A stretch of DNA of 64,000 bases. Source: Promicromonospora sp. AC04 (lineage in GTDB: Bacteria > Actinomycetota > Actinomycetes > Actinomycetales > Cellulomonadaceae). The DNA is taken from the NCBI RefSeq assembly GCF_003058225.1, contig NZ_QBUG01000011.1, positions 186,001 through 250,000 on the forward strand, in the 5' to 3' direction. The position numbers were made by a program, and so were the translations under genes. The notes below the pieces were generated by a model. The model was given only the letters and a program-made list of their open reading frames with translations. It was not told the origin of the DNA and did no database searches. Shown here in pieces: positions 1-64,000 of the stretch; the first letter of the stretch is position 1; the number at the start of each line of letters is the position of its first letter.

Positions 1-1
1 C

Positions 2-112
2 GCCGCCATCGAGGTCGTCGGCCCACCCGAGCTGACGGCGGCGTTCGGCCGGCTGGCCACGCGCTATGCCGCGACCGCGTCGTCAGCCGGTCGTGGGAGC
101 GTTGCGCGGTAG
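2..112 (+). CDS. C-terminal end of a probable WYL-domain transcriptional regulator (partial)
   Basis: The open frame enters from the left edge and stops with TAG at 110-112, giving the last 36 residues. The segment IEVVGPPELTAAFGRLATRYA resembles the tail of YafY/WYL regulators, where a beta strand is followed by 'xPPeLr' and a terminal helix. The helix-turn-helix and the WYL core lie outside the window. The assignment rests only on this short tail and could be wrong. Confidence 0.5.
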   Translation, partial: AAIEVVGPPELTAAFGRLATRYAATASSAGRGSVAR

Positions 113-163
113 GGCGCCGGCCCGGACAACACCGCCCGGGGTAGGTGCGACGCCGTGACCCGA

Positions 164-169
164 TAGCGT
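164..169 (+). promoter_or_regulatory. -10 box TAGCGT of a leaderless gene
   Basis: TAGCGT is followed by six bases and then the ATG at 176. This puts the expected transcription start on or next to the start codon, and no Shine-Dalgarno sequence is present. The same layout recurs at many genes in this window. Confidence 0.5.
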
Positions 170-175
170 GGCTGC

Positions 176-1648
176 ATGGTGGGGGCCCTACCCGACTGGC
201 TCGGCTGGTGGTCGAGCGCCGACTACGACGTCGCGCGCGCGATCCTCCAGCGCGGCTTCGGCGCGCTGTACGCGCTCGGATTCTGGTGCGTGCTGCGCCA
301 GTTCCACCCGCTGCTCGGGGAGCATGGCATGTTGCCGGTCCCGGCGTACGTCGCGCGCACACGCTGGCGGCAGGGGCCGTCGCTGTTCCGGTGGCGCTAC
401 TCGGACCGCCTGCTCGCGGCGTGCGCGTGGACCGGCGTCGTGCTGGCGGTGAGCGTCGTCGTCGGGCTGCCGCAGGCCGGGCCCTGGTGGGTGCCCGCCC
501 TCGTGTTCCTGGTGATGTGGTGGCTCTACCTGTCCGTGGTCGCCGTCGGGCAGACCTTCTACGCCTTCGGCTGGGAGACCCTGCTGTGCGAGGCAGGGTT
601 CCTCGTCGCGTTCCTCGGGTCCGACGCCGTGGGCGTGCCCCTCCTGATGGTCCTCGCGGTGCGCTGGCTGCTGTTCCGCATCGAGCACGGCGCCGGCCTG
701 ATCAAGTGGCGCGGCGACGCCGCCTGGCGTGACCTCACCGCCCTCTACTACCACCACGAGACGCAGCCCCTGCCCGGCCCGTTCTCCTGGCACGCGCACC
801 ATCTGCCGCGCTGGTGGCACCGGTTCGAGGTCGTCGGCACCCACGTCAGTCAGCTGCTCGTCCCGTGGCTGCTCCTCCTCCCGCAGCCCTTCCCGTCCGT
901 CGCGGGCCTGGTGTTCGTCCTCACCCAGGCGTGGCTGGTGGTGACCGGCAACTTCGCGTGGCTCAACTGGGCGGCGATCATCCTGGCTCTGGGCGTGATC
1001 AGCGACAGCACCTGGGCCTGGCTGGGCAGCCTGCTCGGGCTGCCCGACGGCGCCGCGGCGGCTTCCGCTGCCGGGTCGCCTGCAGCGCCGATCCCGTTCG
1101 TGATAGTGGTGACCGCGGTGGCGCTGCTGCTGCTCGTGCTGTCGGTGCGGCCCGCGCTGAACCTCGCGTCGCGACGCCAGAAGATGAACGCGAGCTTCGA
1201 GCCGTTCCGGCTGGTCAACGCCTACGGTGCGTTCGGCTCGGTCACGCGGCGCCGCGACGAGGTCACCGTGGAGGGCACCCTCGCCCGGCGCCCAGGGCCC
1301 GACGACTGGGTCGAGTACGAGTTCCGGGGCAAGCCCGGTCCCACCGGCCGGCGTCCGCCCCAGGTGGCGCCCTACCACCTGCGGCTGGACTGGCTGATGT
1401 GGTTCCTCCCCCTGGGCCACGACGCCACGTGGTTCAGGGTGTTCCTGCGCCGGCTGCTCGAGGCCGATCCCCCGACCCTGCGGCTGCTGCGCCGGGACCC
1501 GTTCGGCGGGCAGCCGCCGAGCGCCGTCCGGGCGGTCCTGCACCGCTACCGGTACACGACACGCGAGGAGCGACGCCGCACCGGCGACTGGTGGGTGCGG
1601 GAGCGGCTCCGGGTGGCGGTCGATCCGGTGCGGCTCCCGGGCGGATAG
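176..1648 (+). CDS. Lipase maturation factor family membrane protein
   Basis: A 490-residue polytopic protein with strongly hydrophobic Trp-rich segments, including those near residues 85-125 and 225-335. The order of segments (FYAFGWETLLCEAGF, RWLLFRIEHGAGLIKWRGD, then NFAWLNWAAIILAL) matches the LMF1 family. Vertebrate LMF1 is an ER membrane chaperone needed for lipase folding; bacterial members have no established role. The C-terminal 150 residues are soluble and charged, with a 'FEPFRLVNAYGAFGSVTRRR' segment typical of the family. It stands alone, convergent with the lacI gene that follows. ATG 176 is chosen for its leaderless promoter layout. Confidence 0.85.
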   Translation: MVGALPDWLGWWSSADYDVARAILQRGFGALYALGFWCVLRQFHPLLGEHGMLPVPAYVARTRWRQGPSLFRWRYSDRLLAACAWTGVVLAVSVVVGLPQAGPWWVPALVFLVMWWLYLSVVAVGQTFYAFGWETLLCEAGFLVAFLGSDAVGVPLLMVLAVRWLLFRIEHGAGLIKWRGDAAWRDLTALYYHHETQPLPGPFSWHAHHLPRWWHRFEVVGTHVSQLLVPWLLLLPQPFPSVAGLVFVLTQAWLVVTGNFAWLNWAAIILALGVISDSTWAWLGSLLGLPDGAAAASAAGSPAAPIPFVIVVTAVALLLLVLSVRPALNLASRRQKMNASFEPFRLVNAYGAFGSVTRRRDEVTVEGTLARRPGPDDWVEYEFRGKPGPTGRRPPQVAPYHLRLDWLMWFLPLGHDATWFRVFLRRLLEADPPTLRLLRRDPFGGQPPSAVRAVLHRYRYTTREERRRTGDWWVRERLRVAVDPVRLPGG

Positions 1649-1714
1649 CTCACGGGGGGGGTCGCGCCCTGGCCGGCACGGCGCCCACCTGCCCTCCCTG
1701 CACGTCGGCAAGGA

Positions 1715-2839
1715 CTACGCGGCCGGCCCCGTCGACTCCCGCCAGATGATCGTGTTCAGCGGGCCTTCGGACGACGGCGTCCCCGGCTCCGCCTTCGACG
1801 TCGGCCCCGACTCCGACCCCGACTCGGCCCGGAGGGTCGCGACCAGCCGGGCCATCGCCGCCCGGCCGAGCTTGCGGTGGTCGACGTGCACCGTGGTGAG
1901 GGTCGGCTCGAGGTACGCGCCGAGCTGGTTGTTGTCCCAGCCCGTCACACTGAGGTCCCCCGGGATCGACCAGCCGCGCTCGCGGGCGGCCAGGACCACG
2001 CCGGCGGCGGCGACGTCGCTCGCCGCGATGATGGCGGTCGGGTGGTCCTTCTCGGGGAGCGCGAGGACGGCCGCGCGCGCCCCCTCGGCGGACCAGTCGC
2101 TCTCGTGGACGAGCGCGGGGCCCAGGCCGAGCCGCTCGACCGTGTCGACGAAGACGTCGCGGCGGCTCCGGGCGGACGCGAAGTCCAGGGCGCCGGTCAC
2201 GTGGAGGAACCGGCGGTGGCCGAGCTCGGCGAGGCGCTCGACGAGCTCCGCGACGGGCGAGCCGTCGGCGAGCTCGCCCACGCCGCGGAACTCGTCGTCG
2301 TAGTCCGCCGACACCACTATCGCCGCCCGGTCGGGGAAGCGGTGCTCCGACTCGGGCGGCAGCGGCGCGAGGGCGAGGACGCCCTCGACCTGCCCCGAGT
2401 CGGCGAGGTGCAGCACCCGGTCGAAGCGGTCGGCGGTCGTGCCCTCCACGCTGAACGCCTCGATCGTGTAGCCGTGCTCGTGCGCGACGTCCATGACGCC
2501 GCTCAGGATCTGGGGCGGGCCGTACGTCGCCACGGCGGGCAGCAGGACCGCTACGCGACCGCTACGGCGGGTGCGCATGGAGCGGGCAGCCAGGTTCGGC
2601 CGGTAGTCGAGCTCTCGCACGGCCCGGGTGATGCGCTCGACCGTCTCGGGCCGCATCTTCTCGTCCTTGCGCAGGTAGCGCGAGACCGTCTGATGGGAGA
2701 CGCCGGCTGCCTTCGCGACCTCCCAGATCGTCGCGCGCCGCTCCGGCGCCGCCCGCTGGTCGCGCGCTGCACTCAGGTCGCGCGTCGCGCTCTGGTCGCG
2801 CGCTGCGGTCTGGTCGCGCGTCGCGCTCTGCTTCGTCAT
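1715..2839 (-). CDS. LacI-family transcriptional regulator
   Basis: 374 residues from ATG 2839, which follows a GAGGA ribosome site; a longer frame upstream lacks one. The helix-turn-helix lies at about residues 38-57 (TIWEVAKAAGVSHQTVSRYL), the hinge helix near 80-90, and a periplasmic-binding-protein-like effector domain follows. The first 30 residues are a six-residue repeat (SATRDQ and variants), which is unusual ahead of a LacI HTH. No sugar gene sits beside it, so its target is unknown; a 12-bp palindrome about 100 bp upstream may be its operator. Confidence 0.9.
   Translation of the reverse strand: MTKQSATRDQTAARDQSATRDLSAARDQRAAPERRATIWEVAKAAGVSHQTVSRYLRKDEKMRPETVERITRAVRELDYRPNLAARSMRTRRSGRVAVLLPAVATYGPPQILSGVMDVAHEHGYTIEAFSVEGTTADRFDRVLHLADSGQVEGVLALAPLPPESEHRFPDRAAIVVSADYDDEFRGVGELADGSPVAELVERLAELGHRRFLHVTGALDFASARSRRDVFVDTVERLGLGPALVHESDWSAEGARAAVLALPEKDHPTAIIAASDVAAAGVVLAARERGWSIPGDLSVTGWDNNQLGAYLEPTLTTVHVDHRKLGRAAMARLVATLRAESGSESGPTSKAEPGTPSSEGPLNTIIWRESTGPAA
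2756..2827 (-). repeat. 18-bp tandem repeat inside the lacI start
   Basis: Four 18-bp units encode SATRDQ, TAARDQ, SATRDL and SAARDQ at residues 5-28 of the regulator. The unit length is a multiple of three, so copy-number change would not shift the frame. Confidence 0.75.
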
Positions 2840-2934
2840 GGCCTGTCCTCGCTGGTCAGCACGCGGCGTCGGGTGACGCGCGATCATCCTGGCATGCCTT
2901 TGCCGATCGTCCCCGTCGGGGCGACCCTTGCGAA

Positions 2935-2946
2935 GTGATCGATCAC
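2935..2946. promoter_or_regulatory. Candidate LacI operator GTGATCGATCAC
   Basis: A perfect 12-bp palindrome with a central CG, of the size and symmetry usual for LacI-family operators. It is 96 bp upstream of the lacI start codon and may serve autoregulation. The link to this regulator is inferred from position only. Confidence 0.4.
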
Positions 2947-3028
2947 CTCCTACGGCAACCGGCACGGTGGCGGCGGCGACAAGATCCGCGACGAGTACGA
3001 GGAGGCCCTGGCCGCCCGCGCGAGCTGA
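2939..3028 (+). pseudogene. Possible C-terminal remnant of a lost gene
   Basis: An open stretch of 29 codons, bounded by TGA at 2936-2938 and TGA at 3026-3028, reads SYGNRHGGGGDKIRDEYEEA and continues LAARAS. It has coding-like composition but no start codon or ribosome site. It could be the tail of a gene deleted beside lacI, or chance. I cannot name a family. Confidence 0.2.
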
Positions 3029-3127
3029 CCGCCCGGAGGTTGGTCAGTGGCAGCGCCTGACCGGCCCAGCCCAGCCGACGAGCCAACCCGACCCACGAAT
3101 CGGAGAGGGAGGGCGAACCCACGCGCG

Positions 3128-3178
3128 CGGGGTCTGTTGCTCTGCGTAGACAACGTCTACGCAGAGCAACAGACCCCG
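3128..3178. terminator. Perfect 24-bp hairpin ending the T7SS-like gene cluster
   Basis: Arms 3128-3151 and 3155-3178 are perfectly complementary over 24 bp with a 3-base loop (AAC). It lies 57 bp beyond the stop codon of the EccC-type gene, so it is the likely terminator of the minus-strand cluster. No U-tract follows. Confidence 0.7.
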
Positions 3179-3235
3179 AATTCCTGTGGTCACCCCGCAG
3201 GGCCCCGCCCCCCGGCCCGTCCGAGCAGCGCAGCC

Positions 3236-6200
3236 CTACAGCGTCGGCACCAGCACCGTCATCAGCTCGCCCGAGCCCAGGTGCACCATCGCCTTGCCCG
3301 GGTTGACCTGGGTCGACACCGCCGATCGCGGCATGCTCACCCCGACCAGGTCGCCGTGGAACCGGTCCTGCGGGCTGAGCAGCGCACCCCGCCGGCTCTT
3401 CTTGACGTCCACCTGCCAGCCGGAGAACCCGCCGGCCACCTCGGAGGCCTCGCCGCCGATGATCAGCCCGCGCCGGTTGTCGGCGGCCGTGCGCAGGTAC
3501 GCGCGCAGCCAGGTCTTCGCCGGAATGTCGGCCACGAGCTCGGCGTCGTCGACGACCAGCACGACCGCGGCGTCGTCCGGGTCGAGGTGCGGCGCCAGCT
3601 CCTCCTCGGTGACCTCCGTGCCGGTGAAGACGGCGCGCACGCCGTCCCGGCCCTCGAAGTCGCGCAGGATGCTCGGGCGCGGCGCCATGACCACCACCTG
3701 GGTACCACCGCGCAGCAGCGACTCCGTCATCACGGCCAGCATCGTGGACCGCCCCGACTTCGACGGGCCGGCCACCAGGAAGGCCGGCGCGTCCCCGGCG
3801 AGGTCCATGCCGAACGCGGTCAGGTCGTCACCGCCGACGCCGAGCAGCGCCCACATCGGCTTGGCGGCCTCCGGGCCGACGTACTGGTAGGCCGCGTCCA
3901 CGGTGATCGTGGACGGCAGGTCGTCCACGCGGAACGGTCCGGTCCCGGGCACCACGTCCTCCCGCTCCCTGATCCGGGCGGCCATCTCGCGTGCGGCGCC
4001 GGTCTGGGCCCGACCCGCAGGGTCGTTCCCGAGGATCGCCACCTGCACCTCGAGCCCGCTGCCGGACCGGAAGGCCCGCCCGGGCTGGATCTCCTCGGGC
4101 AGCTTCTTGTGGTCGATGCCGACCATCCCGTAGTCGAACCGGTCGGTGAGGCGCAGCACGACGGCGTCGTCCGTCAGCACGCTCATCCGGCTCGACAGCA
4201 GGCTGCGGTCGCCGGACAGCACCAGGTGGATGCCGGCGCTCGCGCCGTCGCGCAGCAGCTCCTGGACGATCTCGACGAGCTTGCCGCTGTCGACCTCGCC
4301 GTAGGTGCTCATGAAGCTCTCCCAGCGGTCGATCAGCACGAGCACGCGCGGGAGGCGGGTCCCCGGGTCACCGAGCTCGCGCTGTTCCGTGACGCTGGCG
4401 AAGTTCCCGGCCGCGAGGACCTGCTGGCGCCGGCCGAGCTCGGTCTGCAGGCGCGTGAGGAGCCGCTTGGCCCGCTCGGCCTGCCCACGCTGCACGACGG
4501 CGCCCGTGTGCGGCAGCTCGTTCAGCACCGTCAGCGCGCCGTTGCCGCAGTCGATCGCGTACAGGTGCAGGTCGGCCACGGGCATGGCGTCGGCGGCCGC
4601 GAACGCCGTGGTGCGCAGCGTCGTCGAACGGCCGCTGCCCGGCGCGCCGACCACGTACCGGTGCCCGAAGTCGTCCAGGTCGATGACGGCGGGACCCTGG
4701 CGCTGGTCCGACGGCGAGTCCTCCATGGCCCACGCGAACTGGGACCCCGCACTCGGCTGGGCCAGCTCGTCGAGCGGGAGCAGGTCCTGCAGCGCGGGTA
4801 GCCACGGCCGCCGCGGGACCGGCCAGCCACCCATCCGTGCGGTCTCGCGCAGGGTCTCGACCAGCGCGGCGAGGTCGGTCTCCACGTTCTCGTGGCGCTT
4901 GACCCGGGGCCGGCTGGGCGGCGGCGCACCGAGCTCGGCCAGCGGCACGCGCGCGACGAACGGCGACTCGACCTGCCCGACGTCGGACAGGGAAAGGCGC
5001 CGTCCGCCCACGCGGGCGGACTGGAACGGGACCACCGAGGACGCCCCGAGCCGGGCGTAGGCCCGGCCGGGCTGCGACTTGGCGATGTCCGCCGCGTCGT
5101 TCGCGTCGATGACGTCCTTGGACTCGCTCTTGTCCGTCATCCGCAGGGCGACGCGCAGGTTCGTGTTGGCGCGGATCTCCGGGGAGATGACGCCGGACGG
5201 GCGCTGCGTCGCGAGGATGAGGTGGATACCGAGCGAGCGGCCACGCTGGGCGATGTTGACCAGCCCGGTGACGAAGTCGGGCAGCTCGCGCGCCATCGAG
5301 GCGAACTCGTCGATGACGATCATCAGGCGCGGCAGCGTGGGGCCGATGTGCCCGCGGCCCTGCGCGTCGAGGTAGTCCTCCAGGTCCTTCGCGCCGGCCG
5401 CCGCCAGGATGTGCTCCCGGTAGGTCAGCTCGGCGCGGAGCGAGTCGAGCGCGCGCTCCACGAGGTGCGAGTCCAGGTCCGTGACCATGCCGACGGTGTG
5501 CGGCAGCTGCTCGCACTGGCTGAACGCCGCGCCGCCCTTGTAGTCGACGAGCACGAAGTTCATGGTCTCGGGCGTGTTCACCACCGCGAGCGACGCGACG
5601 ATGGTCTGCAGGAACTCCGACTTGCCGGACCCGGTGGTGCCACCCACGAGGGCGTGCGGCCCGTCGCGCACCATGTCGAGCGTGAACGGCCCGTCCAGCG
5701 AGACGCCGACCACTGCCGCGGTGCTGCCCTTGCCCCCGTTGGAGATCATGCGCCACCGGGCCACCATCTCGTCGGCGTCGACCTCCTCGATGCCGAGCAC
5801 CTCGACGAGGCGCGCCGAGTCCGGGATCAGTCCCTCGCCCTCGGTGGCCGTCACGTCGTGCACGGCGGCGACGGCGCGCGCCACCGGCTCGTACCAGTCG
5901 TCCAGCACCTCGTCCACCAGCACGGCCCGCAGGTCGTCGGTGTCCTGCCTGCGCAGCGTCATGCCGCCGTCGACACGGGCGAGCGCCACCACCGTGCACT
6001 CCTCGGGCAGCAGCTGCTCGTCGCCGTCCAGACAGACGACGCTCACGCCGACACCAGGGCCGTCGCGCAGGATGGACACGACGCCGGGCAGCGCGCGCAG
6101 GCGGCGGGCGCCGTCGAGCACCACCACCACCTGCGGGCCGGCCATGATCTTGTTGCTGTTCCCCTCCATCGCGGCGCGGCGCTGGGTGATCACCGAGTTC

Positions 6201-7702
6201 AGCTCGGCGACGCGGGCGGAGAGGGTGTCAGTGGTCGTCCCGATCAGGGCTACGGCCTCCTGCCCGAACGACGGGCGCACGTGCGGCAGCCAGGCCGCCC
6301 ACGCCCAGTCCTGCACGTGCTCGGAGCTGGTCAGCACGTAGACCTGGACGTCGCGCGGGCTCTGCAGCACGCCGAGCTGGCCCACCATCCACCGGGCCCG
6401 ACGGCGCGGCCAGTCCCCCGGGCCGGCCAGGCCGACCACGCCTGCCTCCTTCAGCGGCACCGTGACCGGCACGGACCGCACGGTCGCGCGGGTCTTGCGG
6501 CGGTGCTCGGGCTCGGCGCTGTCCTCGACCTCGACGCGGCTGGTCGCGTCCGCGAGCCCCAGCCGCACCGTGAGGTGGTCGCCGTCGGTGCTGCGGCGCT
6601 CCCAGAGGCGGCGCGTCGGCGTGGTCGCGATGAGCCGCAGCTCGGCGGCGCCCGGGCTGGAGACCCGGCGCCGGTGCTGCTCGCGCCGCACCGCGTCCAG
6701 CACCTCCTCCTCCAGCGCGGCCCGCTCCTCGGCGTGCTGCTTGAGCCGCTCCTTGTGCGTGACCACGCCGTTGCGCTTCTGCATCCACCAGTTGCCCCAG
6801 CCCATCAGGGGCGAGGCCAGGGCGAACATCAGGTAGTACGGCTGCTGGAACACCATCGCCATCACGATGCCCAGCACCGCGGGCATGGCCATGCCGAGCC
6901 AGGGCAGCGGGTTCCGGCTGGGCGCCTGCGGCTCGGCGGGCAGGCGGAAGTGCGTGGCGGGCATCGGCGGCAGCAGGCGCGGCGGCCGGTTGTAGTCCAG
7001 GTGCCCGGGCTCGGCGGCCGGCCGCAGGTCGGCGTCGGGCCGCGTGGCCGACTGGACCGTCAGGACGCTCGGGCCGATGCGCAGCTGCGTGCCCGCCGCC
7101 CACGGGGCCTCGTCCTCGCCCAGCGGCTCCTCGAGCCGGTCCAGCTGGACCGGCTGACCGGCGGACCGGGGGTCCGGCACACGCCGCACCCGCACCGCGC
7201 CGTCGAGCGCTACGACGACGCCGATGGCGGCCAGCCCGCCCTCGCGCGGCTCGTCCACCCGGACGCGGCCGTCGGGGCCCACCTGCAGGATGGACTCCCC
7301 GACGCCGAGCCGGACCACGGCGCCGGTGCCCGTGCCGCCCGTGACGCACAGGTCGACGGGACCGCCCGAGGCGCCGGACCCCATACCGGGGTCGGCGAAC
7401 GTGACGACGGCGCCGTCCCGGATCCCCGATTCTGCGGCGAGCGCCTCGACGCCCGTGGCGTTCCCGTCGCGGACCGCGCGGTCCTGCACTCCGCGGTCCT
7501 GCACTCCGCGGTCCTGCACTCCGCGGTTCTGGACCGAGCGATCCTGGACCGCACGGCCGTCGACATACATCGTGCTGCCCTTGGGCGCGCCCACCTCGGC
7601 CGCCAGCCGTTCGGACAGGTCGGCAGTCTTCGTGCGCTCGTCCAGGTCAAGGGACAGGAGCGTCTCCCGCGCCCCGTGGCGCGCGGTGATCAGAGCGTGC
7701 AT
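3236..7702 (-). CDS. eccC: EccC/EssC-type FtsK/SpoIIIE ATPase of a type VII secretion-like system
   Basis: A 1488-residue membrane ATPase that would drive export of WXG100-type substrates. Residues 1-105 look ubiquitin-like (TADLSERLAAEVGAP, then a YVDGR strand) but are interrupted by five-residue repeats at 52-80. An FHA-like region follows (about 115-220), then two membrane helices near 268-300. ATPase 1 has Walker A GGTTGSGKS at 687-695 and Walker B LMIVIDEF at 793-800. ATPase 2 (GAPGSGRS, 1019-1026) and ATPase 3 (AGPSKSGRS, 1311-1319) carry Arg where Walker A Lys is expected. The single-chain layout with N-terminal FHA-like domains resembles EssC. It starts one base after the upstream stop, with a GGGAGG ribosome site. 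Confidence 0.93.
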   Translation of the reverse strand: MHALITARHGARETLLSLDLDERTKTADLSERLAAEVGAPKGSTMYVDGRAVQDRSVQNRGVQDRGVQDRGVQDRAVRDGNATGVEALAAESGIRDGAVVTFADPGMGSGASGGPVDLCVTGGTGTGAVVRLGVGESILQVGPDGRVRVDEPREGGLAAIGVVVALDGAVRVRRVPDPRSAGQPVQLDRLEEPLGEDEAPWAAGTQLRIGPSVLTVQSATRPDADLRPAAEPGHLDYNRPPRLLPPMPATHFRLPAEPQAPSRNPLPWLGMAMPAVLGIVMAMVFQQPYYLMFALASPLMGWGNWWMQKRNGVVTHKERLKQHAEERAALEEEVLDAVRREQHRRRVSSPGAAELRLIATTPTRRLWERRSTDGDHLTVRLGLADATSRVEVEDSAEPEHRRKTRATVRSVPVTVPLKEAGVVGLAGPGDWPRRRARWMVGQLGVLQSPRDVQVYVLTSSEHVQDWAWAAWLPHVRPSFGQEAVALIGTTTDTLSARVAELNSVITQRRAAMEGNSNKIMAGPQVVVVLDGARRLRALPGVVSILRDGPGVGVSVVCLDGDEQLLPEECTVVALARVDGGMTLRRQDTDDLRAVLVDEVLDDWYEPVARAVAAVHDVTATEGEGLIPDSARLVEVLGIEEVDADEMVARWRMISNGGKGSTAAVVGVSLDGPFTLDMVRDGPHALVGGTTGSGKSEFLQTIVASLAVVNTPETMNFVLVDYKGGAAFSQCEQLPHTVGMVTDLDSHLVERALDSLRAELTYREHILAAAGAKDLEDYLDAQGRGHIGPTLPRLMIVIDEFASMARELPDFVTGLVNIAQRGRSLGIHLILATQRPSGVISPEIRANTNLRVALRMTDKSESKDVIDANDAADIAKSQPGRAYARLGASSVVPFQSARVGGRRLSLSDVGQVESPFVARVPLAELGAPPPSRPRVKRHENVETDLAALVETLRETARMGGWPVPRRPWLPALQDLLPLDELAQPSAGSQFAWAMEDSPSDQRQGPAVIDLDDFGHRYVVGAPGSGRSTTLRTTAFAAADAMPVADLHLYAIDCGNGALTVLNELPHTGAVVQRGQAERAKRLLTRLQTELGRRQQVLAAGNFASVTEQRELGDPGTRLPRVLVLIDRWESFMSTYGEVDSGKLVEIVQELLRDGASAGIHLVLSGDRSLLSSRMSVLTDDAVVLRLTDRFDYGMVGIDHKKLPEEIQPGRAFRSGSGLEVQVAILGNDPAGRAQTGAAREMAARIREREDVVPGTGPFRVDDLPSTITVDAAYQYVGPEAAKPMWALLGVGGDDLTAFGMDLAGDAPAFLVAGPSKSGRSTMLAVMTESLLRGGTQVVVMAPRPSILRDFEGRDGVRAVFTGTEVTEEELAPHLDPDDAAVVLVVDDAELVADIPAKTWLRAYLRTAADNRRGLIIGGEASEVAGGFSGWQVDVKKSRRGALLSPQDRFHGDLVGVSMPRSAVSTQVNPGKAMVHLGSGELMTVLVPTL
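7466..7549 (-). repeat. 15-bp tandem repeat in the EccC-type gene
   Basis: Units encoding VQDRS, VQNRG, VQDRG, VQDRG, VQDRA and a degenerate last copy lie in the N-terminal ubiquitin-like region (residues 52-79). Three central units are almost identical at the DNA level, which indicates recent expansion. Confidence 0.8.
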
Positions 7703-7703
7703 G

Positions 7704-9539
7704 TCATTCGCCTCCCCGCCGCACGGCGGTCTGTTCGTCGAAGCGCACGTCGGGCAGGAACCCGCTGCGCAGCCAGCCGTCGTCGCCCGCGGTGAACCGC
7801 CACTTCGCCGACCCGGACTGGCCGAGGACGATCACCACCCAGGTGAACTCCGGGCTCGCGAACCGGGCCGCGAGCATGTCCTGCTGGGCGTTGGTCGGCG
7901 CCTGCGACAGCACCAGCACCCCGCCGTCGCCGACCTCCAGCTCGGGAACCACCTGCTCGATCCCAGCCAGGTGCTCCACCTGCTCGGGCTGGGGCAGGCC
8001 GTTGCCGACCATCACGACGCGCGGGTCGTTCGACCACGGGTTGCCGGTCAGCTCACCGAGCCACCGGCGCAGCACCTCGTGCCGGACCCGGGTGGGCCCG
8101 TCCAGGCTGATCACGCCCCTGGCCACGGAGAAGTCGACGAGCACCCGGCCCGTCTCGCCCATGCCCAGGTTGACCAGCCGGGAGAACTGCGCCGTCGAGC
8201 CCTCCGACGCCGCGCCCGACTGCAGCTTCGCCAGCGGCGCCGACCAGCTCTGCCCGTCCTCGCTCACCAGCCACGGCTCCGGGGCGGGCGAAGCCGGGTT
8301 CGTCAGCCGCAGCCGCAGCGAGCTGCCCTCGATGAACACGCCGGTCGTCGCCGGGATCTCCAGCCCGTCCCGCTCGCACGAAGCGATCAGCACCCGCAGC
8401 GCCCGGTCCACCGTCCACGCCGCCGACGTGTCCGTCCGCAGCAGGCTGTCGTCGAACGGCTCGGTCCGCTTCCGGCGCCGCACCAGCCAGATCCCCAGGA
8501 AGACCAGCCCGGCGAGCACCAGTGCCCCGCCGGCCCCGTACAGGATCGGGGCGATCGGGCCGACCGCCGCGGTCTCCTCCGCGCCCTGCACCTCGCCCGC
8601 CTCCGGCGAGGACGAGGGGGACGCCTGGAGCGACGAGGACGCCGACGGCGAGGCCGACGACGGGTCGTACCCGGGGAGCTTCCCGAACTTCAGCCCCCGC
8701 CCCGTCGCGTCAGCAGGCATCCTCATCACCCAGCCCGGCTTCAGCGTCCTGGGGTCGGTCAGGTACTCGCCGTCGGGCTGCCGGTGCCCCTCGGTCAGCT
8801 CCGAGATCTCCGGCCACCGCTCCCGGTCACCCAGGAACCGCTCGGCGATGTCGTTCAGCTTCTCGACATTCCCGTCCGGCGTCGCCTTCACCACGTAGTA
8901 CAGGACCGAACCCGGCGGCCCGCTGCGGCTCGGCACGGGATCAGGTTCCTTCGACGGTGTCGGCGAAGGAGCTGGCTGCTCCTGCTCCAGGTTCGGCGTC
9001 GGCTTCGGCTTCGGTGACGCCTTCGGCGACGGCTGGACCGGCTCCGGCTCGGGCACGCCGAAGACGCGCATCTCCCAGATCGAGTTGCCCGCCGCCGTGT
9101 CGTTCCGTTGCGTGGAGTACATCCGCACGTAGCGGCCGGCGCCGTCGACCGGGATCACGTCCGAGCCGCCGTCGCTCGCGTCCGTGGACCACAGCACGCG
9201 CCAGTTCTCGGCGTCGTCCGACACCTCGATCGAGTAGACCCGCGCGTAGAAGTTCTCCCAGTCGATCTCGACTCGTTTGACGGTCGCGGTCTGCTGGAGG
9301 TCGACCCAGATCCACTGCGGGTCGGCGTAGGCGCTGGACCAGCGGGTCAGCCCGTCACCGTCCACCGCGAAACGCGCGGCCAGCTCCGGGCGCTCGAGCC
9401 CCGAGGCCACCGCCGGCTTGTCCTGCGAGAGCAGCACCACCTGCTCGTCCTGTGCCTGGGCCGGGGTGAACCCGGCGACCAGCATCAGCAGCGCCGTCGC
9501 CAGTGCTACCAGTGTGGCGCGTGTCGAATGGTCACTCAC
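7704..9539 (-). CDS. Membrane protein with discoidin-like, LysM-like and shared cytosolic domains (T7SS locus)
   Basis: 611 residues: signal peptide (about 1-29, ending AQA), an F5/8-type C (discoidin-like) carbohydrate-binding domain (about 30-162), a Pro/Ser/Lys linker, a LysM-like domain (about 212-275), a Ser-rich linker, one membrane helix (about 328-352) and a 250-residue cytosolic domain starting EPFDDSLLRTD. The cytosolic part is the kind found in actinobacterial LysM-BTAD proteins, but no BTAD domain follows. It overlaps its upstream paralog by 8 bases and ends 1 base before the ATPase gene, so the three are cotranslated. It may anchor the secretion ATPase to the wall; that role is inferred. 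GTG start. Confidence 0.8.
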   Translation of the reverse strand: MSDHSTRATLVALATALLMLVAGFTPAQAQDEQVVLLSQDKPAVASGLERPELAARFAVDGDGLTRWSSAYADPQWIWVDLQQTATVKRVEIDWENFYARVYSIEVSDDAENWRVLWSTDASDGGSDVIPVDGAGRYVRMYSTQRNDTAAGNSIWEMRVFGVPEPEPVQPSPKASPKPKPTPNLEQEQPAPSPTPSKEPDPVPSRSGPPGSVLYYVVKATPDGNVEKLNDIAERFLGDRERWPEISELTEGHRQPDGEYLTDPRTLKPGWVMRMPADATGRGLKFGKLPGYDPSSASPSASSSLQASPSSSPEAGEVQGAEETAAVGPIAPILYGAGGALVLAGLVFLGIWLVRRRKRTEPFDDSLLRTDTSAAWTVDRALRVLIASCERDGLEIPATTGVFIEGSSLRLRLTNPASPAPEPWLVSEDGQSWSAPLAKLQSGAASEGSTAQFSRLVNLGMGETGRVLVDFSVARGVISLDGPTRVRHEVLRRWLGELTGNPWSNDPRVVMVGNGLPQPEQVEHLAGIEQVVPELEVGDGGVLVLSQAPTNAQQDMLAARFASPEFTWVVIVLGQSGSAKWRFTAGDDGWLRSGFLPDVRFDEQTAVRRGGE

Positions 9540-11193
9540 CGGCCCGTCGCACCGCCATCTGCTCGGTGTAGCGGACGTCGGGCAGGAACCCGCTCCGCAG
9601 CCAGCCGTCGTCGCCGGCGGTGATCCGCCACTTCGCCGACGCCGACTCGCCCAGCACGATGACCACCCAGCCGAAGCTCGGGGAGGCGAACTTCGCGGCG
9701 AGCATCTCCTGCTGCGCGGCCGACGGCGCCTGCGACAGCACCAGCACGCCGCCCTCCGCCGCCTCCAGCTCGGGGATCACCTGCTCGATCGCCGACAGGT
9801 GCTCGGCGAGCTCGGGCTGGGGCAGGCCGTTGCCGACCATCACCACCCGCGGGTCGTTCGACCAGGGGTTGCCGGTCAGCTCGCCCAGCCACCGGCGCAG
9901 CACCTCGTGCCGCGCTCTGGTGGGGCCGTCCAGGCTGATCAGGCCGCGCGCGGTGGCGAAGTCGACGAGCACCCGGCCCGTCTCGGCCACGCCGATGGTC
10001 ACCAGGCGCGCGAACCGTGCCGTCGACTCCTCCGACGCCGCGGCCGACTGCAGCTTCGCGAGCGGGGCCGACCAGCTCTGCCCGTCCTCGTTCGCCACCC
10101 ACGGCGCCGGCGCCGGGGAGGCCGGGCTCGCCAGCCGGAGCCGCATCGACGCGCCCTCGATGAACACCCCGGTAACCCCTGGCAGGTCCTGGCCGTCGTG
10201 CTCGCACGCGGCGACCAGCACCCGCAGGGCCCGGTCCACCATCCAGGAGGCCGAGCTGTCGGTGCGCAGCAGGCTGTCGTCGAACGGCTCCTCGCGCCCG
10301 GCACGCAGCCTGCGCACCAGGAGCACCCCGCCGAAGGCGGCGGCGCCCAGCAGCACCACGGCACCGATCGCGATCAGCACCGGGACCAGCCAGGAGGGGC
10401 TCCCCCCGGCGTCGTCCGCCGCGACCGCCTCGTCCGTGGCGCTCGCCTCGGGGGACGAGCTCGGACCCGGGAGCGGACCGTGCTGCAGGCCCTCACCCTT
10501 CGCATCCTTCGGGAGCTTCAGCACCCAGCCCACCGTGACGGACTCCGGGTCGGTGAGCTTGCCGCCGTCGGGCTGGATGCGGCCCTTGTTCATCTTGAAG
10601 ATCTCCCGGTACCGCTCGCCGTCGCCCAGGAAACGCTCGGCGATCGCGTAGAGGAACTCGGGCTCGCCCTCCGGCGTCGTGGCGATCACGTAGTACGGCA
10701 CCGACGGTTTGGCGGAGGCCTTCGGCGACGCCCCGTCCGCCGGCGCGCTCTCCTCCGTGCCGCTCCCGGCGTCCGCGGGCGCCGTGGGCAGCACCCCGAA
10801 CTCGATGCCTTCGCCCTCCGCGTCGTCGGGCATCTGCATCACCCAGCCCGGCAGGACGGCGGCCGGGTCTGTCAGGACGTTGCCGTCGGGCTGGGTGCGA
10901 CCCTTGTTGAGCTCGAAGATCTCGGTGTACCGGTTGCCGTCGCCGAGGAATCGCTGCGCGATCTCGAACAGGAACTCCTGCTCGCCGTTCGGCTTGGTCT
11001 GCATCACGTAGTACTTGACCTTCTCGCCCTTGCCCTCGTCCGCGGCGATGGCGGTGCGAACGATGGCGGGGGCGGTGCCCCCGAGAACCGAGCCTGCGAC
11101 CGCCGGTGCGGCTGTCGCGAGAGGGACCGCGACGGCGGTCGTGAACAGGGCGGCCGCCGCGAGTGCGGCGGCGGCGCGGTGGGCGTGGTGCAC
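9532..11193 (-). CDS. Membrane protein with two LysM-like domains and the shared cytosolic domain (T7SS locus)
   Basis: 553 residues from GTG with a GGAG site. Signal peptide about 1-34. Two LysM-like repeats at about 60-122 and 167-229 both contain the block RFLGDG.RY.EIF.(L/M)NKGR.QPDG. A membrane helix spans about 268-293, and a cytosolic domain (296-553) is closely related to that of the downstream gene (shared stretches WLGELTGNPWSNDPRVVMVG and AGDDGWLRSGFLPDVR). The topology puts the LysM domains on peptidoglycan and the shared domain beside the ATPase. It follows the last cassette gene by 59 bases. Tandem duplication with later swap of the outer domain is the simplest origin of the pair. 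Confidence 0.82.
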   Translation of the reverse strand: MHHAHRAAAALAAAALFTTAVAVPLATAAPAVAGSVLGGTAPAIVRTAIAADEGKGEKVKYYVMQTKPNGEQEFLFEIAQRFLGDGNRYTEIFELNKGRTQPDGNVLTDPAAVLPGWVMQMPDDAEGEGIEFGVLPTAPADAGSGTEESAPADGASPKASAKPSVPYYVIATTPEGEPEFLYAIAERFLGDGERYREIFKMNKGRIQPDGGKLTDPESVTVGWVLKLPKDAKGEGLQHGPLPGPSSSPEASATDEAVAADDAGGSPSWLVPVLIAIGAVVLLGAAAFGGVLLVRRLRAGREEPFDDSLLRTDSSASWMVDRALRVLVAACEHDGQDLPGVTGVFIEGASMRLRLASPASPAPAPWVANEDGQSWSAPLAKLQSAAASEESTARFARLVTIGVAETGRVLVDFATARGLISLDGPTRARHEVLRRWLGELTGNPWSNDPRVVMVGNGLPQPELAEHLSAIEQVIPELEAAEGGVLVLSQAPSAAQQEMLAAKFASPSFGWVVIVLGESASAKWRITAGDDGWLRSGFLPDVRYTEQMAVRRAGE

Positions 11194-11252
11194 GGTTGCT
11201 CCGTCTTCAGATGTGTCGCGTCAGTCAGGGTTGTTCTTGCCCCGAACCCGGC

Positions 11253-11963
11253 TCACGCGGAGCCGGGGACGGTTCGTTCGGGCAGGTTCAGGGGGTTCGC
11301 GCCGGGGCCGGACCAGCGGAAGGTGGTCATGATCGCGTCGAAGAAGAGGACCAGTGCCTCGGCGAGCAGCTCGGTCTTCTCGCTGTTCCAGAGCGTGCTG
11401 AAGGAGAGGACGAGCCACTCCCCCGCCGCCTCGTCGCGCGAGACCACGTACAGGACCTGGCGGGTCGACACCTCGGGCCAGTCGGGACCGCGCCGCACGT
11501 TGTGCTTGGTCTGCACGACCCGCACCGCTGGACGGCCGTCGAGCTCGGCCGGGTCGCTCTGCTCGTACCCGCCGGACAGGATGCTCGTCACCACCCGCAG
11601 CGGGTCCTGACCCGCATCGCTGACGACCTCCACCTCGGCGAGGGTCGCCGGGACGAGCACGCCGTCCATCGGCTCGGTCGGCAGATAGACCGCGCCGGTA
11701 CCTGCCTCCCGCGCCTCGCTGAGGGTCTGGTGCAGCTCGTCGCGCAGCATGTGGCGGTACGGCTCGGCCCTGTCGCGAGGCATCGAGTCCGGCAGCGCCC
11801 GCGCGACCACCTGCTCGATCGCCGCGTCCAGCTCCCGTGCCCGGCCCTCGCCCGTCGGGAACCGGGCCCAGCCCGGCGGCAGCAGCATGGTCCAGCCGTC
11901 GGTGGGCTTGCCGTTCGCCTGCTTGCCGTCCGCCACCGCGGACGAGGTCGGCACGTCGCTCAT
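11253..11963 (-). CDS. Conserved protein of unknown function, T7SS cassette A gene 5
   Basis: 236 residues, no signal peptide or membrane helix, so probably cytosolic. Starts with a 'GWTMLLPPGWARFPTGE' block, followed by a helical part and then beta-rich segments (STRQVLYVVSRD, EWLVLSFSTLWNS) and a final helix (ALVLFFDAIMTTFRW). It is clearly paralogous to 14938-15711 and more distantly similar to the neighbouring 11960-12613 product. The 'PPGW' start, a beta sheet and a helix before the end suggest a Mog1/PsbP-like fold; this is a by-eye guess. Its ATG overlaps the previous stop (ATGA). Chaperone, adaptor or immunity roles are all possible. Confidence 0.75.
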   Translation of the reverse strand: MSDVPTSSAVADGKQANGKPTDGWTMLLPPGWARFPTGEGRARELDAAIEQVVARALPDSMPRDRAEPYRHMLRDELHQTLSEAREAGTGAVYLPTEPMDGVLVPATLAEVEVVSDAGQDPLRVVTSILSGGYEQSDPAELDGRPAVRVVQTKHNVRRGPDWPEVSTRQVLYVVSRDEAAGEWLVLSFSTLWNSEKTELLAEALVLFFDAIMTTFRWSGPGANPLNLPERTVPGSA

Positions 11964-12613
11964 GAGTCGCTCCTGGTGATCGTGATGGCCGCCAGCAGCT
12001 CGTCGAGAGCTTCCATCATGAGCGGGACCGCGAAGAGGTCCTGGGTGCGCCAGAGGAGCACCGTGTCGACCACCGCGTCTTGGTACTCGGTCCGCCGCCC
12101 GAGGCCGACGCTCAGCCAGGCGGCACCGTCGTTGGCGATGTCGAGCCGGCTGACCCGCACCCCGTCGCCGTCGGGCAGCTCCAGATAGTCGACCGTCGGC
12201 GGGTTGAGCGGGGTTCCGCCTCCCTTGGCACCCAGTGCCTCGAGCAGCGCGTCGTCCGGCTCTCCCGGATCGCTGCTGCCGACGGCCACGAGCACGGGCA
12301 CGGGACCGCGGTCCGGCAGGCCGAAGCCCGCCACCACCCGTTGGCCGTCGCCCGCAGCCCCGTCCGCCTGGGCCCGGAGGTTGGCTATCGCGGCCGTCGC
12401 GGCCTCCAGAACCGCTGCCCGGTCGTCGTCCGACAGGTCGAAGCCCTCAGGAGCCTGTTCCGCGAACGAGGCCCGGAGGGCCTCGGTGACCTCTTGCTCC
12501 CACACCCTGATCGCATCGGGGGTCTCCGTGCCTGCTGCGGGTACCACCAGCCACCCCTCGGGCGGATCGATGGTCCAGTCCAGCTCGCCGACACCGGCGG
12601 TGCGCGCGCTCAC
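11960..12613 (-). CDS. Conserved protein of unknown function, T7SS cassette A gene 4
   Basis: 217 residues from GTG 12613, chosen because it overlaps the preceding TGA (GTGA). No export signal. Layout: 'DWTIDPPEGWLVVP', helices to about residue 95, then strands (RVVAGFGLP, PVPVLVAVG, DGVRVSRLDI, AWLSVGLGRRTEY) and a C-terminal helix (ALDELLAAITITRSDS). It is paralogous to 15708-16352 and appears to share its fold with the next gene. Tight coupling to the substrate gene before it suggests a dedicated partner of that protein. No family name recognised. Confidence 0.75.
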   Translation of the reverse strand: MSARTAGVGELDWTIDPPEGWLVVPAAGTETPDAIRVWEQEVTEALRASFAEQAPEGFDLSDDDRAAVLEAATAAIANLRAQADGAAGDGQRVVAGFGLPDRGPVPVLVAVGSSDPGEPDDALLEALGAKGGGTPLNPPTVDYLELPDGDGVRVSRLDIANDGAAWLSVGLGRRTEYQDAVVDTVLLWRTQDLFAVPLMMEALDELLAAITITRSDS

Positions 12614-14025
12614 GGGTAGAGCGCCGGCGTGTAGTTGTGCTCCTCGTCCCACTCCGCCCAGGCCCAGTCGCCGCGTGAGTCGGAGTCCTCGAAGATGTCC
12701 GACGGCGCCATGATCGCGGGAATAGCACCTGCCGCGAAGCCCCAGAAGAAGTTAAGGGGCCCCATCGTCCAGACGAACGGCGTGATGGAGGCGAACCCCG
12801 GGAGACCCATCCGCCCGAAGATGCTCAGGTTCTTGAGAATCGACGGATCCGGGAGGCCGACCATGTCGTTGAACGTCCACGCCCCCCTCGGGTTCTTGAT
12901 GATCGCCCAGTCCCCCGGGCTGATCTTGAACTTTCCCCAGATCTTCGAGAAGAACGCGCCCCAGCCGGAAGGCCCGACCTTCGTCGTGACGTTGCCGATG
13001 CTGCCGGCTCCGCCGAGGAGGATGGGCGGCGGCTTGAAGGTCAGCAGCTTGCCGAAATTGAGGCTGGCGAACAGCTTGGAGAGGTTGGGCAGTCCCTTGA
13101 GCGCCGCGATGAACGTGGGAATGCGCGCGGCGAAGTTCTTCGCCAGATCCATGAACGTCTTGCCGGCCTTGGCGAGGTTCATCGCGACCTTGCCCAGGCC
13201 GAGGGTCAGCACACCGAGTATGCCGAAGATGACGTTGACCCAGCTGGACTCCCCCGCGATGGCGAGGACCGTGCTGCCGAGCAGGCCGACCAGGGCGACG
13301 CCGAGCGCGAGGGTGGCGAGGAACTGTAGCCCTGGTACCAGCATCGCCAGGATCGCGAGCGCCATCCCGATCCAGCCGAGGATCTCGACGATCCACTTGA
13401 GGGCCTTGTGGAGGAAGGCTTCCCAGCCGCTGTGCCCGAGGCCGTCCTCGCCCCAGTTCTCCTTGATCTTGGTCGCTGCCCGGTCGGCCGCCGCCTGCAG
13501 GGTCTCCAGTGCCGCCTCGCACTTGGCCTTGGCCGCGTCCAGATCGGCCTTCGCGCCCGCGATCGCGTTCGTCCGGTCCTGCGAGTCCCGCCTCTCGCTG
13601 TCGGTCAGGGGCGGGGCGTCGTCCGGCCGGTCCGCGTTCACCGGGTCGGGCATGCCCTCGGCGCCCCGCTGCTTGGCCGCGGCAGCCTCCGCGTCCTTCA
13701 GCGCCGTGCCGGTCTCCGAGCGCGCCGTCTCCAGGGCCGGCTGGTACTCCTTGAGCGCGGCGTGCACGTCCTCGTACCGGCCCGCGACGGCGGCCAGACG
13801 CTCGTGGCTCTCGCCCGCCTTCTCGCGTATCGCGTCGGCCGACTCGCCCTTGAGCAAGGACTCGTCGCCTTCGCCGACCTTCTTGAGGAGCGCCGCCTGC
13901 GTGGTCATCATCTCGGCGATCTCTTTGTAGTGCCGGATCACCGCGTCCAGGCCGGACGCCTCGGCCGGCACCGGGTCGTCGTCGTGATCCAGCAGATGCC
14001 ACTCACCCACGCGGGCGGCGCTCAT
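12610..14025 (-). CDS. Putative T7SS-secreted protein with central membrane region, cassette A gene 3
   Basis: 471 residues; ATG 14025 follows AGAAGGAGA. The N-terminal 70 residues (MSAARVGEW, then DDDPVPAEASGLDAVIRHYK, then LLKGESADAIREKA) look like the T7SS-signal domain of actinobacterial secreted proteins. Helices with coiled-coil character run to about 190, followed by hydrophobic helices at about 209-280. The C-terminal 170 residues differ strongly from those of the paralog at 16352-17755, while the first 290 are well conserved. This pattern is typical of a delivery module joined to a variable end. No toxin motif is visible, so it may be a structural or membrane-inserting substrate. Confidence 0.78.
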   Translation of the reverse strand: MSAARVGEWHLLDHDDDPVPAEASGLDAVIRHYKEIAEMMTTQAALLKKVGEGDESLLKGESADAIREKAGESHERLAAVAGRYEDVHAALKEYQPALETARSETGTALKDAEAAAAKQRGAEGMPDPVNADRPDDAPPLTDSERRDSQDRTNAIAGAKADLDAAKAKCEAALETLQAAADRAATKIKENWGEDGLGHSGWEAFLHKALKWIVEILGWIGMALAILAMLVPGLQFLATLALGVALVGLLGSTVLAIAGESSWVNVIFGILGVLTLGLGKVAMNLAKAGKTFMDLAKNFAARIPTFIAALKGLPNLSKLFASLNFGKLLTFKPPPILLGGAGSIGNVTTKVGPSGWGAFFSKIWGKFKISPGDWAIIKNPRGAWTFNDMVGLPDPSILKNLSIFGRMGLPGFASITPFVWTMGPLNFFWGFAAGAIPAIMAPSDIFEDSDSRGDWAWAEWDEEHNYTPALYP

Positions 14026-14105
14026 CCAGTCTCCTTCTACGTTCTCGGGTCTGCCCTCGGAGCCCGTCGGGTCTCGAGCAAGCTGTCCAGCTCGACCTCG
14101 GTGGC

Positions 14106-14387
14106 CTATTCGGGCTTGAGCGAGTTGTCCAGCTCGGTCTCGGTGTTGTTCCAGGTCTCCGCGGACTGCTCCATCTTTTCCTGGAGGTCCTCGAGGTTGC
14201 CCGTGAGCTTCTCCCGCTTGACCCACCAGCTGCTGATGAAGTCGTCCATCGCGCCATCCACCGTCTTGTGACCCCAGATGTCGCCGCCGTCCCACATGGC
14301 GTCCATGTTCTTGAGCTCGTCGATGACGAGCTTGAGCTGCTTGGCGCCCTCGTCGATGACCTCCGAGGTGACTATCAGGTCAGACAT
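14106..14387 (-). CDS. WXG100-family protein, cassette A gene 2
   Basis: 93 residues forming a helix-turn-helix hairpin with W32-D-G34 as the WXG turn. This turn is earlier than the usual position near 40. A paired Trp segment (ISSWWVKREKL) opens the second helix. Roughly half of its residues match the paralog at 17818-18099. It follows the other WXG100 gene by four bases, and the pair probably forms a heterodimer or escorts the T7SS-signal protein encoded next. Immediately after its TAG stop the DNA repeats the last codons in altered form. Confidence 0.88.
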   Translation of the reverse strand: MSDLIVTSEVIDEGAKQLKLVIDELKNMDAMWDGGDIWGHKTVDGAMDDFISSWWVKREKLTGNLEDLQEKMEQSAETWNNTETELDNSLKPE

Positions 14388-14391
14388 GGCG

Positions 14392-14688
14392 TCACTTGTT
14401 CAGTGCGTTGGCAAGCTCTTCGTCGGTCTTGCGGAGCGCGTCGGCGGCCTGCTTCAGGTACTCACCGATACCCGTCAGGCCCTCCATGATCTGCTTGCCA
14501 CCCTTGTCGAGCTCCTTGTACGACTCGTCGAACCGCTTGGACGACTTGTCCGTCACGTAGCCGTCCTGGACCAGGTTGTCGACCATGGTGCGCAGCTGGT
14601 CCAGCTTCGCCTGCATGTCGTCCGACTCCTGCTTCATACGCTGGGCAGCATCTTCCATCTGCCCGAAGGTCACACTGATGTTTGCCAT
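14392..14688 (-). CDS. WXG100-family protein (EsxA type), cassette A gene 1
   Basis: 98 residues from ATG 14688 with an AGAGGA site; longer upstream frames lack support. It is a streptomycete-type WXG100 protein beginning NISVTFGQMEDAA, in which the canonical WXG turn is replaced by QDG at 41-43 (LVQDGYVTDKSSKRF). Its protein sequence is identical to that of 18105-18401, with only silent differences. As first gene of the cassette it would be exported by the EccC-type ATPase or act as a cosubstrate. Confidence 0.92.
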   Translation of the reverse strand: MANISVTFGQMEDAAQRMKQESDDMQAKLDQLRTMVDNLVQDGYVTDKSSKRFDESYKELDKGGKQIMEGLTGIGEYLKQAADALRKTDEELANALNK

Positions 14689-14806
14689 GATCGCGGTCCT
14701 CTTCCAGTAGTCCGTCGGAACGTGACGACCGTACACGAATCGGACACATCGGGATGAATTCCTCAGCCGGAGAACCGCGCCTCCGCGCCCCCGCGGTCCG
14801 GCCTCG

Positions 14807-14826
14807 CGCGGCGCCAAGGCGCCGCG
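14807..14826. terminator. Hairpin between cassette B and cassette A
   Basis: CGCGGCGCC and GGCGCCGCG form a 9-bp stem around AA, in the 249-bp gap between the two cassettes. It has no U-tract. It could end transcription of cassette B or act as a partial terminator or processing site that sets cassette ratios. Confidence 0.35.
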
Positions 14827-14937
14827 ATTCCGCAGGTAGCGGGCGCGCCGTACGTGATATCCCGTATCTTTGGCCGACGCCGCCGGCCGCAGCTCGCGCC
14901 GTGGCCGACGGCGGCGCCGCCGCAGCCCGGAACTCAC

Positions 14938-15711
14938 TCAAAAGTTCAGGGGGTTCGCGCCGGGGCCGGCCCACCGGAAGGTGGTCATCACCGCGTCGAA
15001 GAAGAAGACCAGCGCCTCGGCGAGCTTCTCGCCCTCCGCGCTGTTCCAGACGGTGCTGAACGAGAGGATCAGCCACTCGCCGTCGGCCTGGTCGCGGGAC
15101 ACGACGTACACGACCTGGCGGGTCGACACCTCGGGGAGATCGCCGTCGGGGTGCGCGTCGAGGGTGGTCTCGACGACGCGTACGCCGGGCCGGCCGTCGA
15201 TCTCGACGAGCTCGCTCTCCTCGTAGCCGTCGGCCAGGACCTCCGAGACCACCTCGAGCGGGTTGCTGCCCGGATCGCTGACCAGCTCCAGCTCGGTGAG
15301 CGACCCGGGGATGATCACGCCGTTCATCGGCTCCGTGGGCAGGTACACCGCCCCGGCTCCGGCGGCGCGCGCGTCGGCGAGCGTCGAGCGCAGGCCGTCG
15401 GCGAGCATGCGCCGGTGCGGTTCGGCCGAGTCGCGCGGCAGGTCGTCGGGCAGGGCGCGTGCGACGACCTCCTCGATGGCCTCGTCCAGGTCGCGAAGGT
15501 GCTCCTCACCGGTCGGGAAGCGGACCCAGCCGGGTGGGAGCAGGAGAGCCCAGGCGTCGGTCGGCCGGCCGCCCACGGCCGGGTCGGCAGTGGTCTGATC
15601 GGTCGCGGTCGGATCGGTCGCGGTCGGATCGGTCGCGGTCGGATCGGTCGCGGTCGGATCGGTCGCGGTCTGATCGGTCGCGGTCGGATCGGTCGCGGTC
15701 GGATCGGTCAC
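14938..15711 (-). CDS. Conserved protein of unknown function, T7SS cassette B gene 5
   Basis: 257 residues from GTG 15711, overlapping the previous stop as GTGA. The N-terminus is eight near-perfect copies of DPTAT (residues 3-42), giving a disordered Asp/Thr tail that the cassette A paralog lacks. After it comes the same domain as in 11253-11963 (ALLLPPGWVRFPTGE, VYLPTEPMNGVIIP, STRQVVYVVSRDQ, MTTFRWAGPGANPLNF). No signal peptide. Function unknown; the conserved pairing with gene 4 and the T7SS substrate argues for a shared role with them. Confidence 0.75.
   Translation of the reverse strand: MTDPTATDPTATDQTATDPTATDPTATDPTATDPTATDQTTADPAVGGRPTDAWALLLPPGWVRFPTGEEHLRDLDEAIEEVVARALPDDLPRDSAEPHRRMLADGLRSTLADARAAGAGAVYLPTEPMNGVIIPGSLTELELVSDPGSNPLEVVSEVLADGYEESELVEIDGRPGVRVVETTLDAHPDGDLPEVSTRQVVYVVSRDQADGEWLILSFSTVWNSAEGEKLAEALVFFFDAVMTTFRWAGPGANPLNF
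15586..15705 (-). repeat. 15-bp minisatellite (DPTAT repeats)
   Basis: Eight 15-bp units (GATCGGTCGCGGTCG and variants read on the plus strand) directly follow the start codon of cassette B gene 5. The units are nearly identical, which suggests recent slippage or unequal exchange; copy number may vary between strains. Confidence 0.9.
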
Positions 15712-16352
15712 GGTGCGCTCCTGGTGATGCTAACGGCCGGCAACAGCTCGTCGAGCAGCTCGGTCATGGCCGGGCCCTGCAGCAGATCCTGGGACCGCCA
15801 CTGCAGCACGGTGTCGACGACGGCGTCCGGGTGCTCGGTGCGCCGGCCGAGGCACACGCTCACCCACGCGCCGCCGGTCTCCGGGTCCAGGTCCAGGCGG
15901 GTCACGCGCATCCCGTCCCCGTCCGGCAGGTCGACGTGCTCGATCTTGGGCGGCGCGACGGAGTGGCCGCCGGTGGCGCCGAGCGCGGTCATGAGGTGGT
16001 CACCGGGGTCGTCGGGCGGCTCGATGCCGACCGTGACGAGCACGGGCACGGGCGCCGAGTCGGGCACTCGGAAGGTGGCGGCGACGACGGCGCCGGCGTC
16101 GATCACGCCGTCGGCGAAGGCGCGCAGGTTGGCCACGGAGGCCACGGCGACGCGCTCACGCAGCGCGTTCAGCGCCTCGCCGGTCTCGTCGTCGGCCTGT
16201 TCCTCGGGGGCGTCGTCGAACGAAGCGCGGATCACCTCGGTGATCTCCCGCTCCCACGTCGCGAGCAGCTCGGACGGCAGTGCATCGGTCGTGGGGACGA
16301 GCAGCCAGCCCTCGGGCTCGTCGACCAGCCAGGTCCATCCGTTCGCCGCCAT
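15708..16352 (-). CDS. Conserved protein of unknown function, T7SS cassette B gene 4
   Basis: 214 residues from ATG 16352, which shares one base with the TGA of the substrate gene (TGATG). Paralog of 11960-12613: shared blocks are PEGWLLVP, the WE.E.TE..RASF helix, DLPDGDGMRVTRLDL and the terminal helix LLDELLPAVSITRS. Cytosolic, no known motif. It repeats the order seen in cassette A, so the substrate/gene 4/gene 5 unit is conserved as a block. Confidence 0.75.
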   Translation of the reverse strand: MAANGWTWLVDEPEGWLLVPTTDALPSELLATWEREITEVIRASFDDAPEEQADDETGEALNALRERVAVASVANLRAFADGVIDAGAVVAATFRVPDSAPVPVLVTVGIEPPDDPGDHLMTALGATGGHSVAPPKIEHVDLPDGDGMRVTRLDLDPETGGAWVSVCLGRRTEHPDAVVDTVLQWRSQDLLQGPAMTELLDELLPAVSITRSAP

Positions 16353-17755
16353 CAGACCGGGTTCTCCCCGGTGAGGCCGGAGTAGTTCGCGTCGTGCCAG
16401 CCGTCGTTGTTCTTCCGCGGGTCGTTCGGGTTCAGGATCGACGGGTTCATCATGCTGAACGGGCGGCCGAACCAGCCGATCGTGTAGGCGATCGGCCCGA
16501 CGTACATCCACGGCTTGATCCGGTAGATGTTCCCGAGCAGCCCGAGATTGCTCGCGATCTTGTTCACGTCCCTGATGTCGCTGATACCGATCAGGCGGTC
16601 CCAGCGGTAGTCGCCCTTGGGCCAGGCCTTCGTGAGGCGGCTCCAGTCCTCCTTGAGGACCCACTTCGGATTCTTGAAGATGTGCCACCAACCGGGACTG
16701 ACTCGTGTCTTGAGCAGGAAGTCCCCCATGCTCCGGAAGTTGCCGACGGCCTTGAACAACGCGTCCCTGACCCCATCACGCGCGGCCGGGGTCAGGTTGC
16801 GAAGCGCGAACGCGAGAGTGCCGATCTTGTCCTTCGCCAGGTTCAGCTGCACCGGCCCGGCCTTCGTCAGGCCGAGCCCCTGGATGCCCTTGAGCTTGCT
16901 CGCGATCTTCGCCGCGATGCCGATCCCCACGAGGCTCAGCACACCGAGGATGACGCCGAGCCAGCTGCCCTCGCCCTGGGCGGCCAGGATGAAGCTCGCG
17001 ACCACGGAGACCACGGCGACCCCGATACCGATGAGCGCGATGACGTTCAGCCCGGGGATCAGGATCGCAAGCACGGCGAGCGCCAGCCCGATGTACGTCA
17101 GGATCTCGACCAGCGCCTTGAGGAACTTGTTGAGCCGGTGCACGAAGGCGTCCCAGCCCGAGGTGTGCAGCCCGTCGACCTTCCAGTTCTCCCGGATCTT
17201 GGCGGCGGCGGTCTCGGCGGCGAGCCTGAGCGCCTCGAGGGCGCCGGCCACCTTCTGCTTGGCCGCCGCGATGCCGGAGCCTGCGGTGTTGATCGCCGCC
17301 TCGCGGTCCGACGACGCGGTCTTCTCCTTGTCGGTCAGCGGCGGGGCGTCGTCCGGCCTGGTCGCGTTGACCGGGTCCGGCATGCCCTCCGCGCTCTGGA
17401 GCTCGCGGTTGGCCTTCTCCGCATCGGTCAGGGCGTTCCACGTGTCGGTCCGGGCAGTGGTCAGCGACGGCTCGTAGGTGTCGAGCGCCGAGTGCACGTC
17501 TGCGTACCGGCCGGCCGCCTTGTCGAGGGCCCCTGCGCTCTCCCGGGCGCGCTTGCGCATGGCGTCCGCGGACTGTCCCTTGAGGAGACGGACGTCGCCG
17601 TCGCCGATCCTCTTGAGCAGGGCCGCCTGCTCGGTCATCGCCTCGGAGATCTTCTTGTAGTGGGCGATGACCTCGTCCAGCTCCGAGGGATCAGCCGGGA
17701 CCGGGTCCGAGTCGTGGTCGACCAGTGACCATTCCCCCATGCGGGCGGCGCTCAT
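16352..17755 (-). CDS. Putative T7SS-secreted protein with central membrane region, cassette B gene 3
   Basis: 467 residues; AGAGGAGA precedes ATG 17755. The first 290 residues follow the cassette A protein closely, including the signal-like N-terminus, the block EGMPDPVNA.RPDDAPPLTD, the ENW...GWDAF segment and the hydrophobic helices (about 212-285). Beyond that the sequence diverges, with a basic segment rich in Lys and Trp (FKNPKWVLKEDWSRLTKAW) and a hydrophobic end. Encoded between the WXG100 pair and the two unknown proteins. Probably exported or inserted by the ATPase; activity unknown. Confidence 0.78.
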   Translation of the reverse strand: MSAARMGEWSLVDHDSDPVPADPSELDEVIAHYKKISEAMTEQAALLKRIGDGDVRLLKGQSADAMRKRARESAGALDKAAGRYADVHSALDTYEPSLTTARTDTWNALTDAEKANRELQSAEGMPDPVNATRPDDAPPLTDKEKTASSDREAAINTAGSGIAAAKQKVAGALEALRLAAETAAAKIRENWKVDGLHTSGWDAFVHRLNKFLKALVEILTYIGLALAVLAILIPGLNVIALIGIGVAVVSVVASFILAAQGEGSWLGVILGVLSLVGIGIAAKIASKLKGIQGLGLTKAGPVQLNLAKDKIGTLAFALRNLTPAARDGVRDALFKAVGNFRSMGDFLLKTRVSPGWWHIFKNPKWVLKEDWSRLTKAWPKGDYRWDRLIGISDIRDVNKIASNLGLLGNIYRIKPWMYVGPIAYTIGWFGRPFSMMNPSILNPNDPRKNNDGWHDANYSGLTGENPV

Positions 17756-17817
17756 CCGTCTCCTCTTCTGCTGCTGTCACATAGCGGTGGCTGCTGCCCG
17801 GGTGGCGGCGGGGCGTC

Positions 17818-18099
17818 CTACTTCTGGTCGAAGGTCGAGGCCAGCTGGTCCTCGGTGTCGGTCCAGGTCTTCGCCGCCTCGTCCATCTTCTTGGTGAGGT
17901 TGTCGAGCTGCTGCTGGAGCTTCTCCCGCTTGACCCACCAGTCGTCGATGAAGTCGTCCATGGCGCTCTTCAGGACCTCGTGGCCCCAGATCGCGCCGCC
18001 GTCCCAGAGCTTCGACATGTTCTTGAACTCGTCGTTGATCGCCTTGAGATCCCTGGCGGAGTCCTCGAGAACCTCCTTGGTGACTACCAGATCAGCCAT
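17818..18099 (-). CDS. WXG100-family protein, cassette B gene 2
   Basis: 93 residues with W32-D-G34 in the turn (KLWDGGAIWGH), the same paired Trp segment (IDDWWVKREKL) and a helical C-terminus. It has diverged well from its cassette A counterpart, in contrast to the identical first genes. It starts five bases after the stop of gene 1. Likely partner of gene 1 or of the T7SS-signal protein that follows. Confidence 0.88.
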   Translation of the reverse strand: MADLVVTKEVLEDSARDLKAINDEFKNMSKLWDGGAIWGHEVLKSAMDDFIDDWWVKREKLQQQLDNLTKKMDEAAKTWTDTEDQLASTFDQK

Positions 18100-18104
18100 C
18101 GCGA

Positions 18105-18401
18105 TTACTTGTTCAGCGCGTTGGCGAGTTCTTCGTCGGTCTTGCGGAGCGCGTCGGCGGCCTGCTTCAGGTACTCACCGATACCCGTGAGACCCTCCAT
18201 GATCTGCTTGCCACCCTTGTCGAGCTCCTTGTACGACTCGTCGAACCGCTTGGACGACTTGTCCGTCACGTAACCGTCCTGGACCAGGTTGTCCACCATC
18301 GTGCGCAGCTGGTCCAGCTTCGCCTGCATGTCGTCCGACTCCTGCTTCATACGCTGGGCAGCATCTTCCATCTGCCCGAAGGTCACACTGATGTTTGCCA
18401 T
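18105..18401 (-). CDS. WXG100-family protein (EsxA type), cassette B gene 1
   Basis: 98 residues, identical in sequence to the cassette A product; the DNA differs only at about eight silent positions and in the stop codon (TAA here, TGA there). Carries QDG instead of WXG in the turn. It is the first gene of the whole minus-strand T7SS-like cluster. The octamer GTCCGATT occurs upstream of this gene (18461-18468) and of its twin (14738-14745), 50-60 bases before each ATG, and may be a shared promoter element. Confidence 0.92.
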   Translation of the reverse strand: MANISVTFGQMEDAAQRMKQESDDMQAKLDQLRTMVDNLVQDGYVTDKSSKRFDESYKELDKGGKQIMEGLTGIGEYLKQAADALRKTDEELANALNK

Positions 18402-18519
18402 GACTGAACCTCTCGCTCGTGCGTCGCGGACGGTCTCGCTCGTGCACCGCAATCGTCATCAATCGGACTAACCGGGCAGCGACCTAGGTGTGAACGGCTG
18501 ACGAACGACTCACGACGCG

Positions 18520-18560
18520 ACGACGACGGGCCCGGCGCGTCGCGCCTGGCCCGTCGTCGT
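18520..18560. terminator. Hairpin terminator downstream of the lipase gene
   Basis: ACGACGACGGGCC pairs with GGCCCGTCGTCGT, and inside it GGCGC pairs with GCGCC around GTC. The stem is about 18 bp with one mismatch. It lies about 95 bp past the lipase stop and upstream of the T7SS-like cluster. Confidence 0.65.
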
Positions 18561-18655
18561 TCGCACAGAAAGTGCCCCTCACCAGGTATTTCACCCGGTG
18601 GTGCTGCGGCTTCCCACGCCCTCAGCCGTGCATGCGCTCAGCAGTGCAGTCCCGC

Positions 18656-20092
18656 TCAGCAGTGGACCAGGAACGGACGGTCCTTGAACCTCCGGTCGAG
18701 GAACGCGACGACACCGGGCGCCCCGGTCACCATCGTCGAGACGTGCTCCCCGAGGTGCCACTCCCACTGGACGTCCGCGCCGGCGGCGCAGTACTCGTCC
18801 CGCAGCGTCCGGGCCTGGCCCGGCGCGACGATCTCGTCGAGCGTCCCGTGGAAGAGGCGGATCGGCACGTCCGGCGGGTTGGCCCCGAGCCGGTTCTCGT
18901 CGAGCCGCGCCTGCCACTGCGGCGACTGCAGCGGGTCGGTCGTCGTGAACATCCCGATGTTCTGGAACGCGTGCGCGAGCGTCGCGTCCACGCAGGCATC
19001 CTTCTCCCGCTCGAACGTCTCCCGCCCGCGCTCGTTGAGGTACGACTCGAGGTCCAGCTCGGGGTAGGCGGCGTCGAGCCCGTAGGCCGCGAACAGGAGG
19101 AACCCGAACCCGACCTGCCCGTCGAGACCCTCGGCGACCTCGCTGAGGTCGGCGGGCACGCCACCCGCCGCGACGCCGACCAGGTCCAGCTCCGGCGCAT
19201 AGGTGGGCTGCAGCTCGCCCGCCCACATAGCGCCCCCGCCGCCCTGCGAGTAGCCCGAGAAGGCGACCTTGCCACCGGCCTGCAGCCCGGTGGCGGGCAG
19301 GTTCGTGGCGGCGCGCACCACGTCGATGACGGCCCGCCCCTCCGACTGCCCGACGACGTACGTGTGCCCGCCCGGCGTGCCGAGCCCCTCGTAATCGGTC
19401 ACCACGACGGCCCAGCCGGCCAGCAGCATCGGCTCGATGAAGGGCCGCTCGTAGTCCAGCCAGCGCGACGGCGCGCACGTGTCGCCGACGCCGCGCGTCC
19501 CGCTCGCCACGGACACGATCGGCCGCGGGCCCTCGCCCCGCCACGGCGTGGTGGGCACCAGCACCCGCCCGGTCACGGGGATGTCCCGCCCGGTCGCGTT
19601 CGTCGAGTGGTACATCACCAGGTAGTTGCGGGCGCTGAGCTGCCGCGGCTCCTCGCGCCACCGGACCACCTCGCCGTCCGCTCCGTCCGGCAGCGGGTCG
19701 GGCGGGGTGTAGAAGTCGTCGACCGCCACGGCCTGGCCGGGCACCACGGGCACGTCGAGCATGTCGGACGCCGCGGCGGAAAGTCCGGACGCGGCAGCGG
19801 CCTGCCCCGACGCGGCAGAGGCCTGCCCGGACGCGGCGGAAGCCTGCCCGGACGCAGCGGAGAGTCCGGACGCGGCGGAGAGCCCGGGCGCCGCAGCGGC
19901 ATGCCCGGACAGGGCGGAGAGATCGGACGCCGTGGCGGCCGGGACGGCGGCCACGGCGGGTAGCGCCAGCGTCGTCAGGGCCGCGGCGACGGCGGTCCAG
20001 TGGAGCCGAGCGCGGCGTCCGGGTGTCCGACGTCGGCCGGAAGCGGGGATGCGGGACGCGGACTGGGCGTGCGAATCGGTGTCGAGCGGCAT
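18656..20092 (-). CDS. Secreted lipase (LIP family, alpha/beta hydrolase)
   Basis: 478 residues; GAGGAGA precedes ATG 20092. Residues 1-56 are a long signal region (basic, then hydrophobic to about 55), followed by a low-complexity SAASGQA repeat (57-110) and the hydrolase. The likely triad is S282 in GYSQGG, D419 in HGTLDE and H450 in GEHVS. The arrangement matches secretory lipases of the Candida-lipase-like group. Substrate probably esters or triacylglycerol. Monocistronic, with a hairpin in its leader and one after its end. Confidence 0.88.
   Translation of the reverse strand: MPLDTDSHAQSASRIPASGRRRTPGRRARLHWTAVAAALTTLALPAVAAVPAATASDLSALSGHAAAAPGLSAASGLSAASGQASAASGQASAASGQAAAASGLSAAASDMLDVPVVPGQAVAVDDFYTPPDPLPDGADGEVVRWREEPRQLSARNYLVMYHSTNATGRDIPVTGRVLVPTTPWRGEGPRPIVSVASGTRGVGDTCAPSRWLDYERPFIEPMLLAGWAVVVTDYEGLGTPGGHTYVVGQSEGRAVIDVVRAATNLPATGLQAGGKVAFSGYSQGGGGAMWAGELQPTYAPELDLVGVAAGGVPADLSEVAEGLDGQVGFGFLLFAAYGLDAAYPELDLESYLNERGRETFEREKDACVDATLAHAFQNIGMFTTTDPLQSPQWQARLDENRLGANPPDVPIRLFHGTLDEIVAPGQARTLRDEYCAAGADVQWEWHLGEHVSTMVTGAPGVVAFLDRRFKDRPFLVHC
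19765..19915 (-). repeat. Repeat-coded Ser/Ala/Gly linker in the lipase
   Basis: Units of about 21 bp encoding SAASGQA and shorter variants form the linker after the signal peptide. Individual units are nearly identical over most of their length. Confidence 0.65.
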
Positions 20093-20112
20093 CGGATCTC
20101 CTCGGTGAGGTC

Positions 20113-20140
20113 CCCGGGCACTCGGCGTTGAGTGCCCGGG
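20113..20140. promoter_or_regulatory. Hairpin in the lipase leader
   Basis: CCCGGGCACTC and GAGTGCCCGGG form a perfect 11-bp stem with a 6-base loop, about 20 bases upstream of the lipase ATG and just before its ribosome site. It may affect translation or be a terminator for read-through from upstream. Confidence 0.45.
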
Positions 20141-20246
20141 CCCGCGAGCGGGCCACTACTGACTCTAACCGCAATAGCATCCGGACAATAGGGTCCGGCC
20201 CTGTTCCGCGCGATGACCGGTCAGGTCCGTCGGCACCGCCGAGCAC

Positions 20247-20366
20247 GGTCCGCTGTCACCAGGCGTCGCTGAGCTCGGTCCGTTGTCACCGGACATCGTC
20301 CAGTTCGGTCCGCTGTCACCGGACTGCGTCGAGATCGGTCCGCTGTCAGCAGACTGCGTCGAGATC
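20247..20366. repeat. Four 30-bp tandem repeats in an intergenic region
   Basis: Units start at 20247, 20277, 20307 and 20337, each beginning GGTCCGyTGTCA and ending in GAGnTC or a close variant. They run straight into the palindrome at 20365-20422, whose arm repeats the same GAGATCGGTC core. The 352-bp gap 20093-20444 contains only these repeats and hairpins. Confidence 0.8.
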
Positions 20367-20422
20367 GGTCGGTTGCACCGAGATCGGTCCATCGATGGGC
20401 CGATCTCGGTGCAACCGACCGA
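20365..20422. terminator. Long hairpin, family A, downstream of the DUF6580 gene
   Basis: A 26-bp stem with one mismatch around ATCGAT. The arm reads TCGGTCGGTTGC, ACC, then GAGATCGG. The same arm with CTT in place of ACC occurs at 39184-39243. It sits 23 bp past the stop of the DUF6580 gene, so it is its likely terminator. Confidence 0.65.
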
Positions 20423-20444
20423 ACTCAGCGATCCGTGGGCCTGC

Positions 20445-21059
20445 TCAGCCCTTGGCGGGGGCGGGGGCCGTCAACGCGCTCGCCTCCGCGCGCTCCACCA
20501 GGCCGGCGACGACGGCGGCGAGCGGCACCAGCACCAGGTTGCCCAGCAGCATGGTGCGCAGGAACGGCAGTCCCGCCACGTAGCTCGCGAGCAGCCCGTC
20601 CAGGGTCGACGGGTACAGCCCGTCCATCAGCCACACGCCGAAGTTGGTCCAGGCGAAGAACCACAGCGAGCCGGCCACGCCCACACCGAGCGCGGCCGCG
20701 TACCGGCTTGGCCCCCTGAGGTGCCGCGCGAGGATCGCGCCCGCGCCCACCACCGCCCACGCCGACCAGGTGAACCACATGATCTGCGTGTTGCCGAGCA
20801 CCGCGTCGCTCACGGCGACCACGGCGAACGGCACCACTGCCGCCCACCGGTTGCGCAGCAGGAGCACTGCGAGGAATGTCGCCGCGGTGGCGATCTCGAG
20901 GTTCGGGGGCGCGCCCAGCCCGGGCGCGACCAGCCGCCACAGCACCGCGGCGGTCAGCACCAGCACCACTGTCGCCGGCCGCCACCAGCGGTGGGCCAGC
21001 TCCCGGACCGTGAGGTCGCGCCGGTCGCCCGACGGCGTCAGTACGTCTCGATCGTCCAC
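20445..21059 (-). CDS. DUF6580-type integral membrane protein
   Basis: 204 residues with about six hydrophobic helices and short loops, built like a substrate-capture (S) component of ECF vitamin transporters. Motifs include NTQIMWFTWSAW and SLWFFAWTNFGVW. The GTG start at 21059 has an AGGAGAT site and overlaps the lipoprotein gene by 22 bases, so the two are cotranscribed. Similar proteins are annotated as DUF6580 putative transport proteins. Substrate unknown; a cobalamin-like or other cofactor link is suggested only by the partner gene. Confidence 0.75.
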   Translation of the reverse strand: MDDRDVLTPSGDRRDLTVRELAHRWWRPATVVLVLTAAVLWRLVAPGLGAPPNLEIATAATFLAVLLLRNRWAAVVPFAVVAVSDAVLGNTQIMWFTWSAWAVVGAGAILARHLRGPSRYAAALGVGVAGSLWFFAWTNFGVWLMDGLYPSTLDGLLASYVAGLPFLRTMLLGNLVLVPLAAVVAGLVERAEASALTAPAPAKG

Positions 21060-21478
21060 GTGATCTCCTGACCGTCCTCGGTCTCCAGTGTCCCAGCACC
21101 GACCTGCGCGGGCTCGCCGTCCACGGACAGCGACCAGAACTCCTTCTTCGAGTCGTCCGCCGCGCGGCCACCGATCGCCGTCACGAATGCGTTCTCGCCC
21201 TCACCCGTGACCTCGGCGGACGGGTCCGCCTCGAGCAGCAGCTCCAGGGCGGTCGAGCCGGTCCGCCCGGCGTAGCTGAAGGTGTCCGCCCCCGGCTTCT
21301 GCGCATCGCCGTCGGACGGCGATGGGCTGGCGGCGTCCGACTGCTGGCTCAGGGTCGCCGAGACCATCGGCTCCGGGTCGGCGGCCGGGCCACCGCAGGC
21401 CGCGAGCAGCCCGGCGACGAAGAGGGCGGTGGCCGCCGAGCCGAGGGTCCGGAACGGGCGGCGAGAAGTCGTGTTCAC
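21038..21478 (-). CDS. Lipoprotein with a DUF4430-like domain
   Basis: 146 residues; lipobox LLAACG at about 24-29 gives a lipid-anchored protein with a Ser/Asp-rich spacer. The C-terminal 85 residues (STALELLLEADPSAEV, FWSLSVDGEPAQVGAGTLETEDG, ITWTIE) fit DUF4430, which is related to the small domain of transcobalamin-type binding proteins. Likely partner of the membrane protein encoded by the overlapping next gene. The GTG start lies 7 bases after the TAGACT -10 box. Confidence 0.75.
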   Translation of the reverse strand: MNTTSRRPFRTLGSAATALFVAGLLAACGGPAADPEPMVSATLSQQSDAASPSPSDGDAQKPGADTFSYAGRTGSTALELLLEADPSAEVTGEGENAFVTAIGGRAADDSKKEFWSLSVDGEPAQVGAGTLETEDGQEITWTIETY

Positions 21479-21485
21479 GCTCGCG

Positions 21486-21491
21486 AGTCTA
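21486..21491 (-). promoter_or_regulatory. -10 box TAGACT of a leaderless gene
   Basis: TAGACT (minus strand) stands 7 bases before the GTG start of the DUF4430-like lipoprotein at 21478, with no ribosome site between. Confidence 0.5.
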
Positions 21492-21676
21492 GGTTGGCGC
21501 GCGCCGCGGGGCGCCGCCGTCTCAGGCGCCGGGCGGCCCGGACGCCGAGCGGCTCGGACGCCGGGCTCCTGAACGCCTCAGCCGGCGGTTCGCTCCCGGC
21601 GGGAACGCCATGCCACCCCGACGGCGTCGCAGGCGCGCTTCGCCTGGCTCCGGGCCCACGCCCGCGCGATCGGGGA

Positions 21677-21716
21677 CGGCGAGACGGAACCCCGACGGAC
21701 CGTCTCGGCTCACCCG
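21677..21716. terminator. Candidate terminator of parE
   Basis: GGCGAGACGG and CCGTCTCGGC form an imperfect stem of about 9 bp with a 12-base loop, a few bases past the parE stop. Weaker than the other hairpins in the window. Confidence 0.4.
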
Positions 21717-21720
21717 CAGG

Positions 21721-23844
21721 TCAGGCGTCGATCCGGGAGCGGTCCAGCTCCGCCGCGCCCGCGATGAGGAACTCCTTGCGGGGAGCCACGTCGGTGCCCA
21801 TCAGCAGCTCGAACGCCCGCTCGGCGGCCTCGGCATGCTCCGCCGTGACGCGTCGGAGCGTGCGGTGCCTCGGGTCCATGGTGGTCTCCGCAAGCTGGTC
21901 GGCGTCCATCTCGCCCAGGCCCTTGTACCGCTGGATGTCCGGCTTGTAGCGACGCCCCGCCTTGTCGAGCTTCTTGAGCGTGGTGCCCAGCTCGGCCTCC
22001 GAGTACGTGTAGATGTACTCGTTCTTGCGCCGGCCGTTGCCGATCACCTCGACGCGGTGCAGCGGCGGGACAGCCGCGAACACGCGCCCGGCCTCCACCA
22101 TCGGCTTCATGTAGCGGTAGAAGAGGGTCAGCAGGAGGGTGCGGATGTGCGCGCCGTCCACGTCGGCGTCGGTCATCATGATGATCTTGCCGTAGCGCGC
22201 GGCCTCGATGTCGAAGGACCGGCCGGAGCCCGCGCCGAGCACCTGGATGATCGCCGCGCACTCCGCGTTGCGGAGCATGTCGCTGATCGACGCCTTCTGG
22301 ACGTTCAGGATCTTGCCGCGAATCGGCAGCAGCGCCTGGAAGTCGCTGGAGCGCGCAAGCTTCGCGGTGCCGAGCGCGCTGTCGCCCTCGACGATGAACA
22401 GCTCGGAGCGGTCCACGTCGTTCGAGCGGCAGTCCGCCAGCTTGGCCGGCAGCGAGGAGGTCTCCAGCGCGTTCTTGCGGCGCGAGATCTCCTTCTGCTT
22501 GCGGGCCGTGATGCGCGCGCGCATCTCGGCGACGATCTTGTCGAGCAGCAGCGAGGCCTGCGTCTTCTCGTCGCGCTTGGGGGAGGTCAGCCGCGCCTGG
22601 ATCTCCTTCTCGACCACCCGGGAGACGATCTGGCGCACCGGGCCGGTGCCCAGCACCTCCTTGGTCTGCCCCTCGAACTGCGGCTCGGAGAGGCGCACGG
22701 TGACCACGGCGGTGAGGCCCGCGAGCACGTCGTCCTTCTCGATGCGCTCGGCGCCGTCCTTCGTGGAGACCTTGAGCTTGCGCGCGTTGGTCTCCACGCC
22801 CTTGCGGATCACCTTGAGCAGGCCCTGCTCGAAGCCCGTCAGGTGCGTGCCGCCCTTGGGCGTCGAGATGATGTTGACGAACGAGCGCACCTCGGTGTCG
22901 TAGCCCGTGCCCCAGCGCAGCGCGATGTCGACCTCGCACTCGCGCTGCACCTCGCGCGGGGACATGTGACCGCGCTCGTCCAGCACCGGGACGGTCTCGG
23001 TGAAGTTGCCCGACCCCTGCAGCACCCACGTCGCCGTGACGGGCGTGTCGGGGGCCAGGAACTCGACGAAGTCGGCGGCGCCGCCGGTGTGCTTGAAGGA
23101 CTCCTCGTGCGGGCCGTTCTCGCCCGGCGTGCCGGGCAGGCCGCGCTCGTCCCGCACCACGATCTCGAGGCCCGGCACCAGGAACGTGGTCTGCCGGACG
23201 CGCGTGACCAGCTCGTCGTAGCTGAAGACCGCGGACTTGGGGAAGATCTGCCGGTCGGCCCAGTAGCGCACGCGCGTGCCGGTGCGGCCGCGCGGCACCT
23301 TGCCGACCACGCCGAGCTCGGAGTGGTCCACGAAGGGCTGGAACGCCGCGTCCGGGCTGGGGCCCGAGGCCGGGTCGGAGAACGTCCCCGGCTCGCCACG
23401 GTGGAAGGTCATGCGGTACGTCTTGCCGCCGCGGTCCACCTCGACGTCGAGGCGCGCGGACAGCGCGTTCACCACGGACGCGCCGACGCCGTGCAGGCCG
23501 CCGGACGCCTGGTACGAGCCGCCGCCGAACTTACCGCCCGCGTGCAGCTTGGTGTAGACCACCTCGACGCCGGTCAGGCCCGTCTTGGGCTCGATGTCGA
23601 CGGGGATGCCGCGCCCGTCGTCCGAGACGGTCACCGAGGTGTCGGCGTGCAGCACGACGCCGATCTTCGTGGCGTGGCCGCCCAGGGCCTCGTCGACGGA
23701 GTTGTCGATGACTTCCCAGAGGCAGTGCATCAGGCCACGGGAGTCGGTGGTCCCGATGTACATTCCGGGACGCTTACGGACCGCCTCGAGACCCTCGAGG
23801 ACGGACAGATGGCGAGCGGTGTACGACTCGGACGTTGCGGTCAC
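21721..23844 (-). CDS. parE: DNA topoisomerase IV subunit B (ParE/GyrB family)
   Basis: 707 residues. GHKL ATPase domain at the start (EAVRKRPGMYIG; SVDEALGGHA; DDGRGIP; GLHGVGASVVNALS), then a transducer domain and a Toprim domain (EGDSALG, then MMTDADVDGAHIRTLLLT), ending with RYKGLGEMDADQL. It supplies ATP to strand passage with ParC, which is not in the window. A second type II B subunit near the principal sigma gene matches the Streptomyces gyrB2/hrdB arrangement, which supports ParE rather than GyrB. GTG start, 6 bases after the TACGCT -10 box. Confidence 0.93.
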   Translation of the reverse strand: MTATSESYTARHLSVLEGLEAVRKRPGMYIGTTDSRGLMHCLWEVIDNSVDEALGGHATKIGVVLHADTSVTVSDDGRGIPVDIEPKTGLTGVEVVYTKLHAGGKFGGGSYQASGGLHGVGASVVNALSARLDVEVDRGGKTYRMTFHRGEPGTFSDPASGPSPDAAFQPFVDHSELGVVGKVPRGRTGTRVRYWADRQIFPKSAVFSYDELVTRVRQTTFLVPGLEIVVRDERGLPGTPGENGPHEESFKHTGGAADFVEFLAPDTPVTATWVLQGSGNFTETVPVLDERGHMSPREVQRECEVDIALRWGTGYDTEVRSFVNIISTPKGGTHLTGFEQGLLKVIRKGVETNARKLKVSTKDGAERIEKDDVLAGLTAVVTVRLSEPQFEGQTKEVLGTGPVRQIVSRVVEKEIQARLTSPKRDEKTQASLLLDKIVAEMRARITARKQKEISRRKNALETSSLPAKLADCRSNDVDRSELFIVEGDSALGTAKLARSSDFQALLPIRGKILNVQKASISDMLRNAECAAIIQVLGAGSGRSFDIEAARYGKIIMMTDADVDGAHIRTLLLTLFYRYMKPMVEAGRVFAAVPPLHRVEVIGNGRRKNEYIYTYSEAELGTTLKKLDKAGRRYKPDIQRYKGLGEMDADQLAETTMDPRHRTLRRVTAEHAEAAERAFELLMGTDVAPRKEFLIAGAAELDRSRIDA

Positions 23845-23850
23845 GGCGAC

Positions 23851-23856
23851 AGCGTA
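23851..23856 (-). promoter_or_regulatory. -10 box TACGCT of parE
   Basis: TACGCT on the minus strand is 6 bases from the GTG start at 23844, with no Shine-Dalgarno, which indicates a leaderless message. Confidence 0.55.
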
Positions 23857-24067
23857 GACGAGGACACTGACAACGCTGGTGAGGAGCCTCGGTGAGGCGC
23901 CTCACGACGGGTCGTGTGACAACAGAATTCACCCCATGACGGAAATTACCCTTTCAGCGCAATTGGGGGCGGATGGGGTCCAAGACTGTGAGGCACGCCG
24001 CTATGCTCGCAGCGAACCGGCCACATGGGCTGGCATGAACCGCGCGAGCGAATGGTTGGATGGAGAT

Positions 24068-24274
24068 GTGACGACCTTGACGACCGAACCGCTCACCGCC
24101 CTCGACCGCTGCGACCGCTGCGGCGCGCAGGCCTACGTGCGCGTCGTTCTGCCCGTGGGCGAGCTGCTCTTCTGCGGCCACCACGCACGCGCACACGCGT
24201 CCGCTTACGCGGACGTCGCCACCCATGTCCAGGACGAGACCGACCGGCTCCACGCGGAGCACGGCCAGGCCTGA
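24068..24274 (+). CDS. DUF7455 small protein with a Cys/His cluster
   Basis: 68 residues from GTG 24068 (GGATGGAG just before); an in-frame ATG at 24035 would add 11 residues that the family does not usually show. C-D-R-C-G-A-Q-A-Y-V-R-V and FCGHHARAH form a probable zinc site (CxxC with C..HH). DUF7455 proteins are widespread in actinobacteria, often near the principal sigma gene; their role is unknown. Divergent from parE and followed by a strong terminator. Confidence 0.85.
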   Translation: MTTLTTEPLTALDRCDRCGAQAYVRVVLPVGELLFCGHHARAHASAYADVATHVQDETDRLHAEHGQA

Positions 24275-24326
24275 ACCCAGGCCGGAAACCCACCGGACCC
24301 ATGACTTAGACCAGGCAGAGATCACC

Positions 24327-24366
24327 GACGGCGGTGGGTCACCTTGCGAGGTGACCCACCGCCGTC
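24327..24366. terminator. Perfect 18-bp hairpin between convergent genes
   Basis: Arms 24327-24344 and 24349-24366 pair perfectly around TGCG. It lies between DUF7455 (plus) and the GH2 gene (minus), so it can serve both. Confidence 0.75.
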
Positions 24367-24393
24367 GTCGTCCCCGGCGCCGCTCGGGCGGGG

Positions 24394-25923
24394 TCAGCCG
24401 GCGGCGAGCTCCGCGACCTCCGCGGCGGACAGCGCCCGGTCGAAGACCCGGACGTCGTCGACGTCGCCCCGCATGTGGTCGACCTCGTTGCCGCCGTACT
24501 GGCCGCGACCGATCACCAGGGACCCCTCGGTCTCGGGCGCCGTGCAGACGTCCTTGGTGGCCACGAGCTCTCCGTCCACGTAGAGCGACAGCTCACCCGT
24601 CTCCGCGTCACGCACGCCCGTCAGGTGGTACCACTGGCCCGGGACGGGCTTGGTGGGCGACAGCGCCCGCGTGCCCACGAAGCTCATCGCCCAGCGCTGG
24701 TCCTGCCCCGAGTACTGCAGGAAGAACGCGCTGTTGCTGCCGGTGTCCTGGCTGACCACGGTCTGGAAGCCGCCGTCGGCCACGTCCAGCCTCGCCCACG
24801 CCGAGACGCTGTAGGAGCCGTCGGTGCGCACCAGGGTCCGCCCCGTGTCGGCCTCGCCGGCGCCGTCGAACGACAGGCCGCCGCCCGCCACGCCGTCGGC
24901 CCAGGTGGTGCCGGTCAGGGTCGCGTCGGCGTCGCCGACGCCGTCCGCCGCCACGGTGCCCGCGCCCTCGGAGAAGCCCCAGGAGTGCACCCCGGCCAGG
25001 CCGGGCGTGCCCGGGTCGACCACGGGCGGCTCGCCGCCCGTGCCGTCCGCGCCCTCGATGATCGACTCGTTCACGTCCCGGACCTGGCCGAAGTCCATCT
25101 TCTCGACCTGCCGGTCGTAGGTGAAGAAGCCGTTGACCTCGTGCTCCACGTCCGTGATCTGCGTGTAGATCGACCCGCTGATGCCGCACTGCTGGGCCGC
25201 GGTGAGCACGTCCTCCTGGTTCTCGACGTAGCGGCGGGTGAGCGTGGCGGCGTCGGGCGTCATCTCGTACGCGTGGCCGTCCTCGAACCACATGTGGCCG
25301 TCCACCTCGAGGCCGAACCCGCCGTGCTCGCCGTCGATCGAGGCGCGCGTGGCGTCCGGCACCGGCTGGACCGGGCCCACGTACTTGTGCCAGTCGATGA
25401 TGTCGCCCGCACCGCTGTCCCCCAGCGAGTCGCAGCAGTTGACGCCCGAGTGCGCGTTCACCAGCCGCGACGGGTCCTGCACCTTGACCTCCCGGGCGAT
25501 CCGCCCGGTCGCCTCCTGGAACCACTCGCCCCAGCCCTCGTTGAAGGGCACCCAGCCGATCACCGAGGTCCAGCTCGAGTTCTGGTCGACCATCTCGTGC
25601 AGCTCGCGCTCGAACCGCTCCTGCGCCTCGACCGGCGGGCGGCCGGGCTTCATCGACGGCATGTCCTGCCACACCAGCAGCCCGAGGCGGTCGGCGTGGT
25701 AGAACCAGCGGTCCGGCTCCACCTTGATGTGCTTGCGCACGGTGTTGAAGCCGAGCTCCTTGTGCTGCTCCAGGTCGAACGCGAGCGCATCGTCCGTCGG
25801 CGCGGTGTAGATGCCGTCCGGCCAGTAGCCCTGGTCGAGCGTGGACAGCAGGAACAGGATCTCGCCGTTGAGGGTGACGTGGTTGCGGCCGTCCTCGCCC
25901 TGCGCGATCCCGATCTCGCGCAT
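24394..25923 (-). pseudogene. 5'-truncated glycoside hydrolase family 2 gene with C-terminal LamG domain
   Basis: The frame encodes 509 residues starting inside a GH2 protein. The TIM barrel opens at DQGYWPDGIY (residues 30-39) with acid/base E129 (FNEG) and nucleophile E199 (DGEHGG), then comes a concanavalin-like LamG domain (about 310-505). The signal peptide, the sugar-binding jelly roll and the Ig-like domain are missing. The conserved YFGMR motif is present, so ATG 25923 is an internal Met codon and has no ribosome site. Homology breaks off next to the TAA of the upstream SpoIID-like gene, in an AT-rich patch. A deletion joined the two genes. The barrel could still fold, but secretion is lost. 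Confidence 0.8.
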
Positions 25924-25939
25924 CCCGAAGTAATTGAGA

Positions 25940-27550
25940 TTATTTCTGCGGGGTCACCGTGTCCGCCCAGGAGCCCCGGAAGCCGAGCGTGGTGCGCCAG
26001 CCCTCGGCAGTCTTCGTCAGGGTGCGCGTGGTGCCCTGGACCGACACCGCCTCCATGGTCTTGATCTGCCCGCTGGAGTAGCGCGCGGTCACCTTGACCG
26101 ACTTGGCCCAGGCCAGGTCGAAGATGCTCTTCGCCTCCGTCTGCGTGAGCGTCCCCGTCCAGGAGTTGTTCGGGTTGCCCGGCGCGTCGGCCGAGTACGG
26201 GTCGTCCACGTGCTGGAGGTGGGACTGCGCGGTGGTGCCGAACGCGTCCTGGTTGTTGGTGGTTCCCGAGAAGACGCCGCCGTGGCCCGACGACGCGAAG
26301 TACGGCGTCTCGGCGATACCGCCGGACGTGTTGCGCACTACCGTGACGGTCGAGGCGTCGTCCTGCCGGGTGGCGTCCACGGCCGCGCGCCACGTGTCGC
26401 CGGCCTCGCCGTCCTCCTTCTTCCAGCCGGTGTAGTTCTGGCTGCTGGTGTCGTCGTAGAGGTGGCAGTCGCACGAGGCCTTGAGGCCCTCGGTCTTGTC
26501 CAGGATGGCGTAGTTGCGGGCGACGATCGCCTGCGCCTGAAGCGCCGCGGCCCCGCCGTAGCTGGCCGTGCCCCACAGCGACGGCATCTCCTCGAGCCCG
26601 TAGAGGTACTCGTCGTTGATGACCACCTGGTTGACGACGTTGGGCCGCGGGTTGGGGCTGGTGATCCGCAGCCGGCCGTGGCGGTAGCTGCCCTGCGCGC
26701 CGGACACCGTCACGGTGCCCGCGTCGCCGTCCCAGTAGTCGGTGCCCGTCCACTCCAGATAGAGCGTCTGGCGGGCGCCGATCGTCTGCACCACCGTGCC
26801 GTTCTCGGTGACCTTGGCGGTGACGCCCGCCGTCGTCCGGGCGATCGAGATCTTGCGCGCCGACGTGCCGGTGGCGAGCTGCGCCAGGGCGCCGTCGAGC
26901 AGACGCCACGAGCCGGCGGACAGGCTCAGGGTGGTGGTGGCCGGGTCGGCCACCTTGCCGAGCACCTGCACGTCGATGGTCGTCCACGGGTTGGGGGCGG
27001 TGCTCACCGTCGCGCCCGGGTAGTAGTGGCTCAGGATCTCGGCCGTCGTGCTGCCCTCGCGCGCCATCTGGTAGGCGCCGTACTGCGACATGCCCACGCC
27101 GTGCCCGCTGCCCGAGCCGGCGATGCTCCAGGAGCCCGGCACCACTGTGATCTTCAGGTGCGCGCTCGTGGCCCGGGTCGTCTTGAACCGGTAGGTAGTG
27201 GTGACGGACGGGTTGACCGACGCGGTCGCCTTGCCGGTGGAGCCCGTGGTCACCGTCCTGATCCGGACCCACTCGCCGTCGCTGTACCGCTGCAGGGCGA
27301 CCGACGCGTTCACCCTGGGGGCGCCGTTGTACTCGTAGACCACCGAGAGGGTCTTCGGTGTGGCCGCCGTGGTGGTCGACGTGCCGGACGCGGTCAGCGT
27401 GTAGCCGGCCGCGGCGGCGGGCACCGCGGACAAACCGACCGCAAGGGCCGCGGCAAGAATCATGGCAAGGATCATGGCGAGGACGGAAGCGACCGCTCGG
27501 GCGGGACGTGCTCCGGGAGCGACACTGATCAATGTGGACACATCGGGCAC
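25940..27550 (-). CDS. SpoIID/LytB domain secreted protein
   Basis: 536 residues from GTG 27550; signal peptide about 1-48 (MILAMILAAALAVG, cleavage near AAAA). A beta-sandwich region (49-137) precedes the SpoIID domain, which has the GHGVGMSQYGA motif (150-160) and YLYGLEEMP with the candidate catalytic Glu at about 321. SpoIID is a lytic transglycosylase acting on peptidoglycan, and relatives enhance amidases. Its stop lies at the deletion junction with the GH2 fragment, so the last residues could have been altered. A GTG start with weak ribosome pairing leaves the exact start uncertain. Confidence 0.85.
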   Translation of the reverse strand: MPDVSTLISVAPGARPARAVASVLAMILAMILAAALAVGLSAVPAAAAGYTLTASGTSTTTAATPKTLSVVYEYNGAPRVNASVALQRYSDGEWVRIRTVTTGSTGKATASVNPSVTTTYRFKTTRATSAHLKITVVPGSWSIAGSGSGHGVGMSQYGAYQMAREGSTTAEILSHYYPGATVSTAPNPWTTIDVQVLGKVADPATTTLSLSAGSWRLLDGALAQLATGTSARKISIARTTAGVTAKVTENGTVVQTIGARQTLYLEWTGTDYWDGDAGTVTVSGAQGSYRHGRLRITSPNPRPNVVNQVVINDEYLYGLEEMPSLWGTASYGGAAALQAQAIVARNYAILDKTEGLKASCDCHLYDDTSSQNYTGWKKEDGEAGDTWRAAVDATRQDDASTVTVVRNTSGGIAETPYFASSGHGGVFSGTTNNQDAFGTTAQSHLQHVDDPYSADAPGNPNNSWTGTLTQTEAKSIFDLAWAKSVKVTARYSSGQIKTMEAVSVQGTTRTLTKTAEGWRTTLGFRGSWADTVTPQK

Positions 27551-27565
27551 ATTTCCACATGGCGA

Positions 27566-27607
27566 CGCCGGGCGGGTGAGCTTCCGGAGAAGTTCACCCG
27601 CCCGGCG
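27566..27607. terminator. 19-bp hairpin downstream of the sigma factor gene
   Basis: CGCCGGGCGGGTGAGCTTC pairs with GAAGTTCACCCGCCCGGCG with one G-U pair, loop CGGA. Located 39 bp past the sigma factor stop. Confidence 0.7.
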
Positions 27608-27645
27608 TTCAGGTCGGCGTCCGAGCCCGCGGCTCGGTCGAGCGT

Positions 27646-29319
<1,674 letters not shown>

Positions 29320-29386
29320 TCGAGGGGGCGGTGTACCACCGGCGGGGCCGTCACTGGACCTTCTTCTTCCGCCGGCGAACATATAT

Positions 29387-29392
29387 ATTGTA
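29387..29392 (-). promoter_or_regulatory. -10 box TACAAT of the sigma factor gene
   Basis: TACAAT on the minus strand is the best -10 match in the 308-bp gap 29320-29627. Transcription from it would begin at or just inside ATG 29382, leaving ATG 29319 with a leader of about 60 bases. Confidence 0.45.
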
Positions 29393-29409
29393 CCGTCGGC
29401 CTACCTGTA

Positions 29410-29428
29410 CACCGCGACGAACGCGGTG
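29410..29428. promoter_or_regulatory. Inverted repeat at the sigma factor promoter
   Basis: CACCGCG-N5-CGCGGTG covers the expected -35 zone of the TACAAT promoter. Its position would suit a repressor or activator site; no cognate protein can be named. Confidence 0.35.
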
Positions 29429-29627
29429 ATATGGGCAAAGTCAGTGCGAAGTCACGTCGGGCGAGGCTGCCCCGCGGGCTTTCTGATTTCACGTGCCAAG
29501 AGTCAACGAACCGGACGGCCACACCATTCCCGGTTTCGCGAATCTGCCCTGGACCAGGCCTCGGACCGCGCCGGAGACCGCTCAGATCTGCTCGGAACAG
29601 CTTCGGAACAGCTCGGAACCGCCCGGA

Positions 29628-29993
29628 TCAGACCTTGACGGCCAGCACCGGGCAGGGCGCCTCGACGAGAATCCGCTGCGCACCTGCACCGAGGATCAGC
29701 TTGCCGACGGGGCTGCGCTTGCGCAGGCCGATCACTATCAGCTCGGCGCCGGTGCTCGTGGCGGTGCGAATCAGGTCCTCGGCAAGGTCGCCGGTGCCCT
29801 GCTCCACCCGCACGTCGACCTCGGCCGCCAGGCCGCCGACCAGCTCGTCGATCTCGGCCCGGCACTCGTCGACGGGACGCTTTCCGCTCGTGACGACGAC
29901 CAGCGGAGCCTTGCGCTCCCGGGCCTCGGTGACAGCGGTACTGAGTGCCTCTTGGCCCTCGGGTGTGGCGAGGTGGCCGACGACGATCGTCAT
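29628..29993 (-). CDS. Universal stress protein, UspA family
   Basis: 121 residues, a single Usp domain of normal to short length. Opens MTIVVGHLATPEG and ends with the nucleotide-binding motif LIVIGLRKRSPVGKLILGAGAQRILVEA, matching the G-2x-G-9x-G(S/T) loop of ATP-binding Usp proteins (GLRKRS... GKLILGA). Probably a cytosolic stress-adaptation protein. ATG 29993 lies 8 bases after the TAGCGT box; a longer upstream frame is not needed. Downstream are short repeats of CTCGGAACAG (29591-29623). Confidence 0.85.
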   Translation of the reverse strand: MTIVVGHLATPEGQEALSTAVTEARERKAPLVVVTSGKRPVDECRAEIDELVGGLAAEVDVRVEQGTGDLAEDLIRTATSTGAELIVIGLRKRSPVGKLILGAGAQRILVEAPCPVLAVKV

Positions 29994-30001
29994 GTCAACT
30001 G

Positions 30002-30007
30002 ACGCTA
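30002..30007 (-). promoter_or_regulatory. -10 box TAGCGT of the UspA gene
   Basis: TAGCGT on the minus strand, 8 bases from ATG 29993, no ribosome site; leaderless layout. Confidence 0.45.
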
Positions 30008-30033
30008 CCCCACACCACGCCCCAGGCCGTGCC

Positions 30034-31416
30034 TCACACGGCGGCGGCCTCCTCCGGTTCCGGCTCACCGTGGGACAGGCCCCGCTCCCGCCGCACCCAG
30101 CCGGGCGGGACTCCCCCGACTATCGCTCCGCGCAGCAGCAGCGCGAGCCGGTAGTCGTTGTCCACCCCGAGCGCGTCCGACACCCGCTCGGCCGCCAGCC
30201 CGCCGTCGCCGTGCCACCACGCGACCAGCGCCAGCAGCAGGTAGGCCGGAGCCCGCCGGTTCCGCGGCACGTGCGTGACGACCGCCTCCAGGACGTGACG
30301 GGCCGCACGCGTGATGTCCTCGTCGGGCGGGACGCCCTGCTCCGGGTCGACGATCCGGGCCATGACGGCTCCGGTGGCCTTGTCCGTGTCACCGTCCGCC
30401 GCACGCCGCGCGGTGCGCAGCGCCGTCTCCTCGGTGCCCGGCGCCAGGCTGAGCAGCACGGCGTCCCGCACGGGCGTGTCCGCGAGCGCCGCGCCGATCT
30501 TCCCGAGGTCCACCGGGGACAGCACCACGGGCTGCCCGGGCCGGACGGCGGCCGCGACGCGCACCGCGGAGCGCCACAGGCCCAGGCTCTCGGCTCCCCA
30601 TTCCGCCAGTGCCTGCTCGGCACGCTCGGCCGCTGCCTCGGCCGCCCGCGGGCCGAACGCCGCACCACGGCGCTGCGTCGTGCGGTCGGTCGGCACCGCG
30701 CCACCAATCGGCACCGCGCCGTCGATCGGGCCGCCGTCGGGGAACCTGGTTTGGTTCAGGAGCCGCCGGTAGGTGTCGGTCCAGCGCGCGGCCGCCCGGC
30801 GCGCCTGGGTCCGTGCCGCTTCCGGCGCGGGCCGCAGGGCGTAGCGCTCCTCGCGGGTGCCGGCCACGGTGCGGCCCTCCAGCACCATGTGGGCGGCCAC
30901 CCGGCTGCCCTTGAGCGCGGTCAGCGGCCTGCCCTCGGCGGGGCAGCACATCGGGTCGGCGCAGTCGAGCGCGCGGAAGCCCGTCGGCGACACGAGCCAC
31001 ACCTCGGTCCCCGGGAGCTTGCGTTCGAGCCGGGCCCGCAGCAGGGCCACGGCGCGGCGCGCGGCGCCCGACTGCGCGTTCGGGTCGGTGGCGGTGTACA
31101 GCACCACCACCGCGCGGTCGGCGCCGTCGGCCACCACGTGGTCGGTGAGCCAGCGGGCCGTGGCCGCGCCGTCGGGCCCGTCCGGGTCGCCCGGCTGCCG
31201 CAGGCGGAGGTCGGCCAGGTCGACCCGGGCCACGAGCCCTACCCGCTGGCGCGGGCCGGTCAGGCTGACCGCGACGACGGACTCGGCCGGCACGAAGCCG
31301 AGCCGGTAAGGGATGTAGGCCAGGAGGTCCTCGGGGCCGGCCACGCGGACCACCGTGGCGTTCGGGACCACGGACCCCCGGCCGAGGTTCTTCGGGGTGC
31401 TGTTCTTCGGGTTCAT
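30034..31416 (-). CDS. DUF4192 family protein
   Basis: 460 residues from ATG 31416. The N-terminal domain (VVRVAGPEDLLAYIPYRLGFVPAESVVAVSL) is the DUF4192 hallmark, and DCADPMCCPAEGRPL holds a Cys cluster that may bind metal. The C-terminal half is helical and ends RLALLLRGAIVGGVPPGW. Common in high-GC actinobacteria, function unknown. The much longer upstream frame overlaps the divergent lipoprotein and polyprenyl synthase genes and is rejected. Confidence 0.85.
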   Translation of the reverse strand: MNPKNSTPKNLGRGSVVPNATVVRVAGPEDLLAYIPYRLGFVPAESVVAVSLTGPRQRVGLVARVDLADLRLRQPGDPDGPDGAATARWLTDHVVADGADRAVVVLYTATDPNAQSGAARRAVALLRARLERKLPGTEVWLVSPTGFRALDCADPMCCPAEGRPLTALKGSRVAAHMVLEGRTVAGTREERYALRPAPEAARTQARRAAARWTDTYRRLLNQTRFPDGGPIDGAVPIGGAVPTDRTTQRRGAAFGPRAAEAAAERAEQALAEWGAESLGLWRSAVRVAAAVRPGQPVVLSPVDLGKIGAALADTPVRDAVLLSLAPGTEETALRTARRAADGDTDKATGAVMARIVDPEQGVPPDEDITRAARHVLEAVVTHVPRNRRAPAYLLLALVAWWHGDGGLAAERVSDALGVDNDYRLALLLRGAIVGGVPPGWVRRERGLSHGEPEPEEAAAV

Positions 31417-31533
31417 GCCGACGATCCCAGCCCCCCGGCGGGGCGGCGGCGCGCCCAGGAGGACCGTGTGGACAACGGATCTCCTGTGGTCGCGCTCAAC
31501 GCCCCGAACTGTCGTCACGAGGGTCTGTACGGA

Positions 31534-31539
31534 TACCGT
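31534..31539 (+). promoter_or_regulatory. -10 box TACCGT of a leaderless gene
   Basis: TACCGT, 7 bases before the lipoprotein GTG at 31547; no ribosome site. Confidence 0.45.
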
Positions 31540-31546
31540 GTGCGAC

Positions 31547-32116
31547 GTGCCCCACTTCGCCAGCGCCCGCCGCGCGGCCGCGCTCGCCGCCGCCGTCGGG
31601 CTGGTGCTCGCGACCGCGGGGTGCGGCAGCGGGTCCGAGCAGGCGGCCACGGCCGCCACCACGGAGAGCACCGGGGAGCCGAGCGGGGCGGCGGCGGGCG
31701 GGCCCGCCGACCTGCCTACCTTCGACCCGTCGTCCGCCGTGGGCACGTACGCGCAGGGGTTCCCCACCGACCTCTTCCCCGTGCCGAAGGACGCCACCCT
31801 GCTCGCGTCGTCGGCGCAGCCCGTGCCCGTCCCCGAGGACGCGACGACCGAGGCCACCCCGATGACCCAGGTCACGCTCAACCTGTCCTCGAGCCGCCCG
31901 ACGGACCAGGTGATCGCGCAGGCCGAGCACATTCTGACCAGCAAGGGCTTCAAGCAGATCCCCGCGCCGGAGTCGAGCGGCCTCACCGCGCAGACCGCGT
32001 TCCTGCGCATCACCAAGGAGAAGTCCGGCGAGGTGCAGGAGTCGCTCCTGGTCGGCGTGCTCGACGACGGCGAGCGGCGCCTCTGCTCGATCAGCGGCAC
32101 CGTCCGCACCCCATAG
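31547..32116 (+). CDS. Lipoprotein of unknown function
   Basis: 189 residues. Signal peptide with lipobox LATAGC (Cys at about 27), then a Thr/Ala/Ser spacer. The folded part (about 65-189) starts GTYAQGFPTDLFPVPKDATLLASSAQP and ends LLVGVLDDGERRLCSISGTV. This looks like a small alpha/beta domain of actinobacterial cell-envelope lipoproteins. GTG 31547 fits both the signal peptide and the leaderless box. Upstream of and close to the polyprenyl synthase, whose -10 box covers this gene's stop codon. No specific role recognised. Confidence 0.75.
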   Translation: MPHFASARRAAALAAAVGLVLATAGCGSGSEQAATAATTESTGEPSGAAAGGPADLPTFDPSSAVGTYAQGFPTDLFPVPKDATLLASSAQPVPVPEDATTEATPMTQVTLNLSSSRPTDQVIAQAEHILTSKGFKQIPAPESSGLTAQTAFLRITKEKSGEVQESLLVGVLDDGERRLCSISGTVRTP

Positions 32117-32119
32117 GCT
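32114..32119 (+). promoter_or_regulatory. -10 box TAGGCT of the polyprenyl synthase gene
   Basis: TAGGCT, 6 bases before GTG 32126. Its first three bases are the TAG stop of the lipoprotein gene. Confidence 0.5.
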
Positions 32120-32125
32120 GGTGCC

Positions 32126-33274
32126 GTGTCCGTCTCACCCACCCGTACCAGCGCCCGGAGCCCCGCAGCCCTCGTCGACGCCGAGCACCTCCGCGCCGAC
32201 GTCGACGCCGCGGTGACCGCCCATCTCGACGAGCTGGCGGCCGAGGCCGGCGCGATCAGCCCGAGCGCCGAGGCCATGGTCGAGGAGGCGGCCGGGCTGC
32301 TCCTGGGTGGCAAGCGGCTGCGGGCCGCGTTCTGCTACTGGTCCTTCCGTGCGCACGGCGGCTCCGCGGACGCCGCGGATCCCGCCCGCACCGCCACCGT
32401 CCGGGTGGGCGCCGCGCTCGAGCTCTTCCAGGCGGCGGCCCTGCTGCACGACGACGTGATGGACAACTCCGACACCCGCCGCGGCCGCCCCACCGCGCAC
32501 CGCGCGTTCGCCACCAAGCATGCGGCAGCGGGCTGGGCCGGCGAGCCGGTGCGGTTCGGCGACTCCGCCGCGATCCTGCTCGGCGACCTCGTGCTCCTGG
32601 CCGCCCAGCGCGAGCTGTCGGCGGCACTCGCGCTGGTGCCCGCGGCCGTCGCCGGGGCGGCCCGTGCCCGCTTCGACGCGATGCAGAGCGAGGTGGTGGT
32701 GGGCCAGTACCTCGACGTGCTGGTCCAGGCGGAGCCCTGGGGCCACGACCCCGCCTCCGACGAGGAGCGCGCCCGGAAGGTGCTGCGCGCGAAGTCGGCG
32801 AGCTACTCGGTGGCCGCGCCGCTCGCGCTGGGCGCGCTGCTGGCGGGCGCGGGCGCGCAGGCGGCGGCCGGGATCGAGGCGGCGGGCCTGCCCCTCGGCG
32901 AGGCGTTCCAGCTTCGCGACGACGTGCTCGGCGTCTTCGGCGACCCGGCGGTCACGGGCAAGCCCGCGGGCGACGACCTGCGCGAAGGCAAGCGCACGGT
33001 GGTCGTCGCGCGCACCCTGGCGCTGCTGCCGGACGCCGAGGGCCCCGACGCAGCGGCCCTGATCGCCGCGCTGGGCAACCCGGACCTGTCCGACGACGAC
33101 GTGGCGCGGGTGCGCGAGGTCATCATCGGCTCGGGCGCGCTGGACGCCGTCGAGCAGCTCATCGACGACCTCGCGGTCCGCGGGCACGCGCTGCTGGACA
33201 TGGCGGACCTGACCCAACCGGGCCGGGGCCTGCTGACCGACCTGGCGCACGCCGCCGTCGACCGGACGGCCTGA
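32126..33274 (+). CDS. Polyprenyl diphosphate synthase (class I, IdsA2-like)
   Basis: 382 residues. Condenses isopentenyl diphosphate with an allylic diphosphate to give C15-C20 or longer prenyl chains. First Asp-rich motif D109-D110-V-M-D113 with R118 and R119 after it (DNSDTRRGRPTAH); second motif FQLRDDVLGVFGD (D265, D266), followed by K/R-rich EGKRT. Two Leu/Phe positions before the first motif (ELFQAAALLHDD) fit a geranylgeranyl-range product. Its position near PknL- and AroG-like genes matches idsA2 of M. tuberculosis. Confidence 0.9.
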   Translation: MSVSPTRTSARSPAALVDAEHLRADVDAAVTAHLDELAAEAGAISPSAEAMVEEAAGLLLGGKRLRAAFCYWSFRAHGGSADAADPARTATVRVGAALELFQAAALLHDDVMDNSDTRRGRPTAHRAFATKHAAAGWAGEPVRFGDSAAILLGDLVLLAAQRELSAALALVPAAVAGAARARFDAMQSEVVVGQYLDVLVQAEPWGHDPASDEERARKVLRAKSASYSVAAPLALGALLAGAGAQAAAGIEAAGLPLGEAFQLRDDVLGVFGDPAVTGKPAGDDLREGKRTVVVARTLALLPDAEGPDAAALIAALGNPDLSDDDVARVREVIIGSGALDAVEQLIDDLAVRGHALLDMADLTQPGRGLLTDLAHAAVDRTA

Positions 33275-33344
33275 CCGCGGCTCGGCTCATCCTCGCCGCC
33301 GGGCCGGCCGCTACGGCGCGGGCCGGGCCGTCACCAGGTCCAGG

Positions 33345-35240
33345 TCACCAGGTCCAGATCGTGACCTCGCCGCCCTGCTTCAGCTTCTTCCCCGCGGTCG
33401 GCTCGGTCTCCATGACGCCGTCGCCGAACAGCCCCCCGAACCCGCGCACCACCACCGTGTAGCCGGCCTTCTCGAGCAGGTCGGTGGCATCCTCGACGGA
33501 CATCCCCGTGACGTCGGGCACCGTGCCCTCCTTGCCCATGCTCACGACCACCGTGATCGTGCCGCCCTGCTCGGCGCCCTCGCCGCCACCCGGGTCGGTC
33601 CCGATCACCGTCCCGACCGGCGCCTTCTCGTCGAACCGGTCCTCCCGCGCCACGTCAAACCCCTCGGCGGCCAGCGCGTCGGTGGCGTCGCCGATCGCCA
33701 GGCCCGCCACCTCCGGCACGGTCACTGGCGGCGGCCCGTCCGAGACGGTGAGCCGGACGGTCTCGTCGGTCGGGACCCTGGTGCCCTCCCGGACGGAGGC
33801 CCAGATGACCTCCCCGCGCGCGACGTCCGCGGAGTACTCCCGCGAGACCTCGATCTCGGTCAGGCCAACACCCCGCAGGGCCAGCCGCGCCGCCCGCTCG
33901 CGCATGCCGACCAGCCCCGCCGGTACCTCCGCCAGCTTCGGCCCGAGCGAGACCACCAGCTGCACGCGCTGGTCGCGGAGCGCGCGCCGGCCCTCGTCCG
34001 GCTGCGCCGAGATCACCTCGCCCTCCGGCACCGTCGAGCTGTACTCCTGGTCCCTCGACGCGGTCAACCCGGCCCCGGTCAGCGCCTCCTCGGCCTGCTC
34101 CGCGGCGACGCCCACGACGCCGTTGGGCACGACGGCGTAGGCGCCCGGGCCGCGCTCCGTGTACCACCACGCGCTGAACAGGACCGCGACCAGCGCGACG
34201 ACCAGCAGGACCTTGCCGCCGCGCCGGGGCTGCCGTGCGGGCGGCGGCGGCGGGGGCTGCGGCGGCAGCGGCTGGGCCACCCAACCACCGGCCGGCGGCC
34301 GCTCCACCACGGCGGTCCGCGCCGCCTTCACAGCGGCCGACGACGGCGGCGGCGCCGCCTTGGCGGGAATGTCCAGCACCTCGTTCGGGATCTGCCGGAA
34401 CGTGCTCCGCAGCACGTCGAGCGCGACCGCGGCATCGCGCGGGCGCTGGTCCGGATCACGTGCGGTGAGGGCCCGGACCAGGAGGTCCAGCGGGCGACCC
34501 AGGTGGCCGGCGAACGCGCTCACGGGCGGCACGTCGGTGTTGACGTGCGCGAACGCGACCTGGATGGGCCCCTCCCCCTCGTGCGGCAGGCGGCCGGTGA
34601 ACATCTCGAACGCGAGGATCCCCACCGCGTACACGTCCGCGCGCTTGTCGACGTGCCCGGTGGAGATGGTCTCGGGCGCGAGGTAGGCCACCGTGCCCAG
34701 CACGGTGCCCGTCGTCGTGTTCGACACCTCGGAGATGGCGCGGGCCAGGCCGAAGTCCGCCACCTTGGGGCGACCCGTGCCCTCCTCCAGCAGCACGTTC
34801 TCCGGCTTGATGTCGCGGTGCACGATCGCCTTGGCGTGCGCGGCGGCGAGCGCCGACAGCACGACATCAAGGATCGCGAACGACCGGCGCAGCGTGAGGT
34901 CGCCGTCGCGGATGAGCTGGCGCAGGTTGGTGCCCGGCACGTACTCCATGGTCAGGTAGCGCATGTCGCCGTCGGTGCCCTGGTCGTAGACCGCGACGAC
35001 GCCGTGGTGCTGCAGGCCGGCCGCCGAGCGCGCCTCGCGCTCGAAGCGCTCGCGGAAGCTCGCCGCCTGCTCCCCCTCCGCGAGGTGCGGGTGCATCACC
35101 TTGAGGGCGATCTCACGGTTCAGGCGCCTGTCGTGCGCCCGGTACACCGTGGCCATGCCTCCGCGCGCCACGCGCGCGACTATCTCGTACCGCCCGTCGA
35201 CCAGGCGGCCGATGAGGGGGTCTGCCGTCACCTGAGCCAC
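33345..35240 (-). CDS. pknL: Serine/threonine protein kinase with PASTA domains (PknL-like)
   Basis: 631 residues from GTG 35240. Kinase domain about 12-275: glycine loop ARGGMATVYRA, ATP lysine K47 (ALKVM), catalytic HRDIKPEN with D143, and DFG with D162. A Pro-rich juxtamembrane stretch precedes one membrane helix (GGKVLLVVALVAVLFSAWW). Four PASTA domains follow outside the cell and probably sense peptidoglycan or lipid II. The final PASTA (VPDVTGMSVEDATDLLEKAG) is well formed. The divergent neighbour resembles Rv2175c, the PknL substrate, which supports PknL rather than PknB. Confidence 0.9.
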   Translation of the reverse strand: MAQVTADPLIGRLVDGRYEIVARVARGGMATVYRAHDRRLNREIALKVMHPHLAEGEQAASFRERFEREARSAAGLQHHGVVAVYDQGTDGDMRYLTMEYVPGTNLRQLIRDGDLTLRRSFAILDVVLSALAAAHAKAIVHRDIKPENVLLEEGTGRPKVADFGLARAISEVSNTTTGTVLGTVAYLAPETISTGHVDKRADVYAVGILAFEMFTGRLPHEGEGPIQVAFAHVNTDVPPVSAFAGHLGRPLDLLVRALTARDPDQRPRDAAVALDVLRSTFRQIPNEVLDIPAKAAPPPSSAAVKAARTAVVERPPAGGWVAQPLPPQPPPPPPARQPRRGGKVLLVVALVAVLFSAWWYTERGPGAYAVVPNGVVGVAAEQAEEALTGAGLTASRDQEYSSTVPEGEVISAQPDEGRRALRDQRVQLVVSLGPKLAEVPAGLVGMRERAARLALRGVGLTEIEVSREYSADVARGEVIWASVREGTRVPTDETVRLTVSDGPPPVTVPEVAGLAIGDATDALAAEGFDVAREDRFDEKAPVGTVIGTDPGGGEGAEQGGTITVVVSMGKEGTVPDVTGMSVEDATDLLEKAGYTVVVRGFGGLFGDGVMETEPTAGKKLKQGGEVTIWTW

Positions 35241-35247
35241 GGGTGGG

Positions 35248-35253
35248 AGTGTA
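35248..35253 (-). promoter_or_regulatory. -10 box TACACT of the PknL-like gene
   Basis: TACACT on the minus strand is 7 bases from GTG 35240, which decides the start over a GTG nine bases further in. Confidence 0.5.
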
Positions 35254-35346
35254 CGGGTGACCACCGACGCGCTGGGTGAAAGGTGCATAGCGGACGACGG
35301 GCTGTTGCCGGATCGTTGCCGTGTCCCGGTTCCGTGCCCGGTCGCC

Positions 35347-35352
35347 TACGCT
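35347..35352 (+). promoter_or_regulatory. -10 box TACGCT of the Rv2175c-like gene
   Basis: TACGCT, 6 bases before GTG 35359; leaderless. Diverges from the kinase promoter about 95 bp away. Confidence 0.5.
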
Positions 35353-35358
35353 TCTCCC

Positions 35359-35724
35359 GTGACTGATCTTGACACCCTCGTGGGCGAATGGCTGAACCTG
35401 GTCGACCTTGCCGAGATCCTCGACATCGAGGTCGGCAAGGCCCGCGGCATGGTCCGCGACCGGCAGATCGTGGGCATCAAGCGCGGCAACCCCAAGGTCT
35501 TCCAGGTTCCCGCCAGGTTCGTGCTGCCCGACGTCGAGGGCCGCCCCGGCATCATCCCCACCCTGCGCGGCACCGTCATGGTGCTGTCCGACGCCCAGTT
35601 CACCGAGGAGGAGATCCTCGAGTGGCTGTTCACGCCGAACGACGAGCTCGGCGAGCGGCCGGTGGACGCCCTGGTCAACGGCAAGCGCGCCGCCGTCCGC
35701 CGAGTGGCACAGACGCTGCTCTGA
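35359..35724 (+). CDS. Rv2175c-like DNA-binding protein
   Basis: 121 residues. A winged HTH starts WLNLVDLAEILDIEVGKARGMVRDRQIVGIKRGNPKVFQVPARFV. The second half (LRGTVMVLSDAQFTEEEILEWLFTPNDEL) is conserved in Rv2175c and relatives. In M. tuberculosis this protein is phosphorylated by PknL and loses DNA binding; the adjacent divergent kinase makes the same pairing likely here. A Thr near the N-terminus (VTDLDTL) could be the phosphosite, as in the mycobacterial protein. Confidence 0.88.
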   Translation: MTDLDTLVGEWLNLVDLAEILDIEVGKARGMVRDRQIVGIKRGNPKVFQVPARFVLPDVEGRPGIIPTLRGTVMVLSDAQFTEEEILEWLFTPNDELGERPVDALVNGKRAAVRRVAQTLL

Positions 35725-35733
35725 CCAGGCGGG

Positions 35734-37095
35734 TCACCGGCGGAGCATCTCCGCCACCTGGAAGGCCAGCTCCAGCGACTGCTGGTGGTTCAGGCGGGGG
35801 TCGACGAGGGTCTCGTAGCGCAGCGCGAGGCCGGCGTCGGAGATCTCCTCGGCTCCGCCCAGCACCTCGGTGACGTCGTCGCCCGTGAGCTCCATGTGCA
35901 GCCCGCCCGGGACGGTGCCCAGCGACCTGTGCACCTCGAAGAACCCGGCCACCTCGTCGAGCACGTCCGTCAGCCGGCGGGTCTTGTAGCCGCTGTCCGA
36001 GGTGATCGTGTTGCCGTGCATCGGGTCCGTCACCCACGTGACGTTCGCGCCGGACCAGGTCACGGACTCGACGATGGACGGCAGCACGTCCCGGACCCGG
36101 CCGGCGCCCATGCGCGTGATGAACGTGAGGCGGCCGGGCACGTTGTCCGGGTTGAGCCGCTCGGTGAGCGCCAGCGCGTCGTGCGGCGTCGTCGTCGGGC
36201 CCAGCTTCACCCCGATGGGGTTGGCGATCCGGGACATGAAGTCGACGTGGGCGCCGTCGAGCTGACGTGTGCGCTCGCCGATCCACAGGAAGTGCGCGCT
36301 GGTGTCGTAGGCGTTGCCGGTCCGCTGGTCGGTGCGGGTCAGCGCCCTCTCGTAGTCGAGCACCAGGGCCTCGTGGCTCAGGAAGAACTCGACGGAGCGC
36401 AGCGCGTCGAAGTCGGCGCCGCACGCGTGCATGAACCGGATGGCCCGGTCGATCTCGTCCGCCGTCTTCTCGTACCGCGCGTAGGCGGGGTTGCTCATGA
36501 AGCCGCGGTTCCACTCGTGCACCTGCCGCAGGTCGGCGAAACCGCCCTGCGTGAAGGCCCGCACGACGTTGGCCGTCGCCGACGAGATGCGGTAGGCATG
36601 CTCCAGCCGCTCCGGGTCGGGGATCCGGGCCTGCGGCGTGAACGGGAAGCCGTTGATCATGTCGCCGCGGTAGGCGGGCAGCGTCTCGCCGTCGCGCGTC
36701 TCGGTGTCGCTGGAGCGCGGCTTGGCGTACTGGCCGGCCATGCGGCCCATCTTCACCACGGGCGTGCTCGCGCCGTGGGTGAGCACCACCGCCATCTGGA
36801 GGATGGTGCGGATCTTGTTGCGGATGCGGTCGGCGTTCGCCTCGGCGAACGTCTCCGCGCAGTCCCCGCCCTGGAGCAGGAACGCCTCGCCCCGGCCGGC
36901 GGCGGCGAGCCGCTCGGTCAGGGTGTCGGCCTGTGCGGGCACCACGATGGGCGCGGCCTGGGCCAGGCGGCCGGTGGCGGCCGCCAGCGCGGCCGGGTCC
37001 GGCCACGTGGGCTGCTGGCGCGCCTCCAGCGTGCGGTAGTGGTCCAGCCCCGCCGGACCGGCGGCGCGTTCGGCCGGGTCGGCGACGGTGCTCAT
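35734..37095 (-). CDS. aroG: Class II 3-deoxy-7-phosphoheptulonate synthase (AroG)
   Basis: 453 residues from ATG 37095, preceded by GGTGGGG. Joins phosphoenolpyruvate and erythrose 4-phosphate, the entry step of aromatic amino acid synthesis. Class II signature FLLQGGDCAETF with metal ligand C79; other ligand motifs are DPMHGNT (His), GLHMELTGDD (Glu) and TLVDPRLNH (Asp). The N-terminal extension matches the allosteric type found in mycobacteria. Convergent with the Rv2175c-like gene, ending nine bases from it. Downstream of the phosphofructokinase gene by 58 bases, so possibly cotranscribed. Confidence 0.95.
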   Translation of the reverse strand: MSTVADPAERAAGPAGLDHYRTLEARQQPTWPDPAALAAATGRLAQAAPIVVPAQADTLTERLAAAGRGEAFLLQGGDCAETFAEANADRIRNKIRTILQMAVVLTHGASTPVVKMGRMAGQYAKPRSSDTETRDGETLPAYRGDMINGFPFTPQARIPDPERLEHAYRISSATANVVRAFTQGGFADLRQVHEWNRGFMSNPAYARYEKTADEIDRAIRFMHACGADFDALRSVEFFLSHEALVLDYERALTRTDQRTGNAYDTSAHFLWIGERTRQLDGAHVDFMSRIANPIGVKLGPTTTPHDALALTERLNPDNVPGRLTFITRMGAGRVRDVLPSIVESVTWSGANVTWVTDPMHGNTITSDSGYKTRRLTDVLDEVAGFFEVHRSLGTVPGGLHMELTGDDVTEVLGGAEEISDAGLALRYETLVDPRLNHQQSLELAFQVAEMLRR

Positions 37096-37153
37096 CGCCC
37101 CACCGTCCGCGGTGCCGGTGCTACCAGCGATGCCAGTGGTGCCCGCACGGTGC

Positions 37154-38380
37154 TCAGTGCTCCGCGGGAGCGGCCGGCACGAGCGGCTGGCCGATCTCGG
37201 CGAGGATCTGGCCGAACCACTCCTGCGAGACGTCGAACGCCTTGCCGCCGGCGATGCGCGGGAACGCGATGGCCTTGAGCCGGTCACCGTCCTCCTCGTC
37301 GTGGCCGATGACGCCGGACTCGCCGCGCAGCGCGCACTCGACCGCGTAGTCGGTCATCGACTTGATGAGGCGCAGGTCCTCGGAGTTGGCGGCCGCGGCG
37401 CGCGAGAAGTAGCCCGACTTCTGGACCATGACCTTCTCGGCGCCCAGCTTCTCCGCGAACTGCTTGGCGAACCACTGACCAGGGTTGATCGTGTCGAGCT
37501 TCACGTGCCCGAACGGGTCGCGCTCCACGGTCTCGCCCGCCGCCTCGAGCTGGGCCACGATCTCGTGCATGCCCGCACCCTCCGACAGGAAGATGTTGAC
37601 GTTGCCGATCTCGTCCATGACGCCGCGCAGGCGCTTGGCCTCGCCCTCCAGGTCGATCTCGAGCTCGGGCAGGAACACCGCGTGCACGTCCCAGCGCTCG
37701 CGCGACAGGCCCAGGGCCGGTGCCCACTCCTGCTCGTCGAGCCAGCCGCGGTAGGACTGCGCCGTGGCCGCGGTCAGCCAGCCGCAGTGGCGGCCCATGA
37801 CCTCGTGCACGATCAGCATGCGCGGGCCCACGCGGTTCTCGCCGATGACGTTGGCCGCGAACTTCGCACCCTCCTCGGCGGCGGTCCACGCGCCCAGCGA
37901 CTGCTTGATCGGCACCACGTCGTTGTCGATCGTCTTGGGCAGGCCCACGACGGTCAGCTCGTAGCCGTTCTCGTGCAGGTAGGCGGCGAGGTCGGCGGCC
38001 GTCGTGTTGGTGTCGTCACCACCGATGGTGTGCAGCACGTCCACGCCGTCGGCCTTGAGCTGCTCCGCGGCGACGTGCAGCGGGTCCTGACCCTCCTGCA
38101 CGAGGCCGCGCTTGACCGCGTCCTTGACGTTGGTCAGCTTCACGCGCGAGTTGCCGATCGGCGAGCCGCCGAACTTGTGCAGGACGTGAGCCTGCTTGCG
38201 AGCCTCGTCGTCGATCTCGATCTTGTTGCCCGTCAGCAGGCCGTGGTAGCCGTGCAGGTAGGCAATGATCTCGATCTCGGGGTCGAGCTCGGTGTAACGC
38301 TCGATCAGACCGCCGACCGACGACGACAGGCAGGGCGCGAAGCCGCCGGCGGTCAGCAGGGCCACACGACGAACAGCCAT
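37154..38380 (-). CDS. 6-phosphofructokinase, probably pyrophosphate-dependent
   Basis: 408 residues from ATG 38380 (GAGAGGTG site); the ATG at 38398 has none. Phosphorylates fructose 6-phosphate. Two positions decide the phosphoryl donor. G120-G-D-D123-T-N carries Asp where ATP enzymes have Gly, and P148-K149-T-I-D carries Lys where ATP enzymes have Gly. Asp plus Lys is the pyrophosphate pattern, known from Amycolatopsis-type enzymes. The substrate motif EVMGRHCGWL is intact. The reaction would be reversible. Confidence 0.88.
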   Translation of the reverse strand: MAVRRVALLTAGGFAPCLSSSVGGLIERYTELDPEIEIIAYLHGYHGLLTGNKIEIDDEARKQAHVLHKFGGSPIGNSRVKLTNVKDAVKRGLVQEGQDPLHVAAEQLKADGVDVLHTIGGDDTNTTAADLAAYLHENGYELTVVGLPKTIDNDVVPIKQSLGAWTAAEEGAKFAANVIGENRVGPRMLIVHEVMGRHCGWLTAATAQSYRGWLDEQEWAPALGLSRERWDVHAVFLPELEIDLEGEAKRLRGVMDEIGNVNIFLSEGAGMHEIVAQLEAAGETVERDPFGHVKLDTINPGQWFAKQFAEKLGAEKVMVQKSGYFSRAAAANSEDLRLIKSMTDYAVECALRGESGVIGHDEEDGDRLKAIAFPRIAGGKAFDVSQEWFGQILAEIGQPLVPAAPAEH

Positions 38381-38543
38381 CGGAGGAGCACCTCTCATCA
38401 GGGAAATTTCGCGGCGCCACGGCCGGCGATCGCCCGCGTGGCACCCTTCGTCGTCATCCTACTGACGGCCGGCGACACTGCCCGGCACGTCCGGTGAATG
38501 AGCACCCTGTCGGACCGTGCCCGACTCGTGCGAGAATGTCGGC

Positions 38544-38573
38544 GAGCCTCCCGGCGCCTAGTGGCCCGGGAGG
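38544..38573. terminator. Hairpin plus T-rich tail directly upstream of the GNAT gene
   Basis: AGCCTCCCGG and CCGGGAGGCT form a 10-bp stem with an 11-base loop, followed by TTTCTGTT on the plus strand. It has the shape of an intrinsic terminator. It ends about 10 bases before ATG 38583, so it may act as an attenuator for that gene or end a short upstream transcript. Confidence 0.5.
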
Positions 38574-38582
38574 CTTTCTGTT

Positions 38583-39119
38583 ATGACGAACTCTCACGGT
38601 TTCCCCACCGCACGGCTGACGATCCGGCCCACGACACCCGCCGACCGCCCCGTCCTGGAGCGGCTCTGGCTCCTGTTCCGGCACGACATGTCCGAGGTCT
38701 CGGGCGCGCTCCCCGACCCGAGCGGACAGTTCCGGCGCGAACGGCTGGACGCGGCGTTCACCGACCCGGCCTGGCGTGGTGTCCTCGCGCACCTGGAGCC
38801 CGCCGACGGCGCCCCGCCGTCGCCCGTCGGGTTCGCGCTGGTGCGCGGGCTCGACGGCCCGACCCGCGTGCTCAGCTCGTTCTTCGTGGTGCGCGGGGCC
38901 CGGCGGACCGGCGTCGGGCGCGAGCTCGCGGCGCACGTGCTGGCGAGCTTCCCCGGCCGGTGGGAGGTCGCGTTCCAGGACGCCAACCCGCCGGCGGTGC
39001 GCTTCTGGCGGGCGGTGGCCACGGACGCCGTCGGGCAGGCGTGGACCGAGGAGCACCGCGCCGTGCCGGGGCTGCCGGACGTGCCGCCGGACACCTGGAT
39101 CACGCTCACGACTGAGTAA
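38583..39119 (+). CDS. GNAT-family N-acetyltransferase
   Basis: 178 residues, one GNAT fold. Motif A lies in FFVVRGARRTGVGRELAAHVL (about 100-120; acetyl-CoA loop R-R-T-G-V-G), and the later AVRFWRAVATDAVG is the typical fourth-motif helix. Substrate unknown. The start codon follows a hairpin with no ribosome site and overlaps the stop of a 16-codon upstream frame (38536-38586), so translation may depend on that leader. Confidence 0.82.
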   Translation: MTNSHGFPTARLTIRPTTPADRPVLERLWLLFRHDMSEVSGALPDPSGQFRRERLDAAFTDPAWRGVLAHLEPADGAPPSPVGFALVRGLDGPTRVLSSFFVVRGARRTGVGRELAAHVLASFPGRWEVAFQDANPPAVRFWRAVATDAVGQAWTEEHRAVPGLPDVPPDTWITLTTE

Positions 39120-39183
39120 CAGGGGCAAGGCGCGACCGCTCAGCCGAACGAGATCGGTCAGGTGCACCCGGTCCGGACATGAG

Positions 39184-39243
39184 ATCGGTCGGTTGCCTTG
39201 AGATCGGTCCGCCGTTGGACCGATCTCAAGGCAACCGACCGAT
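39184..39243. terminator. Perfect 27-bp hairpin, family A, between convergent genes
   Basis: Arms 39184-39210 and 39217-39243 pair perfectly around GCCGTT. The arm is ATCGGTCGGTTGC, CTT, then GAGATCGGTCC. Except for the three middle bases it matches the hairpin at 20365-20422. Degenerate half-copies (CAACCGACCGA) follow on the right up to about 39300. Confidence 0.75.
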
Positions 39244-39323
39244 GTCACACCACCTCACCCAGCAACCGACCGAAGTCGGAGCCCCGCCAACCGACCGAAC
39301 CTGGAGCCCCGCCGGCCGACGGC

Positions 39324-41156
39324 TCAGCCGATGAGGTGCAGGCTCTCCTTGTTCTTGTCCGCGTACAGGCGCTCGACGTCGGCGTCGAAGTCCTTCAGGA
39401 ACACCGCCCGCTTCACGCTCTGCTTCGGCGTGAGGTACCCGTTCTCGATCGTCAGGTCGCCCGCCAGCACGGTGTACTTGCGGATCGACTCGGCCTTCGA
39501 GACCGCCTTGTTGGCGCGCTGCACCGCGCCGTCCAGGGCCGCCAGGACGTCCGGGTCCTTCCTGGCCTCGTCCACGGACAGCGCGGGCTTGCCGTGCATC
39601 TTCAGCCAGCCGGGCAGGCCCTCGGCGTCGAGCGTGATGAGCGCCCCGATGAACGGCTTGTTGTCGCCGACGACGACGCACTGGCTGACCAGCGCGTGCG
39701 CCCGGATGCGGTCCTCGAGGTTCGACGGCGCCACGTTCTTGCCGCCCGCCGTGACGATGATCTCCTTCTTGCGGCCGGTGATCGTGAGGAACCCGTCGCC
39801 GTCCAGCACGCCCAGGTCGCCGGTGCGGAACCAGCCGTCCTCGGTGAACGACTCCGCCGTGGCGGCCTCGTTCTTGTGGTACGCCCGGAAGATGTGGTGA
39901 CCCTTGAGCAGGATCTCGCCGTCCTCCGCGATCTTGGCGGCGCAGCCCGGAAGCTGCAGGCCGACCGAGCCGATCTTCGTCGCCGTCGGGCGGTTCACGC
40001 TGGTCGGGGCCGTGGACTCCGTGAGGCCGTAGCCCTCGAGCACCTTCAGGCCCAGGCCGCGGTAGAAGTGGCCGAGGCGCTCGCCGAGCGGCCCGCCGCC
40101 CGACACCGCGAACTCCGCCTGGCCGCCCAGCTTGGCGCGCAGCTTGGAGAACACCAGCGCGCTGGCGACCGCATGCTGCAGCCGCAGGCCCAGCCCCGGG
40201 CCCGACGGCGTGTCCAGCGCCCGCGACCACGCGATACCCGTCGCCGTGGCCCAGTGGAAGATCTTCGCCTTGCCGCCGGCGGCCGCCGTCTGCTCGGCAG
40301 TGTTGTAGACCTTCTCGAACACCCGCGGCACCGCGAGGATGAAGGTGGGCTTGAACTCGCCCAGGCCGTCGACCAGCGTCGACGTGTCGCCCCAGTGCCC
40401 GGTGACGACGCCGCCCGCCACCGCGAGCACGTGGATGTACCGCGCGAACACGTGCGCCATCGGGATGAACAGGAGGGTGCGTCCGCCGTCCTTGGCGAAC
40501 ACCTCCGGCACGGCCTCGACGGCGTTGACGGCGAGCGACGCGAAGTTGCGGTGCGTCAGCTCGGCGCCCTTGGGGCGACCGGTGGTGCCCGAGGTGTAGA
40601 TGATCGTGGCGAGGTCGTCGAGGTCCGCGAGGGCCCGACGGCGGGTGATCTCGGCGTCGGGCACGTCCACGCCGCTGGCCGCCACCGCGTCCAGCGCGCC
40701 GGCGTCGATGACGAGCACCTCGGCCACGAGCGGGGTGTTGTCGCGCACCTCGTCGACGGTGGCGGCGTTGGCGGCGCTCTCGGCGAAGACCAGCTTCACC
40801 TCGGCGTCGGACAGGATCCACTCGACCTGCTCGGCCGAGGACGTCTCGTAGACCGGGACGGGCACCGCGCCGGCGGCCCAGACCGCGAAGTCCAGCACCG
40901 CCCACTCGTACCGGGTACGGGACATGATGCCGACCTTGTCGCCGGGCTCGATCCCGCGGGCCACGAGGCCCTTCGCCACAGCGACCACCTGGGCGTCGAA
41001 CTCGCCGGCCGAGACGACCCGCCAGGGCTCGCCCTTGCCTGCGGGAACCTCCATCATCGGCTTGTCGGCACCCTTGCCGACCCGCTCAGCGAGCACGTCG
41101 TTGAGATTGGAGGTGGGGGGCAGCTCGATGAGGATCGGGCTGAAGATCTCGTCCAT
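39324..41156 (-). CDS. Long-chain fatty acid-CoA ligase (FadD15-like AMP-binding enzyme)
   Basis: 610 residues from ATG 41156 (GGAG site). Activates fatty acids to acyl-AMP and then acyl-CoA. The P-loop is TIIYTSGTTGRPKGAELTH; later motifs are EGYGLTES, WFRTGDLG and ITGRKKEIIVTAGGKNVAP with the catalytic Lys region near the end. N-terminal part PPTSNLNDVLAERV suits the FadD15 group. The 964-residue frame that runs on upstream is antisense to the glucokinase and is rejected. Divergent from the glucokinase gene. Confidence 0.92.
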   Translation of the reverse strand: MDEIFSPILIELPPTSNLNDVLAERVGKGADKPMMEVPAGKGEPWRVVSAGEFDAQVVAVAKGLVARGIEPGDKVGIMSRTRYEWAVLDFAVWAAGAVPVPVYETSSAEQVEWILSDAEVKLVFAESAANAATVDEVRDNTPLVAEVLVIDAGALDAVAASGVDVPDAEITRRRALADLDDLATIIYTSGTTGRPKGAELTHRNFASLAVNAVEAVPEVFAKDGGRTLLFIPMAHVFARYIHVLAVAGGVVTGHWGDTSTLVDGLGEFKPTFILAVPRVFEKVYNTAEQTAAAGGKAKIFHWATATGIAWSRALDTPSGPGLGLRLQHAVASALVFSKLRAKLGGQAEFAVSGGGPLGERLGHFYRGLGLKVLEGYGLTESTAPTSVNRPTATKIGSVGLQLPGCAAKIAEDGEILLKGHHIFRAYHKNEAATAESFTEDGWFRTGDLGVLDGDGFLTITGRKKEIIVTAGGKNVAPSNLEDRIRAHALVSQCVVVGDNKPFIGALITLDAEGLPGWLKMHGKPALSVDEARKDPDVLAALDGAVQRANKAVSKAESIRKYTVLAGDLTIENGYLTPKQSVKRAVFLKDFDADVERLYADKNKESLHLIG

Positions 41157-41321
41157 TCTGACTCCAGTGGCAGTACTGACCGTGCCTGCAAAGATACCGG
41201 GAAACGGACGCCGCGTGTTGCATCCCGCGCGGTCGCTACCCTGGGTGTGCGCACCTGCTCGGTGCAACCTCCCCTTCGACGGTCCGCGTGACCGTCGCGC
41301 AACGAGAGAACGTGAGGACGA

Positions 41322-42266
41322 ATGCACGCCATCGGGGTCGACATCGGCGGCACCAAGATCGCTGTGGGAGTCGTCGACGAGGAGGGCAAGATCCTCGCCC
41401 AGGTGCGCCGGGAGACGGACGCCGACGACGTCGCGCACATCGACAAGGCCATCGCGGACGCGTGCAACGAGCTCGTCAAGGAGCACGAGGTGGGCGCGAT
41501 CGGCCTGGCCGCCGCCGGCTTCGTCAGCCCGGACCGGACTTCGGTGAACTTCGCCCCCAACATCGCCTGGCGCGAGTACCCGCTGGCCGCGAAGGTGGCC
41601 GAGCTCGTCGAGTCCGACGTACCCATCGTGGTGGAGAACGACGCCAACGCCGCGGGCTGGGCCGAGTTCCGGTTCGGCGCGGGCCGCGAGGCCACCGACA
41701 TGCTGATGCTCACGGTCGGCACCGGCCTGGGCGGCGCCGTCATCTCCGAGCGGGAGCTCGTGCGCGGCAAGTGGGGCATGGCCGCCGAGGTCGGGCACAT
41801 GCGCGTCGTGCCCGAGGGGCACTACTGCGGCTGCGGCCACGAGGGCTGCTGGGAGCAGTACGCGTCGGGCAGCGCTCTGGAGCGCGACGCCCAGCACGCC
41901 GCCGTCGCCCGGGTGGACCAAGCCGGCCGCCTGCTGGAGCTCGCCGGCGGCGACCCGGAGAAGATCCGGGGCAAGATGGTGACCGAGGCCGCCCAGGAGG
42001 GCGACGAGCTGTCGATCGAGCTGCTCGCGACCCTCGGCCGCTGGATCGGCGAGGGCTCCGCGTCGGTCGCGGCCCTGCTCGACCCCGAGCTCATCGTCAT
42101 CGGCGGCGGCGTCGGCGCGGCCGGCGACCTGCTGCTCGGCCCGGTGCGCCGCGGCTTCGAGGCCCAGCTGTCCGCGATGGGCCACCGGCCCGTGGCAAAG
42201 ATCGAGCTGGCCGAGCACGGCAACGAGGCGGGCATCGTGGGCGCGGCGGACCTGGCCCGGCGCTAG
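41322..42266 (+). CDS. ROK-family glucokinase
   Basis: 314 residues; GTGAGGA precedes ATG 41322. Phosphorylates glucose. The ATP motif is GVDIGGTKIAVGVVD, the sugar/catalytic segment is VENDANAAGWAE, and the ROK zinc motif is HYCGCGHEGCWEQYASG (His plus three Cys). Length and motifs match the actinobacterial GlkA type used in central metabolism and in glucose repression. Ends in a family B hairpin. Confidence 0.92.
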   Translation: MHAIGVDIGGTKIAVGVVDEEGKILAQVRRETDADDVAHIDKAIADACNELVKEHEVGAIGLAAAGFVSPDRTSVNFAPNIAWREYPLAAKVAELVESDVPIVVENDANAAGWAEFRFGAGREATDMLMLTVGTGLGGAVISERELVRGKWGMAAEVGHMRVVPEGHYCGCGHEGCWEQYASGSALERDAQHAAVARVDQAGRLLELAGGDPEKIRGKMVTEAAQEGDELSIELLATLGRWIGEGSASVAALLDPELIVIGGGVGAAGDLLLGPVRRGFEAQLSAMGHRPVAKIELAEHGNEAGIVGAADLARR

Positions 42267-42291
42267 CCCGCCGCCGGCCCAGGCCTGTCAG

Positions 42292-42339
42292 ACGTGTCGG
42301 ACGCTCAGATCACTCGGGTGAACTGAACGTCCGACACGT
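42292..42339. terminator. 22-bp hairpin, family B, between convergent genes
   Basis: The left arm begins ACGTGTCGGACGCTCAG and pairs with the right arm over 22 bp with two mismatches, loop TCGG. The arm closely resembles that of 51283-51330. Serves the glucokinase gene and probably the opposing gene at 42382. Confidence 0.7.
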
Positions 42340-42381
42340 ATGGGGCTCGGACGAGCCTTGGTCCTGCGGTTCCGCTCCGGG

Positions 42382-43053
42382 TCAGACGACGGCGCCCGGG
42401 CCGTCGTCGTCCGGGTCCCGCTGGTGCGGCATGCGCCAGATCAGCACGCCCAGGCCTGCGACGAACAGGCCGAGGCCGATCTGCCCGGCCAGCGGGGGAA
42501 TCGCGATGGACGGCACCGCCGCCGACACGATCATCCCGATCACCGCGAGCACGGGGACGCCGACGACGAAGCTCCACGCCATCGTCAGCAGCGGGTCGCG
42601 GGACAGCAGCGGCGGGGGCTCCGGCGGCGTGAAGTGCGAGTCGGCCTCCTCGAGCGCCTCGGCGTCGGGCGACAGCGGCCAGTCGCGCGGGCCGGTGGGC
42701 TGGTTCGCGCGCGCCCCGGGCTCCGGCTCGCCGTCGGACAGGTCCCCCGTCCGGCCGCCGGTCGTCAGGTCGCCGGCCGCCCAGCCGCCGTCCGTCCAGC
42801 CACCGACCGCGTCGCTGTCCGTCCGCGCGCGAGCGCCGCCGTCGTCGCTGCTCTCGTCATCGGGCCGCGATGTCTGAGAAGATTCGGCGGGCTTCTCCCT
42901 GCCGGCGGTCTCGCCGTCGGTCCGAGAGACGTCCATGTCGCCGAGCGTGGCGACGATGTCGGCCCAGCGCGATGCCACGTCGTCGTCGCCCAGCTCGCGT
43001 GGGGTGTCGCCGGGCACGTCGTCGTCTCGGTCGTCGGTGTTCGATGCGGCCAT
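42382..43053 (-). CDS. Acidic membrane protein of unknown function
   Basis: 223 residues from ATG 43053, 6 bases after a TAGAGT box. The first 145 residues are hydrophilic and acidic (Asp, Glu, Gly, Thr rich, likely disordered; EADSHFTPPEPPPLLSRDP is the most conserved-looking stretch). Two membrane helices follow (about 158-182 and 190-210) and a short Asp-rich tail ends the protein. This domain order is common in actinobacteria, with no known function. Divergent from plsC. Confidence 0.8.
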   Translation of the reverse strand: MAASNTDDRDDDVPGDTPRELGDDDVASRWADIVATLGDMDVSRTDGETAGREKPAESSQTSRPDDESSDDGGARARTDSDAVGGWTDGGWAAGDLTTGGRTGDLSDGEPEPGARANQPTGPRDWPLSPDAEALEEADSHFTPPEPPPLLSRDPLLTMAWSFVVGVPVLAVIGMIVSAAVPSIAIPPLAGQIGLGLFVAGLGVLIWRMPHQRDPDDDGPGAVV

Positions 43054-43059
43054 GGGCAC

Positions 43060-43065
43060 ACTCTA
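43060..43065 (-). promoter_or_regulatory. -10 box TAGAGT of the acidic membrane protein gene
   Basis: TAGAGT on the minus strand, 6 bases from ATG 43053; leaderless layout. It sits back to back with the plsC promoter region. Confidence 0.5.
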
Positions 43066-43108
43066 TTGTCGTCAGGAGGCCCGCGGGGTCGGGTCTTGAG
43101 GAGGAATT

Positions 43109-43885
43109 TTGTTCTACTGGGTGATGAGGAACCTGCTGGTCGGCCCGCTGCTGCGCCTCGCGTACCAGCCGTGGGTCATCGGCGGCAAGAACGTGCCGCG
43201 CACTGGCGCGGCGATCGTGGCCAGCAACCACCTGGCGGTGATCGACTCGTTCATCCTGCCGCTCCTGATCCCGCGCCGGGTGACCTTCCTCGGCAAGTCC
43301 GACTACTTCACGGGCAAGGGCCTCAAGGGCAAGATCGTCGCCTGGTTCATGACGGGCATCGGCGTCATCCCCGTGGACCGCTCCGGCGGCGCAGCCAGCG
43401 AGGCCGCGCTGCGCACCGGCCTGCGCGTGCTGAGCGAGGGCACCCTGTTCGGCATCTACCCCGAGGGCACCCGCAGCCCCGACGGCCGCCTCTACAAGGC
43501 GAAGACGGGCGTGGCCAGGATGGCGCTCGAGTCGGGTGCCCCCGTGATCCCCGTCGCCATGGTCGACACCGACGTCGCCCAGCCGCCCGGACGGGGCCTG
43601 CCCACCTTCATGCCGCTCGGCGCCGTGATCGGCGAACCCCTCGACTTCAGCCGGTACAAGGGCATGGAGACCGACAAGTTCGTGCTCCGCGCCGTCGCCG
43701 ACGAGATCCAGTACGCGATCCTCGCGCTGTCCGGCCAGGAGTACGTGGACGCGTACGCGGCCAGCGCCAAGGAGCGTCTGGGCCGCGGCGAACCCTTGCC
43801 CCCCGCGGCCGAGGAGGGCCCCGGCGGCCTCCCGCTCCCAGAGGTCGAAAAGCCCCAGCGCCCGCAGCGCAAGTCCCGGCACTGA
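43109..43885 (+). CDS. plsC: 1-acyl-sn-glycerol-3-phosphate acyltransferase (PlsC family)
   Basis: 258 residues from TTG 43109, fixed by the strong GAGGAGG site six bases before. Transfers an acyl chain to lysophosphatidate. Motif 1 NHLAVID (H41, D46), motif 2 region GVIPVDRSGG, motif 3 YPEGTRSPDG (119-125) and motif 4 VIPVAMV are all present. The C-terminal tail is Pro/Glu-rich. Follows the acidic membrane gene divergently, with a long hairpin after its end. Confidence 0.9.
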   Translation: MFYWVMRNLLVGPLLRLAYQPWVIGGKNVPRTGAAIVASNHLAVIDSFILPLLIPRRVTFLGKSDYFTGKGLKGKIVAWFMTGIGVIPVDRSGGAASEAALRTGLRVLSEGTLFGIYPEGTRSPDGRLYKAKTGVARMALESGAPVIPVAMVDTDVAQPPGRGLPTFMPLGAVIGEPLDFSRYKGMETDKFVLRAVADEIQYAILALSGQEYVDAYAASAKERLGRGEPLPPAAEEGPGGLPLPEVEKPQRPQRKSRH

Positions 43886-43958
43886 CCCCTCCCGCACTGA
43901 CCCCGCCCTGAACGGTCGGCAGCTTGCCCAGCAAGGCCGGCAGCTTGCACAAAGCGAG

Positions 43959-44018
43959 GTCGGTAGCTGGCACCGAAGTCGGCTCAGGCCTGGACCGACC
44001 TCGGTGCCAGCTGCCGAC
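43959..44018. terminator. Long hairpin between plsC and the second lacI gene
   Basis: GTCGGTAGCTGGCACCGA pairs with TCGGTGCCAGCTGCCGAC and the pairing continues inward to about 26 bp with a G-U pair and mismatches. Direct partial copies of the arm (GGTCGGCAGCTTGC, GGCCGGCAGCTTGC) lie just to the left at 43915-43950. Confidence 0.65.
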
Positions 44019-44038
44019 ATCACGGGAGACTGCCGACT

Positions 44039-45049
44039 TCAAGCCCCCCGCGGCGGGGCGGTCGAGGCGCGCTGCACCAGGGTGGTCGCCAGCTCGGTGC
44101 GGAGGGTGTGACCGCTGGCCGTGCGGGCCCGGTGCACCAGGTCGACGGCGGTGGCGCCCATCTCCGCCAGCGGCTGGCGCACGGTGGTGAGCGCCGGGTC
44201 GATCCACGGGGCGATCGGCAGGTCGTCGAAGCCGACGAGCGAGACGTCGCGGGGCACCACCAGGCCGGCCTCCCGCAGGGCGCGCAGCGCTCCCAGGGCG
44301 GTGTCGTCGCTGCTGGCGAAGATCGCCGTGGGCGGGTCGTCCAGGCTCATGAGGCGCTGGGCGCCCTCGTACCCGGAGGTGACGCCGTACGCGCCCACGT
44401 ACACGAGCTCGTCGTCGGTGGGGGCGCCGGCCTGGATCAGCGCCGCGCGGTAGCCCCCGAGCCGCGCGATGGCGTTGTCCTGCTCGAGCGCCCCGGTGAT
44501 GGTGGCGATGCGCCGGTGGCCGAGGGACAGCAGGTGCGCCGTCGCCTCGAGCCCGCCCTGGAAGTTGGTGGCCCCGACGCTGAGCATCCCCTCGGGCGGC
44601 CGCTGCCGCGGGTCGACGACGACGAGCGGCGTGCCGGTGTCCTCCAGCGCGCGCCGCGCCTCGGCGTCGGGCACGGCGACGATGCTGACCAGGCCGTCGG
44701 TGCCGCGCTCCAGGGCGTGCCGCACCCAGGAGCTGCAGTCGTCGGGGTCGGGCTCGACCGCCAGGACCACGTCGAGGCCGAGCCGCCGCGCGCCGGCGAC
44801 GGCGCCGCGCACGACGGCCTCGGACCACGTCCCCTCGAAGTCGACGATGCGGACGTCGATCATGCCCGTGGGCTTCGCCGACCGTGGGCGGACCACGTAG
44901 CCGTGCCGTTCCAGCACCTCGGTGACCCGGGCGCGGGTCGCGCCGGCGACGTCGGGCCGGGTGTTGAGGACCTTGGAGACCGTGGGGACAGAGACGCCCG
45001 CCTCAGCGGCAACTATCGCGAGCGGGATGCGCGGCCGGTCCTGGGTCAT
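44039..45049 (-). CDS. LacI-family regulator of the sugar cluster
   Basis: 336 residues; GGAGGA precedes ATG 45049. HTH at 9-28 (PLAIVAAEAGVSVPTVSKVL), then a periplasmic-binding-protein-like effector domain (GMIDVRIVDFEGTWSEAVVRGA; SVGATNFQGG; PTAIFASSDDTALGALRAL; VSLVGFDDLPIAPW). Divergent from the ABC transporter operon, so it most likely represses it and is released by a transported oligosaccharide. Candidate operators with CGAAA half-sites lie in the shared 185-bp region. Confidence 0.92.
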   Translation of the reverse strand: MTQDRPRIPLAIVAAEAGVSVPTVSKVLNTRPDVAGATRARVTEVLERHGYVVRPRSAKPTGMIDVRIVDFEGTWSEAVVRGAVAGARRLGLDVVLAVEPDPDDCSSWVRHALERGTDGLVSIVAVPDAEARRALEDTGTPLVVVDPRQRPPEGMLSVGATNFQGGLEATAHLLSLGHRRIATITGALEQDNAIARLGGYRAALIQAGAPTDDELVYVGAYGVTSGYEGAQRLMSLDDPPTAIFASSDDTALGALRALREAGLVVPRDVSLVGFDDLPIAPWIDPALTTVRQPLAEMGATAVDLVHRARTASGHTLRTELATTLVQRASTAPPRGA

Positions 45050-45080
45050 TGGTCCTCCGTCGACGTCGGTGAGCAGGCAT

Positions 45081-45089
45081 TTTCCGAAA
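45081..45089. promoter_or_regulatory. Candidate LacI half-site pair TTTCCGAAA
   Basis: TTTC-C-GAAA, a small inverted repeat 32 bp upstream of the lacI start. Shares the CGAAA half-site with 45199-45208, which suggests one regulator binds both. Confidence 0.35.
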
Positions 45090-45198
45090 TCAGGAGCGTA
45101 GCGGAACTCGCTGGGCCTCCTGGCAACCCGGCCTGGGCCCCCATTGACACGGCCCTGCGGCCCGTCTAACCTCCCCGGGTCTTTCCGAGATTCTACTT

Positions 45199-45208
45199 CG
45201 AAATTTCG
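45199..45208. promoter_or_regulatory. Candidate LacI operator CGAAATTTCG
   Basis: A perfect 10-bp palindrome 26 bp upstream of the binding-protein gene start, in the position expected for a repressor site between promoter and ribosome site. Confidence 0.45.
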
Positions 45209-45234
45209 GGCAGCAGATCAACAAAGGAGTGATC

Positions 45235-46512
45235 GTGAACAGGACCCCTCGCCTCGCCGCAGCGGCGACGGCGTCGACCCTCACGCTGGCCCTCGCCCTG
45301 ACGGGTTGCGGACGCAGCGACGAGGCCGGCACCACAGCAGACAGCTCCAGCACCATCTCGGAGGGCCCCGCCACCGGCACCGTCGAGGTCTGGGCCATGG
45401 GCACGGAGGGCGAGCTGCTGCCCGAGCTCGCCGAGCAGTTCGAGGCCGACAACCCGGACGTCACGGTGAACGTCACGCCGGTCCCCTGGGAGTCGTCCAC
45501 CGAGAAGATCAACACGGCCATCGCCACCGGCGAGGTGCCCGACGTCATGCAGGTCGGCACCACGCTCATGAGCGGCTTCGTGGGGCTCGACGGCCTCGCC
45601 GCCACCCCGGAGGACATCGACTCGGCGGCGTTCTTCCCGGGTGCCTGGGACACGACGGTGGTTGACGGGACCTCCTACGGCGTGCCCTGGTACGTCGAGA
45701 CGCGCGTCCTGTACTACCGCACCGACCTCGCTGAGGAGGCCGGCCTGGAGGCTCCGGAGACCTGGGCGGACCTGACCGCCTTCGCGGCCGGGCTGCAGGA
45801 CGCCGGGGCCGACCACGGCATCGCGCTGCAGACCCGCGGCAACTCCACCGCCCTGATGTACTTCCCGTTCTACTGGCAGGCGGGCGGCGAGATCCTGGAC
45901 GACGCCGGCGAGTTCACCCTCGACAACGAAGCCCAGGTCAAGGCGCTCGAGTACTACTCCTCGTTCATGCGCGACGGGCTCGCCCCGCAGGTGCTCGTCG
46001 AGGACGAGAAGGTGCAGAACTTCGTCGACGGCAAGCTCGGCTCATTCGTCTCGGGCCCGTGGGAGCGCGCGAACCTGCTGACCACCGCGGGCGACGACTT
46101 CGCCGACAAGTTCGGCGTGGTGCCGCTGCCCGCCGACGAGACGACGGCGTCCTTCATCGGCGGCTCCAACCTCGCCGTCCTGGCCGACGCCGCCAACCCC
46201 GACTCCGCGTGGAAGTTCGTCCAGTTCGCCACCGACCCGGCCACCCAGGTCGGCTGGTTCGGGATCTCGAACGACCTGCCGGCCGTCCAGGCCTCCTGGG
46301 ACGACCCGGCCCTGGCCGACGACGACGCCGTCGCCGTCTACCAGGACGTGCTGGAGACCGCGCGGTCGACCCCCGCGATCCCGACCTGGTCCGAGATCGA
46401 GCACGAGATCGACCTCATCATCGAGCAGGTGATCGCGGGCGACCTCAGCCCGGAGGACGCCGCCGCGCAGATGCAGGAAGCGGCCACCTCGATCGGGACG
46501 GGTCTGGACTGA
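45235..46512 (+). CDS. Sugar ABC transporter substrate-binding lipoprotein
   Basis: 425 residues from GTG 45235 (AAAGGAG site). Signal peptide with lipobox LALTGC, Cys25. Family 1 solute-binding fold: VEVWAMGTEGELLPELAEQF at the start, GEVPDVMQVGTT, SYGVPWYVETRVLYYR and FIGGSNLAVLADA. Binds an oligosaccharide outside the cell for the two permeases that follow. Neighbouring glycosidases suggest a beta-glucan or gluco-oligosaccharide ligand. Three bases separate its stop from the next start. Confidence 0.93.
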   Translation: MNRTPRLAAAATASTLTLALALTGCGRSDEAGTTADSSSTISEGPATGTVEVWAMGTEGELLPELAEQFEADNPDVTVNVTPVPWESSTEKINTAIATGEVPDVMQVGTTLMSGFVGLDGLAATPEDIDSAAFFPGAWDTTVVDGTSYGVPWYVETRVLYYRTDLAEEAGLEAPETWADLTAFAAGLQDAGADHGIALQTRGNSTALMYFPFYWQAGGEILDDAGEFTLDNEAQVKALEYYSSFMRDGLAPQVLVEDEKVQNFVDGKLGSFVSGPWERANLLTTAGDDFADKFGVVPLPADETTASFIGGSNLAVLADAANPDSAWKFVQFATDPATQVGWFGISNDLPAVQASWDDPALADDDAVAVYQDVLETARSTPAIPTWSEIEHEIDLIIEQVIAGDLSPEDAAAQMQEAATSIGTGLD

Positions 46513-46515
46513 CCC

Positions 46516-47466
46516 GTGGCCGCCCCCACTGCGACCGTCCCGTCCGCGTCCGTCCCGTCGGGGACCGTGCCGGTGCGGCGTACCTCCGCACGCCGCCGCC
46601 GCACGGGCCTCGCCGCCTGGGGCTTCGCGCTGCCGTTCACGGTGCTGTTCGCCGTGTTCATGCTGGTCCCGGTGGCGTCGTCCCTGTACATGGCGTTCAC
46701 CGACATGCACGGGGCCGACCTCCGGACGCCCCTGGCCGTGAACTTCGTGGGGTTCGACAACTTCGTCGAGGTCCTCGCGGACCCGAAGTTCCAGCAGGCC
46801 GCCGGGAACACGCTCTACTTCGTCGGCGTGGCGATGCCGCTCACGCTCGCGATGGCGCTGCTCCTGGCGGTCCTGCTGAACTCGGGCCTGGCGTGGTTCC
46901 GGTCCGTGTTCCGCGTCGGGTTCTACGCGCCGGTCGTGACCTCGATCGTCGCGGTGGCGGTCGTGTGGCGGTTCCTGCTGCAGCCCGACTTCGGGCTGGT
47001 GAACTCGCTGCTCGGCGTGATCGGGATCGAGGGGCCGCGCTGGCTCACCGACCCGGTCTGGGCGATGCCCTCGCTCATCATGATGGCCACCTGGCGCAAC
47101 GTCGGGTACTCGATGGTCATCCTGCTGGCCGGGCTGCAGGGCATCCCCCGCGACCTGTACGAGGCGTCGGCCATCGACGGGGCCGGCGCCGTGCGGCAGT
47201 TCCGGTCCATCACGGTCCCGCTGCTGCGGCCGACGCTGCTGTTCTGCGCCGTCATCACCGGCATCGGCTACCTGCAGTTCTTCGAGGAGCCGTTCGTGAT
47301 GACGCAGGGCGGCCCGCTGGGCGCCACCAACTCGGTCGCGTACGAGATCTTCAACCAGTTCGGGTTCGGGAACTACGGCCTGTCGGCAGCGATGAGCTAC
47401 GTGCTGTTCATCGCCATCGTGATCCTGTCCTACCTCCAGTTCCGCCTGCTCCGGACGGAGAAGTGA
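46516..47466 (+). CDS. Sugar ABC transporter permease (MalF/UgpA type)
   Basis: 316 residues, six membrane helices. Ends of helices and the coupling loop EASAIDGAGAVRQFRSITVPLL (EAA motif) are clear. Opens with a basic stretch RRTSARRRRTG before helix 1. Pairs with the next permease. No ATPase gene is encoded in the cluster, so a shared ATPase such as MsiK is likely, as is usual in actinobacteria. Confidence 0.93.
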   Translation: MAAPTATVPSASVPSGTVPVRRTSARRRRTGLAAWGFALPFTVLFAVFMLVPVASSLYMAFTDMHGADLRTPLAVNFVGFDNFVEVLADPKFQQAAGNTLYFVGVAMPLTLAMALLLAVLLNSGLAWFRSVFRVGFYAPVVTSIVAVAVVWRFLLQPDFGLVNSLLGVIGIEGPRWLTDPVWAMPSLIMMATWRNVGYSMVILLAGLQGIPRDLYEASAIDGAGAVRQFRSITVPLLRPTLLFCAVITGIGYLQFFEEPFVMTQGGPLGATNSVAYEIFNQFGFGNYGLSAAMSYVLFIAIVILSYLQFRLLRTEK

Positions 47467-48353
47467 TGGCCGCCACCGCCACCTCCCGCATGCTCGGCAC
47501 CGCTACGACCGGCACCGACGTGACCCGCAAGCGCCGGTTTACGCCGCGCTCGATCCTCCTCAACGTCGCGCTCCTGGTCGGCCTCGTGGCCTCCGTCGGC
47601 CCGCTGCTGTGGATGGTCGTGTCATCGGTCAAGCCCGAGGGCGAGATCCGGCAGTTCCCGCCCACGCTGTTCCCCGAGCAGTTCACGTGGACGAACTACA
47701 CCGAGCTGTTCGCCTCGCTGAACTTCCCGCGGTACTTCGTCAACTCGGTGGTCGTCGCGCTGGTCGTGACCGTCGGGTCGGTCCTGTTCAGCGCGATGGT
47801 CGGCTATGCCCTGGCAAAGCTCGACTTCCCCGGCCGCCGCATCCTCTTCGCGCTGGTCATGGGCACGCTGATGGTCCCGGGCATGGTCACGTTCGTGCCG
47901 CTCTTCGTGCTCGTGGCCAACCTGGACCTCATCAACACCTACGCGGCGCTCGTCCTGCCGTTCCTGGCGGCGCCGTTCGGCGTGTTCCTGATGCGGCAGT
48001 TCATGCTCGACATCCCGGACGAGCTGCTCGACGCCGCGCGCGTCGACGGGGCCGGCGAGTTCCGCACGTTCTTCCGCATAGTCCTGCCGCAGACCAAGCC
48101 CGCGCTGGCGACGCTCGGCATCCTGACGTTCCTCGGCTCCTGGAACAACTTCCTGTGGCCCCTGGTCGCCGTGCAGTCCGCCGACAAGTACACGCTGCCC
48201 GTGGCGCTCGCCCTGTACTCCACGGGCCAGAACACCGTGCAGTACGGCCTGCTGGTGGCGGGCGCGACCGTCATCGTGCTGCCCATCCTCATCGTCTTCC
48301 TCGTCCTGCAGCGGCACATCGTGCAGGGCATCTCGACCACCGGGCTCAAGTAG
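47466..48353 (+). CDS. Sugar ABC transporter permease (MalG/UgpE type)
   Basis: 295 residues; its ATG shares a base with the upstream stop (TGATG). Six membrane helices and the EAA loop DAARVDGAGEFRTFFRIVLP. Ends QRHIVQGISTTGLK, the usual MalG-type tail ('GLTAGAVKG' position). Second half of the importer. Confidence 0.93.
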   Translation: MAATATSRMLGTATTGTDVTRKRRFTPRSILLNVALLVGLVASVGPLLWMVVSSVKPEGEIRQFPPTLFPEQFTWTNYTELFASLNFPRYFVNSVVVALVVTVGSVLFSAMVGYALAKLDFPGRRILFALVMGTLMVPGMVTFVPLFVLVANLDLINTYAALVLPFLAAPFGVFLMRQFMLDIPDELLDAARVDGAGEFRTFFRIVLPQTKPALATLGILTFLGSWNNFLWPLVAVQSADKYTLPVALALYSTGQNTVQYGLLVAGATVIVLPILIVFLVLQRHIVQGISTTGLK

Positions 48354-48411
48354 CCGCCGTCGTCCCGGCTCCGCCCGGAGCACCGAACCGCACCACCCGA
48401 GGAGTTTTTCC

Positions 48412-49602
48412 GTGACCGAACAGATCACGCTGCCCACCGCGCCCGACTTCCTGTGGGGTGCTTCGACCGCCGCACACCAGATCGAGGGCGGCAACGTCAA
48501 CAGCGACTGGTGGGCCAAGGAGCACGTCGCCGGGACACTGTGCGCGGAGAGCTCCGGCGACGCCGTCGACAGCTACCACCGCTACCCCGAGGACGTCCGC
48601 CTGCTCGCGGACGCGGGCCTGAACGCGTACCGCTTCTCGATCGAGTGGGCGCGCATCGAGCCCGCCGAGGGCGAGATCTCGCGGGCCCAGCTGGCGCACT
48701 ACCGGCGCATGATCGACACGTGCCTCGAGGCCGGCGTGACGCCGATGGTCACCCTGCTGCACTTCACGCTGCCGCGATGGTTCGCCGAGCGCGGCGGCTG
48801 GTTCGCGCCCGACGCCGTCGACGCGTTCAGCCGCTACGTCGAGACGGCGACGTCGATCCTGGGCGACGTCGGCCACGTCGTCACGATCAACGAGCCCAAC
48901 ATCACCTCGATGATGCTCGGCGCGAGCCGGCGCACCAACCTCGACGCCGCGGGGCTCGCCGCCCCGGACCAGGCGGCCTCCGAGGTCCAGGCGACGGCGC
49001 ACCGGCGCGCCGTCGAGATCCTGCACGGCCTGGGCCACGTGCGGGCCGGGTGGACCATCGCCAACCAGGTGTTCCAGGCCGCACCCGGGGCCGATGCGGC
49101 GCGCGACGCATACGCCTACCCGCGCGAGGACTTCTTCCTCGAGGTCGCGCGCGGCGACGACTTCGTCGGCGTGCAGAGCTACCTGCGCACCATCATCGGG
49201 GCCGACGGCGAGCCCGTCCCCCCGGCCGACGACGTCGAGCGCACCCTGACCGGCTGGGAGTACTACCCGCAGGCGCTGGGCGAGGCGCTGGAGTACACGC
49301 ACCGCATCACCGGCGGCGTGCCGATGATCGTCACCGAGAACGGGATGGCCACGGCCGACGACGCCCGCCGCATCGACTACACCCGGGGCGCCCTTGAGGG
49401 CATGGCCCGCGCGATCGCCGGCGGCTGCCGCGTGGAGGGATACCTGCACTGGTCGCTGCTCGACAACTACGAGTGGATGAGCGGCTTCCGGCCCACGTTC
49501 GGGCTCATCGCCGTCGACCGCACGACGTTCGAGCGCACGCCCAAGCCGAGCCTCGGCTGGCTCGGCAAGGTCGCGCGCACGGGCGAGCTCCCCGCCGGCT
49601 GA
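48412..49602 (+). CDS. Glycoside hydrolase family 1 beta-glucosidase
   Basis: 396 residues from GTG 48412 (GAGGAG site), no signal peptide, so cytosolic. FLWGASTAAHQIEGG is the GH1 entry motif; acid/base E161 (TINEP) and nucleophile E309 (VTENG) are in place. HWSLLDNYEWMSGF closes the active site. About 60 residues shorter than many GH1 enzymes, mainly through a short middle section. It would split imported beta-linked gluco-oligosaccharides to glucose. Confidence 0.92.
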   Translation: MTEQITLPTAPDFLWGASTAAHQIEGGNVNSDWWAKEHVAGTLCAESSGDAVDSYHRYPEDVRLLADAGLNAYRFSIEWARIEPAEGEISRAQLAHYRRMIDTCLEAGVTPMVTLLHFTLPRWFAERGGWFAPDAVDAFSRYVETATSILGDVGHVVTINEPNITSMMLGASRRTNLDAAGLAAPDQAASEVQATAHRRAVEILHGLGHVRAGWTIANQVFQAAPGADAARDAYAYPREDFFLEVARGDDFVGVQSYLRTIIGADGEPVPPADDVERTLTGWEYYPQALGEALEYTHRITGGVPMIVTENGMATADDARRIDYTRGALEGMARAIAGGCRVEGYLHWSLLDNYEWMSGFRPTFGLIAVDRTTFERTPKPSLGWLGKVARTGELPAG

Positions 49603-49683
49603 CCCGAGCAGGGCCGACGGCGGCCGCCCGCCCCACAGACCGCACGAACTGTCACGACTACGACGACGTAGAGGAGACACATC

Positions 49684-51276
49684 ATGAGGAGTCCCGTCAG
49701 CAGAGGGCACCGGACAGTGGTCGCGGCGGCCGCCGTCGCCGCCCTGGCGCTCACGGCCGTGCCGGCGAGCGCCACCGGCGCGGCCCGGGCCGCGGCCCCC
49801 GACCCCGTCGCGAGCCAGGCCCAGGCCCAGAACGCGAGCCAGGTCCGCGACCGCCGGCAGCTGCGCACCTGGGCGGCCGACACGTGGCGCTCGTTCGACG
49901 CCCTGGTCGTCGAGGAGACGGGGCTGCCCGACGACAACATCGCCGGCGACCTGAGCCCCGGCAGCCGCGGCGGTTACACGTCGCCGACGAACATCGGCTC
50001 CTACCTGTGGAGCACGGTGGTGGCCCGCGACACGGGCCTGATCAGCGCCCGCGAGGCGCGGCACCGCATGGCGACCACGCTGGACACCGTCGCCGGGCTG
50101 GAGCGGCACGAGGCCAGCGGCATGTTCTACAACTGGTACGACCCGGCCACCGGCGCCAAGCTCCTGGAGTTCCCCGGCTCGGGCGACCCCGTCAAGCCGT
50201 TCCTGTCCAGCGTCGACAACGGCTGGCTGGCCACGGGCCTGCTCCTGGCGAGCCGCGCGGAGCCGTCCCTGGCGGACGAGGCGGACGCCGTCCGCGAGCG
50301 CATGAACTTCGGCTGCTACTACGACCCGGCACAGAACCAGATCCGGGGCGGGTTCTGGGACACCGACCCGCAGGAGACCGCGCCGGTCCCCGGCGACTAC
50401 TGCGGCATGGGCGCCGACGTCTGGTACACGGGACACCACTACGGCGCGTTCAACACCGAGCCGCGGATCGCGTCCTACCTCGGCATCGCGGAGGGGCAGA
50501 TCCCGGCCAAGCACTACTTCGGCACGTACCGCACCTTCCCCGACACGTGCGACTGGGACTGGACCGAGACGAAGCCGGTCGGCGAGTGGGCCGAGCACCT
50601 GGGGGTGCCCGTGTTCGAGGGTGCCCTGCCGTACCGCGGCATGCGGATCGTCCCGACCTGGGGCGGCAGCATGTTCGAGGCGCTGATGGTGCCGCTCTTC
50701 GTGCCCGAGGAGAAGTGGGGGCCGCGGTCGTGGGGCCGCAACCACCCGCTGTACGTGCGCGGGCAGATCGAGCACGGGATGCAGGAGGCCGGGTACGGGT
50801 ACTGGGGCTTCTCGCCGTCCAACAACCCGGCGGGCGGGTACCGCGAGTACGGCGTGGACCAGCTCGGGCTGGACGGCCCGGGCTACACCACCGACCAGGA
50901 GCGCACCGCCGTCGACCAGCCGTACGAGGGGTGCCGCGAGGGCTCGCCCGCGCCCACTCAGTACGGCGACGGCGTCGTGACGCCGCACGCGTCGTTCCTG
51001 GCGCTGCGGTACGCCCGCGGCGAGGCGATGGCCAACCTGCGGGCCATCTCCCGGGACTTCGACGCCTACGGCCCGGGCGGCTTCTACGACGCCGTCGCGG
51101 TCCGCAGCGGCCAGGTCTCCCAGCGCTACCTGGCCCTGGACCAGGGCATGATCATGGCCGCGCTCGGCAACGAGCTGGCCGACGACGCCGTCCGGCGCTA
51201 CGTCTCGACCGGCGCCCTGGAGCAGACGGTCCGCCCGCTGATGCAGCTGGAGGAGTTCGCCGTAGGCCTCCAGTAA
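49684..51276 (+). CDS. Secreted glycosidase-like protein (PF10091 'glucoamylase' / GH144-like)
   Basis: 530 residues; AGAGGAGA precedes ATG 49684. Signal peptide about 1-36 (AVPASATGAARAAA). An (alpha/alpha)6-type architecture with DNIAGDLSPGSRGGYTSPTNIGSYLWSTVVARD, FLSSVDNGWLATGLLLA and the block GYGYWGFSPSNNP plus EYGVDQLGLDGPG resembles PF10091 proteins, which include GH144 beta-1,2-glucanases. Acts outside the cell, probably making oligosaccharides for the transporter. Exact linkage is not established from sequence. Ends in a family B hairpin. Confidence 0.75.
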   Translation: MRSPVSRGHRTVVAAAAVAALALTAVPASATGAARAAAPDPVASQAQAQNASQVRDRRQLRTWAADTWRSFDALVVEETGLPDDNIAGDLSPGSRGGYTSPTNIGSYLWSTVVARDTGLISAREARHRMATTLDTVAGLERHEASGMFYNWYDPATGAKLLEFPGSGDPVKPFLSSVDNGWLATGLLLASRAEPSLADEADAVRERMNFGCYYDPAQNQIRGGFWDTDPQETAPVPGDYCGMGADVWYTGHHYGAFNTEPRIASYLGIAEGQIPAKHYFGTYRTFPDTCDWDWTETKPVGEWAEHLGVPVFEGALPYRGMRIVPTWGGSMFEALMVPLFVPEEKWGPRSWGRNHPLYVRGQIEHGMQEAGYGYWGFSPSNNPAGGYREYGVDQLGLDGPGYTTDQERTAVDQPYEGCREGSPAPTQYGDGVVTPHASFLALRYARGEAMANLRAISRDFDAYGPGGFYDAVAVRSGQVSQRYLALDQGMIMAALGNELADDAVRRYVSTGALEQTVRPLMQLEEFAVGLQ

Positions 51277-51282
51277 CCACCG

Positions 51283-51330
51283 GACGTGTCAGAGGCTCAG
51301 GTCGCTCGTGATCTGAGCCTCTGACACGTC
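51283..51330. terminator. 21-bp hairpin, family B
   Basis: GACGTGTCAGAGGCTCAG pairs with CTGAGCCTCTGACACGTC, and the pairing extends to 21 bp with one G-U pair, loop GCTCGT. Seven bases after the stop of the secreted glycosidase. Arm very similar to 42292-42339. Confidence 0.75.
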
Positions 51331-51415
51331 GGTCTGTCAGTGCTCGTGCATAGCATCGTTCGCGGACGGCCTCACCCGCCGAGACCTTCCGCACCACCTA
51401 CGAAGGGCCAGCCCG

Positions 51416-53083
51416 TTGACCACCACCGCCGTGCACCTCGCCGCCCACCTGGGGCGCACCGTGCTGTACCAGATCTACCCGCAGTCGTTCGCGGACGCGA
51501 ACGGCGACGGGATCGGCGACCTCGCCGGGATCGCCGGGCGCCTGGACTACCTCGCCTGGCTCGGGGTGGACGCGATCTGGCTCAGCCCGTGCTTCGTCTC
51601 GCCGTTCGCCGACGCCGGGTACGACGTCGCGGACTTCCTCACCGTCGCCCCGCGCTACGGGACGAACGCGGACATGGCCCAGCTCACCGAGGAGGCCGGA
51701 CGCCGGGGCATCTCCGTGCTGCTCGACCTGGTGGCGGGCCACACCTCCGACCAGCACCCGTGGTTCCGCGCGTCGGCCGACGACCCGGACGACCATCGGT
51801 TCGTGTGGAGCGACGTACCCGTCGACGGCTTCCAGCCCGGGCCCGGGGCGCGGGGCGGGTACTTCCGGCCCAACTTCTTCCCCGTCCAGCCCGCGCTGAA
51901 CTACGGCTACGCGCGCACCGACCCCGCCGAGCCCTGGCGTCAGCCGGTCGACGCCCCGGGGCCGCTGGCCAACCGCGCCGCGCTGCGCGAGATCATGGCG
52001 CACTGGTTCGGGCTCGGCGTGGCGGGCTTCCGCGTCGACATGGCGTCGTCGCTCGTCAAGGACGATCCGGGGCACGTGGAGACGGGCAAGCTGTGGCACG
52101 AGATGCGTGCCTGGCTGGACCGCGACTTCCCCGGGCGCGTGCTGATCAGCGAGTGGGGCAACCCGCGGGTCGCCGTCCCGGCGGGCTTCCACGCCGACTT
52201 CTTCCTCCAGTTCGGGGGCGACGACGACGGGCTCCCGCTCCGGTCGCTGTGGAACAACGGCGCCGGGACGGTGAACCCGTCCTGGGGCGAGGTGCCCGCC
52301 TGGGCGGGTGACGACGGGACCGGCGACGCCGCCACGTTCGTCCGCGCCTGGCGGGACGCGGCCGACGCCATAGCTGCCGACGGGCGTGGCGGGGTGGTGG
52401 GCCTGCCGACGTCGAACCACGACTTCACCCGGCTCGTGGCGGGAACGCGCGACGCCGAGCAGGCCCGCGTGGCGCACGTGCTCACGATGACCTGGCCGGC
52501 GATGCCGTCCGTCTACTACGGGGACGAGATCGGCATGCGGTACGTGCCGGGCACACCAACCCTGGAGGGCTCCCGCCTGAGCCCGACGTACGACCGGGCG
52601 GGCTCGCGCACCCCGATGCAGTGGGGCGACCTCCCCGCGGGCGCGTTCGGCCCGGGCAACCCCGCGACTTCGACATACCTGCCGCAGGACCCCGACCCCG
52701 ACCGGCCCACGGTCGCCGGCCAGGTCGACGACGAGGACTCGCTGCTGCACCTGGTCCGCAGGCTCATCGCGCTGCGGCACGGCGACCACCGCCTCGACGT
52801 CGCCTCGCCCGTCGAGGTCCTCGCCACCGGGTATCCCATGGCCTATTTGCGGGGCGGCACCCTCGCGATAGTGCTCAACCCGGGCCGCTCGGCGGTGCGC
52901 CTGCCGCTCGACGGCGCCGCGGGCGCCCGGCAGGTAGTCGCCCGGGGCTGCCGGGTCGAGGCGGGCGACGGCGGACCCGACGTCGTGCACCTCGACGGCC
53001 ACGGCTACGCCGTGCTCGACCTGGCCATCGAGCGAGACCGATCCACCGTCCGCGACGTCGATGTCGACGAAGTGCCGGGATAA
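51416..53083 (+). CDS. Glycoside hydrolase family 13 alpha-glucosidase
   Basis: 555 residues from TTG 51416, with GAAGGG upstream; no signal peptide. Nucleophile D208 (GFRVD), acid/base E246 (LISEWG) and transition-state D336 (SNHD) are all present, with QIYPQSFADANGDGIGDL at the start. Closest in motifs to oligo-1,6-glucosidase/alpha-glucosidase types. It stands behind a terminator, so it is likely a separate unit from the GH1 operon; its alpha-linkage does not match GH1, hinting at mixed or branched substrates. Confidence 0.88.
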   Translation: MTTTAVHLAAHLGRTVLYQIYPQSFADANGDGIGDLAGIAGRLDYLAWLGVDAIWLSPCFVSPFADAGYDVADFLTVAPRYGTNADMAQLTEEAGRRGISVLLDLVAGHTSDQHPWFRASADDPDDHRFVWSDVPVDGFQPGPGARGGYFRPNFFPVQPALNYGYARTDPAEPWRQPVDAPGPLANRAALREIMAHWFGLGVAGFRVDMASSLVKDDPGHVETGKLWHEMRAWLDRDFPGRVLISEWGNPRVAVPAGFHADFFLQFGGDDDGLPLRSLWNNGAGTVNPSWGEVPAWAGDDGTGDAATFVRAWRDAADAIAADGRGGVVGLPTSNHDFTRLVAGTRDAEQARVAHVLTMTWPAMPSVYYGDEIGMRYVPGTPTLEGSRLSPTYDRAGSRTPMQWGDLPAGAFGPGNPATSTYLPQDPDPDRPTVAGQVDDEDSLLHLVRRLIALRHGDHRLDVASPVEVLATGYPMAYLRGGTLAIVLNPGRSAVRLPLDGAAGARQVVARGCRVEAGDGGPDVVHLDGHGYAVLDLAIERDRSTVRDVDVDEVPG

Positions 53084-53086
53084 CCT
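53081..53086 (+). promoter_or_regulatory. -10 box TAACCT of purC
   Basis: TAACCT starts at the last base of the GGATAA end of the GH13 gene (TAA stop 53081-53083). It is 7 bases before GTG 53094. Leaderless layout, with the stop codon serving as part of the -10 box. Confidence 0.5.
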
Positions 53087-53093
53087 TGGCCGC

Positions 53094-53924
53094 GTGGAAC
53101 TGATCCGTAAGGGCAAGGTTCGCGAGGTCTACGCGGACGGCGACGATGTGATTCTGGTGGCTTCCGACCGCGTGTCGGTGTACGACGTCGTGCTGCCGAC
53201 GCCCGTGCCCGACAAGGGCGCGATCCTGACCCAGCTCTCGCTGTGGTGGTTCCGGAAGTTCGCCGACCTGGTGCCCAACCATGTGATCAGCGAGGACGTC
53301 CCGCAGGAGTGGGCCGGGCGCGCCATCCGGTGCAGGCGGCTGGAGATCCTGCCGGTCGAGTGCATTGCGCGCGGGTACCTCACCGGCGGCGGCATGGAGA
53401 GCTACCGCGCCTCCGGCAGCGTGTCCGGGGTGGCGTTCCCCCCTGGCCTGGTCGAGGCCGACCGCCTCCCGCAGCCCGTCTTCACGCCGTCGACCAAGGC
53501 GGACGAGGGACACGACGAGTACATCTCCGTCGAGGAGATCGCCAAGAGCCTGGGCGAGGAGACCACTACCCGCCTGCGCGACCTGACGCTCGAGATCTAC
53601 GACCGCGGCGCCGAGATCGCGCGCGAGCGGGGTGTCATCATCGCCGACACGAAGCTCGAGTTCGGGACCGACGCCGACGGCGTCCTCACGCTCGCCGACG
53701 AGGTGCTGACGCCGGACTCGTCGCGCTTCTGGAAGATGAGCGAGTACGAGCCGGGCCGGCCGCAGTGGTCCTACGACAAGCAGTTCGTGCGCGACTGGTC
53801 CTCGACGCTCAAGGACTGGGACCGGACCTACCCCGGCCCGGAGATCCCGGCCGACGTGGTCAAGGAGACTCGCGCCCGCTACGTCGAGATCTACGAACAG
53901 CTCACGGGCGAGACCTGGACCTGA
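53094..53924 (+). CDS. purC: Phosphoribosylaminoimidazole-succinocarboxamide synthase
   Basis: 276 residues from GTG 53094 (VELIRKGKVREVY). Joins Asp to CAIR in purine synthesis using ATP. Family motifs: KGKVREVY, ILVASDRVSVYDVVLP, PNHVI, CIARGYLTGG, ADTKLEFG and DEVLTPDSSRFW. Complete and of normal to slightly extended length. The longer frame from 53061 would overlap the GH13 gene and is rejected because of the leaderless box. Confidence 0.95.
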   Translation: MELIRKGKVREVYADGDDVILVASDRVSVYDVVLPTPVPDKGAILTQLSLWWFRKFADLVPNHVISEDVPQEWAGRAIRCRRLEILPVECIARGYLTGGGMESYRASGSVSGVAFPPGLVEADRLPQPVFTPSTKADEGHDEYISVEEIAKSLGEETTTRLRDLTLEIYDRGAEIARERGVIIADTKLEFGTDADGVLTLADEVLTPDSSRFWKMSEYEPGRPQWSYDKQFVRDWSSTLKDWDRTYPGPEIPADVVKETRARYVEIYEQLTGETWT

Positions 53925-54076
53925 GCGCCTCCGGCAGGTGGGCCGCTCGGGCACACGCCATCCGGACGTCCCGGCTGATCCCCATCGCGACTCCTTCCTG
54001 GACCCGCAAGGAGGATCAAGCAGCCGCCTTCACCGACCGACGGCGCGGCTCGAACAAGCGTGTCAGAGTCTCCGGC

Positions 54077-54082
54077 TAGCCT
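54077..54082 (+). promoter_or_regulatory. -10 box TAGCCT of the nuclease gene
   Basis: TAGCCT, 7 bases before GTG 54090; leaderless. Confidence 0.5.
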
Positions 54083-54089
54083 CTGCCCC

Positions 54090-55835
54090 GTGAGCACCAC
54101 CACGTCCGCCTACCAGGCCACCTTCGAGGAGCTGGGCACGCCCCTGCGAGACGTGACCTTCGTGGTGGTAGACCTCGAGACCACGGGGACCAACGCCAAA
54201 GAGGGCGGCATCACCGAGATCGGCGCGGTGAAGGTGCGCGGCGGTGAGGTGCTGGGCGAGTTCCAGTCGCTGGTGAACCCGGGGCAGCCGGTCCCGGCGT
54301 TCGTCGCGCGGCTGACGGGCATCACCAACGCCATGGTCGCCACCGCGCCGGACATCGCGCTGGTGCTGCCGAGCTTCCTGGAGTTCGCGCGGAACACGGT
54401 GCTGGTGGCGCACAACGCGCCGTTCGACATCGGCTTCCTCAAGGCGATGTGCGCCCGGCTCGACTACGAGTGGCCCGGGTTCGACGTCGTGGACACGGTG
54501 CCCCTGGCCCGCCGCCTGGTCACGCGGGACGAGGCGCCCAACCACAAGCTGTCCACGCTCGCGAACCTGTTCCACGCCACCGTCTCCCCCGAGCACCGCG
54601 CCCTGGCCGACGCGCGCGCGACCGTCGACGTCCTGCACGCCCTCTTCGAGCGCCTAGCCCCGATGGGCATCACGCACCTCGAGGACCTCGCCACGGCCGC
54701 CGACCCGGTGCCACCCGAGGTGCGCCGCAAGCGCCACCTCGCCGACGGCCTGCCCGAGTCGCCCGGCGTCTACCTCTTCCGCGGCCCGGGCGACGAGGTG
54801 CTGTACGTAGGCACGTCCGTCAACATCCGCAAGCGGGTGCGGTCGTACTTCACCGCCGCCGAGAAGCGGAAGCGGATCACGGAGATGGTCCGCATCGCCG
54901 AGCGGGTCACGCCCGTCGCGTGCGCCACCCCGCTGGAGGCGCAGGTGCGCGAGCTGCGGCTGATCACCGAGCACGCGCCGCGCTACAACCGGCGCTCGAA
55001 GTTCCCCGAGCGGCACTCGTGGGTGCGTCTCACGGACGAGGCATACCCGCGCCTGTCGGTGGTGGGCGGCGTCGTCGCGGGTGCCGCGCACATCGGGCCG
55101 TTCGGGTCCCGGCGCACAGCACAGGAGGCCGTACACGCCCTGCACGACGCCCTGAACCTGCGCCAGTGCGCCGCCCGCATCCCGCTGGTCTCCAAGCAGG
55201 CCGGCAGCCCGTGCGCCCTGGCGGGCATGGGCCGCTGCTCCGCCCCGTGCGTGGCCACGGAAGGCCCCGACACGTCGTACGACGACGTGGCCGACGCCGC
55301 CCGCAGCGCCCTGACCGGTGACCCCGCCCCGGTGGTGCGCGCGCTCTCCGACCGGATAGCGACGCTCGCCCACCAGGAGCGGTACGAGGAGGCGGGCGAG
55401 GTCACGCGGCGGCTGCGCGCCTTCGTCTCGGGCGCCCACCGGGCCCAGCGGCTGGACCCCCTGGCGCGCTGCGCCGAGCTCGTGGCGGCCCGCCCGTCCG
55501 GCATCGGCGACGCCCCGGGCAAGCCCGGCGGCTGGGAGATCGTGGTGATCAAGCACGGCCGGCTCGCCGCCACCGACGTCTCGGCACCCGGCGCCAGTCC
55601 CCTCCCCCTGGTCTCCGCCCTACGCACGACGGCGGAGCACGTCGAACCGCCGGTCGCGCCGGCGCCCGCCGCACACCCCGAGGAGACCGACCTGCTGCTG
55701 GCGTGGCTCGACTCCCCCGGCGTGCGGCTGGTCCACCTCAGCGACACGTGGGCGTGCCCGGTACGCGCGGCGGGGGCACACGCGGACCTCGCGTGGGTGA
55801 GCGACCGGGTGCAGGTCGAGCTGGCGGTGTCCTGA
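54090..55835 (+). CDS. DEDDh exonuclease fused to a UvrC-like GIY-YIG nuclease (Rv2191-like)
   Basis: 581 residues in two parts. Residues 20-190 are a DnaQ-type 3'-5' exonuclease with all five acidic/His residues: D28 and E30 (VVDLETTG), D113 (HNAPFD), H169 and D174 (EHRALADA). Residues 215-310 are a UvrC-like GIY-YIG domain (SPGVYLF; YVGTSVNIRKRV), followed by a UvrB-binding-like and Cys-bearing region (CALAGMGRCSAPC). Similar fusions occur across actinobacteria and sit next to the cytochrome bc1 genes, as here. Probably DNA repair; substrate unknown. Confidence 0.9.
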   Translation: MSTTTSAYQATFEELGTPLRDVTFVVVDLETTGTNAKEGGITEIGAVKVRGGEVLGEFQSLVNPGQPVPAFVARLTGITNAMVATAPDIALVLPSFLEFARNTVLVAHNAPFDIGFLKAMCARLDYEWPGFDVVDTVPLARRLVTRDEAPNHKLSTLANLFHATVSPEHRALADARATVDVLHALFERLAPMGITHLEDLATAADPVPPEVRRKRHLADGLPESPGVYLFRGPGDEVLYVGTSVNIRKRVRSYFTAAEKRKRITEMVRIAERVTPVACATPLEAQVRELRLITEHAPRYNRRSKFPERHSWVRLTDEAYPRLSVVGGVVAGAAHIGPFGSRRTAQEAVHALHDALNLRQCAARIPLVSKQAGSPCALAGMGRCSAPCVATEGPDTSYDDVADAARSALTGDPAPVVRALSDRIATLAHQERYEEAGEVTRRLRAFVSGAHRAQRLDPLARCAELVAARPSGIGDAPGKPGGWEIVVIKHGRLAATDVSAPGASPLPLVSALRTTAEHVEPPVAPAPAAHPEETDLLLAWLDSPGVRLVHLSDTWACPVRAAGAHADLAWVSDRVQVELAVS

Positions 55836-55874
55836 TGAACGCGCGCCCGCTCTCACCTCCGGCGCGGGCGTGGA

Positions 55875-55880
55875 TACGAT
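55875..55880 (+). promoter_or_regulatory. -10 box TACGAT of the AsnC-type gene
   Basis: TACGAT, 6 bases before ATG 55887; leaderless. Confidence 0.5.
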
Positions 55881-55886
55881 GACGGC

Positions 55887-56168
55887 ATGCTGACCGCGAT
55901 AGTCCTCATCGATGCCGAGACGTCCCGCATTCCCGAGGTCGCGCAGGAGGTCGCGAACATCGACGGAGTGAGCGAGGTCTTCTCCGTGACCGGCAAGACC
56001 GATCTGGTGGCGATCGTCCGCGTGCCCGAGCACGAGCAGCTCGCCGGCGTCGTGTCCGACTCCGTGAACAAGGTGCCCGGCGTGCAGAACACCGAGACCC
56101 TCATCGCGTTCCGCGCCTTCTCGAAGGCGGACCTGGAGCAGGCGTTCGCACTGGGGCTCGACGACTGA
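55887..56168 (+). CDS. Stand-alone Lrp/AsnC ligand-binding (RAM) domain protein
   Basis: 93 residues: LTAIVLIDAETSRIPEVAQEVANIDGVSEVFSVTGKTDLVAIVRV is the AsnC C-terminal fold, with G-K-T-D-L-V as the ligand/dimer loop and a closing TETLIAFRAFSK strand. There is no helix-turn-helix, so it cannot bind DNA alone; such proteins may form mixed oligomers with full-length Lrp or act as small-molecule sensors. Confidence 0.88.
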   Translation: MLTAIVLIDAETSRIPEVAQEVANIDGVSEVFSVTGKTDLVAIVRVPEHEQLAGVVSDSVNKVPGVQNTETLIAFRAFSKADLEQAFALGLDD

Positions 56169-56218
56169 GCAGCACGCAACGCAGAGTGAGGGCCGCGCAA
56201 CGAGGCACGCGCCCGGAG

Positions 56219-56258
56219 CTGAGCCGCAGGCTCAGGCGTCCGGCAAGCAGCGCCTGAG
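56219..56258. terminator. Overlapping hairpins between convergent genes
   Basis: CTGAGCC-GCA-GGCTCAG overlaps CTCAGGCG...CGCCTGAG (12-base loop). Alternative folds of the same strand. Weaker than other terminators here. Confidence 0.4.
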
Positions 56259-56282
56259 CGCGTCGGCCGACGCCGACGCCAC

Positions 56283-57962
56283 TCACTTCTTGCGGTGCGC
56301 GCCCCCGGACCCAGTGACGGCGGCGGGCGCCTTCGCCTCGATCTCGTCGTGCTTGCCGTGCGAGTGGGCTGCCGCGAGCTCGGCGGGCGTGGCGCGCTCC
56401 ACCCGGTCCTCGTAGAAGAACTCGGACAGCTTCTGCCAGCGCCGGTCGGACCGGTAGCCCTTGCGCCGGACGCCGCGCGCGTCCATGGCCGGCTTGATCT
56501 CCAGCGGCCGCGGGACGTCGTGCTGGGTACGCAGCCAGACCTCCTGCGGGTCCAGTGGCGTGTGCACCTCGACGTACTCGCCGTTGGCGAAGCGCACGAT
56601 ACGGCCCGACTCGTGGCCGTGCAGCACCAGCTCGCGGTCCTTGCGCTGGAGACCGAGGCACGCGCGTTTGGTCACCCAGAACGCGAACACCGGGCCCACG
56701 AAGATCAGCACGCGCAGTGCCCAGGTGATCGCGAAGATGCTGAGCGAGAAGTGCGTGGCGATCAGGTCGTTCGTGGCAGCCAGGGCGCAGATCACGAACG
56801 CGACGAACAGCGCGACGCCGATCCCCGTGCGCACCGGCCGGTTGCGCGGCCGGTCCAGCACGTGGTGCTCGCGGTGGTCCCCGGTGACGCGAGCCTCGAG
56901 GAACGGCCACGCGCCCAGGAGCGTGAACAGGATGCCAGGCAGGATCAGCGCCGGGATCAGCAGGTTCATGCTCAGCGTGTAGCCGCCGATGACCCACTCC
57001 CAGCCCGGTCCCGGCATGAGGCGCAGCGCGCCGTCGACGAACAAGATGTACCAGTCGGGCTGTGTGCCCGCCGAGACCGGCGACGGGTCGTACGGCCCGT
57101 AGTTCCACACGTTGTTGATCGCCATCGTGGCGCCCATCAGCGTGAGCACGCCGGCGATGATGAAGAAGTTGCCCGTCATCTTCGCGACGTAGACCGGCGC
57201 CGCCGGGTAGCCCACGACGTTCCGGTCCGTGCGGCCGGACCCGGGGTATTGCGTGTGCTTCTGCAACACCATGAGGAACAGGTGCAGGCCGATCAGCGCG
57301 ATCAGCAGACCGGGGATCACGAAGATGTGCAGGGTGAACAGCCGCGGGATGATGTGCTGGCCCGGGAACTCGCCCCCGAAGACGATCATCGACACGAACG
57401 AGCCGATCACCGGGATCGACTTCACGACGCCGTCGATGATGCGCAGGCCGTTGCCGGACAGGACGTCGTCCGGCAGCGAGTAGCCGGTGAAGCCGGCCGC
57501 CAGGGCCAGGATCAGCATGGTCAGGCCGACCAGGTAGTTGATCTCGCGCGGCTTGCGGAACGCGCCGGTGAAGAAGATCCGGAACATGTGCACCACTATC
57601 GAGCCCACGAAGATCAGGGCCGACCAGTGGTGGATCTGCCGCATGAGCATGCCGCCGCGCACCTCGAACGACATGTTCACGGTCGACGAGAACGCCGCCG
57701 ACATGAGCTGGCCGTGCATCGCTGCCGGATAGTCGCCCTCGTAACGCACCAGGGCCATCGACGGCTCGAAGAACATCGTCAGGAAGAATCCCGAGGCGAT
57801 GAGCACGATGAACGAGAACAGGGCGATCTCGCCCAGCATGAAGGACCAGTGGTCCGGGAAGACCTTGCGCGCGAGTTCCTTGACCAGGACACCGATGGTG
57901 GTCCGCTGGTCCAGGTAGTCCGCGGTCTTGCCGAGCGCGGTGGTCGGACGCTGCTTTGCCAC
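56283..57962 (-). CDS. qcrB: Second cytochrome bc1 cytochrome b subunit (QcrB paralog)
   Basis: 559 residues, eight or more membrane helices. Haem-ligand histidines are kept (H111/H112, H125, H212, H227), as is the quinol-site PDWY motif (302-305). Sequence follows the operon copy at 58958-60670 closely through the core; ends differ. It stands alone, one gene away from qcrCAB, behind the SOD gene. It may be a backup or alternative cytochrome b under a different control. No sign of decay. Confidence 0.92.
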   Translation of the reverse strand: MAKQRPTTALGKTADYLDQRTTIGVLVKELARKVFPDHWSFMLGEIALFSFIVLIASGFFLTMFFEPSMALVRYEGDYPAAMHGQLMSAAFSSTVNMSFEVRGGMLMRQIHHWSALIFVGSIVVHMFRIFFTGAFRKPREINYLVGLTMLILALAAGFTGYSLPDDVLSGNGLRIIDGVVKSIPVIGSFVSMIVFGGEFPGQHIIPRLFTLHIFVIPGLLIALIGLHLFLMVLQKHTQYPGSGRTDRNVVGYPAAPVYVAKMTGNFFIIAGVLTLMGATMAINNVWNYGPYDPSPVSAGTQPDWYILFVDGALRLMPGPGWEWVIGGYTLSMNLLIPALILPGILFTLLGAWPFLEARVTGDHREHHVLDRPRNRPVRTGIGVALFVAFVICALAATNDLIATHFSLSIFAITWALRVLIFVGPVFAFWVTKRACLGLQRKDRELVLHGHESGRIVRFANGEYVEVHTPLDPQEVWLRTQHDVPRPLEIKPAMDARGVRRKGYRSDRRWQKLSEFFYEDRVERATPAELAAAHSHGKHDEIEAKAPAAVTGSGGAHRKK

Positions 57963-58081
57963 GTCATCACCTCGAGGTAGGAGATACGCGCCTGTCGATC
58001 CGTGCCTCTCCAGTAGACACCGACCTGGACGCTGCTTTCCACCCGTGACGACGAATTAGCCGGGCGATCCGTGACAGGACG

Positions 58082-58127
58082 GATCCGGTGCACCCGCGGG
58101 GAAGCGTCCCCGCAGGTGCACCGGATC
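58082..58127. terminator. 21-bp hairpin downstream of the SOD gene
   Basis: GATCCGGTGCACC pairs with GGTGCACCGGATC, and CGGGGA with TCCCCG, over 21 bp with one mismatch; loop AGCG. It separates sodA from the second qcrB. Confidence 0.7.
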
Positions 58128-58162
58128 AGGTCAGGTGGCTGGCCGGTCAGCCGATCGGCTGG

Positions 58163-58792
58163 TCAGGCCGACGGGACGACGAGGCCCGCGGTCTGCGTCT
58201 TCGCCCGCGCCAGGCGCTCGGAGACGTTGCTCCAGGACACCAGGTTCCACCACGCCTTGATGTAGTCCGGGCGCACGTTCAGGTAGTCGATGTAGTAGGC
58301 GTGCTCCCAGCAGTCCAGCATGAGGACCGGGGTGAGCGCGAAGGGGATGTTGCCCTGCTGGTCGAACAGCTGGACCACTACCAGCTTCTCGCCGATGGAG
58401 TCCCAGGCCAGGACGGCCCAGCCGGAACCCTGCACACCGGCGGCAACGGCGGTGAAGTGCGCCTTGAACTTCTCGAACGAGCCGAAGTGCTCGTCGATCG
58501 CCGCGGCGATGTCGCCGGTCGGCTCGCCGCCGGCCTCGGGCGCCATGTTCGTCCAGAAGATCGAGTGGTTGATGTGACCACCGAGGTTGAACGCGAGGTT
58601 CTTCTCGAACAGGTTGACGGCGGCCAGGTTGCCCGAGTCGCGAGCTTCCGCGAGCTGCTCCAGAGCCGTGTTCGCCCCGGCCACGTACGTCGCGTGGTGC
58701 TTGGAGTGGTGCAGCTCCATGATCTTGCCCGAGATGTGGGGCTCGAGCGCGGCGTAGTCGTAGGTCAGGTCAGGGAGCGTGTAAACAGCCAT
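58163..58792 (-). CDS. sodA: Superoxide dismutase, Mn type likely
   Basis: 209 residues from ATG 58792 (GGAGG site ten bases before). Metal ligands H28, H76, D160 and H164 are in place (ELHHSKHH; GGHINHSIFW; DCWEHAYY). Gly-Gly before H73 and Gln in FDQQGNIPF point to Mn rather than Fe. No signal peptide. Lies between two qcrB copies, which puts superoxide removal beside a respiratory complex that can generate it. Confidence 0.93.
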   Translation of the reverse strand: MAVYTLPDLTYDYAALEPHISGKIMELHHSKHHATYVAGANTALEQLAEARDSGNLAAVNLFEKNLAFNLGGHINHSIFWTNMAPEAGGEPTGDIAAAIDEHFGSFEKFKAHFTAVAAGVQGSGWAVLAWDSIGEKLVVVQLFDQQGNIPFALTPVLMLDCWEHAYYIDYLNVRPDYIKAWWNLVSWSNVSERLARAKTQTAGLVVPSA

Positions 58793-58889
58793 TGCTGAGG
58801 TACCTCCAGGATCGGTCCGCACACCGGACGGTGCGCAGGGGAAGACGCCGTCCTGGTCGTGCGCCTGTGTGGTGCCCGCCGGGACGGCA

Positions 58890-58937
58890 ATGGCCCGTGT
58901 CCCCGGCCGCAGCTGCGGTTCGGGAGACACAGGCCAT
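58890..58937. terminator. Imperfect hairpin after the qcrCAB operon
   Basis: ATGGCC...CCGCAG and CTGCGG...GGCCAT form a long stem with bulges, 21 bp past the qcrB stop. Likely terminator for qcrCAB. Confidence 0.5.
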
Positions 58938-58957
58938 CGCTTGGTGTCGCAGGTCGC

Positions 58958-60670
58958 TCAGTGCTCCTGCGAGGTGGTTCCTACGCCCGCCTCGACGGTC
59001 TGGCGCTCGGATCCGGTCAGCTCGTCGTGCTCGCCGTGCGAGTGCGCGGCCTCGACCTCCGCCGGGGTGACGGGCTCCACGCGGTCCTCGTAGAAGAACC
59101 GGGACAGACCCTGCCACCGCTTGTCGGAGCCGTAGCCCTTGCGCTTCACACCGCGGGCGTCCGTCTTCGGGGCGATCGCCAGCGGGGCCGGCGCCTCGTA
59201 GTTGACGCGCAGCCAGCGCTCCTGCTCGTCGAGCGGAGTGTGGACCTCGATGTACTCGCCGTTGGCGAAGCGCACGATGCGGCCCGACTCGTGGCCGTGC
59301 AGCACCAGCTCGCGGTCCTTGCGCTGCAGCCCGAGGCAGATGCGCTTGGTGATGTAGTACGCGAACACCGGCCCGACGAAGAGCAGGAACCGGAACACCC
59401 ACGTGATCGAGTTGATCGACAGCCCGAAGTGCGTGGCGATGAGGTCGTTCGACCCGGCGAGGGCCAGGATGATGAACGCCGTCAGGAAGCCGACGCCCAG
59501 ACCGGTACGCACCGGCTTGTTGCGCGGGCGGTCGAGCACGTGGTGCTCCTTGTCGTCGCCCGTGACCCGTGCCTCGAGGAACGGGTAGACGAACAGGAAC
59601 GTGAACAGGATGCCCGGGATGACCACGGCGGGGACCAGGACGTTCAGCGGCAGGGTGAACCCGCCGATGACCCACTCCGTGCCTTGGCCAGGCATCAGTC
59701 GCAGCGAGCCCTCCAGGAACAGCATGTACCAGTCCGGCTGCGCACCGGCGGACACCGGCGACGGGTCGAACGGACCGTAGTTCCACACGTTGTTGATCGC
59801 CATCGTGGCGCCCATGAGGGTCAGCACGCCGGCGACGATGAAGAAGTTGCCGGTCATCTTGGCCACGTACACCGGCGCCGCCGGGTAGCCCACCACGTTC
59901 TTGTCCGTGCGGCCACCACCGGGGTACTGGGTGTGCTTCTGCAGCACCATGAGGAACAGGTGCAGCGCGATGAGCGCCAGCAGGATGCCCGGCACCACGA
60001 AGATGTGGATGGTGAACAGGCGCGGCACGATGTGGTGGCCCGGGAACTCGCCGCCGAAGACCAGGTACGACATGAACGAGCCGATCACCGGGATCGACTT
60101 GATCACGCCGTCGGTGATGCGCAGGCCGTTGCCCGACAGCACGTCGTCGGGCAGCGAGTAGCCGGAGAACCCGGCCGCCAGCCCCAGGATCATCAGGACC
60201 AGGCCGACGATCCAGTTGAGCTCGCGCGGCTTGCGGAACGCGCCGGTGAAGAACACGCGCATCATGTGCACCACGATCGAGGCCATGAAGATCAGGGCCG
60301 ACCAGTGGTGGATCTGCCGCATGAGCAGACCACCGCGCACCTCGAACGACATGTCGAGGGTCGAGGCGAACGCGACGGACATGAGCTGCCCGTGCATGTT
60401 GGCCGGGTGCTCGCCCTCGTAGGTGGTGAGCGCCATCGACGGCTCGAAGAACATCGTCAGGAAGAAGCCCGAGGCGATCAGGACGACGAACGAGAACAGG
60501 GCGATCTCGCCGAGCATGAAGGACCAGTGGTCCGGGAAGACCTTGCGCGCGAACTCCTTGACGGCGACGCCGATCGAGGTGCGCTGGTCGAGGTAGTCGG
60601 CGGCCTTGCCGACCGGCGTCGTCGGCTTGGCCGGAGCCTCGCGCTTGGTGTCGTGGGTCGCGGTGCTCAC
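58958..60670 (-). CDS. qcrB: Cytochrome bc1 complex cytochrome b subunit
   Basis: 570 residues from GTG 60670, overlapping the qcrA stop (GTGA). Ligands at H121/H122, H135, H222, H237, and PDWY at 312-315. Holds the two b haems and the quinol sites of the bc1-aa3 branch. Last gene of qcrCAB. Confidence 0.96.
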   Translation of the reverse strand: MSTATHDTKREAPAKPTTPVGKAADYLDQRTSIGVAVKEFARKVFPDHWSFMLGEIALFSFVVLIASGFFLTMFFEPSMALTTYEGEHPANMHGQLMSVAFASTLDMSFEVRGGLLMRQIHHWSALIFMASIVVHMMRVFFTGAFRKPRELNWIVGLVLMILGLAAGFSGYSLPDDVLSGNGLRITDGVIKSIPVIGSFMSYLVFGGEFPGHHIVPRLFTIHIFVVPGILLALIALHLFLMVLQKHTQYPGGGRTDKNVVGYPAAPVYVAKMTGNFFIVAGVLTLMGATMAINNVWNYGPFDPSPVSAGAQPDWYMLFLEGSLRLMPGQGTEWVIGGFTLPLNVLVPAVVIPGILFTFLFVYPFLEARVTGDDKEHHVLDRPRNKPVRTGLGVGFLTAFIILALAGSNDLIATHFGLSINSITWVFRFLLFVGPVFAYYITKRICLGLQRKDRELVLHGHESGRIVRFANGEYIEVHTPLDEQERWLRVNYEAPAPLAIAPKTDARGVKRKGYGSDKRWQGLSRFFYEDRVEPVTPAEVEAAHSHGEHDELTGSERQTVEAGVGTTSQEH

Positions 60671-61737
60671 TTCAGGCGCTCCCAGAAGCTCGGGCCGATG
60701 GGCTCGGCGAAGTCGTCCTGCGCGATGAGGTAGCCCTCGTCGTCGACCGTGATCGGCAGCTGCGGCAGCCGGCGGTTGGCCGGGCCGAAGACGACCTTCG
60801 CGCTGTCGGCGATGTCGAACGTCGACTGGTGGCAGGGGCACAGGAGGTGGTGGGTCTGCTGCTCGTAGAGCGCCACCGGGCAGCCCACGTGCGTGCAGAT
60901 CTTCGAGTAGGCGACGATGCCCTCGTGCGACCAGGTCTCGCCCTCGGGCGACTGGTCGGTCCGGAGGTCCTCCGGGTTGAGGCGGACCATCAGGACCACG
61001 GCCTTGGACTTCTCCGTGATCCACTCGTGGGACTCGCGGAACTCCTCGGTGGTCTCCGGGATCACGTGGAACACGGAGCCCACGGTGACGTCCGCGACCT
61101 TGATCGGCCGGCCCGACGGGTCGATCGCGAGGCGCGTGCCCCGCTTCCACATCGTGTGCTTGAACGCGGAGATGTTCCAGTCGCCGCCCACCGAACCGAT
61201 CAGCGGCACGGCGATGGCCAGCGGGAACAGCGCCAGGGCGCCGAAGAACGCACCCTTGAGCACACCACGCCGTCCGACGACGCCCGAGTCCTCGAGCCCG
61301 TCGTTCAGGTCCTTGACCGCGTCCGCGCGGGTCGCGTCGTCCGACGCGAGGGGGTGGCGCTCCTGGACCATCTCCTTGTCACCCATGAGCGCCTTGGCCC
61401 AGTGGATGCCCGCGACGCCGATGCCGAGCAGCGAAACCGCGAGGCCGAGGCCGATCAGCAGGGTCGAGAGCCGGACGCCCGACGTCGTGCCGTCCGGCGG
61501 GACCATCACGTAGGCCACGATCGAGCCGATCGTGCCGAGGATCGACAGAACGAACAGGAAGGTGACCGTCCGCTCGGCGCGCTTGGCCGCCCGCGGGTCC
61601 GTGTCGGTCAGGCGGTGCTTGTGCTCCGGGATGCCCGGGTCCGGGAACCGCTCGGCATGCCCGACGGCGTTGCCGGTCTGCGGGGTGACCGTCACCTCGT
61701 GAGAGGTGTCGGCAGGGGGGTTCTGGTTGTCGCTCAC
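60667..61737 (-). CDS. qcrA: Cytochrome bc1 complex Rieske iron-sulfur subunit
   Basis: 356 residues from GTG 61737 (GTGA overlap with qcrC). Three membrane helices (about 57-78, 89-113, 163-185), then the Rieske domain with C281-T-H283...C286 and C300-P-C302-H303. The extra N-terminal helices are typical of actinobacteria. Confidence 0.96.
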   Translation of the reverse strand: MSDNQNPPADTSHEVTVTPQTGNAVGHAERFPDPGIPEHKHRLTDTDPRAAKRAERTVTFLFVLSILGTIGSIVAYVMVPPDGTTSGVRLSTLLIGLGLAVSLLGIGVAGIHWAKALMGDKEMVQERHPLASDDATRADAVKDLNDGLEDSGVVGRRGVLKGAFFGALALFPLAIAVPLIGSVGGDWNISAFKHTMWKRGTRLAIDPSGRPIKVADVTVGSVFHVIPETTEEFRESHEWITEKSKAVVLMVRLNPEDLRTDQSPEGETWSHEGIVAYSKICTHVGCPVALYEQQTHHLLCPCHQSTFDIADSAKVVFGPANRRLPQLPITVDDEGYLIAQDDFAEPIGPSFWERLK

Positions 61738-62513
61738 GAGGACTTCGCTCCGATCCACACTGCGGCGCCGATGAGCAGGCCGAGGCCGATCACGAAGGCC
61801 CAGAGGCCTTCGGACACCGGTCCGAGGGCGCCGAGCGCGTTACCGCCGGCCGAACCCTCGCGCTGCTCGACGAGGAACGAGACGATGTCGCGCTTCTCCT
61901 CCGGCGTGATGTTCGCGTCGTTGAACACCGGCATCGACTGCGGGCCGGTGAGCATCGCCTGGTAGATGTTCCGCTCCGACGTCTCCCACAGCGCGGGGGC
62001 GAACTTGCCCTCCGAGAGTGCGCCGCCGGCGCCCACGGCGTTGTGGCACATGGCGCAGTTGGTGCGGAACAGGGCCATGCCGTTGGACGGGTCGCCCTGG
62101 GTGGCGTCGACCTGCTCGTCCGTGGGGATCGCCGGTCCGGCGCCCAGCGAGGCGACGTAGGCGGCCAGGGCCGCGGTCTGCTCCTCGTTGAACTGCGCCG
62201 GCTTGGCCCGCGCCTGCGGACCGCTCATCTGCATCGGCATCCGGCCCGTCGACACCTGGAAGTCGACGGCAGCTGCGCCGACGCCAACCAGGGACGGCAC
62301 GCCGTCGGTGCCCTCCGCGTTCGCGCCGTGGCACGTCGCGCAGTTGGCCTGGAACAGCTTCTTACCGGTCTCGATGTCCGCGGTGCTGACGGTCTCGGCA
62401 TTAGCCGTGCTCGGAGCCAGGGCGGCGTAGACGCCGCCCGTGGTCAGCAGCGCCAGCAGCAGGAGTACGACCGGCGCCAGCCGGTGATGCCTGCGGGCGG
62501 CGAGTGCCTTCAC
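61734..62513 (-). CDS. qcrC: Cytochrome bc1 complex dihaem cytochrome c subunit
   Basis: 259 residues from GTG 62513 (GAGGAAA). Signal/anchor helix about 11-33, two haem sites C58-A-T-C-H62 and C153-A-M-C-H157, and a C-terminal membrane helix (about 232-256). Passes electrons directly to the aa3 oxidase. First gene of qcrCAB, 106 bases from ctaE. Confidence 0.96.
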   Translation of the reverse strand: MKALAARRHHRLAPVVLLLLALLTTGGVYAALAPSTANAETVSTADIETGKKLFQANCATCHGANAEGTDGVPSLVGVGAAAVDFQVSTGRMPMQMSGPQARAKPAQFNEEQTAALAAYVASLGAGPAIPTDEQVDATQGDPSNGMALFRTNCAMCHNAVGAGGALSEGKFAPALWETSERNIYQAMLTGPQSMPVFNDANITPEEKRDIVSFLVEQREGSAGGNALGALGPVSEGLWAFVIGLGLLIGAAVWIGAKSS

Positions 62514-62619
62514 GAAAATTTCCTCGTCTCGCTGTGAGTGTTTGAGCTTCTCTGTTATGAACCTATGCCACCGCACGGGGCCGCGATGCACATCCGCTTC
62601 GGGGCGTATCTGCTTCGGG

Positions 62620-63273
62620 TCAGCGCAGCAGGTAGATCACCGCGAACAGCGCGATCCACACCACGTCGACGAAGTGCCAGTAGTAAGACGTGACGATCGT
62701 GGTGGTGGCCTCGTGGTGACCGAAGCGCTTGGCGGCGAACGAGCGGCCGAGCACGAAGAGGAATGCGATCAGGCCGCCGGTCACGTGGAGGCCGTGGAAG
62801 CCGGTGGTCATGTAGAAGACCGAGCCGTACGCACTGGACGAGATAGTCAGCCCCTCGTGGACCAGCTCGGTGTACTCGAAGATCTGACCGCCGATGAAGA
62901 ACGCGCCCATCAGGTAGGTCATCGTGAGCCACTCGTGCATGCCCCAGGTCCAGAACTGGAAGAGCTTCCCGGAGCGCGACGGCTTGAACTGCTCAGCCTT
63001 GAAGACCGCCCACTGGCAGGTGAAGGACGACAGCACCAGGACGATCGTGTTGATCGTCGAGAAGGTGATGTTCAGCTTGTCCGCCTGCAGCGCCCACTCC
63101 TCGGCCGGCATCGTCTGCCGGACCGTGAAGTACATCGCGAAGAGCGCTGCGAAGAACATGAGCTCGCTCGCGAGCCAGACGATCGTCCCGACCGAGACCG
63201 GGTTCGGACGATTGACTGTCACGTGCTGGTGTGTGGGGGTGGCTGCAGCCGTTGCGGTCGACACGACAGCCAT
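62620..63273 (-). CDS. ctaE: Cytochrome c oxidase subunit III
   Basis: 217 residues from ATG 63273, five membrane helices as in actinobacterial subunit III. Motifs [32 protein letters not shown] and [14 protein letters not shown]. Belongs to the aa3 oxidase; subunits I and II are not in the window. The upstream CAACGT box, 8 bases from the ATG, and the absence of a ribosome site suggest a leaderless start. Confidence 0.95.
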
Positions 63274-63439
63274 TATTGCCGACGTTGGGGTGTCCCGAAC
63301 GCCGAAGCGCCAGCGACGCTCGCGTGGAATCTCACAAAGTCCTTTCAACGCGCTACCTGCGGCGTCTCTTGCTGACGCGATTCCACAGAGTGCCATGAAA
63401 AGGGCGTGGACAAATCTGCCGTGAGAGCGGGGTCTGTGC

Positions 63440-63445
63440 CACGAT
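63440..63445 (+). promoter_or_regulatory. -10-like box CACGAT before the receiver-domain gene
   Basis: CACGAT, 6 bases before ATG 63452; same spacing as the TANNNT boxes but with C in first place. Confidence 0.35.
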
Positions 63446-63451
63446 CGAGGC

Positions 63452-63901
63452 ATGACCGGCATGACGACGGATGTGACCAGTGCAGGCACGAGCGGTGTGG
63501 CGACGTCGAGCCCGCGAGTCCTCCTGTACAGCGACGACCGCACGGTGCGTGAGCAGGTGCGACTCGCCGTCGGCCCGCGCCTGCACGCAGGCGCGCCCGA
63601 CATCGCGTGGACCGAGGCCGCCACCCCTGCCGCAGTGGTGGACAAGGCCGACAACGAGACGTGGGACCTGCTCGTCCTCGACGGCGAGGCCGACCAGGCC
63701 GGCGGCATGGGCCTGTGCCGCCAGCTCAAGAACGAGGTCTACGAGTGCCCGCCGGTACTCATCCTCACGGGCCGCCCGGAGGACGCCTGGCTCGCCTCCT
63801 GGTCCCTGGCCGACGGCGTGGTGTCCCGCCCGCTCGACGCCATCAAGGTGCAGGAGGCCGTCGCGGAGCTCCTTACTGCCTCCCGGGTGGGTACCGCGTG
63901 A
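63452..63901 (+). CDS. Stand-alone receiver-domain protein upstream of trpD
   Basis: 149 residues. N-terminal 20 are Thr/Ser/Gly-rich; the rest is a response-regulator-like fold with S-D28-D29 acidic pair, phosphosite D77 (LLVLDGEAD) and T at the end of strand 4 (LILTG). The usual Lys after strand 5 is replaced by Arg (VVSRPL), so phosphorylation chemistry may be altered. There is no output domain and no adjacent kinase. Its stop overlaps the trpD start (GTGA). Confidence 0.82.
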
Positions 63902-64000
63902 ATCTCGAGGCACCGACGTGGTCCGGCCTGCTCGCCGGGCTGATCTCCGGCGACGACCTGAGCCAGGAGGAAGCCACCTGGGCGATGGACCGGGTGATGA
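63898..64000 (+). CDS. trpD: Anthranilate phosphoribosyltransferase, N-terminal part (cut by window end)
   Basis: 34 residues from GTG 63898: [20 protein letters not shown] continuing LSQEEATWAMDRVM, the start helix pair of TrpD (LL..L..G.DLS..EA..AMD..M). It catalyses the second step of tryptophan synthesis. Translation is coupled to the receiver-domain gene. Confidence 0.85.
   Translation, partial: MNLEAPTWSGLLAGLISGDDLSQEEATWAMDRVM

Follow-up and report, generated by a model that had tools for sequence, protein, structure and literature searches.

A type VII secretion-like locus with duplicated cassettes and wall-binding membrane proteins in Promicromonospora sp. AC04

Known type VII secretion systems (T7SS) vary in their membrane core. 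In the genome of Promicromonospora sp. AC04 (6.85 Mb, 26 contigs), a locus at positions 3236-18401 of the window, the 64,000-nucleotide stretch of DNA analysed here, raises the question of which membrane components would serve an EssC-like ATPase that has no EccB, EccD or EssB gene beside it. A multi-domain FtsK/SpoIIIE-type ATPase and WXG100 proteins share one operon here, as is expected of type VII secretion in the broad sense. As a gene set, the locus has good support as a distinct T7SS variant with no EccB, EccD or EssB. It is somewhat favoured that this variant is self-contained and that it would export membrane-hairpin effectors held by DcrB-fold chaperones.

Organisation of the locus and its ATPase

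On reading the sequence, 13 genes belonging to seven protein families are found, all on the minus strand: the EssC-like ATPase, WXGa, WXGb, TMsub, PEGWa, PEGWb, and a wall-binding membrane protein. This analysis coined the terms PEGWa, PEGWb, TMsub, and CytD (a cytosolic domain, below). Two cassettes, each WXGa-WXGb-TMsub-PEGWa-PEGWb, are transcribed first (18401-14938 and 14688-11253), followed by two membrane proteins and then the ATPase. The initial annotation described these genes as having mostly short gaps or overlaps, and the measured spacing is -8 to +80 nt, the sole exception being the 249 nt that separate the cassettes. The features are as follows.

18105..18401, minus: WXGa copy 1, 98 aa, WXG100 (Pfam WXG100 match)
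17818..18099, minus: WXGb copy 1, 93 aa, WDG motif (from size, position and motif; PF06013 negative)
16352..17755, minus: TMsub1, 467 aa membrane-hairpin protein, probable substrate (T7SS_signal below cut-off; 2 hydrophobic segments at 238-284)
15708..16352, minus: PEGWa1, 214 aa, paralogue of PEGWb (hhalign of the families)
14938..15711, minus: PEGWb1, 257 aa, N-terminal 15-nt tandem repeat (from sequence)
14392..14688, minus: WXGa copy 2 (protein identical to copy 1)
14106..14387, minus: WXGb copy 2 (sequence comparison)
12610..14025, minus: TMsub2, 471 aa membrane-hairpin protein, probable substrate (T7SS_signal below cut-off; 3 hydrophobic segments at 212-278)
11960..12613, minus: PEGWa2, 217 aa (from sequence)
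11253..11963, minus: PEGWb2, 236 aa, modelled DcrB/Mog1/PsbP fold (AlphaFold2 model)
9532..11193, minus: P0003, LysM-TM-CytD membrane protein 1, 553 aa (PRK11198 below cut-off; CytD model)
7704..9539, minus: P0002, F5/8C-LysM-TM-CytD membrane protein 2, 611 aa (F5_F8_type_C match)
3236..7702, minus: EssC-like ATPase, 1488 aa (TIGR03928 below cut-off; FtsK_SpoIIIE match)
3111..3195, no strand assigned: hairpin 3' of the operon, 23-bp perfect inner stem (RNA fold against shuffles)

The perfect hairpin reported at the end of the operon is indeed present. Its 23-bp perfect stem is enclosed by a longer imperfect one, with 40 nt between the end of the latter and the stop codon of the ATPase gene. 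The RNA fold of the hairpin (z -9.5) was equalled in stability by 0 of 200 shuffles. It is probably a terminator.

The single 1488-residue EssC-like ATPase that had been described is likewise present. It scores 184 bits against Pfam FtsK_SpoIIIE and falls below the cut-off of the EssC model TIGR03928 (562.5 bits against 778.4) and of both EccC models (TIGR03924, 408.9 against 509.15; TIGR03925, 315.3 against 346.55). The ATPases of loci L112, L172 and L164 and that of the C2 type, named for another contig of this genome, are also under all three T7SS cut-offs. Walker-A-like motifs are found at residues 688 (GTTGSGKS), 1019 (GAPGSGRS), and 1312 (GPSKSGRS), the latter two with Arg in place of Lys. 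Among 22 ATPase N-terminal regions (21 from this group and the C2 type), eight match YukD (best E 1.3e-4) and eight match the FHA-like Yop-YscD domain, the window's own ATPase being in neither set. When a profile of the N-terminal region was compared with the PDB, FHA structures matched best (E 2.3e-4) and ubiquitin structures more weakly (2.7e-3). Judged from its relatives, a YukD/ubiquitin-like domain seems to be fused to the ATPase motor.

Membrane proteins and the canonical core genes

The initial annotation saw two LysM membrane proteins and proposed that they replace missing core parts. A membrane protein of the LysM/CytD kind is a conserved neighbour of the ATPase, and to that extent the proposal stands; its constant part is CytD, not LysM. 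P0003 matches NCBIfam PRK11198 at E 1.1e-10 (42 bits, cut-off 134) and has no Pfam LysM match at E <= 0.01. P0002 matches neither, and its LysM-like stretch was assigned through alignment with P0003. It carries an F5/8C (discoidin) domain (F5_F8_type_C, 67.4 bits against a cut-off of 28.2) that was missing from the earlier account. The CytD parts of the two proteins are 79% identical. In other lineages LysM is exchanged or absent and CytD is kept, and LysM was therefore rejected as the constant part.

CytD of P0003 is modelled as a RecA/FtsK-type fold (pLDDT 88.2), and a Walker A motif is seen in 0 of 32 CytD sequences. The idea that CytD arose recently by duplication of an ATPase domain is unsupported, since hhalign gave less than 1% against all six ATPase pieces tried, with the reservation that although the control pairs D1-D2, D1-D3, D2-D3 and DUF-D2 gave 88-99%, DUF-D1 (19%) and DUF-D3 (<1%) also fail. 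A distant kinship with the ATPase domains may exist. In seven Micromonosporaceae loci (L117, L122, L123, L125, L126, L128, and L129), LysM is fused to a mycosin-like domain that lacks the catalytic sites; the gene before the fusion has ricin and weak SLT matches in the two that were scanned.

The search for canonical core genes covered EccD, EccB, and EssB in 24 genomes. The locus, or else its sister form in Streptomyces, is present in 22 of these genomes, the exceptions being G004 and G007. All three proteins were undetected in 13 of the 22, one of which (G009) is 83% complete; each model finds matches elsewhere. EccD was found in nine genomes, one of these a weak match with a stop, and was undetected in 13 of the 22. 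EccB was found in 5 of the 24, all large actinomycetes, and was undetected in 17 of the 22. EssB was found in none of the 24, and its B. subtilis control matches. The mycosin model exceeds its cut-off in four of the 24 genomes, none of them Promicromonospora, and subtilases match below the cut-off everywhere. The genome check for eccB, eccD, and essB that had been proposed for the window's own genome found neither EccB nor EssB. The sole EccD-like gene lies on contig C3 (77.4-77.8 bits against a cut-off of 94.95), with none in the locus, and it adjoins its own complete EccC, which scores above the cut-offs of both EccC models.

Cassettes, proposed mechanism and its rivals

Four WXG100 proteins had been counted. 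In a genome-wide search with Pfam WXG100 (PF06013), the two identical 98-aa WXGa proteins are the only ones of this locus to match (64.2 bits each; 64.9 for copy 1 in the Pfam scan), and the two 93-aa WXGb proteins find no match; these are called WXG100-type by their size, place, and WDG motif. The WXGb copies are identical at 47 of 93 residues. The genes for WXGa (14392-14688 and 18105-18401) encode the same protein and are alike at 288 of 297 nucleotides while the neighbouring genes diverge strongly, as if maintained by gene conversion or recent selection.

Similarly, two membrane substrates of T7SS-signal type had been noted. The hydrophobic hairpins and a signal-like N-terminus are found in both TMsub proteins, but the T7SS_signal scores (24.6 bits for TMsub1 and 19.1 for TMsub2) are below the Pfam cut-off of 27. 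TMsub is probably a secreted substrate or effector. In some Streptomyces loci (L139-L173), several TMsub/PEGW cassettes in both orientations flank the ATPase, which suggests an expanding effector set.

The four proteins of about 215-260 aa that had been listed as unknown are present; they resolve into PEGWa and PEGWb, each represented twice, a paralogous pair for which a DcrB/Mog1 fold is predicted. PEGWa and PEGWb are paralogous families (hhalign 89.5%). PEGWb2 is modelled by AlphaFold2 with a DcrB/Mog1/PsbP fold (pLDDT 85.3), which is that of the type VI secretion (T6SS) chaperones SciW and EagT6 and equally that of the immunity proteins Tsi3 and TplEi. Sequence searches with PEGWb were uninformative, with a Pfam match for one of 41 members (E 0.033) and one PDB match (E 0.34). 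The N-terminus of PEGWb1 contains a 15-nt tandem repeat of 8.2 copies (window positions 15592-15714) encoding TDPTA repeats. An additional PEGWb gene separates two cassettes in genome G002 (L078:5128-5694) and is perhaps the remnant of a lost cassette.

Covariation between the pieces of a cassette was calculated with ATPase distance held constant for 24 cassettes from 17 Promicromonosporaceae loci, which are not independent (seven loci have two per genome), and with TMsub cut arbitrarily at residues 200 and 300; on this basis WXGb varies with the TMsub N-terminus (0.65) and less with its C-part (0.48) and TM part (0.45). PEGWa varies with the TM part (0.68) and C-part (0.66) and only at 0.18 with the N-terminus, a value reached by 18 of 499 permutations. 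For PEGWb the values are 0.47 with the N-terminus, 0.13 with the C-part, and 0.10 with the TM part. Block exchange is an alternative explanation of the WXGb and PEGWa patterns, because both track gene adjacency; the PEGWb pattern does not.

From gene content, conservation, the undetected core genes, predicted folds, and covariation, we infer secretion, chaperoning, the docking of CytD, and the effector role of TMsub. Going by its family, the EssC-like ATPase would be the motor, and its N-terminal region would be YukD-like and FHA-like. On the outside, its dedicated membrane partner would present a module for binding wall or carbohydrate that can be exchanged, and on the inside CytD, a constant domain of degenerate RecA/FtsK-like type. 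CytD may dock on the motor's layer nearest the membrane and anchor the machine to the wall, replacing EccB/EccD or EssB. The cargo would be TMsub together with the WXGa/WXGb pair, the helical domain at the TMsub N-terminus pairing with WXGb. The hydrophobic hairpin of TMsub must be stopped from entering the producer's own membrane, and PEGWa and PEGWb, as DcrB/Mog1-type paralogues, would keep it in the cytoplasm, in the way that T6SS effectors are handled by SciW and EagT6; PEGWa would be effector-specific and PEGWb general. The balance tips slightly towards this mechanism, with the PEGW proteins as chaperones and CytD as the wall-tethered partner of the motor.

It is possible to read the same genes in other ways. 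PEGWa, and perhaps PEGWb, could be an immunity protein, with TMsub a toxin whose variable C-half is exchanged together with the cognate PEGWa; PEGWb may remain a chaperone even so. The predicted fold suits this reading as well, but the TM part of TMsub tracks PEGWa just as closely as its C-part. In three loci (L109, L112, and L113), two TMsubs with C-parts only 30-34% identical stand with a single PEGW pair in the fetched stretch, which speaks against strict toxin-immunity pairing. In addition, no strong PEGWa match was found in the 46 of 59 relatives that lack an orthologue of the ATPase, although orphan immunity genes could be expected there. The immunity reading is unlikely. Rather than cargo, TMsub could be a subunit of the membrane channel, with PEGWa and PEGWb as assembly factors. 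Its detection by profile search in 61 of 81 loci and protein sets and the presence of the hydrophobic hairpin in all 24 cassettes examined would fit a structural part. Against this, the N-terminus resembles the T7SS signal domain (below the cut-off), the C-part varies more than any other piece (mean distance 0.596), and TMsub has been duplicated along with its WXG partners. A channel role is highly improbable.

The remaining rival takes up the suggestion of the initial annotation that the locus borrows a core encoded elsewhere. The locus would then be an accessory set using another T7SS core, such as that on C2 (an FHA/kinase/PP2C-associated EssC) or C3 (EccC-EccD). The window's genome does have more EssC/EccC-like genes, on C2, on C3, and at the edge of C13, and EssC-like genes of about 35% identity recur in the genus. 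However, the locus owns a full ATPase, EccB was not found in the genome, and the 13 of 22 genomes in which EccB, EccD, and EssB all went undetected leave a borrowed canonical core with very little probability. The self-contained variant with chaperoned cargo is preferred to all three.

Distribution and comparison with known systems

Of 59 relatives, 13 have an orthologue of the ATPase (at least 72% identity): the window's genome, 10 of the 12 congeners, G322, and G311. The strong PEGWa matches (E < 1e-40) fall in exactly these genomes, with weak matches in a fourteenth genome (G317) and at a second site in G012. Strong PEGWb matches are again in these 13. Weaker ones occur in ten more genomes, two of them (G334 C6 and G312 C1) no more than 3 kb away from a different EssC-like gene.

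In a wider collection scan, the best 80 of 522 confirmed relatives' loci were examined, some of them cut by contig ends, and families were assigned by iterated profile search (inclusion E < 1e-6). All seven families are present in 38 of these 80 and CytD in 48. The 38 full loci span Promicromonosporaceae, Microbacteriaceae, Streptomycetaceae, Micromonosporaceae, Intrasporangiaceae, Catenulisporaceae, Frankiaceae, and one unplaced bin. A quick tree built from 50 ATPases groups 22 rows in a single clade (SH-aLRT 99), and CytD is present in 20 of its 21 fetched rows, the exception being L148 on an 8.8-kb contig. In an adjacent clade composed mainly of Streptomyces, many loci contain effector cassettes but most have no CytD beside the ATPase; a CytD match lies elsewhere in 14 of 14 such Streptomycetaceae genomes, mostly in frames of about 1000 aa that match part of the model. 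In a clade of Knoellia, Aeromicrobium, and one Nocardioidaceae bin, the ATPase is near long LysM proteins in three of four loci. The placement of long-branch rows, including the C2, C3, and C13 ATPases of the window's genome, is unsafe. It may tentatively be proposed, at somewhat less than even confidence, that this is a distinct and widespread actinobacterial T7SS subtype. Its dedicated membrane partner would be a RecA/FtsK-like pseudo-ATPase that is tethered to the wall and bears an interchangeable outer module for glycan binding, and its exports would be membrane-inserting effectors in the hold of a DcrB-fold chaperone pair convergent with the EagR chaperones of T6SS.

No description of this gene set was found in the literature searched, including passages of PMC3482391; most subscription papers and preprints were outside reach, and one may exist. 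If a conserved set does work without EccB, EccD or EssB, it would be a small system in which to test how much core is needed. If DcrB-fold proteins do act as a chaperone pair for a T7SS, they would link the T6SS and T7SS handling of membrane-inserting effectors and give context to the uncharacterised crystal structure 3lyd.

Other loci of the same genome bear on the comparison. On C3 (482000-519000; L016/L017), an EccC over both cut-offs and the EccD-like gene are accompanied by CpaE/ParA-like ATPases, EccB not having been found genome-wide; by its gene content this appears to be a second unusual T7SS. A 975-aa protein beside it (L017:1211-4138), with a C-terminal XopAD/skwp match of 100 bits (cut-off 2000), is a possible polymorphic effector. 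Another EssC-like ATPase at the edge of C13 (L015:1411-3906; TIGR03928, 257 bits) is probably cut by the gene call or the contig. On C2 (568000-600000; L013/L014), a second EssC-like ATPase (1491 aa) has, by sequence reading, WXG100-like, FHA, kinase, and PP2C-like neighbours. That locus resembles the present one in its ATPase class and in a nearby DcrB/LpqN protein, a homologue of 3lyd, but differs in its FHA, kinase, and PP2C neighbours, with no CytD/TMsub cassette recognised.

LysM combined with a CytD-like domain is also seen in LysM-BTAD proteins near Tad-pilus-like genes (L053:2153-5518 and L054:8122-12558). These are, however, about 1100-1500 aa, with neighbours that are Tad-like by eye and a BTAD-like C-terminus (one over and one under the Pfam cut-off). 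Similar long LysM proteins adjoin EssC-like ATPases in Knoellia and Aeromicrobium loci. The EagR chaperones SciW and EagT6 share with the PEGW proteins the predicted fold and a gene beside that of a membrane-hairpin cargo; here there are two paralogues in a T7SS-like setting, and binding is putative.

With T7SSa (ESX) the locus has in common an FtsK/SpoIIIE motor and a WXG100 pair, as well as the mycosin-like domain of its Micromonosporaceae relatives. It differs in the frequent non-detection of EccB and EccD, in an ATPase under the EccC cut-offs, and in the missing catalytic sites of that mycosin-like domain. It is like T7SSb (Ess/Yuk, Firmicutes) in its three-ATPase EssC-like motor, FHA-like N-terminus, WXG100 proteins and, probably, a YukD-like domain. 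Unlike T7SSb, it belongs to genomes without a detected EssB, its YukD-like domain seems to be fused to the motor, its ATPase scores under the EssC cut-off, and CytD and the PEGW proteins have been added.
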